From positions 1-34,000 of the forward strand of contig JAFUVE010000055.1 of NCBI GenBank assembly GCA_017483765.1: DNA of 34,000 bases, given 5' to 3'. Every line of letters starts with the position of its first letter. Within the stretch, counting starts at the first letter, position 1. Origin of the DNA: Bacteroidaceae bacterium (GTDB lineage: Bacteria; Bacteroidota; Bacteroidia; Bacteroidales; Bacteroidaceae). Positions 1 to 34,000 of the stretch are shown piece after piece. A program made the translations under genes and the position numbers. The notes beneath the pieces are model-generated. The model was not told the DNA's origin. It did no database searches and saw only the letters and a program-made list of their open reading frames with translations.

Positions 1-139
1 CTTTGCCTGTGTTTGCCTCTTTTTGGCATCTTTGCTCTTAACCTCTTGAACCGTAGCTCGCTACGCTTCTGCGAGTTTGCGAGCAAATCTGCTCAAAAAT
101 AGTCTAAACACAGCCTAAAGCTAATTTTTAGAACCTGCC
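1..139. repeat. Left arm of a ~139-bp inverted repeat
   Basis: This segment is the reverse complement of 1170-1308 with only three mismatches that I can count; position i pairs with position 1309-i. It contains an internal short palindrome (CGTAGC/GCTACG near 51-66). The arm may continue to the left of the window, because the match is still running at base 1. The two arms enclose a single gene (454-1146). I do not recognise the repeat family. It could be an intergenic repeat or MITE present in two inverted copies, or the ends of a larger mobile unit. Confidence 0.9.
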
Positions 140-453
140 ATTAAGCAAAATCGGGATGTTTTGCATTGCTCAGAACTTCAGTGCAAAGGTACTGAATATA
201 TGGAAATTTCAAAAAGACAGAAACAAAATGTCCGAATTCAGCAATAAAGGTAATACATCAACGTTAATAATTCAAACAATTTAAGTAACAGAATTTAAAA
301 TGGGAGTTATGAAAGGAGGTTAACGGGTCTGCGACTCATGGACGATAGTTTTGCCAACGATAAACCAATATTGGCATCGATTCAAAACAAAACAGAACAA
401 AGTATTTATCAACCTATTCAGTAACTCGCAAAACATTTAAAAACATCCATAAT
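140..453. other. Intergenic region between the left repeat arm and the LCCL gene
   Basis: This stretch of about 310 bases is A+T-rich and holds no convincing coding region. No clear Bacteroidetes-type promoter is visible for the gene at 454. A minus-strand promoter-like sequence is present at 184-213. A GGAGG-containing stretch near 315-320 precedes only very short reading frames. Confidence 0.5.
184..213 (-). promoter_or_regulatory. Possible minus-strand promoter reading into the left repeat arm
   Basis: On the minus strand TACCTTTG (191 to 184) matches the Bacteroidetes -7 form TAnnTTTG. A TTTG lies 18 nt upstream (213 to 210), slightly closer than the usual 19-21 nt. If real, it would drive transcription leftwards through the repeat and out of the window. 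The evidence is motif-only. Confidence 0.3.
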
Positions 454-1146
454 ATGAAGAAAACAACATTTCAAAAACTGGCACTTTCCATTGTGCTATT
501 GGCGAGTCCTTTTATATCAATTTTTTCACAAGACCTGCCAAATGACATGATTGAATACCGCGACAAAGTCGGTTCCTCTTATCTCTTTTATGTGACGGGC
601 GATGACGGCGGCTCTTGCTTTGGCGGCGAGGACAATGTCTATACCGATGAGTCTCCGCTTGCTGTAGCAGCCATCCATGCGGGACTGCTGAAGGCAAACG
701 AGACAAAACTGATTAAAGTGAAGGTGTTGGCTGGTCGTGACAGCTATCCGTCGGTCACCCGCAACGGCATCACCTCAGAAGAACACGAAGCGTGCGATGG
801 AAGTTATCAGCTGTCAGCTCCTGCACCGGGCGACGTGGCAGGTGCTCCCACCACGATGTCGGACTACATAGGCAAGTACGACATCCTTTTCATTTTCAAG
901 GTTACCGGCCGCACAGAGGACCCCATCTGGGGAGGCAGAAACAATATCTACACCACCGACTCCCAAATAGCCACAGCAGCAGTGCATGCCGGTGTGCTGA
1001 AAGCCGGACAGACTGGAATCGTGAAAATAAAGGTAATGCCAGGCCAGAACACTTATCCTGAAATAACACGCTACGGCATCACCTCACATGAATTCGGAGA
1101 GTGGGAAGGCAGTTACCAATTTGTGAAAGAAGATGATAAAAAATAG
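454..1146 (+). CDS. Secreted protein with two tandem LCCL-like domains
   Basis: A 230-aa protein begins with a signal peptide: a Lys-rich start and a hydrophobic stretch at residues 9-25. The rest is an internal duplication at roughly residues 41-120 and 141-224. Each copy carries the LCCL-type pattern: Y-T-D-S, then AAxHAGxLKA, then a lysine-rich KVKV/KIKV strand, then SYP/TYP-(S/E)-(V/I)-T-R-x-GITS, then (E/G)GSYQ. LCCL domains are known from eukaryotic secreted proteins and some bacterial ones; their function is poorly defined. Copy 1 has two cysteines (55 and 114) that could pair. Copy 2 has none. The gene stands alone between two inverted repeat arms, so no operon context helps. I infer a periplasmic or surface location. 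The fold assignment rests on motif resemblance only. Confidence 0.75.
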   Translation: MKKTTFQKLALSIVLLASPFISIFSQDLPNDMIEYRDKVGSSYLFYVTGDDGGSCFGGEDNVYTDESPLAVAAIHAGLLKANETKLIKVKVLAGRDSYPSVTRNGITSEEHEACDGSYQLSAPAPGDVAGAPTTMSDYIGKYDILFIFKVTGRTEDPIWGGRNNIYTTDSQIATAAVHAGVLKAGQTGIVKIKVMPGQNTYPEITRYGITSHEFGEWEGSYQFVKEDDKK

Positions 1147-1169
1147 TGTTTTACATTATTTTAGTTTAA

Positions 1170-1308
1170 GGCAGGTTCTAAAAATTAGCTTTAGGCTGAG
1201 TTTAGACTATTTTTGAGCAGATTTGCCCGCAAACTCGCAGAAGCGTAGCGAGCTACGGTTCAAGAGGTTAAGGGCAAAGATGCCAAAAAGAGGCAAACAC
1301 AGGCAAAG
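1170..1308. repeat. Right arm of the ~139-bp inverted repeat
   Basis: Reverse-complement partner of bases 1-139, with about three mismatches. It begins 23 bp after the stop codon of the LCCL gene and ends 66 bp before fabD. A related short string (TTAGAACATGCC at 1334-1345, compared with TAGAACCTGCC at 129-139) lies just beyond it, in the orientation of the left arm. This suggests a further degraded copy of the repeat end. Confidence 0.9.
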
Positions 1309-1374
1309 ATAATTCTCTTGGATTTATTAATTATTAGAACATGCCTAAACACTAAACCAAAAAAAATAAAGTAA

Positions 1375-2271
1375 ATGAAAGCATTTGTATTCCCTGGCCA
1401 GGGGGCTCAATTCTCTGGCATGGGCAAAGATTTGTACGAGAGTAACCCAATCGCAAAAGAACTATTCGACAAAGCCGACGAAATCCTGGGCTTTGAAATC
1501 ACAAAAATCATGTTTGAGGGAACTGACGAGGAGCTGCGACAGACTAAGGTGACGCAGCCGGCCGTTTTCCTCCATTCTGTTATTTCTGCACTATGCATGG
1601 GAGATGCCTTCCAACCGGAGATGACGGCCGGACACTCCCTTGGAGAGTTCTCTGCGCTCGTCGCAGCTGGAGCGCTGTCTTTCGAGGACGGTCTGAAGCT
1701 CGTCAGCAAGCGTGCACAGGCTATGCAGAAAGCATGCGAGGCTGCTCCGTCAACAATGGCTGCCATCATCGCACTTCCCGACGAGAAAATCGAGGAGGTA
1801 TGCAACGAGGTGAGCAAACCAGGCAACATCGTCGTGCCGGCTAACTACAACTGCCCGGGACAGGTGGTCATATCCGGAAACATCGAAGCCATCAACGAGG
1901 CATGCGAGAAGCTCAAGGCAGCAGGTGCTAAACGTGCACTGCCGCTGAAAGTGGGAGGTGCATTCCATTCACCGCTCATGCAACCGGCTAAGGACGAGCT
2001 TCAGGCTGCCATCGAGGCTACAACATTCGCCACACCGAAATGCCCCGTTTACCAGAACGTGGACGGAAAGGCACACACCAACCCCGATGAAATCAAGCAG
2101 AACCTCATCGCACAGCTCACAGCTCCGGTGCGTTGGACGCTTGAGGTACAGACTATGATCGCAGACGGAGCCACCGACTTCACTGAGTGCGGTCCAGGCA
2201 AGGTTCTTCAAGGCCTTGTGGCAAAGATTGCCAAAGGTAACGAGAACGTGACTGCTCACGGCATTGAATAA
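1375..2271 (+). CDS. fabD: Malonyl-CoA:ACP transacylase FabD
   Basis: A 298-aa cytosolic enzyme of type II fatty acid synthesis. It moves the malonyl group from CoA to acyl carrier protein. The N-terminal GQGAQ (residues 8-12), the nucleophile elbow GHSLG with Ser88, Arg113, and GAFHS with catalytic His198 are all in the expected places, and the length is normal for the family. The ATG at 1375 is the obvious start, since the protein begins directly with the first beta strand. Other fab genes are not adjacent. The alpha-amylase gene follows after 41 bp on the same strand, with only a small GC hairpin (2291-2303) between them. Confidence 0.97.
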   Translation: MKAFVFPGQGAQFSGMGKDLYESNPIAKELFDKADEILGFEITKIMFEGTDEELRQTKVTQPAVFLHSVISALCMGDAFQPEMTAGHSLGEFSALVAAGALSFEDGLKLVSKRAQAMQKACEAAPSTMAAIIALPDEKIEEVCNEVSKPGNIVVPANYNCPGQVVISGNIEAINEACEKLKAAGAKRALPLKVGGAFHSPLMQPAKDELQAAIEATTFATPKCPVYQNVDGKAHTNPDEIKQNLIAQLTAPVRWTLEVQTMIADGATDFTECGPGKVLQGLVAKIAKGNENVTAHGIE

Positions 2272-2312
2272 AGTCCTCACATACACTGACGCCCCGAAGG
2301 GGCAGCCACTAT

Positions 2313-4124
2313 ATGCTGAAAACACGGACTTACATATGCAACATTGCTGGCAAGGCATTATGCTTTGCCGCAATGTTGCTTTTCATATGCTCAGTGGCGT
2401 CAAACGCACAAACGAAAACCAATAGAGAAAAGATGAAAGAAAAACCAGTAATATATCAAGTATTCACCCGACTGTTCGGTTCGAACTCGAAAAGTCCAGT
2501 GCAGTGGGGCGATGCAGAGACGAACGGCTTGGGCAAGATGGGCGACTTCACCCAGAAGGCCTTGGAAGAGATCCGAGAACTTGGCGCCACCCATATATGG
2601 TATACCGGCGTGATATCCCATGCCACCCAGCAGGATTACAGCGCATACGGGATAGCGAAGGACCATCCTTCCGTTGTGAAAGGAAAAGCCGGCAGTCCGT
2701 ATGCCATCAAGGACTACTACGACGTGGATCCCGACCTGGCCACCAACGTGGAGAACCGGATGAAGGAATTCGAGAATCTCGTGAAACGCACCCACAAAGC
2801 AGGATTGAAGATGATTATCGACTTTGTGCCCAATCATGTGGCCCGTCAATACCACTCCACCTGCAAGCCCGCCGGCGTGCGAGATCTTGGCGAGGACGAC
2901 GACGTGACGAAAAATTTCTCACCCTCCAACAACTTCTACTACCTGAGCGGACAGGCGTTCAGTCCACGTTTCAGCCTGGAGTCGCCCGACGGAAGTGTGT
3001 ACACGGAAAATCCTGCCAAGGCTACGGGCAACGACCAGTTCACATGCAGCCCCGACAGCAACGACTGGTATGAGACGGTGAAACTGAACTACGGCGTGGA
3101 CTACCAGGGAGGACGCACCCACCATTTCGACCCGATTCCGAACACATGGACGAAGATGGTGGACATCCTTCAGTTCTGGGCAGGCAAGGGCATCGACGGC
3201 TTCAGATGCGACATGGCAGAGATGGTGCCATGTGAGTTCTGGCAGTGGGCCATCCCCCAGGTGAAGGCATCTCATCCCGGCATCACTTTCATAGCCGAGG
3301 TTTACAATCCAGACGAATACCGCAACTATATCCACAACGGGCATTTCGACTACCTGTACGACAAAGTAGGGCTGTACGACACGCTCCGCATCGTGAGCAA
3401 CGGCGCCTCCGCCTCTTCCATCACTTACTGCTGGCAGTCCATCGACGACATACAGGACCACATGCTCAACTTCCTGGAAAACCACGACGAGCAACGAATC
3501 GCATCACCTTATTTCTGCAACAACGCCAACCAGGGCCGTCCGGCCATGCTTGTGAGCGCATTGATGCATGCCAATCCCGTGATGATTTATTTCGGCCAGG
3601 AACTGGGCGAGAAAGGGATGGACAGTGAAGGCTTCAGCGGTGAGGACGGAAGAACTACGATATTCGACTACTGGACGGTTGAGACCATCCGTCGCTGGCG
3701 TAATAACGGTAAGTTCGACGGCAAGCAACTGACCAACGAAGAGCAGTCGCTTCGTCAGTTCTACCAGACTGTGCTGACGTTGTGCAACAAGGAGCCAGCA
3801 ATCCGTGAAGGCCAGTTCTACGACATCATGTACGCGAACTACGAAAACCAGGAGATGGACACGAACCGTCAGTATGCCTTCCTACGCAAATCTGGCAAGA
3901 GCCTGATCCTTGTGATAGCCAATTTCGACCACAATGCGGTACACACAAAGGTGAGGATTCCAGCCGCCGCTTTCACGCACCTCGGCATCCCCACAGACAA
4001 GGGGATGATGAAAGTGAAAGACCTGCTGAGCGGGAAGACAGAGGAACAGACTCTTTCTCCCGACGGCATGATAGAGACCGACTTGGAAGGAAGCTATGGA
4101 AAGGTTCTGAAATTCAGACTTTAA
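2313..4124 (+). CDS. Secreted GH13 alpha-amylase-family glycoside hydrolase
   Basis: A 603-aa protein with an N-terminal signal peptide (hydrophobic residues about 15-30, then S-N-A-Q). It carries the four conserved GH13 regions: DFVPNH at 170-175, GFRCDMAE with the nucleophile Asp300, FIAEVYN with the acid/base Glu329, and ENHDEQR with His391-Asp392. The catalytic set is therefore complete. GH13 enzymes act on alpha-glucans such as starch, maltodextrins or glycogen; exact specificity cannot be read from the sequence. The C-terminal ~110 residues look like the usual beta-sandwich domain C. Export suggests a periplasmic or surface role. No susC/susD pair lies nearby, so it is not in a recognisable Sus-like locus here. 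An internal ATG at 2433 would give a cytosolic form but would lose the signal peptide. Confidence 0.92.
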   Translation: MLKTRTYICNIAGKALCFAAMLLFICSVASNAQTKTNREKMKEKPVIYQVFTRLFGSNSKSPVQWGDAETNGLGKMGDFTQKALEEIRELGATHIWYTGVISHATQQDYSAYGIAKDHPSVVKGKAGSPYAIKDYYDVDPDLATNVENRMKEFENLVKRTHKAGLKMIIDFVPNHVARQYHSTCKPAGVRDLGEDDDVTKNFSPSNNFYYLSGQAFSPRFSLESPDGSVYTENPAKATGNDQFTCSPDSNDWYETVKLNYGVDYQGGRTHHFDPIPNTWTKMVDILQFWAGKGIDGFRCDMAEMVPCEFWQWAIPQVKASHPGITFIAEVYNPDEYRNYIHNGHFDYLYDKVGLYDTLRIVSNGASASSITYCWQSIDDIQDHMLNFLENHDEQRIASPYFCNNANQGRPAMLVSALMHANPVMIYFGQELGEKGMDSEGFSGEDGRTTIFDYWTVETIRRWRNNGKFDGKQLTNEEQSLRQFYQTVLTLCNKEPAIREGQFYDIMYANYENQEMDTNRQYAFLRKSGKSLILVIANFDHNAVHTKVRIPAAAFTHLGIPTDKGMMKVKDLLSGKTEEQTLSPDGMIETDLEGSYGKVLKFRL

Positions 4125-4153
4125 AACACACTCTCCCATATATTAGAGGATTT

Positions 4154-4188
4154 AAAAAGACGGACATGCAAGGCATGCCCGTCTTTTT
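4154..4188. terminator. Bidirectional rho-independent terminator
   Basis: AAAAAGACGGACATGC (4154-4169) pairs with its complement at 4173-4188 with one mismatch, around a 3-nt loop. The A-run on one side and T-run on the other let it work in both directions. It sits between the convergent amylase (+) and asnA (-) genes. Confidence 0.9.
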
Positions 4189-4225
4189 CTATATCATGAT
4201 TTCCTTATCCAAGTCTGTTTAAGCA

Positions 4226-5263
4226 TCAGATGAGGTGCATACCCAGGGCTGCACATTCCTGACGCATGTCGTCTGGCCAGATGCTGGCCTGGATTTCTCC
4301 GATATGCGCTTTGTGGAGCAGGACGAGGCAGAGTCTGCTCTGCCCGATGCCGCCTCCTATGGAGAGCGGCAGCTTGTCGTTGAGCAGCTGCTGATGGAAG
4401 AAGAGGTTTACACGTTCCATCTTTCCTGTCAATTCGAGTTGTCGGAGCAGCGTCTCCTTATCGACACGAATTCCCATGGATGAAAGCTCTATGCTGCGGT
4501 TGAGAATAGGATACCAAATGAAGATGTCGCCGTTCAGGCCTTTGTATCCGTCGGTGTTTGGTGTGGTCCAGTCGTCATAGTCAGGAGCACGCAGGTCGTG
4601 TGGCTGTCCGTTGGAAAGCACGCCTCCGATGCCCATGATGAAGACTGCCCCGTATGCCTTGCATACAGCGTCCTCGCGTTCTTTTGGCGTCATATTGGGA
4701 TACATCTTCACAAGTTCCTCACTGTGGAAGAAATGAATTTCCTCCGGCAGGAAAGGCTGAATCTGAGGATAAGTCTCGCAGACGAGGTACTCGGTCCGCC
4801 TGATGGCAGAATAGATTGACCTGACGATTTTCTTGAGGAAATCAATGTCCCTGTCTTCCTTCCTGATCGTGCGGCACCAGTCCCACTGATCGACATACAG
4901 CGAGTGGATATTATCAAGCTCTTCATCTCCCCTGATGGCATTCATATCGGTGTAGAGCCCGTATCCGGGCTGAATCTGATACTCGGCGAGCATGAGTCGC
5001 TTCCATTTAGCGAGAGAATGTACAACCTCCGCCACCTGCTCTCCCATGTCCTTGATAGGGAAACTGACCGGACGCTCCACTCCGTTCAAGTCGTCGTTGA
5101 TGCCCAGTCCGCGTAAGACGAACAAAGGCGCGGTGACACGCCTGAGCCTGAGTTCCGTCGACAAGTTGGACTGAAAGAAATCCTTGATTAACTTGATACC
5201 CTGTTCGGTCTGCGCCGGATTGAGCAGCGGCTTGTAGTTTTCCGGCTTGATAATCTTACCCAT
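4226..5263 (-). CDS. asnA: Aspartate-ammonia ligase (asparagine synthetase A)
   Basis: A 345-aa cytosolic enzyme that makes asparagine from aspartate, ammonia and ATP, with a class II aminoacyl-tRNA-synthetase-like fold. Diagnostic stretches are L-Y-V-D-Q-W-D-W-C-R, the R-x-E-Y-L-V-C-E region and the C-terminal G-G-G-I-G-Q-S-R-L ATP-site motif. The frame stays open upstream to 5608. I chose the ATG at 5263 because the protein then starts like the family (M-G-K-I-I-K-P), has the normal length, and lies just downstream of a well-formed promoter at 5333-5364 that would fall inside a longer reading frame. It is transcribed toward the terminator at 4154-4188 and is separate from pyrD, which ends 158 bp upstream. 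Confidence 0.96.
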   Translation of the reverse strand: MGKIIKPENYKPLLNPAQTEQGIKLIKDFFQSNLSTELRLRRVTAPLFVLRGLGINDDLNGVERPVSFPIKDMGEQVAEVVHSLAKWKRLMLAEYQIQPGYGLYTDMNAIRGDEELDNIHSLYVDQWDWCRTIRKEDRDIDFLKKIVRSIYSAIRRTEYLVCETYPQIQPFLPEEIHFFHSEELVKMYPNMTPKEREDAVCKAYGAVFIMGIGGVLSNGQPHDLRAPDYDDWTTPNTDGYKGLNGDIFIWYPILNRSIELSSMGIRVDKETLLRQLELTGKMERVNLFFHQQLLNDKLPLSIGGGIGQSRLCLVLLHKAHIGEIQASIWPDDMRQECAALGMHLI

Positions 5264-5311
5264 TATATGTTTCCTCTTGAATTGTTTCGTGCAAAAAATA
5301 GTAAAAAAAGA

Positions 5312-5359
5312 GAATATTTGATAAATTTCGTGCAAAGTTACAAAATTTATCAAATATTC
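5312..5359. repeat. 17-bp perfect inverted repeat around the asnA start site (candidate operator)
   Basis: GAATATTTGATAAATTT (5312-5328) is exactly reverse-complementary to 5343-5359, with a 14-nt spacer. The spacer holds the asnA -7 box (5333-5340), and the right arm fills the interval between the -7 and -33 boxes. A further palindrome CAAATATTTG (5361-5370) repeats the same half-site and overlaps the -33 TTTG. The placement is that of a repressor or activator operator. The regulator is unknown. Confidence 0.75.
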
Positions 5360-5364
5360 ACAAA
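5333..5364 (-). promoter_or_regulatory. asnA promoter
   Basis: On the minus strand there is a TTTG (5364 to 5361), 20 nt, then TAACTTTG (5340 to 5333). This is an exact fit to the Bacteroidetes primary sigma-factor promoter form. The predicted start point would be near 5326, leaving a leader of about 60 nt before the asnA ATG. Confidence 0.85.
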
Positions 5365-5420
5365 TATTTGCCAATTTATTTTCAAAAAGAAAGCAAAATT
5401 GGATTTTTACTTGACAGTTG

Positions 5421-6326
5421 TCACACAGCACCGATAATTTCCTGCACAGACTTATATTTGTGTTGGTCGAGCCAGCGGCTGATGCCCTGTGCGATTTTGA
5501 CACTGACAGCAGGGTCGATGAAATTGGCTGTCCCGATCTGCACGGCCGATGCCCCGGCCATAAGGAACTCGATGGCATCCTCCGTTGTGGAAATTCCCCC
5601 AAGCCCAACGACAGGAATCTTAACCGCTTTAGCCACTTGCCATACCATCCGGAGTGCTACGGGCTTCACTGCCGGTCCACTAAGCCCGCCTGTGTTGATG
5701 GAGAGTTTAGGACAGCGGCGGTTGATGTCGATTGCCATTCCCATGAGCGTGTTGATGAGCGAGACGGCGTCGGCCCCCGCGTCTTCCACGGCAAGCGCAA
5801 TCTCAGCAATGTCGGTGACATTCGGAGAGAGCTTTACGATAAGCGTCTTGTCATAGGCCTTGCGTACTGCCTCGACGACAGCTCTTGCTCCTTTCGACGT
5901 GACACCGAATGCCATGCCTCCCTGCTTCACATTGGGGCATGAAATGTTGAGTTCAATGGCAGGTATACGCTCCAGTTCGTTGATTCTGGCGGCACAGAGT
6001 GCGTAGTCCTCGATGCTGGAGCCAGAGACATTGACAATCATGTTGGTGTCGATATCCTTGATTTTGGGGTAGATATTCTTGCAGAAATAGTCCACACCCT
6101 TGTTCTGCAGCCCCACGCAGTTAAGCATGCCGCTGGCTGTCTCCGCCATACGCGGATAGTCATTGCCCTCTCGGGGGTGAAGCGTTGTGCCCTTCACGAT
6201 GATTCCTCCGATGTCGGAGAGGTTGACGAGATCGGCGAACTCAATTCCGTAGCCGAAGGTGCCGGATGCTGTCATCACTGGGTTTTTAAGTTTGAGCCTT
6301 CCTATGTTGGTTGTGATTTGCGCCAT
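5421..6326 (-). CDS. pyrD: Dihydroorotate dehydrogenase B, catalytic subunit
   Basis: A 301-aa FMN enzyme that oxidises dihydroorotate to orotate in pyrimidine synthesis. It is the class 1B type: the catalytic base is Cys130 in N-I-S-C-P-N, the N-terminus has the [10 protein letters not shown] flavin motif, and the C-terminus has G-G-I-S-T and Q-I-G-T-A phosphate-binding motifs. There is no membrane-targeting N-terminal extension, as expected for class 1. It lies directly downstream of pyrK, its electron-transfer partner, so the two subunits are probably co-transcribed. The 146-bp gap between them is almost entirely tandem repeats. Confidence 0.97.
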
Positions 6327-6330
6327 AATT

Positions 6331-6379
6331 GTTGAGAGTTGAGGGTTGAGAGTTGAGAGTTGAAGGTTGAAGGTTGAGA
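6331..6379. repeat. Tandem 7-nt repeat (GTTGAGA-like), seven units
   Basis: Seven uninterrupted heptamers on the + strand: GTTGAGA, GTTGAGG, GTTGAGA, GTTGAGA, GTTGAAG, GTTGAAG, GTTGAGA. The tract ends 4 bp before the pyrD start codon (on the other strand), so any ribosome-binding signal for pyrD must lie within it. Similar heptad tracts occur at five other gene junctions in this window. Confidence 0.95.
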
Positions 6380-6384
6380 GTCTT

Positions 6385-6465
6385 GTCAGACAAGTCGGAC
6401 TGGTCAGACAAGTCGGACTGGTCAGACAGGTCGGACAGGTCAGACAGGTCAGACTGGCCAGTCAA
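6385..6465. repeat. Tandem 9-nt repeat (GTCAGACAA / GTCGGACTG), about nine units
   Basis: Eight clear 9-mers run from 6385 to 6456 in alternating GTCAGACAA/GTCGGACTG forms, followed by a degenerate ninth unit to 6465. The tract follows the 7-nt tract directly and ends 7 bp from the pyrK stop codon. The unit length is a multiple of three, but no gene uses it. Confidence 0.95.
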
Positions 6466-6472
6466 AGGAGAT

Positions 6473-7249
6473 TCAGTCGAGTTCCCAGGTAAGCTGGTTG
6501 ATATTGAATACGGGGCCTTCAGTGCAGACGCAGACATTTCCTCTGACCGTCTTCTCCACGCAGCAAAGACAAGCTCCGAGTCCGCATGCCATAAGATTTT
6601 CGAGGGACACCTCACAAGGGATGTTGACCGCATTGGCATATTTGGCCACCGCCACCATCATCGGTTTTGGTCCGCAGACGGAGATTCGGGAGAATCCCGC
6701 TCGCTGCAGCACGGAATGTTGTGTGACGAATCCTTTCTCACCCGCCGATCCATCCTCTGTCGTGACATACACCTGTCCATACTGTCGGAAGAGATCGAGC
6801 TCGAGCAAGTCAGCCTGAGTACGTGCGCCCAGCAGGAACAGAGGAATGCCTCCCTTCTCCTGGACATATTTTCCGTAGAGCAGGAGCGGTGCCACCCCTA
6901 CTCCACCTCCCACCAAGAGCACCTTCTCTCCCGGCGTAACCTCTTGCGAGAATCCGTTGCCCAGCGGGAAGAGGACTTCAAGCTTATCGCCAGGCAGGAG
7001 TTGGGCCATAGCCCGTGTCCCGTCGCCCTTAAGCTGCACAAGGAGCCACAGCTCGTTGGACTGCCTGTCGTAGAAATTGATGGATATGGGTCGTCGGAGG
7101 AAAGTTCTCGGGCTGTTTTCCACCTTCACCTGCACAAACTGTCCCGGCATCACCTCTGGCAAGGGCATGGAGTCAGTAAGCTTGATGAGCACATGTGATT
7201 GGTTGAGCCATTCAACCTCCTTCACTGTCAAAATTTTGTTATATTTCAT
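6473..7249 (-). CDS. pyrK: Dihydroorotate dehydrogenase B, electron-transfer subunit
   Basis: A 258-aa FAD/[2Fe-2S] protein that passes electrons from PyrD to NAD+. In order: an FAD-binding barrel with L-R-R-P-I-S (residues 51-56), an NAD-binding domain with L-L-V-G-G-G-V-G-V-A-P-L, and a C-terminal iron-sulphur segment with Cys222, Cys227, Cys230 and Cys242 in CX4CX2CX11C spacing. All expected ligands are present. The frame is open to 7291, but the ATG at 7249 gives the family's normal start (M-K-Y-N-K-I) and length. It is the first gene of a pyrK-pyrD pair, with a -7 box at 7302-7309 upstream. Confidence 0.96.
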   Translation of the reverse strand: MKYNKILTVKEVEWLNQSHVLIKLTDSMPLPEVMPGQFVQVKVENSPRTFLRRPISINFYDRQSNELWLLVQLKGDGTRAMAQLLPGDKLEVLFPLGNGFSQEVTPGEKVLLVGGGVGVAPLLLYGKYVQEKGGIPLFLLGARTQADLLELDLFRQYGQVYVTTEDGSAGEKGFVTQHSVLQRAGFSRISVCGPKPMMVAVAKYANAVNIPCEVSLENLMACGLGACLCCVEKTVRGNVCVCTEGPVFNINQLTWELD

Positions 7250-7301
7250 ATAAAATAAGGTATGAAATCGTCCTAAAAAGACGTAAAGCAACTTTTTTTT
7301 G

Positions 7302-7309
7302 CAAATTTA
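7302..7309 (-). promoter_or_regulatory. -7 box of the pyrK-pyrD promoter
   Basis: TAAATTTG on the minus strand matches TAnnTTTG and lies 53 bp upstream of the pyrK ATG. I see no good TTTG at the -33 position. Confidence 0.5.
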
Positions 7310-7353
7310 GTAAAACTTTTCACGAAAAATGGTGTTAATAGAAAAAAAATGAC

Positions 7354-7361
7354 TAAATTTG
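7354..7361 (+). promoter_or_regulatory. -7 box of the tRNA-Thr promoter
   Basis: TAAATTTG on the + strand, 32 bp before the tRNA-Thr gene, matches TAnnTTTG. The -33 region is not well conserved. It faces away from the pyrK promoter, making a divergent pair. Confidence 0.55.
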
Positions 7362-7393
7362 CATTCGATTTGCGAAAAGCATCGCGAAAACAA

Positions 7394-7466
<73 letters not shown>

Positions 7467-7558
7467 CACAAGCGACAGAGAAAGGACGGACAAAGGGAGT
7501 CAGAAAGGACGAAAAAAGATATTTTTTCTTTGTTTGACGAACTTTTTTCTAAAATCTC

Positions 7559-7589
7559 TTGCATAGTTGAAAAAATAGGTTTAACTTTG
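7559..7589 (+). promoter_or_regulatory. Promoter of tRNA-Ser
   Basis: TTG (7559-7561), 20 nt, then TAACTTTG (7582-7589). This fits the Bacteroidetes -33/-7 promoter pattern, 60 bp upstream of the tRNA-Ser gene. It suggests the two tRNA genes are transcribed separately. Confidence 0.7.
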
Positions 7590-7649
7590 CACTCGCTTTG
7601 GGACATCACCGCTTTTTTGAGTTGAATGTCCTGCTATCAGCCGAAGTCT

Positions 7650-7736
7650 GGAAGGATGGGTGAGTGGCTGAAACCAGCAGTTTGCTAAACTGCCGTACGT
7701 GTAAGCGTACCGGGGGTTCGAATCCCCCTTCTTCCA
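7650..7736 (+). tRNA. tRNA-Ser (anticodon GCT)
   Basis: An 87-nt class II tRNA. The acceptor GGAAGGA pairs with TTCTTCC. The anticodon stem GCAGT/ACTGC encloses TTGCTAA, giving anticodon GCT (reads AGC/AGT). There is a long variable arm with a GTAC-type stem, and the T stem GGGGG/CCCCC encloses TTCGAAT. The discriminator reads A rather than the G usual for serine tRNAs. CCA is not encoded. Confidence 0.96.
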
Positions 7737-7747
7737 CTGACAAATGA

Positions 7748-7781
7748 AAGGAGAGCTTTTTTACAAGGCTCTCTTTTTTTT
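7748..7781 (+). terminator. Rho-independent terminator after tRNA-Ser
   Basis: AAGGAGAGC (7748-7756) pairs with GCTCTCTTT (7768-7776), with one G-T pair, followed by a T-run to 7781. It ends the tRNA transcript. Confidence 0.85.
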
Positions 7782-7953
7782 GTTTTTCTACAATGAGAGA
7801 CACACGAAAATCCGCCATATTGTTTCCACAAGCTCTACCCCATCGTGTCGGAGCTGACAGGACGCTCAGAATGTATTCATTTCTGAATTCTTCGCACCAT
7901 GAGAAGGTTCAGTTGTGGACTGGAGATACGAGAAGCAGCTACAGAACGAAAAT

Positions 7954-7982
7954 CGGTGCCAGACAAAGAATGTCCGACACCG
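7954..7982 (-). terminator. Probable terminator of the lipoprotein gene
   Basis: CGGTG...GACA pairs with TGTC...CACCG, an 8-10 bp interrupted stem with a 5-nt loop. On the minus strand it is followed by GATTTT. It lies 26 bp past the stop codon of the gene at 8009-8506. Confidence 0.65.
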
Positions 7983-8008
7983 AAATAGTTTATATGCTTT
8001 GTTGCAGC

Positions 8009-8506
8009 TTAGTTTGCAGGCTTGAACGAGTCGAGCACGTGCTGAGCCACTTCTCCGCCATATTTGCTTTCATTTTCGTCTTCCCAGTAAACGGTGATGG
8101 TGTAGCACTTGGCACCTTTGTAGATGACTTTCTGCATGGCATTTCTGCCCATGTCCTTGAACGAGTCCTTGATGATATAGCCATCGGCGGTCTTCTCTTT
8201 AGTGGGGTTATCGCTCAGACCGAGAGATGCCTCATTGAAATCCTCGTCGATCTTTGCCTGGTCGTAGTCGCCCATGATGTTCTCGCGAACGTCGGCGCTG
8301 ACGCCATTGAGAATCTTGCCGTCAAGACGGAACTGGATGGCGCCCATAGCCTCAGGGCCCGTATACTGCTCCAGTCCTCCAGGAACTTCGAACGAGAAGC
8401 CTTTCGCGTCGTCCTTAAACTCAGTGTAGCTGGCGCTACCACCTCCGCATGCCGCGAACAATGCAACAGTCAGCACTGCTGCCAAAGAAAGCATTAGTTT
8501 CTTCAT
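8009..8506 (-). CDS. Small predicted lipoprotein of unknown function
   Basis: A 165-aa protein with a lipoprotein signal peptide: M-K-K-L, a hydrophobic stretch, and lipobox L-F-A-A-C with Cys20, followed by a Gly/Ser-rich linker. The mature part is a single acidic, mixed alpha/beta domain of about 140 residues with no motif I recognise. Phrases such as G-F-S-F-E-V-P and a C-terminal V-L-D-S-F-K-P resemble small periplasmic lipoproteins in which a protein's own membrane-anchored domain senses or binds something, but no function can be assigned. It lies 60 bp downstream of the large surface-protein gene on the same strand, so co-transcription is possible. Confidence 0.85.
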   Translation of the reverse strand: MKKLMLSLAAVLTVALFAACGGGSASYTEFKDDAKGFSFEVPGGLEQYTGPEAMGAIQFRLDGKILNGVSADVRENIMGDYDQAKIDEDFNEASLGLSDNPTKEKTADGYIIKDSFKDMGRNAMQKVIYKGAKCYTITVYWEDENESKYGGEVAQHVLDSFKPAN

Positions 8507-8566
8507 TTTTCAGATAATTTTTAGGGTTAATACTATGTTTTTGTTATAAACACAATTTCATTTCAA

Positions 8567-11500
8567 TTATTGTCCTGCGATGATGTTGATGATGGCCACG
8601 ATGTCGGAGATGTCCACCTTCTTGTCCTCGTTGACGTCCGCATAGCGGTAGGTGGCGGTGCCGGCTATCTGGTTGATGACAGCCACGATGTCACTGATGT
8701 CCACCTTCTTGTCCTCGTTGACGTCGCCTTTGAGATGAGAGTTGTCGGCCGACGGTTCAATTTTTACGTAGCTGACCATTTCGTCGCTGTTCTGGTCATA
8801 CACGCTTCCATTGGTAAGTATGTAGGCTGACGGAACAACAACATCGCAACCGCTAAGGTTGATACCACCCGTCCAGTTGTAGATGCCGTACTGATCGGCA
8901 TCGGCAACCACGGATGAGTTCTCTATGTTCAGCACATGCGACTTGTTGCTGTAGGCGCAGATGCCAAGAGAGCCGATCGCTGTCACTGTCGTGTTCTTGA
9001 TGGTCAGAGCGTCGCCTTCAGTGTTGGAGACGAAGTCGATTCCCTTCATCTCGCCTTTGGCAGTCAGACTGCCGTCACCGGTGATGGTGGTGGCTTTGCC
9101 CAACTCAAGGCCCATGGTCTTTCCGTTCACCATATTCTCACCTTCCAGGTTGATGGTCATGCCGTCGATCTTCGACGCGATTCCCCAGTCTGTCACGGCA
9201 GGCACCATCGCGTCTCTCAGTGTCAGGTCGAAGCCGTCGAATTTGATGCTTCCGCCTTTGTCCAAGAAATATTCCATGGCCTCGTCGTCCTTCTCTGCCA
9301 CGATTTCTATCAGCTCGTCCTTGTTGGCGGATGTCACCTGAACCCCGGCGATCCAGAGGTCGTAGACGTCACCAGCAACGGTGGCTGTGGCCGTGGCTGT
9401 CTTGCCGTCAGCAGTCGTGGCCGTGATGGTTGTGGCCTCTCCGACATTCTTCTTTCCCGTGAACACAAGCTGACCGTTCTCATCCACCTTTGCCACGTCC
9501 GTGTTGCTGCTGCTCCAAGTCACCGGCACACTTGCGTTCGACGGCGTGAAGGCAACGGAAAGCTGGATGGTGTCGCCTTCCACGCCGGAGATATTCTCAG
9601 GCATGATGGCCATTTCCTCAACCGACGACTCGGTCACCCACACATCGATGTAGCACGTTTTTAACTCTCCATCATAGATATTGTATCTGTAGATACCTGC
9701 ATTGGCATTCTCCGCATTGACAGAGAAGTTGCTGTTGTCCTCGATGAGCGTGACAACCGGAACTGCAGTTCCGTCTCCGTAGTCGCCATAGCCTTCCAGC
9801 GGCCTGATGTTCAGATTTGCGAGCGATGCATGATAAGGGGTGTACCTCAGGCCTGTTCCTTCTGCTGTTTCGCCTTTGTTGACTCTGATGTATTCATTAT
9901 TCATGTTGCCTAAAGGATAAACTCCATCCTCACCAACAATCAGGAAACATTCGTCATTGGTATCATTCGTACCGCCTGTTCGCGCAGCAACATAGTAAGT
10001 GCCAGTTACCATCGGCTTGTAATACACCCTCTTATAACGTTCGTTGCTGACCAGTTTCTGTGTGCACGCTGCGTCTGCATAGAATTCGCCACGTTCTCCT
10101 CCAAATGTATTAGAAGCCTGCTGAGTCCACATCCATCCTAATATTCCGTCGAATGCGGCATCGCTTGGATATGTATTAATATATAAAACCAGCTTTTCAT
10201 TCAGATCGACGTAATAATAATCATCACGCTCTACAGTTAGGGCGGAACGACCATACGTAATAGCTCCAGTTTGTTTGTTGATTCTTATTGTGAGATGATA
10301 AGGAACGAGCTTGATGCTCTGCAATTCAGTCGTACTTCCGAGGTAGATGGCTTCCATGGCCACATCCGTTCCGGCGAGCGTGGTTTCCGTCTCTTTCACA
10401 CGCGTATAGACGTAGTTCATGGCGTAGGCAGTGCCGCCCATCTGAAGATTCGTAGTTGACACATCGGTCTTGGTCTTTGCGGATGCCCAGTCGCTGCTCG
10501 ACAGTTTGGTCACGTCTTTCTTTTCGGTCAGGATGATATATTCCTGTAGTCCGGAAGCATTGGTGACAACGACCTGGGTGCCTTCAGTGGTCAGTGTAGG
10601 GGGCGTTACGCTGGCGGTGCATTTGTTCTTCTGCACTTCCCTGACGAGGCTGACAAGGGAACCGTTGTAGCTTGGTGAACTCACATGCACCCTGATGAAC
10701 TGTCCGAGGTCGGCTGTTGTCGTTGTGTAGCCGTTGTTGCTGTCCCCTTCAAGTGCTGTCCAGTCTTGAAGGTTGCTGCTCTTCTGCCACTCGGCGTTGA
10801 TTTCAACTCCTGCTTTGTATAAGGAGTCGACCATGCCGCTGAGCTTGTACCCCAACGTGGTGCCTGGAGGAATAACGGCCGCCGACTGTATGCTCACATC
10901 TCCTGATAGCTGGGGAGCGGCAAACTCCACATGGCGTGCGCCTGAAAGCCAGTAGTACTCGTCGTCTTCATCAATCACGGTTGCTCTGCTGTATGGGTTA
11001 CTTGAGGTGGCTGGAGTCACTTTGATGGAGGCATGCTCCGGCCATGTGATTGCCATCGGAGGAGTCAGCTTGATGGCGCCCACGCTGATGGCCTGTTCGT
11101 CGCCTACTCGGTAACGGGCTTCATCCAACAGACTGCCGGTACCGTGACGTCGTGCTTTCAGCAAGATATTTCCTCCTTTGACATAGAGCGTCTCACCGCT
11201 CATCACGGCACAGCCATTGCTGGCTTCTGCGTATATTTTGATGTTTCCGTAGAGAGAAACCTCTTTCATGGCAAATATGCCCCAGCTTTTTTCACTCTTC
11301 AACTCGACATTGCCGTCTTCGATGGTCACATTCTGGCCGTACAACACACTTTTGGATTCTTCTTGAAAGTACTCGTTAAGCCAGTCCGTAGTTTTTCCTG
11401 TCAGGTCGGCATTGACGATGAGATCTTTTTTAGCACTCGCTCCATTGAGCTTTCCGGTCAAATTGACAGTACCGCGAAGGGTGACGTTGCCCTTCTCTGC

Positions 11501-12289
11501 CCGGACGGCTGCAACCGTCTTGCCCGTAGCAGTGAGCGTGCCGTTGCTGGTGATGTCACCCTCTTTCGACAAGACTCCGAACGTTCCGATTGCCGTGACG
11601 TTGCCGTTCAGCTCGATGGTTTGACGCGCCTGGATACCGGGCTGTTGCTTGTCGGCATCAGCGATGAGTGTACCCTTTGTAATGATGAAGCTGCCATTCT
11701 CAGCCATGATTCCTCCGCTGATTTGCTGTAGTCCGTTGTCAATCTGAACGTTTCCCATTGCATAGATACCCTGGTGATTGTCTTTGGCACCAGTGACATG
11801 CACCTGCCCGTTGATTCTCACGCTTCCTTGGGCATAGAATCCATATCCGGGGGAACTCATTGAGATATTGCCTCTCAGATTGATGTTTCCGTCTGCCATC
11901 GCGCCATAGTTATTGGAGCTTCCTCCGACAAAGTCGTTGGACAGGTAGATATCGCCCGTGGTCTTGATGCAAATGCCTTTGGCAGCCACCTGAAGTTTTG
12001 CACTGGAATTGAGAGACTTGACCTCAATCGCATTGATTCCGTCGTACATCTCGCGGTTGTCAACGGCCAGATAGTATCCACCGTTGTCTTCGATCGTCAG
12101 ATTGTAGTCGCCCTTGATGTAGCGTATCATCCGGTCCATGTTGACCACAATCTTGGTGTCGCCTGTAAGCACCACCTCCGCATAGTCGGGCAGCTGGCTG
12201 GAATAGACCGTTCCCGACACCTGCTTCTGTGCATGGAGCAATGGTATGCTCATCACACAAAGAAAGAATAAAATTGTAAATCTTTTCAT
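8567..12289 (-). CDS. Large secreted surface protein: beta-helix, Ig-like (BIG2) and dockerin-type modules
   Basis: A 1240-aa protein with a signal peptide (M-K-R-F-T-I-L-F-F-L... ending L-H-A-Q). Residues ~30-400 and ~975-1180 consist of short beta-strand turns (G-N-V-T-L, G-D-I-T-S, G-N-I-K-I types) like a right-handed beta-helix. Residues ~893-971 form a bacterial Ig-like group 2 domain (W-S-S-S-N-T-D-V-A-K-V-D and a T-A-T-T repeat tail). The last ~55 residues hold two dockerin-like calcium-binding repeats, each D-V-N-E-D-K-K-V-D-I-S-D-I. In Prevotella-like bacteria such C-termini occur on exported proteins. I infer an extracellular or surface protein that binds or displays polysaccharide; no catalytic site is visible. 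The frame is open to 12370, but the ATG at 12289 starts the signal peptide. Confidence 0.9.
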   Translation of the reverse strand: MKRFTILFFLCVMSIPLLHAQKQVSGTVYSSQLPDYAEVVLTGDTKIVVNMDRMIRYIKGDYNLTIEDNGGYYLAVDNREMYDGINAIEVKSLNSSAKLQVAAKGICIKTTGDIYLSNDFVGGSSNNYGAMADGNINLRGNISMSSPGYGFYAQGSVRINGQVHVTGAKDNHQGIYAMGNVQIDNGLQQISGGIMAENGSFIITKGTLIADADKQQPGIQARQTIELNGNVTAIGTFGVLSKEGDITSNGTLTATGKTVAAVRAEKGNVTLRGTVNLTGKLNGASAKKDLIVNADLTGKTTDWLNEYFQEESKSVLYGQNVTIEDGNVELKSEKSWGIFAMKEVSLYGNIKIYAEASNGCAVMSGETLYVKGGNILLKARRHGTGSLLDEARYRVGDEQAISVGAIKLTPPMAITWPEHASIKVTPATSSNPYSRATVIDEDDEYYWLSGARHVEFAAPQLSGDVSIQSAAVIPPGTTLGYKLSGMVDSLYKAGVEINAEWQKSSNLQDWTALEGDSNNGYTTTTADLGQFIRVHVSSPSYNGSLVSLVREVQKNKCTASVTPPTLTTEGTQVVVTNASGLQEYIILTEKKDVTKLSSSDWASAKTKTDVSTTNLQMGGTAYAMNYVYTRVKETETTLAGTDVAMEAIYLGSTTELQSIKLVPYHLTIRINKQTGAITYGRSALTVERDDYYYVDLNEKLVLYINTYPSDAAFDGILGWMWTQQASNTFGGERGEFYADAACTQKLVSNERYKRVYYKPMVTGTYYVAARTGGTNDTNDECFLIVGEDGVYPLGNMNNEYIRVNKGETAEGTGLRYTPYHASLANLNIRPLEGYGDYGDGTAVPVVTLIEDNSNFSVNAENANAGIYRYNIYDGELKTCYIDVWVTESSVEEMAIMPENISGVEGDTIQLSVAFTPSNASVPVTWSSSNTDVAKVDENGQLVFTGKKNVGEATTITATTADGKTATATATVAGDVYDLWIAGVQVTSANKDELIEIVAEKDDEAMEYFLDKGGSIKFDGFDLTLRDAMVPAVTDWGIASKIDGMTINLEGENMVNGKTMGLELGKATTITGDGSLTAKGEMKGIDFVSNTEGDALTIKNTTVTAIGSLGICAYSNKSHVLNIENSSVVADADQYGIYNWTGGINLSGCDVVVPSAYILTNGSVYDQNSDEMVSYVKIEPSADNSHLKGDVNEDKKVDISDIVAVINQIAGTATYRYADVNEDKKVDISDIVAIINIIAGQ
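8609..8725 (-). repeat. Duplicated dockerin-repeat coding segment
   Basis: Two identical 30-bp stretches (8609-8638 and 8696-8725) encode the two copies of D-V-N-E-D-K-K-V-D-I. Exact nucleotide identity points to a recent duplication or gene conversion of the calcium-binding loop within the gene. Confidence 0.85.
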
Positions 12290-12389
12290 AATTATAAAAA
12301 TTTTGGAGTAATTTTGTTTGGTGTAATTTTGTAAAGTAGGTTTAGTTGTAATTAGGGATGATTCCCTCACCTCTTGTCTTAATTCAAGT

Positions 12390-12566
12390 TTATTTGGGCT
12401 GATTCGTCTTATCCTGTTTGGCTAAAATCTGTTGTACCTTCTTTTCGACGATTTTGTCGATTTTCTCTTCCACATTCCTTCCCACAACAGACTCAAGCTC
12501 GAGCATCTTGCTCAAGTATTCTTTGGCATATTCCATAGCCGCTTCCTGATATTTTGTCTTAGCCAT
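12390..12566 (-). CDS. Small charged, helical protein (58 aa), unknown function
   Basis: A short reading frame from ATG at 12566 to TAA at 12390. The protein (start M-A-K-T-K-Y-Q-E-A-A) is almost wholly charged or helix-forming, with a likely amphipathic or coiled-coil stretch V-E-E-K-I-D-K-I-V-E-K-K-V near its C-terminus. It has no cysteine and no signal peptide. A -7-type box (TATCTTTG, 12610 to 12603) lies 37 bp upstream of the start, which supports expression. It precedes the large surface-protein gene on the same strand with a 100-bp gap. It could be a small cytosolic regulator or a structural protein. I recognise no family. Confidence 0.65.
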   Translation of the reverse strand: MAKTKYQEAAMEYAKEYLSKMLELESVVGRNVEEKIDKIVEKKVQQILAKQDKTNQPK

Positions 12567-12602
12567 TGTGAGTTTGATGTAATGAATATGATTTCACGAC
12601 TG

Positions 12603-12610
12603 CAAAGATA
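12603..12610 (-). promoter_or_regulatory. -7 box for the 58-aa gene
   Basis: TATCTTTG on the minus strand fits TAnnTTTG. The nearest upstream TTTG is only 11 nt away, so the -33 element is uncertain. Confidence 0.45.
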
Positions 12611-12782
12611 CGTCAGAACGTCAAATCAGATATTATCATTTCGTGAAGAAATCTTATCATTTTGTTTAATTCATAGATTTTATGGGCATTTGCGAAGGTT
12701 TTGAGGCAAAAAAAAGAGGGGGTGTAGACTCCCAAACGGCTGCCTTTACTTTATCAAATGATATTGTTTTTCTCATTCATTT

Positions 12783-12814
12783 TTTGCTTATTTCACGGAT
12801 TTTGTCTAAATTTG
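12783..12814 (+). promoter_or_regulatory. Promoter of the HAD phosphatase/esterase pair
   Basis: TTTG (12783-12786), 20 nt, then TAAATTTG (12807-12814). This is an exact Bacteroidetes promoter layout. It leaves a leader of about 130 nt before the gene at 12951. Confidence 0.75.
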
Positions 12815-12950
12815 CGGTCAGATTGCGAATTTGGATTTTCCCCATCGTCCATATGTTCGCTATCGCCTTTGCGAAAACGAAATAATTTTGATTTAAAAAA
12901 CTCATCTGCTATTATAATATTGTCAGCATTGTTTGACAAAAAACTCAAAA

Positions 12951-14045
12951 ATGGAAGAAAAAAAACAAATGATGAAAACGATTTTGAAATGGATGCTGGC
13001 CGCCATCCTGATTTGCGGTCCGATGTCGTTCACATCGTGTTCGAAAGACGATGACACGGTTGTGGTGCCAAGTCAGAAAGAATATTTCACTCAATGGAAC
13101 TCATGCGAAGCCTTGAGCGCCCTGAAAGAGTACGTGGAAGACGTGACAAACCCCAGCTCTGCAAACTTCATCAAGGAAGAAGACCGAATTGCCACGTTCG
13201 ACATGGACGGTACGTTCGTAGGCGAGCTCTACCCCACCTATTTTGAATACAACATGCTGGAATACCGTGCCTTGGAGGACGAGACCTACAAGGACATTGC
13301 TCCCGCCGACGTGAAAGAGGCCGCCCAGGACATCCGCGACTTCGTGCGTGAGGGCAAGCCCCTCCCCTCGCATTTCGACATGAAGCACGCCCTTGCGGCA
13401 GCCAAGGCCTACGCAGGGATGACCTTGGCCGAGTTCGACGCCTACGTGAAGGCATATGCCTCCAAGCAAGCCAACGGCTTCCAGGGCATGACCTACGGCG
13501 AAAGCTTCTACAAGCCGATGCTGGAGGTATTCAACTACCTGAAAGCAAACGGCTTCACATTCTATGTTGTCTCAGGTTCCGACAGATTCATCTGCCGTGC
13601 CCTCGTTGAGCCATTGGGGATTAGTCCCAACCGCGTGATCGGTATGGACGTGAAGTTACGTTCGAGCAGCCAGGGTACAACAGCTGGCGTGAACTACACG
13701 ATGGGCAAGGAAGAGGACATCGTCAGAACTGACGAGCTGATTATCAAGAACCTGAAGACCAACAAGGTGCTGCAGATCAGCCAGGAGATAGGCAAAGTGC
13801 CTGTCCTCTCGTTCGGCAACAGCGGCGGTGACTGCTCGATGCACAATTACTGCCTGAACAACAGCTACCGTTCTGAGGCCTTCATGCTGATAGCCGACGA
13901 CGATGAGCGCGACCATGCCAACCGCGAGAAAGCCCTCACACTGGGCAATCAATGGCGAGAGGCCGGCTACCACGTGATTTCGATGCGTGACGACTTCAAG
14001 ACCATCTACGGCGAAAACGTAAAGAAAGTGGACTTTGAATTTTAA
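12951..14045 (+). CDS. HAD-superfamily phosphatase, predicted lipoprotein
   Basis: A 364-aa protein from the ATG at 12951. ATGs at 12969 and 12972 would also give a complete lipoprotein signal, so the exact start is open. The signal is a hydrophobic stretch and lipobox S-F-T-S-C (Cys30). The HAD motifs follow: motif I T-F-D-M-D-G-T with Asp84 and Asp86, motif II Y-V-V-S-G-S-D near 205-211, and a C-terminal acidic motif S-F-G-N-S-G-G-D near 287-294. The large insertion after motif I suggests a C1-type helical cap, as in phosphoserine-phosphatase-like members. The substrate is unknown, and activity would be outside the cytoplasm. It is followed after 22 bp by a secreted esterase, probably in one transcript. 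Confidence 0.88.
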   Translation: MEEKKQMMKTILKWMLAAILICGPMSFTSCSKDDDTVVVPSQKEYFTQWNSCEALSALKEYVEDVTNPSSANFIKEEDRIATFDMDGTFVGELYPTYFEYNMLEYRALEDETYKDIAPADVKEAAQDIRDFVREGKPLPSHFDMKHALAAAKAYAGMTLAEFDAYVKAYASKQANGFQGMTYGESFYKPMLEVFNYLKANGFTFYVVSGSDRFICRALVEPLGISPNRVIGMDVKLRSSSQGTTAGVNYTMGKEEDIVRTDELIIKNLKTNKVLQISQEIGKVPVLSFGNSGGDCSMHNYCLNNSYRSEAFMLIADDDERDHANREKALTLGNQWREAGYHVISMRDDFKTIYGENVKKVDFEF

Positions 14046-14067
14046 AACCATCTGACATAAAAAAATT

Positions 14068-14922
14068 ATGATGAGGAGATTATTATTCATGACTTGCCTG
14101 CTGACGTCGAGCATGTGCGTCTGGGCAGGAAGAGTGGTGACCGACAGCATCGTCAGCCAGAAATTAGGCGCCACAGTGAAATACAATGTCTATCTGCCGT
14201 CGGGCTATGAACGCTCACAGGAACACTACCCTGTGACCTACCTGCTTCACGGGCTGACCGACACCTACACAGCATGGGACCAGAAGGGCGGCATGCGCGA
14301 GATCACCGACGAGCTCGTGGAGAGCGGCGAGTCGAAGGCGATGGTGATCGTGATGCCAAACGCCGGTGGTCCCGACGTGAACAATATCTGGAACGGCTAT
14401 TTCAACATGCCCGGATGGAGCTATGAGGACTTTTTCTTCGAGGAGCTGCTCCCTGCTGTTGAGCAGAAATACCGTTGCGGCGGAAAGAAGGAGCAGCGAG
14501 CCGTGATGGGCCTCTCGATGGGTGGTGGCGGCAGCACATCCTACAGCCAGCGTCACCCCGACCTGTTCTGCGCCTGCTATGCCATGAGTCCCTGGCTGAG
14601 CAGCGGCCCCGGCCGTGAGGGCCGCAACGGCGAGAAGACCAAGATGTACTACACGTCGGAGGCTGTGCGTCAGCATTCCGCACTTGCCTTCATGGACAGG
14701 GCCGACGACGCAGTGAGAGAGCAGCTGAAAAGCGTGAAGTGGTTTTTCGACTGCGGCGACGACGACATGCTCCTTGGCGACACGTTCGAGCTGTACAAGA
14801 AGATGCGCCTTGGCGGCATCAAGGCCGAGCTGCGCGTTCGCAACGGCGGTCATACGTGGGAATACTGGCGCGCCGCGCTGCGCACCGCACTCCCGTTTGT
14901 ATCGCGCAGTTTCAAGGAGTGA
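14068..14922 (+). CDS. Secreted CE1/esterase-D-type alpha/beta-hydrolase
   Basis: A 284-aa protein with a short signal peptide (residues 1-20, ending W-A-G). It has the family's L-L-H-G-L-T-D oxyanion region at 59-65, the nucleophile elbow G-L-S-M-G-G with Ser150, an acidic residue in F-D-C-G-D-D-D (about 231-233) and catalytic His262 in N-G-G-H-T-W. This is the layout of carbohydrate esterase family 1 and S-formylglutathione-hydrolase-like enzymes. Secretion favours removal of acyl or feruloyl groups from glycans, but this is inferred. It shares a transcript with the upstream phosphatase. The first two codons are both ATG, and either could initiate. Confidence 0.9.
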   Translation: MMRRLLFMTCLLTSSMCVWAGRVVTDSIVSQKLGATVKYNVYLPSGYERSQEHYPVTYLLHGLTDTYTAWDQKGGMREITDELVESGESKAMVIVMPNAGGPDVNNIWNGYFNMPGWSYEDFFFEELLPAVEQKYRCGGKKEQRAVMGLSMGGGGSTSYSQRHPDLFCACYAMSPWLSSGPGREGRNGEKTKMYYTSEAVRQHSALAFMDRADDAVREQLKSVKWFFDCGDDDMLLGDTFELYKKMRLGGIKAELRVRNGGHTWEYWRAALRTALPFVSRSFKE

Positions 14923-15013
14923 AACCGACCCAAATTGGAGGTGATGATGTAGGCCCATTGAAGAAGAGCTGCCGTTTTCTCACAAAAAACATTAAATAAG
15001 TGATATCATTGAC

Positions 15014-15042
15014 TTGTATCTCAAATTTTATCCCTAACTTTA
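15014..15042 (+). promoter_or_regulatory. Possible promoter of the restriction-modification pair
   Basis: TTG (15014-15016), 18 nt, then TAACTTTA (15035-15042), which differs from TAnnTTTG at the last base. It lies 18 bp before the first gene of the island. The match is moderate. Confidence 0.45.
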
Positions 15043-15060
15043 CATTCAGATTAAAAGGAC

Positions 15061-16077
15061 ATGCCGTTTGGAATAGACATACAAGAAGATGAAATACAGT
15101 CATGGGGACATGAGATTCTTGAAACCATGCTCCTTGACCGAACCACAGGTGAGAATATCATCTGGGCTACGGATGACTATGCCTCAAGGGGGGAAGCCTA
15201 CACATTCTTCCAACATATAACCCCTGAACTGATAACAGGGGAAAACAAATATATCATCCAGCCCCGTGTGGCTAAGAATGAGGTGGAAAGGAAAAGAAGA
15301 GCAAGGAAAATGGCGGAGGTGTTTACACCGTCGTGGGTGTGCAACCTAATGAATAACGGCGTTGACCATGCATGGTTCAAGCGAGAGCCCGTTTTCAACG
15401 TCACTTCTCTCAAGGACGGAAAACACATTTGGACTCCAACGGAAGAAAAGATAACATTCCCTGATGGAAAGACATGGCAGGAATACGTCAGCATGGGAGT
15501 GCTGGAAATCACTTGTGGAGAGGCTCCCTTTCTGGCAAGCAGATATGACACGGTGACAGGAGAAGCCATCACAGAGTTGAACAGACGTATTGGATGGTTA
15601 GACAGGAAATTGCGTATCGTAGGAGAGAACACTGACACTCGTGAAGACTGGCTACATTGGGCGAAGATGGCGTTCAAGGGTACACTGGGGTATGAGTGGC
15701 AAGGCGACAGCTTGTTGCTGGCAAGAGAGAACCTGCTGATGTCTTTCTTTGATTATCACGAAGACAGATTTTGTGAAGAACCCGCCATTGAAGACGTGAA
15801 GGAAATCGCAGAGATTATTTCGTGGAATATTTTCCAGATGGACGGTTTGAAGTTCGTCATTCCCCGCAGCTGCCATTCCAAAGTCATAGAGACTAAAGAT
15901 CTTATCACAGGCGCAGTGATACGTAAGGAAATACCATGCGAAGGCTGCAAGAAAGGCCTGATTCACAGGCACAATGGAATATATGTGAACACAATGGATT
16001 GGGAAACCGACAAAATTGTAAGATTCGACCAGCTGGGCGATCTTCCTAAAATAGAGACACTCAAATATGAACACTGA
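15061..16077 (+). CDS. Methyltransferase-like 'subunit M' of a restriction-modification-like system
   Basis: A 338-aa protein resembling the N-terminal half of an N6-adenine DNA methyltransferase. Motif X is E-V-F-T-P-S-W-V-C-N-L-M (86-97). A motif-I-like L-E-I-T-C-G-E-A-P-F-L (148-158) follows, and S-W-N-I-F-Q-M-D-G-L (254-263) resembles motif II. No NPPY catalytic motif is visible. Motif I is altered: the second glycine of the usual C-G-x-G is replaced by Ala. The C-terminus has a small Cys/His cluster (P-C-E-G-C...H-R-H) that may bind zinc. Families of this type are annotated 'restriction endonuclease subunit M', but I know of no experimental account. Its last 11 bp overlap the next gene, implying translational coupling and a joint complex. 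Confidence 0.8.
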   Translation: MPFGIDIQEDEIQSWGHEILETMLLDRTTGENIIWATDDYASRGEAYTFFQHITPELITGENKYIIQPRVAKNEVERKRRARKMAEVFTPSWVCNLMNNGVDHAWFKREPVFNVTSLKDGKHIWTPTEEKITFPDGKTWQEYVSMGVLEITCGEAPFLASRYDTVTGEAITELNRRIGWLDRKLRIVGENTDTREDWLHWAKMAFKGTLGYEWQGDSLLLARENLLMSFFDYHEDRFCEEPAIEDVKEIAEIISWNIFQMDGLKFVIPRSCHSKVIETKDLITGAVIRKEIPCEGCKKGLIHRHNGIYVNTMDWETDKIVRFDQLGDLPKIETLKYEH

Positions 16078-19000
16078 AATTGTCGATAAAATCATTGTTG
16101 GTCGCATCGAGCCGCATATTTACGCCTTTGAGACGAATACCGTGCCTAATTATCTGAAGATAGGTGACACCTATCGTCCTGTCGAGGACAGGCTGAGGGA
16201 GTGGCGTAGTCATTATGAAGATCTGGTTAAGCTCTACGAACACGAAGCGAAAGTTGATGATAAATATTTCAGAGACTTCGAAGTACACAAGTTCGTGACA
16301 GAGGTAAAAAAGCGAAATCGCATAACACGGGAAAAGTTCCCCGGCCTCTCTTATTTCTCCAACGAGTTCTTTGAACATGCTGTACCTTCCGACATCGACG
16401 AGGCCATCGCAGACATAACAGACAGCGCAAAGAAGAACGATGGACGATACAAGTTCTATTCGATGCAAGACGGACGTTTGCCAGACATGTTTCATTACAG
16501 CCGTGATGAAGAGCCCCTGACCCCACGTCCGAATCAGGCTGATGCCATCGAACGCTTTGAGATAGCCATCAACAACAAGCGTACACATCTGTTGATGTAT
16601 GCCGTCATGCGCTTTGGAAAATGTTTCACGGCAATGTGCTGTGCACAGAAGATGGATGCCGCCTTGGTGCTGGTGGTTTCTGCTAAGGCCGATGTGAAAG
16701 GGGAATGGAAGAAAACGGTAGAGAAATTTAAGAACTTTGAAGAATACCAATACGTTTCCAGTGATGACTTGAAAGCCAACCACAAGTTAATAGCAGATGC
16801 GAGGAAGGAAAAACAGAAGATTGTCGTATGCCTGACCCTGCAAGACCTGAGCAGCAAAGAGATAAAGGAACGGCACAAGCAACTTTTCAGCCAGTCTGTT
16901 GACTTGCTGATTGTGGACGAGACGCATTTTGGAGTCCGTGCCGAACATTATGGCTCGGTGCTGGCTAAAGCATCAGCCGACAAGGTGCCGGCTCAAGAAA
17001 AGAGGCACAATGACGAATCGGTAGATGACCTGCTGGAACAGACACGACAGTTGAAAAGCAAAGTACAGCTACACATGTCTGGTACACCCTACCGTATCTT
17101 GATGGGCAATGAGTTTTCGAAAGAGGACATTATATGTTATTGCCAATTTACAGACATTATAGAAGCCAGCAGAAAGTGGGACAAGGAAAACCTCGACACA
17201 AAGGAAGAATGGGAGAATCCATACTTTGGCTTCCCCCAAATGGTCAGGTTTGCTTTTCATCTCAATGCTTCTGCTATCAAGAAACTGGAGGAACAGAAAA
17301 AAACAGGTGTCTCAACAGCATTCCGTGAACTTTTCAGTCCGTTGTCTATCAAAAAAAGTAAAGAAGGCAAGCACATTGTTTTCAGACATGAGCGAGAAGT
17401 CCTCGATTTTTTGCAAGCAATCGACGGTTCAAAGGATGACTGTAATGTGATGGGATTCCTCGACAACGAGCGTATCAAGCAGGGTGACTTGTGCCACCAT
17501 GTCGTTATGGTATTGCCTTATCGTGCTTCGTGTGACGCGATGGAAAATCTCATCAGAAAGCATCGAAAAATTTTCAACAACCTCTCACAATACGAGATAT
17601 TGAATATTACAGGTTTTGAGAGTGGGCGGATATACAACAACCTTGCCAACGTCAGAAAAAAAATTGAGGACTGTGAAGCCAAGGGCGAAAAGACACTGAC
17701 CCTGACAGTCAATCGTATGCTGACCGGTTCTACTGTGCCACAATGGGACACGATGCTCTACCTGAAAGAGACAGAATCACCACAAGAATACGACCAGGCA
17801 GTCTTCCGTTTGCAGAATCCTTATGTTGTGACTTATACTGATGATGAAGGCCACATCTCCAAGCGAAACATGAAGCCACAGACATTGCTGGTGGATTTCG
17901 ACCCGAACCGTATGTTCTTCCTTCAGGAACTCCGTGCACATATTTATGACATCAACACAGATGCCAACGGAAACCGTCACCTAATGGAACGAATAGAGAA
18001 GGAGCTGAAAGTTTCCCCCGCTATTTGGCTGAATAAAGACAAGCTTCAAGAAGTTACGCCAAACGACATCTTAAACTTCATCCGCAAATACTCCAGCGAA
18101 AGAAGCATTTTGGACGAGGCAAAAGACGTGCCAATTGACCTCTCGTTGATCGACATTGACGAACTCCGCGAAGAAATTATGCGTCAGCAGCCAATGGGTA
18201 CACGGGGTGGGCTGAAGCTAAATCCCTTAAAAGAAGAGGGCGAAGACGATATTGACTTGGATGGAACTGGTTCGAAGCCAACGGACAACCAGGCTAACAC
18301 ACAATCTGCAACAGATAAAGAGAAGAAAGACGATGCTTCACTGGACAAACGAATACTCACGCTCTATTCACGTTATCTTTTCTTCGCATTCCTCACAAAA
18401 CATCATGTTCTTTCCCTTCAAGACATCATTGAGGTGATTGAGGAGAACGATGATAATAAGCGGATAGCAAAGCATCTTGGTATCAGCAAGAAGATGGCAG
18501 AGCTGCTCTACAAACACCTGAATCCATATTCACTCCATGAGCTTGACTACAAAATTCAGAACATCAACGACCTTTCCAACGATGAAAGCAAACAGCCAAT
18601 AGAACGAGTGGAAAACGCTATGCGGCAGTTCGGACGTTGGTCTGAATCGGAGGTTGTGACCCCCATAGAAAAAGTGGCTTTGAGAATGCTGAGGCAGATA
18701 CCTCACGACAGAATCCCAGCAGATGCGAAGTTCCTGGATATAGCATCTAAAGAAGGAGAGTTTGCTTACGCAATCCTGCTGGAGTTTGGCGATAAATACA
18801 AAGATAAAATTTACTCTATACCGACATCATCCATAGCCTACGAATTTACCCGAAAGGTGTACGAGGCTTTGGATATGCCAGTTGAGAATATAGCAAGTGA
18901 TTATAATTCATACGACCTCATTGGCAAAAATGCCGAAGAGATAATAAAAAAGATAAAAGCTATGGGAATAACAGTAACGGTGGGCAATCCTCCTTATCAA

Positions 19001-20008
19001 GACGAAGGTGGTTCCGGCGGAACTAACGACGCACCGATTTTCCAGGATTTCAGCAGAGTATCTAAGACGTTGTCAAATCCTTTCTCAACACTCATTATAC
19101 CTTCGAAGTGGTTTACAGGCGGTAGATCTAACTTGCTCGACCCATTCCGTAGGGAGATGCTGACATGCAGCACGATTTCAGAGCTGACCGCCTTCCATAA
19201 TGCTGGTGATTTGTTTCCAAAGGATGTCGAGATAAAAGGCGGTGTTTGTATCTATTTAAATGATGACGAGCATCATGGTGAATGCAAGTATTCTCTGGAG
19301 AAAAGCGGAACTATTGAAACAGCCCAACTGGATTTAAAGGATTTGGATGTTATTATCCGCGAGCCGAAGTTGGCAAAAATTGTCGACAAAGTGATGCACA
19401 AAGCACGCAAAGAAAATCTTGGCGTTGTGGAATCTTATATATCAGCTGACACCCCGTTCGGAATACCAACAAATCCAAGAACCAGCAAGAAAACTCCTTT
19501 TAATATAAGTGATGAAGCCAATGATGAATATAACATTAAACTTCATTACTGGATAAAGGGTTTTAGGAAAATAGCTTATGTGAAGAAGGCTGATGTACGT
19601 AAAAACTCCAAAGACATCGATGCGGTCAAGGTATTCATCCCCGCAGCAGGTGGTTCAGGAAATGACCAGCTTATTCTTGGGCATCCCATTTTAGAGACTA
19701 GTCCTTCTGTCTGTTCACAAACTTATTTATATATGAAATTCAACACGGAAAATGAGGCAATAAACTTCATCAGTTATCTAAAAACAAAATTTTTCCGTGC
19801 TTTGATCTCTGCAATGAAAATTACACAGCATGCGCAGACGTCTGTCTATCATTTCGTACCAATGCAGGACTTCTCCCACCCTTGGACAGACAAGGACTTG
19901 TACGAGAAATACGACCTGTCGCCAGATGAGATTGAGTATGTGGAGACAATGATAAAGCCGATGGCGGACAATGATGCAAAACAAACAGAACTGAACTTCA
20001 ACGCATGA
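16067..20008 (+). CDS. Fused GIY-YIG-like nuclease / SF2 helicase / N6-adenine methyltransferase
   Basis: A 1313-aa protein with three parts. (1) Residues ~15-105: a T5orf172/GIY-YIG-like nuclease (I-Y-A-F at 18-21, L-K-I-G at 30-33, R42, E100 in N-E-F-F). (2) Residues ~150-640: a superfamily 2 helicase/translocase with Walker A-like M-R-F-G-K (181-185), Walker B L-I-V-D-E-T-H (281-287), S-G-T-P (338-341) and motif-VI-like Q-A-V-F-R-L-Q-N-P (577-585). (3) Residues ~860-1313: an adenine methyltransferase with a motif X-like stretch, a degenerate motif I (L-D-I-A-S-K-E-G-E-F, 890-899) and catalytic N-P-P-Y (974-977), then a probable target-recognition region. An acidic linker separates helicase and methyltransferase. 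This is a single-chain cut, move and modify architecture, paired with the upstream gene. Confidence 0.85.
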   Translation: MNTEIVDKIIVGRIEPHIYAFETNTVPNYLKIGDTYRPVEDRLREWRSHYEDLVKLYEHEAKVDDKYFRDFEVHKFVTEVKKRNRITREKFPGLSYFSNEFFEHAVPSDIDEAIADITDSAKKNDGRYKFYSMQDGRLPDMFHYSRDEEPLTPRPNQADAIERFEIAINNKRTHLLMYAVMRFGKCFTAMCCAQKMDAALVLVVSAKADVKGEWKKTVEKFKNFEEYQYVSSDDLKANHKLIADARKEKQKIVVCLTLQDLSSKEIKERHKQLFSQSVDLLIVDETHFGVRAEHYGSVLAKASADKVPAQEKRHNDESVDDLLEQTRQLKSKVQLHMSGTPYRILMGNEFSKEDIICYCQFTDIIEASRKWDKENLDTKEEWENPYFGFPQMVRFAFHLNASAIKKLEEQKKTGVSTAFRELFSPLSIKKSKEGKHIVFRHEREVLDFLQAIDGSKDDCNVMGFLDNERIKQGDLCHHVVMVLPYRASCDAMENLIRKHRKIFNNLSQYEILNITGFESGRIYNNLANVRKKIEDCEAKGEKTLTLTVNRMLTGSTVPQWDTMLYLKETESPQEYDQAVFRLQNPYVVTYTDDEGHISKRNMKPQTLLVDFDPNRMFFLQELRAHIYDINTDANGNRHLMERIEKELKVSPAIWLNKDKLQEVTPNDILNFIRKYSSERSILDEAKDVPIDLSLIDIDELREEIMRQQPMGTRGGLKLNPLKEEGEDDIDLDGTGSKPTDNQANTQSATDKEKKDDASLDKRILTLYSRYLFFAFLTKHHVLSLQDIIEVIEENDDNKRIAKHLGISKKMAELLYKHLNPYSLHELDYKIQNINDLSNDESKQPIERVENAMRQFGRWSESEVVTPIEKVALRMLRQIPHDRIPADAKFLDIASKEGEFAYAILLEFGDKYKDKIYSIPTSSIAYEFTRKVYEALDMPVENIASDYNSYDLIGKNAEEIIKKIKAMGITVTVGNPPYQDEGGSGGTNDAPIFQDFSRVSKTLSNPFSTLIIPSKWFTGGRSNLLDPFRREMLTCSTISELTAFHNAGDLFPKDVEIKGGVCIYLNDDEHHGECKYSLEKSGTIETAQLDLKDLDVIIREPKLAKIVDKVMHKARKENLGVVESYISADTPFGIPTNPRTSKKTPFNISDEANDEYNIKLHYWIKGFRKIAYVKKADVRKNSKDIDAVKVFIPAAGGSGNDQLILGHPILETSPSVCSQTYLYMKFNTENEAINFISYLKTKFFRALISAMKITQHAQTSVYHFVPMQDFSHPWTDKDLYEKYDLSPDEIEYVETMIKPMADNDAKQTELNFNA

Positions 20009-20041
20009 ATAGGATGCGTAAGGACAAAGGAACCTGATTCA

Positions 20042-20146
20042 TTATAGGGGTGTTCTATAAATTCTGATTTTGGCATGCTCCTACTAAATAACACTCACAT
20101 AAAATTCAAAATCAATCCGACATAATTTATATAACACCCCCTATAA
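20042..20146. repeat. 105-bp imperfect inverted repeat (MITE or IS-end remnant)
   Basis: The outer arms TTATAGGGGTGTT (from 20042) and AACACCCCCTATAA (to 20146) are inverted copies with one extra C. The match continues inward through TATAAATT/AATTTATA and TGATTTTG/CAAAATCA. The whole can fold into one long hairpin and carries no gene. It looks like a small non-autonomous transposable element or fused IS ends. It could also act as a terminator for the preceding pair. Confidence 0.65.
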
Positions 20147-20300
20147 GCATTCGGGCACGAAAGAATCAGAAGTTTCAATTGTCTTTTGCAGGCAAAAAAA
20201 ATATTACTGGAATTGCAGCGTTACAGATTCCCAAAAGCATATTTTACGTTTACATTGTTAAATAATGTGATTTAATGACACTTTATTCGTTGAAAATCGC

Positions 20301-20308
20301 TAACTTTG
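20301..20308 (+). promoter_or_regulatory. -7 box of the DUF4468 gene
   Basis: TAACTTTG fits TAnnTTTG, 31 bp upstream of the ATG at 20339. No good -33 TTTG is present at the expected distance. Confidence 0.6.
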
Positions 20309-20338
20309 CAAGAAATTAAAAATTTAAGCAGAAAAACT

Positions 20339-20980
20339 ATGAAAAAAATGTTGATGGCATTGGTGGTGGCATTGCTGCCGCTGTGCATGGCAGACGCCCA
20401 GGGACTGTTCTCGAATAAAGAATACGCCGGAGGACGTCAGCCGAGAGAAGCCTATATGCAAGGCGCCGTTCCTGAAGTTGACGGCAAGGTTGTATTCAGC
20501 AAGACCTTCGACACGAACGGCATGAGCAAGTTCGACGTTTACATGAAACTGACGCAGTGGGCCACGTTCCGCTACAATCCGTCGACAGAGCGGGGAAAAT
20601 GGAACGACGCCGACTACTTCAAGAACACGGAGTTTGCCCGCGTGCTTGAAGCCAGCGCAGAGAAAGGCATCCTGAAGATCCAGGGGAACGAAGAGATGGT
20701 GTTTACTAACAAGACATTAGCGAAGGACACCGCCATCGCCTCTTATATCCTCATGCTGACAATCGAGGACGGCAAAGTGAGCGCCGAGCTCCGCAACATA
20801 TCCTACACCTACAGTCTGACAGATACCCCTCAGCGAATTGAGGCCGAGGACTGGATAACCGACAAGGAGGCTATCACAAAGAATAACAAACTGAACCGCG
20901 GCAGCGGAAAGTTCCGCGTGAAGACCATCGACCTGAAGGACGAACTGTTCAAGGAAATCCAGGAGAAAATAGAAGTTTGA
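20339..20980 (+). CDS. Secreted DUF4468-type protein
   Basis: A 213-aa protein with a signal peptide (M-K-K-M-L-M-A-L... ending A-D-A-Q). The body resembles the Bacteroidetes DUF4468 family: V-F-S-K-T-F-D-T near residue 50, an aromatic-rich segment of about 35 residues, a central I-A-S-Y-I-L-M-L-T-I-E-D-G-K strand pair, then E-L-R-N-I-S-Y-T-Y. Function is unknown; the family is described as having a TBP-like fold. The frame is open to a TTG at 20306, but the ATG at 20339 begins the signal peptide, and the -7 box at 20301-20308 overlaps the longer version. It is followed by a small membrane protein gene and a porin gene. Confidence 0.85.
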   Translation: MKKMLMALVVALLPLCMADAQGLFSNKEYAGGRQPREAYMQGAVPEVDGKVVFSKTFDTNGMSKFDVYMKLTQWATFRYNPSTERGKWNDADYFKNTEFARVLEASAEKGILKIQGNEEMVFTNKTLAKDTAIASYILMLTIEDGKVSAELRNISYTYSLTDTPQRIEAEDWITDKEAITKNNKLNRGSGKFRVKTIDLKDELFKEIQEKIEV

Positions 20981-21000
20981 AATTTGAGATTTGAGGTTTA
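20975..21000. repeat. Tandem 7-nt repeat overlapping a stop codon
   Basis: GTTTGAA, ATTTGAG, ATTTGAG, then GTTTA. The first unit contains the stop codon of the DUF4468 gene. It is a degenerate member of the heptad family seen at other junctions. Confidence 0.7.
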
Positions 21001-21119
21001 TTAACATGATTTTCGGCTGTGCTCGGCAATATTGAGGTTTATTGCCATGCGAACTGATGTGCTTCGGCAAGGAGGCGAGAGATGGAAATCACAAAAACCA
21101 ATTTGATTAATAGAAAAAG

Positions 21120-21377
21120 ATGAAAGAAGACGAGGTAGACGAGATAATCGCCAAGGCCGTAGCGGAAAGCAAGGGCAAGAAATGGCACCGTCCGAAGCAG
21201 AAGAGCCAAGGCATAGAGAAAGCCCGCTCAGTGCTGAACATATTGTTCATGATAGGATTTCTCGCAGCCATCATCATTTATTTTGCCATGCCCGAGCAGA
21301 AAGCGCTGTTCTTCAGCGTGGGCTTTGGTGCCTTGATATTGAAAATCATAGAGTTCGCCTTGCGGTTTTTGTTTTAA
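21120..21377 (+). CDS. Small inner-membrane protein, unknown function
   Basis: An 85-aa protein. The N-terminal ~35 residues are highly charged (E/D then K-rich) and presumably cytoplasmic. Two hydrophobic segments follow at about residues 37-56 and 63-84, separated by P-E-Q-K. No family is recognised. It ends 13 bp before the porin gene on the same strand, so the two are likely co-expressed. Confidence 0.75.
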   Translation: MKEDEVDEIIAKAVAESKGKKWHRPKQKSQGIEKARSVLNILFMIGFLAAIIIYFAMPEQKALFFSVGFGALILKIIEFALRFLF

Positions 21378-21390
21378 AAAGAAACGATAG

Positions 21391-23442
21391 GTGCAGAAAA
21401 GAATTTACATCATACTGACATTGACGGTCCTGGCTTGCCTGGCAAGTCAGGATTTGTTGGCTCAACGTGTCATCCGCGACTTGGAGAGCAATGCCGATCT
21501 TGGTGACGTGCCTACCGACACCATCGAGGGTAAAAAAAAGAAGAAGTTCGTGCCAGTGGACGTTGTGGCATGGACGATAGACCCAATCTACGGCCGCCGC
21601 ACACCCGTAGACGTCGACACCCTTCAGCACGAGTTCCAGAACAAAGCCTATCCCGAAGGGGTTCACGGCGAGATGAACAGCCTGGGCAACCTGGGTTCGC
21701 CCCGTGAGAGCCGTATTTTCATGGATCGTGAAATCCAGCACGACATGCCATTTATCACGAACATGGACCAGTTCATCGAGTCGCCGGAGGCATACAAATA
21801 CTACAACACCAAGTCCCCTTATGTAAACCTGTCGTACGACTGGTGTGGCACGAAGACCAGCGGATACGACAACTTCAAGGCCATATACACGAACAACGCC
21901 GGAAAACGTCTGAATTTCGGCGGTATATTCCACTATATGTACGGACAGGGCAATTACGACAACCAGCACACCGCTTTGATGAACGGGACAGGCTGGTTTT
22001 CGTATGTGAACGACCATTATGACCTCCACCTGCATTATTCGCACTACGACATGAAACTGGAGGAGAACGGAGGTATCGTCGACGACAACTACATCACGAA
22101 CCCCGAGTCCATGCCCCGGCGCTACAGCTCCGGCGACATCCCGACCAGACTGAGCAACACTTGGTCGCGACAGAACCACGACGTGCTGACCCTCAACCAC
22201 CGCTACCACCTGGGTTTCAACCGAGTTGAAGAGATCGACTCTGTCACGACGAATGAATATTTCGTGCCGGTGACCAGCGTGTTCCATCAGGTGGAGCTGG
22301 GCAATTACCGCCGCCGTCTGATATCCCGCGACAAATGGCAGGACTTCTACTCCTACTCCTATCTGCCCAACGACACCGTCAATGACCTCTATACACTCAA
22401 AAACTTCTACACACGTGGCGGTATCACCCTCCACGAAGGCTTTAACAAATATGCGGTAGCTGGTCTGAGCGCCTATGTCGGATATGCCCACAGGGAATAC
22501 GAGATGCCCGACACGATTGCCGGAGCCAACTATTCCATACCGTCGAAAGCAAAGCTGAAAGAGAACGACGTGCTGGTGGGTGGCCGTATAGAGCGGAGCC
22601 AGGGCACCTATGTGCACTACAATGCCGACGCGGAGTTCGTGGCAGCCGGCACCAACATCGGCGACCTCATCATCAACGGACACGGGGAACTGAACGTGCC
22701 CATTCTGGCAGACACAGCCCAGCTGGCCGTCGACGCCACGGTGAGCAACCTTGCCCCCTGCACCTACTTCACGAATTTCCACTCGAAGTACTACTGGTGG
22801 GACCAGGACCTGAAGAAAGAGAAACGAATCCGCCTGATGGGAACCCTCTCCTACACGAAGACAGACACGGAGCTGACGTTCGGAATGGAGAACGTAACAA
22901 ACTATACCTATTTCAAGAACACCGGCATACTGTCGACAAATAGCTCCGGTGTAGAATTCTACTCCCACCACGCCACAGTGCTTCAGGAAGGAAGCGTGCA
23001 AGTGCTGATGGCCCGTCTGAGACAGAATCTCGCACTGGGTCCCGCTCACCTGGAGGCCGACGTGGTGTGGCAAAAGTCTACGAACAATGATGTACTACCC
23101 CTGCCCTCTCTCTCCGTTTACGCGAATCTGTATTTCAAGTTCGTGTTGGCAAAAGTGCTGAAAGTGGAGCTGGGAGGCGACATGAAATATTTCACAAAAT
23201 ACTATGCACCCGACTACGACCCTGTGCTGGCCCAGTTCATGGTGCAGAACGACAACACGAAAGAGAAAGTGGGCGGCTACCCGCTGTTCACGGTCTATGC
23301 GAACCTGGCCCTGAAGAAACTGCGTTTCCACATCAGCTACTACCACTTGAACCAAAGCGACGGCCGCTATTTCACGATGCCTCACTACCCGATGAACCCG
23401 AAAGGCCTGAAATTCGGCATCAGCTGGAATTTCTATGACTGA
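21391..23442 (+). CDS. Putative outer-membrane porin (Porin_10-like)
   Basis: A 683-aa protein starting at GTG 21391 (no upstream ATG in frame) with a signal peptide ending L-L-A-Q. The mature protein has alternating aromatic/polar strands throughout (Y-V-N-L-S-Y-D-W, H-Y-D-L-H-L-H-Y-S-H-Y) typical of an outer-membrane beta barrel. It ends with strand ...L-K-F-G-I-S-W-N-F-Y-D, an aromatic-rich terminal strand. Near the N-terminus P-T-D-T-I and W-T-I-D-P-I-Y-G are features shared by Bacteroidetes proteins annotated 'putative porin'. The substrate is unknown. It is followed after 74 bp by rfbD, with a short heptad repeat between them. Confidence 0.87.
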   Translation: MQKRIYIILTLTVLACLASQDLLAQRVIRDLESNADLGDVPTDTIEGKKKKKFVPVDVVAWTIDPIYGRRTPVDVDTLQHEFQNKAYPEGVHGEMNSLGNLGSPRESRIFMDREIQHDMPFITNMDQFIESPEAYKYYNTKSPYVNLSYDWCGTKTSGYDNFKAIYTNNAGKRLNFGGIFHYMYGQGNYDNQHTALMNGTGWFSYVNDHYDLHLHYSHYDMKLEENGGIVDDNYITNPESMPRRYSSGDIPTRLSNTWSRQNHDVLTLNHRYHLGFNRVEEIDSVTTNEYFVPVTSVFHQVELGNYRRRLISRDKWQDFYSYSYLPNDTVNDLYTLKNFYTRGGITLHEGFNKYAVAGLSAYVGYAHREYEMPDTIAGANYSIPSKAKLKENDVLVGGRIERSQGTYVHYNADAEFVAAGTNIGDLIINGHGELNVPILADTAQLAVDATVSNLAPCTYFTNFHSKYYWWDQDLKKEKRIRLMGTLSYTKTDTELTFGMENVTNYTYFKNTGILSTNSSGVEFYSHHATVLQEGSVQVLMARLRQNLALGPAHLEADVVWQKSTNNDVLPLPSLSVYANLYFKFVLAKVLKVELGGDMKYFTKYYAPDYDPVLAQFMVQNDNTKEKVGGYPLFTVYANLALKKLRFHISYYHLNQSDGRYFTMPHYPMNPKGLKFGISWNFYD

Positions 23443-23448
23443 TATTTA

Positions 23449-23485
23449 GTTGAATGTTGAATGTTAAGCAGGACAAATCAGACTA
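23449..23485. repeat. Short heptad tract followed by 9-nt-like units
   Basis: GTTGAAT, GTTGAAT, GTTAAGC, then two 9-mers GCAGGACAA/ATCAGACTA that resemble GTCGGACAA/GTCAGACTG at 6385-6465. The order on the + strand, 7-nt then 9-nt, is the same as at the pyrD-pyrK junction. Confidence 0.6.
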
Positions 23486-23516
23486 ACAAATAGAACATAC
23501 AATAAAGAAATAGACG

Positions 23517-24392
23517 ATGAACATACTGATAACAGGAGCTAACGGCCAGTTGGGCCGCAGCATGCAGGACGTGTCGAAAGACTCGGCCGACACATATTAC
23601 TTCACAGACGTGTGTGAAGGCTATGAGCATCTGGACATCACCGACCTGTCGGCCGTGGAGTCATACGTGAAGACCCACAACATAGGCTGCATCGTGAACT
23701 GCGCTGCCTGGACCAACGTGGACGCAGCGGAGAGCGCAGGCGAAATCGTGGATACACTGAACGCGAAGGCCCCTGAGCACCTGGCCATCGCAATGAAGCA
23801 CGTCGGCGGTCTGCTGGTGCATATCTCCACAGACTATGTGTTCGGAGGGGAACCATACAACACCCCCTGCAACGAAGAGATGACAGGCACCCCAACCGGC
23901 GTTTACGGCCAGACGAAGCTCCACGGGGAGCAGCTGATTGAGGCGTGCGGCTGCCATCACATCATCATCCGTACAGCCTGGCTTTACAGCGAGTATGGCA
24001 AGAACTTCGTAAAGACGATGCTGAGCCTGACCTCCAGCAAGCCGACACTGAAAGTGGTGATAGACCAGTGCGGCACCCCCACCTACGCCCACGACCTGGC
24101 CCAAGCCATCCATGACATCGTTGAGAACCGCAGATACGAAGGTCATGACGGCATCTACCATTACTCTAACGAGGGCGTGACCTCATGGTTTGACTTCACA
24201 AAAGTGATTGCAGAGACAGCAGGACACACATCGTGCGACATCCAGCCATGCACGAGCGCCGAATTTCCGTCGCCCGTGAAGCGCCCCTCCTACTCCGTGC
24301 TGGACAAGACCAAAATCAAGCAAACCTTCGGTGTGGCAGTACCCTACTGGACCGACTCACTGAAAAAATGCATTCAGAATTTAAAGTCTTAA
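23517..24392 (+). CDS. rfbD: dTDP-4-dehydrorhamnose reductase
   Basis: A 291-aa extended short-chain dehydrogenase that performs the last step of dTDP-L-rhamnose synthesis. It shows the family N-terminus M-N-I-L-I-T-G-A-N-G-Q-L-G (NAD(P)-binding), N-A-A-W-T-N-V-D-A-A-E, S-T-D-Y-V-F and the catalytic Y-G-Q-T-K (Tyr/Lys pair). These are the standard signatures of RmlD. It is the first gene of the nucleotide-sugar cluster. rfbB lies two genes on. No rfbA or rfbC homologue is recognised in the window, so dTDP-rhamnose synthesis would need genes elsewhere. Confidence 0.95.
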   Translation: MNILITGANGQLGRSMQDVSKDSADTYYFTDVCEGYEHLDITDLSAVESYVKTHNIGCIVNCAAWTNVDAAESAGEIVDTLNAKAPEHLAIAMKHVGGLLVHISTDYVFGGEPYNTPCNEEMTGTPTGVYGQTKLHGEQLIEACGCHHIIIRTAWLYSEYGKNFVKTMLSLTSSKPTLKVVIDQCGTPTYAHDLAQAIHDIVENRRYEGHDGIYHYSNEGVTSWFDFTKVIAETAGHTSCDIQPCTSAEFPSPVKRPSYSVLDKTKIKQTFGVAVPYWTDSLKKCIQNLKS

Positions 24393-24427
24393 GTTATCAG
24401 TTTTTAGTTTTCAGTTATCAGTTTTCA
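24393..24427. repeat. Tandem 7-nt repeat (GTTATCA / GTTTTCA), five units
   Basis: Five exact heptamers, GTTATCA, GTTTTTA, GTTTTCA, GTTATCA, GTTTTCA, start on the base after the rfbD stop codon. Confidence 0.95.
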
Positions 24428-24451
24428 GAGGTGCTGCATATTGGTTTTGCG

Positions 24452-24525
24452 GAAATCCCGGAGAAACCAGATATTCTGGACAATCCGGAAATTCCGGAAA
24501 AACTGGAAAAAAACTGGAAAAACCG
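24452..24525. repeat. 9-nt periodic purine-rich tract
   Basis: Eight degenerate units of form GANANNCCG or GAAAAACTG (one unit is 11 nt), located between the heptad tract and the UDP-glucose dehydrogenase gene. As at 6331-6465, a 9-nt tract follows a 7-nt tract on the + strand, though with a different unit sequence. Confidence 0.75.
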
Positions 24526-24567
24526 GAACGCATACCATGCTGACAACCTCAGCCCCAAATATAAGCA

Positions 24568-25896
24568 ATGAAGATAGCAGTAGCAGGAACCGGATACGTA
24601 GGCCTGTCGATAGCCACACTGCTGGCTCAGAAAAACGAAGTGACAGCCGTTGACGTGATAGCCGAGAAAGTGGAGATGCTTAACCGCCGAGAGTCGCCGA
24701 TTCAGGATGAGTACATCGAGAAATACCTGAAAGAAAAAGACTTGCATCTGACCGCCACCCTTGACGGAGCATCAGCCTACAAAGATGCCGACTACGTGGT
24801 GATAGCCGCCCCGACGAACTACGACCCCGTAAAAAATTATTTCGACACGAGCCACGTGGAAGAAGTGATAGAGTTGGTGGTGGGCGTCAACCCCGACGCG
24901 GTGATAGTGATCAAGAGCACCATTCCTGTGGGGTTCTGCCGCAGCATGTACGTGAAATATCTGTACCGGTTCCAGTACGACCCCCAATTGAAAGGAAAGA
25001 AATTCAACCTGATATTCTCCCCGGAGTTTCTGCGTGAGAGCAAAGCACTATACGACAATTTCTACCCCAGCCGCATCATCATGGGCAGCCCCAAAATCAT
25101 CGACGACCCTCAGTTCTCAGTTGAGAACGATGCCATACGAGCCATAGCCGAAGTTGAAAAACTTCGTGCCGACGCCGTCAGATTCGCTGATTTACTGAAA
25201 GAAGGCGCAATAAAAGAGGACGTCCAGACGTTATTTATGGGGATGAAGGAAGCGGAGGCCGTGAAGCTGTTTGCCAACACATACCTTGCCCTTCGCGTGA
25301 GTTTCTTCAACGAGTTAGACACCTATGCTGAGATGAAAGGCCTGTCGACAAAGGACATCATCGACGGCGTCTGCCTTGATCCTCGCATCGGCAGCCACTA
25401 CAACAACCCGTCGTTCGGCTACGGAGGCTACTGCCTTCCGAAGGACACGAAGCAGCTGCTGGCCAACTACAGCGACGTGCCAGAGAACCTGATTGAGGCC
25501 ATCGTGGAAAGCAACCGCACACGCAAGGACTTCATCGCCGACCGCGTGCTGAAAAAGGCCGGCTACTACGACTACGACCAAGGCAGCGTCTATAACCCTC
25601 AGAACGAGAAGCAGTGCCGTGTGGGCGTCTACCGCCTGACGATGAAGAGCCATAGCGACAACTTCCGTCAGAGCAGCATACAGGGCGTGATGAAGCGAAT
25701 CAAGGCAAAGGGCGCCGAGGTCATCATCTACGAGCCCAACCTCCCCGACGGCACCACCTTCTTCGGCAGCCGAGTGGTGAACGACCTGAACGAGTTCAAG
25801 GCCCAGTCTGACGCTGTAATCGCCAACCGCTATGACAGCTTCCTTGACGACATCAAGAGCAAAGTGTACACCCGCGACCTTTTCATGCGAGACTGA
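24568..25896 (+). CDS. ugd: UDP-glucose 6-dehydrogenase
   Basis: A 442-aa enzyme that oxidises UDP-glucose to UDP-glucuronate with two NAD+. It has the N-terminal Rossmann motif A-G-T-G-Y-V-G-L-S (6-14), the K-S-T-I-P-V-G linker (116-122), S-P-E-F-L-R-E (151-157), the central helix E-A-V-K-L-F-A-N-T, and the catalytic cysteine in [11 protein letters not shown] (Cys289). The product is the substrate of the UDP-glucuronate epimerase-like enzyme at 29820. Close relatives act on UDP-sugars other than UDP-glucose, such as UDP-N-acetylated forms, but the epimerase context favours UDP-GlcA. Confidence 0.93.
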
Positions 25897-25902
25897 TTAT
25901 TA

Positions 25903-25936
25903 GTTTAAAGTTTAATGTTTAAAGATTAAAGATTGA
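25903..25936. repeat. Tandem 7-nt repeat (GTTTAAA-like), about five units
   Basis: GTTTAAA, GTTTAAT, GTTTAAA, GATTAAA and then GATTGA, beginning 7 bp after the stop codon of the UDP-glucose dehydrogenase gene. Confidence 0.9.
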
Positions 25937-26107
25937 CTGTGAACATAAAAAACGCATCGGTTCGGCAAGAAAGATGAAAGACGAGACGGCAGACTGCCAT
26001 TCCGGCGACAACGGAAAGTTCTTCATGCACTTTATTCGGTCTCTTAACCCCTTTTAAAATCAGAATATTCAGCTTCTTAATCAATAATCACAAAAACAAA
26101 GACTGCG

Positions 26108-27238
26108 ATGAACATACTAATTACTGGCGGAGCCGGCTTCATCGGCTCACACGTTGTAAGACTGTTTGTGAACAAATACCCATCGTACAAAATCATAAAC
26201 CTGGACAAGCTGACCTATGCCGGCAACCTGGAGAATCTCAAGGACATCGAAGACCGCGAGAACTACAAGTTCGTCAAGGCCGACATCTGCGATTTCGACG
26301 CCATGTGCCGCCTGATGAAAGATGAAGCCATCGACGGCATCATCCATCTTGCAGCCGAGAGCCATGTCGACCGCAGCATCAAGGACCCATTTACGTTTGC
26401 ACGAACGAACGTGATGGGAACCCTCTCGCTTCTGCAGGCGGCAAAGCTCTACTGGGAATCGCTTCCCGAACGCTATGAAGGCAAGCGCTTCTACCACATC
26501 TCCACAGACGAGGTGTACGGCGCCCTGGAGCTGACACACCCCAAAGGAATCGAGCCACCTTTCAGCACGACTGCATCCTCGTCGCAACACCATCTCGCCT
26601 ATGGCGACACGTTCTTCTACGAGGACACAAAATACCAACCCCACAGCCCCTATTCCGCCTCAAAAGCGTCGAGCGACCACTTCGTGCGCGCCTATCACGA
26701 CACCTACGGAATGCCAACTATCGTGACGAACTGCTCCAACAACTATGGGCCATACCAGTTCCCGGAGAAGTTGATTCCCCTGTTCATCAACAACATCCGT
26801 CACCGCAAGCCGCTCCCGGTATATGGCAAAGGCGAGAACGTTCGCGACTGGCTTTATGTGGAGGACCACGCACGGGCTATCGACCTGATATTCCATAAGG
26901 GCAAAGTCGCTGAGACCTACAATATCGGTGGCTTCAACGAATGGAAGAATATCGACATCATCAAAGTCCTGATAAAGACCGTGGACCGCGTCCTGGGCCG
27001 TGGCGAGTTTGAGGACCTGGGTCTGATTACCTACGTGACCGACCGTGCCGGCCATGACATGCGTTACGCCATTGACTCGACCAAACTTCAGAAAGAACTT
27101 GGATGGGAGCCCTCACTTCAGTTTGAGGAAGGAATAGAGAAGACCGTCCGTTGGTATCTCGACAACCAGAAGTGGATGGACAACGTGACCTCCGGCGACT
27201 ACCAGAACTATTACAGCTCGATGTATGACAACCGTTGA
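26108..27238 (+). CDS. rfbB: dTDP-glucose 4,6-dehydratase
   Basis: A 376-aa enzyme that converts dTDP-glucose to dTDP-4-keto-6-deoxyglucose. It has the NAD-binding motif G-G-A-G-F-I-G (7-13), the catalytic T-D-E triad residues at 133-135 in S-T-D-E-V-Y-G, and the Y-x-x-x-K pair Tyr182/Lys186. The length is slightly above the usual ~350, with an insertion near 140-175 that is common in Bacteroidetes homologues. Its last 14 bp overlap the antiterminator gene. A 211-bp gap precedes it, without a recognisable promoter. Confidence 0.95.
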   Translation: MNILITGGAGFIGSHVVRLFVNKYPSYKIINLDKLTYAGNLENLKDIEDRENYKFVKADICDFDAMCRLMKDEAIDGIIHLAAESHVDRSIKDPFTFARTNVMGTLSLLQAAKLYWESLPERYEGKRFYHISTDEVYGALELTHPKGIEPPFSTTASSSQHHLAYGDTFFYEDTKYQPHSPYSASKASSDHFVRAYHDTYGMPTIVTNCSNNYGPYQFPEKLIPLFINNIRHRKPLPVYGKGENVRDWLYVEDHARAIDLIFHKGKVAETYNIGGFNEWKNIDIIKVLIKTVDRVLGRGEFEDLGLITYVTDRAGHDMRYAIDSTKLQKELGWEPSLQFEEGIEKTVRWYLDNQKWMDNVTSGDYQNYYSSMYDNR

Positions 27239-27821
27239 GGCGACAAACCAAGAAGGCCAGCCCAACGATCCAGAGGCCTGGTATGTGGTCCGCTCCACGT
27301 TCAACCGTGGCATGAAGGCCTATGAAATGCTGACCTCGAACGGCTTTCATGCCTACATCCCCATGCATGAAGTGGAGAAGCCCGTCAAAGGCCGCCTGCA
27401 GCTTGTGTCCGTCCCCTTGATTCCAAACATGCTGTTCGTGTTCGCACAGGCAGAAAAGCTGAAAGACTTCGTCCGCGAACATAAAGACGCTGGCTACCTG
27501 TCGCTTTACTACGACCATTTCTCCACCACCTCTCGAGGTACCGACCGCCTGCTGACTGTTCCTACCGTCCAGATGGACAACTTCATCAAGGCCACGTCGG
27601 TGAGAAGCAGACACACGATGTTGGTGGACCCAGCCACAATCCGATATAAGAGCGGCGACAAAGTCCGCATAGTAGAAGGAGACTTCATGGGAGTGGTTGG
27701 CAAAGTGGCCCGTGTTGGCGGTCAGAGCCGCGTGATTGTCACGCTTGACGGCGTGTGCTCCATCGCCACAGCCTATATCCCCAGCGCCTTTCTCGAGCCC
27801 TACGATGAAAGCGATGAATAA
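27225..27821 (+). CDS. UpxY/NusG-like transcription antiterminator
   Basis: A 198-aa NusG-family protein. The N-terminal NGN domain begins with W-Y-V-V-R-S-T-F-N-R-G (19-29). A C-terminal KOW-type segment G-D-K-V-R-I-V-E-G-D-F-M-G-V-V-G-K-V lies at about 145-162. Loci of this kind in Bacteroidales (UpxY) encode specialised antiterminators that bind the leader of their own capsule operon. Here the gene is fourth in the cluster and overlaps rfbB by 14 bp, rather than leading the operon as UpxY genes normally do. It may act on a downstream or distant polysaccharide locus. No UpxZ-like partner is adjacent. Confidence 0.85.
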   Translation: MTTVEATNQEGQPNDPEAWYVVRSTFNRGMKAYEMLTSNGFHAYIPMHEVEKPVKGRLQLVSVPLIPNMLFVFAQAEKLKDFVREHKDAGYLSLYYDHFSTTSRGTDRLLTVPTVQMDNFIKATSVRSRHTMLVDPATIRYKSGDKVRIVEGDFMGVVGKVARVGGQSRVIVTLDGVCSIATAYIPSAFLEPYDESDE

Positions 27822-27834
27822 GCAGACGAGACAA

Positions 27835-27855
27835 GTGAATAGTGAATAATGAGAA
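27835..27855. repeat. Short 7-nt repeat (GTGAATA)
   Basis: GTGAATA, GTGAATA, ATGAGAA, lying between the antiterminator stop and the kinase start. The third unit contains an in-frame ATG (27849), which is why I do not favour that ATG as the true kinase start. Confidence 0.65.
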
Positions 27856-27875
27856 CTTATCCACACAACAGAACA

Positions 27876-29012
27876 ATGCAATATCATATATTCTCCCCCT
27901 ACCGAGTATGCCCCATAGGCGCTCACGTAGACCACCAGCACGGACTGGTGACTGGTTTTGCCATCAACAAAGGCGTGGACTTGTGGTTCACCCCGCGCGA
28001 GGATTCCCAAGTGAACCTATCGTCACGCACTTTCGAAGGCGACGTGAAATTCGACATATCCCAGCCTTCGCAGGTGCGCGAGCGTCACTGGGGCGACTAT
28101 GTCCGTGGTGCCAAATACGCCTTGCGCAAACGATTTGACTTATACCGCGGACTTGACGGCGTCATCCAAGGTTCACTACCCATCGGAGGTCTGAGTTCTT
28201 CTGCCGCAGTGCTGATTGCCTACGTGATGGCCTTTGCCAAGGCCAACGGCATCTCGTTGAAACCCTTTGAGATCGCCCAGATAGCGTCGGAGGCTGAGCG
28301 CGAGTACATCGGCTTGAACAACGGTCTTCTGGACCAGGCCTGCATTGCCTTGGGCAAGAAAGACGGCCTGCTGTTTCTCGACTGCGACACCAACGAATAC
28401 CGCGTCATACGCAAGAACCCCGAGATGCCCGACTTCGAGATCGGCATCTTCTTCTCCGGCCTGACCCGCAGCCTGGTGAACAGCGACTACAACCTTCGCG
28501 TTTATGAATGTAAGACGGCAGCCTGGAACATGCTGGCTTATACCGACCAGCCTTTGAAGACATTCGACAAGACCTTCCTGCGCGACATTCCGAAGTCCAC
28601 GTTCGACAAGACGAAGATAGCGATGCCATCCCGTTTCGCCCGCCGCGCCGAGCACTTCTACTCAGAATACCGCCGTGTGCGCCAGGGCGTGACAGCCTGG
28701 GAGAGCGGCAACCTGAAACTGTTCGGAAAACTGAGCTTCGCCAGCTGCGAGTCCAGCATCCACAACTACGAATGTGGCAGCCAGGAACTCATCGCCATCT
28801 ACGACATCATGAAAGAGCAGAAAGGCGTGTGGGGCGGCCGTTTCTCCGGCGCCGGTTTCAAAGGCGCCTGCATCGCACTTGTGGACCCTGCTTACAAGGA
28901 AGAGATAGAAAAAGAGCTTACAGAACGTTACCTGGAACAGTTCCCTGAATACGAGACCACGTTCAAGGTGTTCTGGGTGAAGCCCGACAACGGTGCCCGC
29001 TTCGTGGACTGA
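27876..29012 (+). CDS. GHMP sugar kinase, galacturonokinase/galactokinase-like
   Basis: A 378-aa kinase of the galactokinase branch of the GHMP family. The substrate-binding motif reads S-P-Y-R-V-C-P-I-G-A-H-V-D-H-Q-H-G (7-23), not the R-V-N-L-I-G-E-H-T-D-Y of true galactokinases. The phosphate loop is P-I-G-G-L-S-S-S-A-A (102-111), L-L-D-Q-A (151-155) holds the likely catalytic Asp153, and the third motif is S-G-A-G-F-K-G-A. From memory, plant galacturonokinase has the same G-A-H-(I/V)-D-H-Q pattern and a similar G-L-x-N-G-x-L-D-Q region. I therefore favour D-galacturonate-1-kinase activity, with galactokinase as the alternative. The ATG at 27876 is preferred because the upstream ATG at 27849 lies in a repeat tract. 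Confidence 0.85.
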   Translation: MQYHIFSPYRVCPIGAHVDHQHGLVTGFAINKGVDLWFTPREDSQVNLSSRTFEGDVKFDISQPSQVRERHWGDYVRGAKYALRKRFDLYRGLDGVIQGSLPIGGLSSSAAVLIAYVMAFAKANGISLKPFEIAQIASEAEREYIGLNNGLLDQACIALGKKDGLLFLDCDTNEYRVIRKNPEMPDFEIGIFFSGLTRSLVNSDYNLRVYECKTAAWNMLAYTDQPLKTFDKTFLRDIPKSTFDKTKIAMPSRFARRAEHFYSEYRRVRQGVTAWESGNLKLFGKLSFASCESSIHNYECGSQELIAIYDIMKEQKGVWGGRFSGAGFKGACIALVDPAYKEEIEKELTERYLEQFPEYETTFKVFWVKPDNGARFVD

Positions 29013-29043
29013 CCCCACTAATTGTAAAAAGAAAAAGAGAGAC

Positions 29044-29778
29044 ATGAAGAATATCGTGATTGCCGCCGGCTATGCCACCCGTCTTTATCCGCTGACCGAG
29101 CACACTCCCAAGCCGCTCCTTGAGATAGGCGGAAAGACCATTCTCGGCCGTATGCTCGACGACATCGACCGCATAGATGACATCGACGAGCACATCATCA
29201 TCTCCAACCACAAGTTCGCCCAGCATTTTCAGGACTGGGCTTCCAGCCGGCATTACTCCAAGCCCCTGACCATCCTGGACGACGGCACAGAGACCAACGA
29301 CACACGTCTGGGCGCCGTCTGCGACCTGCTGTTCGCCATAGACAAGTTGAAGACCGAAGACGACCTGCTCGTGGTGGCCGCTGACAACATCCTGGAATTC
29401 AGCTTCCAAGAATTCGTGGACTTCGCCAAGGAGAAGCAGACCTCATGTATCATGTGCCACAAAATGGAATCGATTGAGCGTCTGCGCCGTACCGGCGTCG
29501 TAGAATTGGACTCATCACTCCGAGTGACCGGTATGGAAGAAAAACCGGAATATCCGAAAAGTCATTGGGCCGTTCCACCTTTTTATATATATATGAAGCA
29601 AGACCTGAGCCTGATAAAAAACTCAGTATCCGACGGCTGCGGCAAGGACGCTCCTGGCAACCTCGCACACTATCTCGCCAGCCACACCGTGCTCCATGCA
29701 TGGCCAATGACAGGCGGCAGGTTTGACATCGGTTCGCTCGACACCTACTACGAGGCACAAAAGAAATTCGGAGTATAA
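29044..29778 (+). CDS. Sugar-1-phosphate nucleotidyltransferase
   Basis: A 244-aa NTP-transferase-fold protein with N-terminal signature A-A-G-Y-A-T-R-L-Y-P-L-T (7-18) and K-P-L-L-E-I-G-G (23-30), a central V-V-A-A-D-N metal-binding Asp, and C-terminal F-D-I-G-S-L-D-T-Y. It is shorter than RmlA, and the loop lacks the usual G-G-S-G-T-R-L form. It starts 31 bp after the kinase gene. A natural inference is that it activates the kinase product (hexuronate-1-phosphate) to a nucleotide sugar. Specificity cannot be read from the sequence. Confidence 0.85.
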   Translation: MKNIVIAAGYATRLYPLTEHTPKPLLEIGGKTILGRMLDDIDRIDDIDEHIIISNHKFAQHFQDWASSRHYSKPLTILDDGTETNDTRLGAVCDLLFAIDKLKTEDDLLVVAADNILEFSFQEFVDFAKEKQTSCIMCHKMESIERLRRTGVVELDSSLRVTGMEEKPEYPKSHWAVPPFYIYMKQDLSLIKNSVSDGCGKDAPGNLAHYLASHTVLHAWPMTGGRFDIGSLDTYYEAQKKFGV

Positions 29779-29819
29779 AGAAACAAGAAAATGCGTCATA
29801 ACAACACAGAACTATCATC

Positions 29820-30881
29820 ATGCAACAAGTAAATCTCAACAATAAGACCATCCTGGTGACAGGAGCCGCTGGCTTCATCGGCGCCAATCTGGCAAAGCGA
29901 CTGCTGAGCGACACCACGCAAAGCACCATCATCGGCATCGACAATATCAACAGCTACTACGACGTCAGCCTGAAATACGAGCGTCTTGAAATGCTGGAGT
30001 CTGACCCCCGTTTCGTCTTCGTGAAAGGCGACATTGCGGACAAAGAACTCATCAACGGTATTTTCCGCCAATACCAGCCATCAGTGGTGGTGAATCTGGC
30101 CGCCCAGGCCGGTGTACGCTACAGCATCACCAACCCCGACGCCTATATCCAGTCGAACCTGATTGGCTTCTACAACATCCTGGAAGCCTGCCGTCACAGC
30201 TACGACGAAGGCAACACGGGAGTTGAGCACCTCGTTTATGCCAGCTCGTCCAGCGTGTATGGCAGCAACAAGAAAGTGCCCTATTCCACAGACGACAAGG
30301 TGGACAATCCTGTAAGTCTGTATGCCGCCACGAAGAAAAGCAACGAACTTCTGGCCCATGCCTACAGCAAGCTCTACAACATACCGAGCACCGGTCTGAG
30401 GTTCTTCACGGTCTACGGCCCGGCCGGCCGTCCCGACATGGCCTATTTCGGCTTCACCGACAAGCTGGTTGCCGGCAAAACGATCCAGATATTCAACTAC
30501 GGGAACTGCCAGCGCGACTTCACCTACGTGGACGACATCGTGGAAGGGGTGGTGCGCATCATGCAGGGTGCGCCGGAGAAGCAGACAGGCGAAGACGGCC
30601 TGCCGCTGCCGCCCTACAATGTGTATAACATCGGTAACTCCCACCCGGAAAACCTGCTGGACTTCGTGACCATCCTACAAGAAGAGCTGGTGCGCGCCGG
30701 CGTACTGCCATCCGACTATGACTTTGACGCCCACAAGGAGCTCGTGGCGATGCAGCCAGGAGATGTTCCTGTGACCTATGCGGACACATCCGCCCTGGAA
30801 CGCGACTACGGCTTCAAGCCGTCCACATCGCTGCGCACAGGCCTGCGCGCCTTTGCCCAGTGGTATGCAAATCGAAAATAG
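29820..30881 (+). CDS. UDP-glucuronate 4-epimerase-like NAD-dependent epimerase
   Basis: A 353-aa extended SDR enzyme with G-A-A-G-F-I-G (15-21), a serine-rich A-S-S-S-S-V-Y-G-S-N (141-150), and the catalytic Tyr168/Lys172 pair in Y-A-A-T-K-K. The sequences A-Q-A-G-V-R-Y-S, V-Y-G-P-A-G-R-P-D-M-A and I-F-N-Y-G resemble UDP-glucuronate 4-epimerases (CapI type), which form UDP-galacturonate. The position downstream of UDP-glucose dehydrogenase and the galacturonokinase-like gene fits. Confidence 0.9.
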   Translation: MQQVNLNNKTILVTGAAGFIGANLAKRLLSDTTQSTIIGIDNINSYYDVSLKYERLEMLESDPRFVFVKGDIADKELINGIFRQYQPSVVVNLAAQAGVRYSITNPDAYIQSNLIGFYNILEACRHSYDEGNTGVEHLVYASSSSVYGSNKKVPYSTDDKVDNPVSLYAATKKSNELLAHAYSKLYNIPSTGLRFFTVYGPAGRPDMAYFGFTDKLVAGKTIQIFNYGNCQRDFTYVDDIVEGVVRIMQGAPEKQTGEDGLPLPPYNVYNIGNSHPENLLDFVTILQEELVRAGVLPSDYDFDAHKELVAMQPGDVPVTYADTSALERDYGFKPSTSLRTGLRAFAQWYANRK

Positions 30882-30903
30882 CAGTCAATCAAAGGTAAAG
30901 AGA

Positions 30904-31878
30904 ATGTTTTTATTTAATGAAGTGTACAAGGAGACCATCTGGGGCGGTGACCGCATAGCGAGTATGAAAGGCTCCTCTCCCACTCTCCACCGCATAGGAG
31001 AGAGTTGGGAGTTGTCAGGAATACCAAGCCATGAGACGCTGGTGAGCGAAGGCCCTGACAAAGGCAAAAGCCTGAGCGAGTTAGCCGCAGAATACGGTGC
31101 TTCACTTCTCGGCCGTCACGTTTACGACCAATATGGCAAAGACTTTCCCCTGCTCGTGAAATTCATCGACGCACATGCCGGCCTGTCCATACAAGTCCAT
31201 CCCGACGACCTTCACGCCCAGTCCCGTCACGGCAGTAACGGAAAGACAGAGATGTGGTACGTTGTGGATTCCAGTGCAGATGGCCGCCTGCTAGTGGGGT
31301 TTGACCACGCCATGAGTGCAGAAGAATACGACGAATCAGTTGCTCACGGAGACATAGCCAATAAGGTTCGCAGCCACAACGTGAAGAGCGGCGACGTGTT
31401 TTTCCTGCCCCCCGGCCGAATACACGCCGCATGCGCCGGCGTGCTGCTTGCAGAAATTCAGCAAAGCAGCGACATCACCTACCGTATCTACGACTACGGG
31501 CGTAAGGACCAAGACGGGAATCCCCGTGAGCTTCACCACAAAGAGGCCCGTGAGGTTTTGGACTTCACATCACTTAGTGACTATCGTACACATTACACCA
31601 CACAAGCCAATAAGCCTTCAAGACTGGCAGCCTGCCAATATTTCTCAACAGAGATTCTGGACCTGAGCCAGACCACAGAACTGGACGTCACCCCACTCGA
31701 CTCGTTCTGCATTCTGATCTGCGTGGATGGAGAGGCGGAAGTGGATCAGAGGGACGGTCTCCAACCGCAAACGGCAAGACTGAAAAAAGGGCATACACTC
31801 CTTTTACCCGCAAATGCCACAAACGTCGTGCTAACCCCCCTGTCATCATCAAAACTGCTGCAAGTGTGGGTGCCTTGA
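30904..31878 (+). CDS. manA: Mannose-6-phosphate isomerase (type I)
   Basis: A 324-aa zinc enzyme interconverting mannose-6-phosphate and fructose-6-phosphate, supplying GDP-mannose and related sugars. Zinc-ligand regions are Q-V-H-P-D-D (97-102) and K-T-E-M-W-Y with Glu116, plus a downstream histidine in P-P-G-R-I-H. The N-terminus K-E-T-I-W-G-G is diagnostic. The ATG at 30904 is chosen because the frame upstream overlaps the epimerase gene. It lies 22 bp after that gene and looks like the last gene of the cluster, followed by the rpsA promoter. Confidence 0.94.
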   Translation: MFLFNEVYKETIWGGDRIASMKGSSPTLHRIGESWELSGIPSHETLVSEGPDKGKSLSELAAEYGASLLGRHVYDQYGKDFPLLVKFIDAHAGLSIQVHPDDLHAQSRHGSNGKTEMWYVVDSSADGRLLVGFDHAMSAEEYDESVAHGDIANKVRSHNVKSGDVFFLPPGRIHAACAGVLLAEIQQSSDITYRIYDYGRKDQDGNPRELHHKEAREVLDFTSLSDYRTHYTTQANKPSRLAACQYFSTEILDLSQTTELDVTPLDSFCILICVDGEAEVDQRDGLQPQTARLKKGHTLLLPANATNVVLTPLSSSKLLQVWVP

Positions 31879-31907
31879 GAAAAAAAATGTCTAAAAGCCC
31901 CTAAATA

Positions 31908-31939
31908 TTTGGTAGTGTGGATAAAAAACACTAACTTTG
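31908..31939 (+). promoter_or_regulatory. rpsA promoter
   Basis: TTTG (31908-31911), 20 nt, then TAACTTTG (31932-31939). This is a perfect Bacteroidetes promoter pattern. The predicted transcript start near 31946 gives a leader of about 150 nt before rpsA. Confidence 0.88.
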
Positions 31940-31962
31940 CAAAAGAAATAACGCGATTAGCA

Positions 31963-31997
31963 ACATGGATGTCAGTTGAGAAGACTGAAATCCATGT
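31963..31997 (+). promoter_or_regulatory. Hairpin in the rpsA leader (possible autoregulatory or attenuator structure)
   Basis: ACATGGAT pairs with ATCCATGT, an inner CAGT/ACTG continues the stem across a 2x2 internal loop, and the apical loop is TGAGAAG. It is followed by GATTTTTG. It lies about 17 nt after the predicted start of transcription. It could bind S1 or act as an attenuator. Confidence 0.6.
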
Positions 31998-32093
31998 GAT
32001 TTTTGCGCTGAATGCCAAGACATCAGACGATTAGCTTTGTCAACATAAAGTCTAACAGTATTAATTATTTATCAAAACATTTATTAATTTTTT

Positions 32094-33887
32094 ATGAACA
32101 CAAAAGACATTAAACCGCTGGAAGGTTTCGACTGGGAAGCGTTTGAGAATGACGGCGCCAAAGCGACCGACATGGCCGAAGCTGCCAAAGCCTACGAGTC
32201 AACCCTTAACAAAATCACTGACAACGACGTTGTAGACGGCGTTGTAGCCAGCCTGAACGACCGCGAGGTAGTAGTGAACATCGGCTACAAGAGCGAGGGT
32301 ATCATTCCCCGCAGCGAGTTCCGCTACAACCCTGAGTTGAAGGAAGGCGACACCGTAGAGGTGTACATCGAGAATCAGGAGGACAAGAAAGGTCAGCTGA
32401 TTCTTTCTCACAAGAAAGCCCGCGAGGCCCGCTCATGGGAGCGTGTCAACGCCGCTCTGGAGAACGACGAGATCGTAAAGGGCTATGTAAAGTGCCGCAC
32501 GAAGGGCGGTATGATAGTAGACGTTCTTGGCACGGAGGCTTTCCTGCCAGGCAGTCAGATCGACGTGAAACCAATCCGCGACTACGATACATTTGTTGGC
32601 AAGACAATGGAATTCAAGATTGTGAAGATCAACCAGGAATACCGCAACGTTGTCGTAAGCCACAAGGCACTCATCGAGGCCGAGCTTGAGCAGCAGAAGA
32701 AAGAAATCATCAGCAAGCTTGAGAAAGGCCAGATTCTTGAGGGAACAGTTAAGAACATCACTTCATACGGCGTATTCATCGACCTTGGCGGCGTAGACGG
32801 ACTCATCCACATCACCGACCTGAGCTGGGGCCGCGTAAGCGATCCGAAGGAAGTGGTAGAGCTCGACCAGAAGCTGAACGTAGTGATCATCGACTTCGAC
32901 GACGAGAAGAAGCGCATCGCACTTGGTCTGAAGCAACTGACTCCACACCCATGGGATGCACTGGATCCAAACCTGAAGGTTGGCGACAAGGTGAAAGGCA
33001 AGGTAGTGGTTATGGCCGACTACGGTGCATTCATCGAGATCGCACCTGGAGTAGAAGGTTTGATCCACGTAAGCGAGATGAGCTGGAGCGCACACCTACA
33101 CAGCGCGCAGGACTTCATGAAGGTTGGCGACGAGGTAGAGGCTGTAATCCTGACCCTCGACCGCGACGAGCGCAAGATGTCGCTTGGCATCAAGCAGCTG
33201 AAGGAAGATCCATGGAGCAACATCGAAGAGAAATACCCTGTTGGCTCTCAGCACACTGCAAAGGTACGCAACTTCACGAACTTCGGTGTGTTTGTTGAGA
33301 TCGAGGAAGGCGTAGACGGACTCATCCACATCAGCGACCTGTCATGGACAAAGAAGATCAAGCACCCTTCAGAGTTCACTCAGATTGGTGCCGACATCGA
33401 AGTTCAGGTGCTGGACATCGACAAGACGAACCGTCGTCTGTCGCTGGGTCACAAGCAGCTTGAGGAGAACCCATGGAACAACTTCGAGACCATCTTCACA
33501 CAGGACAGCATCCACACCGGAAAGATTGTGGAAGTACTCGACAAGGGCGCAGTTATCGCGCTTGAGCACGGTGTAGAGGGCTTTGCCACTCCGAAACACC
33601 TCGTTAAGGAAGACGGAAGCCAGGCTCAGCTGGGCGAGGAGCTCGAGTTCAAGGTAATCGAGTTCAACAAGGACGCAAAGCGTATCATCCTGTCTCACAG
33701 CCGCATCTTCGAAGACATCCAGCGTGCTGAGAACAAGGAGCGCAAGGCAGCAAACCAGGCAGCAAAGAAGCCTCGCCAGCCGAAGGAGCAGGGTCCTGCC
33801 ATCCAGAACAAGCAGGCCAGCACTACCCTTGGCGACCTCGACGCACTTGCCAACCTGAAGGCAAACATGGAAGCTGAGCAGGAGTAA
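32094..33887 (+). CDS. rpsA: 30S ribosomal protein S1
   Basis: A 597-aa protein with six S1/OB-fold RNA-binding repeats starting at about residues 43, 124, 216, 300, 387 and 472. The typical phrases are G-x-F-I-D-L-G-G-V-D-G-L-I-H-I-T-D-L-S-W and variants in repeats 3-5. The first two and the last repeats are more divergent, as in other S1 proteins. A charged, low-complexity tail (about 544-597, rich in K/A/Q/E) follows. The length is typical of Bacteroidales S1. S1 helps mRNA bind the small subunit, which matters in Bacteroidetes because ribosome-binding sites are weak. It has its own promoter and terminator, so it is monocistronic. Confidence 0.97.
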   Translation: MNTKDIKPLEGFDWEAFENDGAKATDMAEAAKAYESTLNKITDNDVVDGVVASLNDREVVVNIGYKSEGIIPRSEFRYNPELKEGDTVEVYIENQEDKKGQLILSHKKAREARSWERVNAALENDEIVKGYVKCRTKGGMIVDVLGTEAFLPGSQIDVKPIRDYDTFVGKTMEFKIVKINQEYRNVVVSHKALIEAELEQQKKEIISKLEKGQILEGTVKNITSYGVFIDLGGVDGLIHITDLSWGRVSDPKEVVELDQKLNVVIIDFDDEKKRIALGLKQLTPHPWDALDPNLKVGDKVKGKVVVMADYGAFIEIAPGVEGLIHVSEMSWSAHLHSAQDFMKVGDEVEAVILTLDRDERKMSLGIKQLKEDPWSNIEEKYPVGSQHTAKVRNFTNFGVFVEIEEGVDGLIHISDLSWTKKIKHPSEFTQIGADIEVQVLDIDKTNRRLSLGHKQLEENPWNNFETIFTQDSIHTGKIVEVLDKGAVIALEHGVEGFATPKHLVKEDGSQAQLGEELEFKVIEFNKDAKRIILSHSRIFEDIQRAENKERKAANQAAKKPRQPKEQGPAIQNKQASTTLGDLDALANLKANMEAEQE

Positions 33888-33916
33888 TCCACGAGCACAA
33901 ACGACACTACATAAGC

Positions 33917-33955
33917 AGACCGGAGCCCTACATAGGAGCTCCGGTCTACGTTTTT
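33917..33955 (+). terminator. Rho-independent terminator of rpsA
   Basis: AGACCGGAGC (33917-33926) pairs perfectly with GCTCCGGTCT (33938-33947), followed by ACG and a run of five T. It is a strong GC-rich stem 29 bp after the rpsA stop. Confidence 0.92.
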
Positions 33956-34000
33956 GAAAAGATAGATTCCGAAGCGAGGACCACCTCTTCAGACACATCC

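Follow-up and report, generated by a model that had tools for sequence, protein, structure and literature searches.

Two overlapping genes in the window, the whole stretch of 34,000 nucleotides that was analysed, raise the question of whether two methyltransferase-like proteins make up a single enzyme and, if so, of what kind. An earlier note had read them as two ORFs with an 11-base overlap, and both were re-found on the same strand. Gene 1 (M1; 15061..16077, +) encodes a SAM-binding half-methyltransferase of 338 aa that lacks motif IV, and gene 2 (R-M2N-M2C; 16067..20008, +) encodes a protein of 1313 aa comprising a nuclease, an SF2 motor, a pseudo-SAM half and a catalytic/recognition half; the overlap lies at 16067..16077 (+). 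Judged from the sequences, the gene pair is a two-gene layout of the published DrdVI-type split methylase, and it is very probable that gene 1 and the C-terminal quarter of gene 2 together make up one adenine methyltransferase.

A single copy of the pair was found in its own genome (an assembly of 105 contigs, ~70% complete). In 1-kb windows the GC content was 0.42-0.47 across 15001-20000 compared with 0.53-0.56 at 13001-15000, and the left border of the A+T-rich island that had been described is real. The right border is gradual (0.45 at 20001-21000, 0.49 at 21001-22000, 0.53-0.55 after 21501) and there is a second dip, to 0.38, at 12001-13000; "island" is a fair description but not a sharp one. 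The MITE-like repeat reported at the end of the stretch (about 20041-20146, no strand assigned) lies downstream of and outside the enzyme, and many partial copies of it were found on contigs across the genome.

Re-reading of the gene 1 translation confirmed the presence of motif X (EVFTPSW, 15316..15336, +, residues 86-92) and of a motif I reading LEITCGEAPF (LEITCGEAP at 15502..15528, +, residues 148-156), as well as the lack of NPPY. Motif II (EWQGD, 15694..15708, +, residues 212-216, with E212 as the acid) and motif III (NIFQMDG, 15826..15846, +, residues 256-262, with D261 as the Asp) were also located, and E86, V87, F88, T89, P90 and W92 were invariant in an alignment of 10 sequences. The Ala of CGEAP had been taken for a motif I defect, a reading ruled out by its presence across the gene-1 relatives; it is a family trait instead. 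The core was CGEAP in 120 of 124 unique gene-1-type proteins, CGEGP in three and CGENG in one. In the same 124 proteins motif X was detected in 122, the motif II acid in 122 (116 E and 6 D; two missed by the pattern) and the motif III Asp in 120 (Asn in two; two missed by the pattern). An NPPY-type motif occurred in none of the 121 unfused relatives and in 3/124 overall, all three of which were long fusions. The PADLOC profile PDLC03390 MTase_II ("Type II methyltransferase") matched gene 1 over residues 3-325 (E 4.2e-118); no match was obtained in Pfam or NCBIfam, and no relative among PDB sequences at E values up to 10.

The opposite pattern was seen in gene 2. Its pseudo-SAM half, M2N (18590..18964, +, residues about 842-966), carries the changed motif I LDIASKEGEF (18734..18763, +), in which a Lys (codon 18749-18751) stands in place of the first Gly, and its motif II position (YSIPTS, 18812..18829, +) is without an acid. 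The catalytic and target-recognition half, M2C (18965..20008, +), contains motif IV (GNPPYQ, 18983..19000, +, residues 973-978), and its start is overlapped by the Pfam Eco57I methylase match (residues 940-1050, E 7.9e-12). The reported NPPY (VGNPPYQ) and motif I (FLDIASKEGEF) were both re-read in translation. The Lys of SKEG, like the Ala of gene 1, had been called a defect and is a family trait instead: the first-Gly position was Lys in 109/111 gene-2-type N-halves (103 by pattern and 6 by reading) and Thr in 2/111, the base being 116 unique motif-bearing sequences minus four that start at the motif and one unrelated methyltransferase. The motif II acid of M2N was absent in all 111 classified sequences of 136 examined (25 were unclassified, at least three of them unrelated), a set that partly overlaps the one used for the Lys count. 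An AlphaFold2 model of M2N-M2C (pLDDT 85.5) matched the gamma adenine methyltransferase fold over model residues 60-502, and the matched methyltransferases have a target-recognition domain (TRD) beyond the catalytic domain.

As far as motifs can tell, then, M1 keeps the SAM-site motifs and has no catalytic motif, while in M2 the catalytic motif is retained and the SAM site has been rebuilt. This complementarity is stronger than was first claimed, since gene 1 also keeps E212 and D261 and gene 2 is without the motif II acid. A profile of short M1 proteins also retrieved M2 proteins (E down to 4.3e-11), which indicates that the N-halves of M1 and M2 are related.

The two genes are closely linked. 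When the order to which the window belongs was sampled evenly, 12 of 247 genomes, its own included, contained gene 1, and a gene-2 relative of 1316-1345 aa adjoined it in 10 of the 11 other genomes; the eleventh was a 120-aa fragment. Across the phylum, gene 2 matched in 35/395 genomes. The DrdVI-type family is large, one scan of named genomes having matched at least 589 stretches, at least 581 of them encoding relatives. Among the best 80 of these at least 581 loci, the R-M2 gene or its start lay no more than 60 bases after M1 in 71, at distances of -121 to +24 bases; the other nine showed a gap of 60-1500 bases (five), a longer gap (one), a different orientation (one) or a contig end (two). 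The closest gene-1 relative among the best 80 loci (77% identity) came from an uncultured Prevotellaceae genome, which makes a Prevotellaceae host probable. Clostridia, Bacilli, Treponema, Campylobacter and Helicobacteraceae were the taxa beyond Bacteroidota among the matches listed.

The arrangement of the parts varied. Of 29 loci from the phylum-wide search (L025-L053), 23 encoded a separate M2 of about 480-600 aa and not the fused gene 2, many with a separate nuclease-motor match. In 28 loci with longer flanks (L054-L081), 19 had a short M1 (about 210-280 aa; SAM motifs present, NPPY absent) upstream of M2 either directly or across one small ORF; the gene-1 type was present in six (not adjoining M2 in L061 and L080) and no M1 was found in three. 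Four layouts were distinguished: M1 / M2N-M2C / R, as in DrdVI (A); M1 / R-M2N-M2C, as in the window (B); M1 / M2C / R-M2N, with M2C beginning at NPPY (C; L179, L184 and L268-L270, and a Bifidobacterium longum plasmid with an interrupting IS element); and M1-M2C / R-M2N (D). Layout D comprises nine natural fusions (L180, L181, L183 and L221-L226), the last six from a search of 391 genomes in the class to which an Oscillospiraceae genome belongs, where 24 genomes gave any match and six had the fusion. Comparison of the layouts showed the same M2C joined either to M1 or to M2N. The single chain of layout D runs through motifs X, I, II, III and IV and then the TRD, which is the order usual for gamma-class adenine methyltransferases, and M2N forms the C-terminus of the motor protein. 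The gene after the L221-L226 fusions encoded an M2N with MKSG in 6/6; the M2N domain was visible in seven of 18 proteins of 900-1200 aa, with Lys in 7/7, and all ten motor proteins (10/10) matched an M2N pattern that requires KSG.

The four layouts, the pseudo-half and its fixed Lys were not found in searches of the open-licence PMC literature, and passages of PMC5608340, PMC4081073 and PMC7365801 yielded nothing on the DrdVI-type split methylase family. The phage protein PTm1 gp277, which starts at NPPY, was rejected as proof of a split, with N-half remnants lying upstream in other frames; this phage copy is decayed. In 12 of 27 viral loci with a phage M1, the stretch held no NPPY-type protein. 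When these 12 records and two others were searched, M2C-like DNA was found elsewhere in 1/12, as a 1927-aa R-M2N-M2C-like protein ~70 kb from M1; the other 11 records may be fragments and no claim of orphan phage M1 is made.

Distance correlations in windows along gene 2 were calculated for 85 gene-1/gene-2 pairs in two classes of 34 and 51 (3/88 unclassed pairs were dropped). Gene 2 distances tracked the M1 and R distances but dropped off past NPPY. For the class of 51 pairs, the correlation with M1 was 0.69 just before NPPY, 0.44 across it and 0.08 after it; in the smaller class, which has the motif I type of the window, the corresponding values were 0.34, 0.38 and 0.18 with M1 and 0.46, 0.33 and 0.17 with R. 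Because of this fall-off, the part after NPPY looks, at the level of sequence, like a cassette that is exchanged on its own, as TRDs are. No M1-M2N coupling beyond shared ancestry was seen (partial correlations of -0.07 and 0.10 after allowing for R), and the idea of specific co-evolution of these two parts was dropped. The M1-M2C correlation was low (0.37 and 0.18 in the two classes); the M1 correlation figures are neutral on direct contact, neither for nor against it.

The remaining parts of gene 2 are a putative nuclease and a motor, as had been claimed. The motor was confirmed by the Pfam ResIII match to its first part (PF04851, 16520..17092, +, residues 152-342, E 2.4e-11). The GIY-YIG-like nuclease domain (IYAF...LKIGDT, 16115..16396, +) is recognized through relatives, its own MUG113 match (E 0.004) being below the cut-off: T5orf172 matched 8/12 family N-termini (best E 4.2e-8) and MUG113 7/12, both of which we take to be grouped with GIY-YIG, and Y19, K31, G33, T35 and E100 were invariant in 12 aligned rows. 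The PADLOC profile PDLC03626 REase_MTase_IIG ("Type IIG") covered residues 4-1299 with 1098 bits. Sub-threshold matches to RuvA, E217_gp29 and DUF416 were set aside, and a search of PDB sequences gave no relative of gene 2, just two phage gateway-protein rows at E about 0.08. The Walker A motif of the motor (RFGKC) has a Cys codon, TGT, at 16622..16624 (+), where relatives have Thr or Ser; in 134 sequences, duplicates included, this position was Thr in 96, Ser in 37 and Cys in one. The Cys may weaken the motor ATPase, and with it the restriction arm, or it may reflect an assembly or strain matter.

The earlier suggestion of a heteromeric enzyme is supported by the adjacency of the genes (71/80 among the best 80 of at least 581 loci), the complementary motifs in the subfamilies examined, the M1-M2C fusions and published m6A formation by cloned M1 with M2 of the same family. 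We consider it likely that the locus encodes an ATP-dependent restriction-modification system of the DrdVI kind. M1 would bring the SAM-binding half with motifs X, I, II and III, and M2C the NPPY motif and the target-recognition domain; together they would methylate adenine N6, probably on one strand of an asymmetric site. R, the GIY-YIG-like nuclease with the SF2 motor, would translocate and cut at unmarked sites, probably destroying foreign DNA, and M2N would most likely be a SAM-less structural stand-in that fastens M2C to the R motor. That gene 1 and M2C form one methyltransferase is made very probable by the nine fusions, which join M1 to the NPPY and recognition half while the Lys pseudo-half sits on the nuclease-motor protein. 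We infer the complex of the window proteins, the absence of SAM binding by M2N and the restriction activity. A bolder extension, which we regard as doubtful, is that two rival SAM halves share M2C: pairing with M1 would give methylation, and pairing with the SAM-less M2N would give translocation and cutting. As the edge strand of M2C would accommodate only a single N-half, half-fold swapping would make modification and restriction exclude each other, a switch that to our knowledge has not been described for any restriction-modification system.

Three other readings were weighed. Gene 2 alone could be a complete, SAM-competent methyltransferase with a Lys-type motif I and gene 1 an accessory or regulatory relative, as would befit both the prediction, with good confidence, of M2N-M2C as a whole gamma methyltransferase fold and the strong conservation of two motif I residues, the Lys and the second Gly, which would suggest selection for a function. 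The consistent absence of the motif II acid from classified M2N, while M1 retains the SAM motifs, argues against it, as do the nine fusions that join M2C to M1 and leave M2N on another protein and the published cloning of M1 and M2 together; we judge it improbable. Still less credence is given to a METTL3-METTL14-like pair of whole folds, in which gene 1 would be an allosteric SAM sensor and gene 2 would methylate with weakly bound SAM. Homologous SAM halves do occur in both proteins, as the reach of the short-M1 profile into M2 indicates. In METTL3-METTL14, however, the SAM-binding subunit also holds the catalytic motif, whereas M1 holds one solely when fused to M2C, and the fusions place its SAM half in register with NPPY. 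The third reading concerns this genome in particular, in which the locus might be decaying into a modification-only or inactive relic. The Walker A Cys, the fragmented and incomplete assembly, in which strain mixture or error is possible, and the decayed phage copy elsewhere are in keeping with decay; the ORFs of both genes are nevertheless intact and the expected methyltransferase motifs of the family are present, and we consider it unlikely.

In the annotated records examined, parts of the family go under the names "restriction endonuclease subunit M", "restriction endonuclease", "N-6 DNA methylase", "Eco57I ... domain-containing protein" or "hypothetical protein". If M1 and M2C are one enzyme, methylome assignment with a single gene might fail for that reason, and cloning would need both genes. 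Exchange of the cassette after NPPY makes prediction and swapping of specificity plausible, and the pseudo-SAM half raises the testable question of how an ATP-dependent enzyme chooses between marking and cutting DNA.

DrdVI, from plasmid pDrdVI of Deinococcus wulumuqiensis, has three genes, M1.DrdVI, M2.DrdVI and DrdVI (212, 539 and 851 aa). M1.DrdVI resembles gene 1 in having SAM motifs without NPPY, and was retrieved by the gene-1 profile at E 1.4e-6, compared with just E 0.021 by plain BLAST. M2.DrdVI aligns to gene 2 at 33% over 354 aa (E 1.6e-48) and likewise has NPPYQ and a Lys in its motif I, LDPCTKSG. R.DrdVI aligns to gene 2 at 24% over 841 aa (E 3.9e-46) and has the same kind of GIY-YIG-like N-terminus followed by an SF2 motor, although its Walker A is an ordinary one. 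In contrast to these three separate genes, R and M2 form one protein in the window, and gene 1 is longer than M1.DrdVI by about 70 residues ahead of motif X and by about 35 between that motif and motif I.

The cloned M1 and M2 of DrdVI yield m6A in E. coli ER2796 (PMC6430315), and PMC10113651 reports m6A at GCACY from cloned M1 and M2 of the same family (MaeIV). Read on the opposite strand, GCAGCC is GGCTGC and contains no adenine. Two M genes for a single methylated strand would suit a bipartite enzyme better than a pair of enzymes that each serve their own strand, although GCACY permits an A on the other strand where Y is T. According to PMC4996451, Btr188ORF1790/ORF1760 of Bibersteinia trehalosi, near a GIY-YIG protein, has an M1.DrdVI-like N-end and an M2.DrdVI-like C-end and is frameshifted or fragmented, and inactive.

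PDLC03390 and PDLC03626 match genes 1 and 2 over nearly their full lengths. A defence database thus already covers the fused gene 2, but the profile names, Type II methyltransferase and Type IIG enzyme, are silent on the split or the pseudo-half. Compared with Eco57I-like Type IIG enzymes, gene 2 lacks a canonical motif I and the motif II acid and has an SF2 motor in addition. Type ISP chains combine a complete methyltransferase with an Mrr-type nuclease and are not known to have an M1 partner. Compared with the Type ISP enzymes LlaGI and LlaBIII, the gene 2 chain is without complete SAM-binding motifs; no Pfam match to an Mrr-type PD-(D/E)XK nuclease was found on it, and its relatives are GIY-YIG-like. 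A separate HsdS specificity gene, as in Type I systems, was not found beside the locus, where the neighbours are HAD, esterase, DUF4468 and porin genes (Pfam). The proposal that the layout differs from the standard Type I, IIG and III layouts holds, but its outline was already known as the DrdVI-type split methylase; both the DrdVI kind and the PADLOC profile of the fused gene 2 are established. Since the layout varies among relatives, the window pair is filed as a DrdVI variant and not as a plain member.

The Walker A motif of the SF2 motor in the window was found to be RFGKC, with the Cys codon at positions 16622-16624; Cys was present in only one of 134 sequences (duplicates kept), and the remainder had Thr or Ser. 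The motor of the window copy may be impaired through this residue. Alternatively, the base responsible for the Cys codon may be an assembly artefact. Downstream of gene 2, the MITE-like element at 20041-20146 gave 63 match rows across many contigs of the same genome; several of the genomic copies consisted of two half-copies with a wider spacing than that of the window copy.

Among the best 80 of at least 581 loci with gene 1 relatives in named genomes, the Capnocytophaga bilenii locus (L127) was the sole case found in which M1, the SAM-binding half-methyltransferase, and R-M2 were divergent. In M2N, the pseudo-SAM half, the Lys of motif I was replaced by Thr at two relative loci (L095 and L134), that is, in two of 111 M2N sequences.

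Tenacibaculum phage PTm1 (L082, record 189366-202352) encodes an intact M1, gp279, and an M2C (catalytic and target-recognition half) that starts at NPPY, gp277; upstream of gp277 there were M2N remnants in other reading frames. This locus is a decayed copy retained in the phage. At the Bifidobacterium longum plasmid locus (L083), where M1, M2C and R-M2N are separate genes, M2C was broken by an IS256-family element just past its NPPY.

On a 233-kb viral contig (L250, record 33500-42000; L189), a 1927-aa protein resembling R-M2N-M2C, the gene 2 arrangement, was encoded approximately 70 kb from its M1, which indicates that phages are able to carry the system with unlinked parts. In 11 other viral contigs bearing M1 (L176, L182, L185, L186, L188 and L190-L195), two of which exceeded 340 kb, an M2C match was absent from the record. 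The M1 proteins of these 11 contigs are possibly phage-borne SAM halves that work on a host M2, although several of the contigs are fragments.
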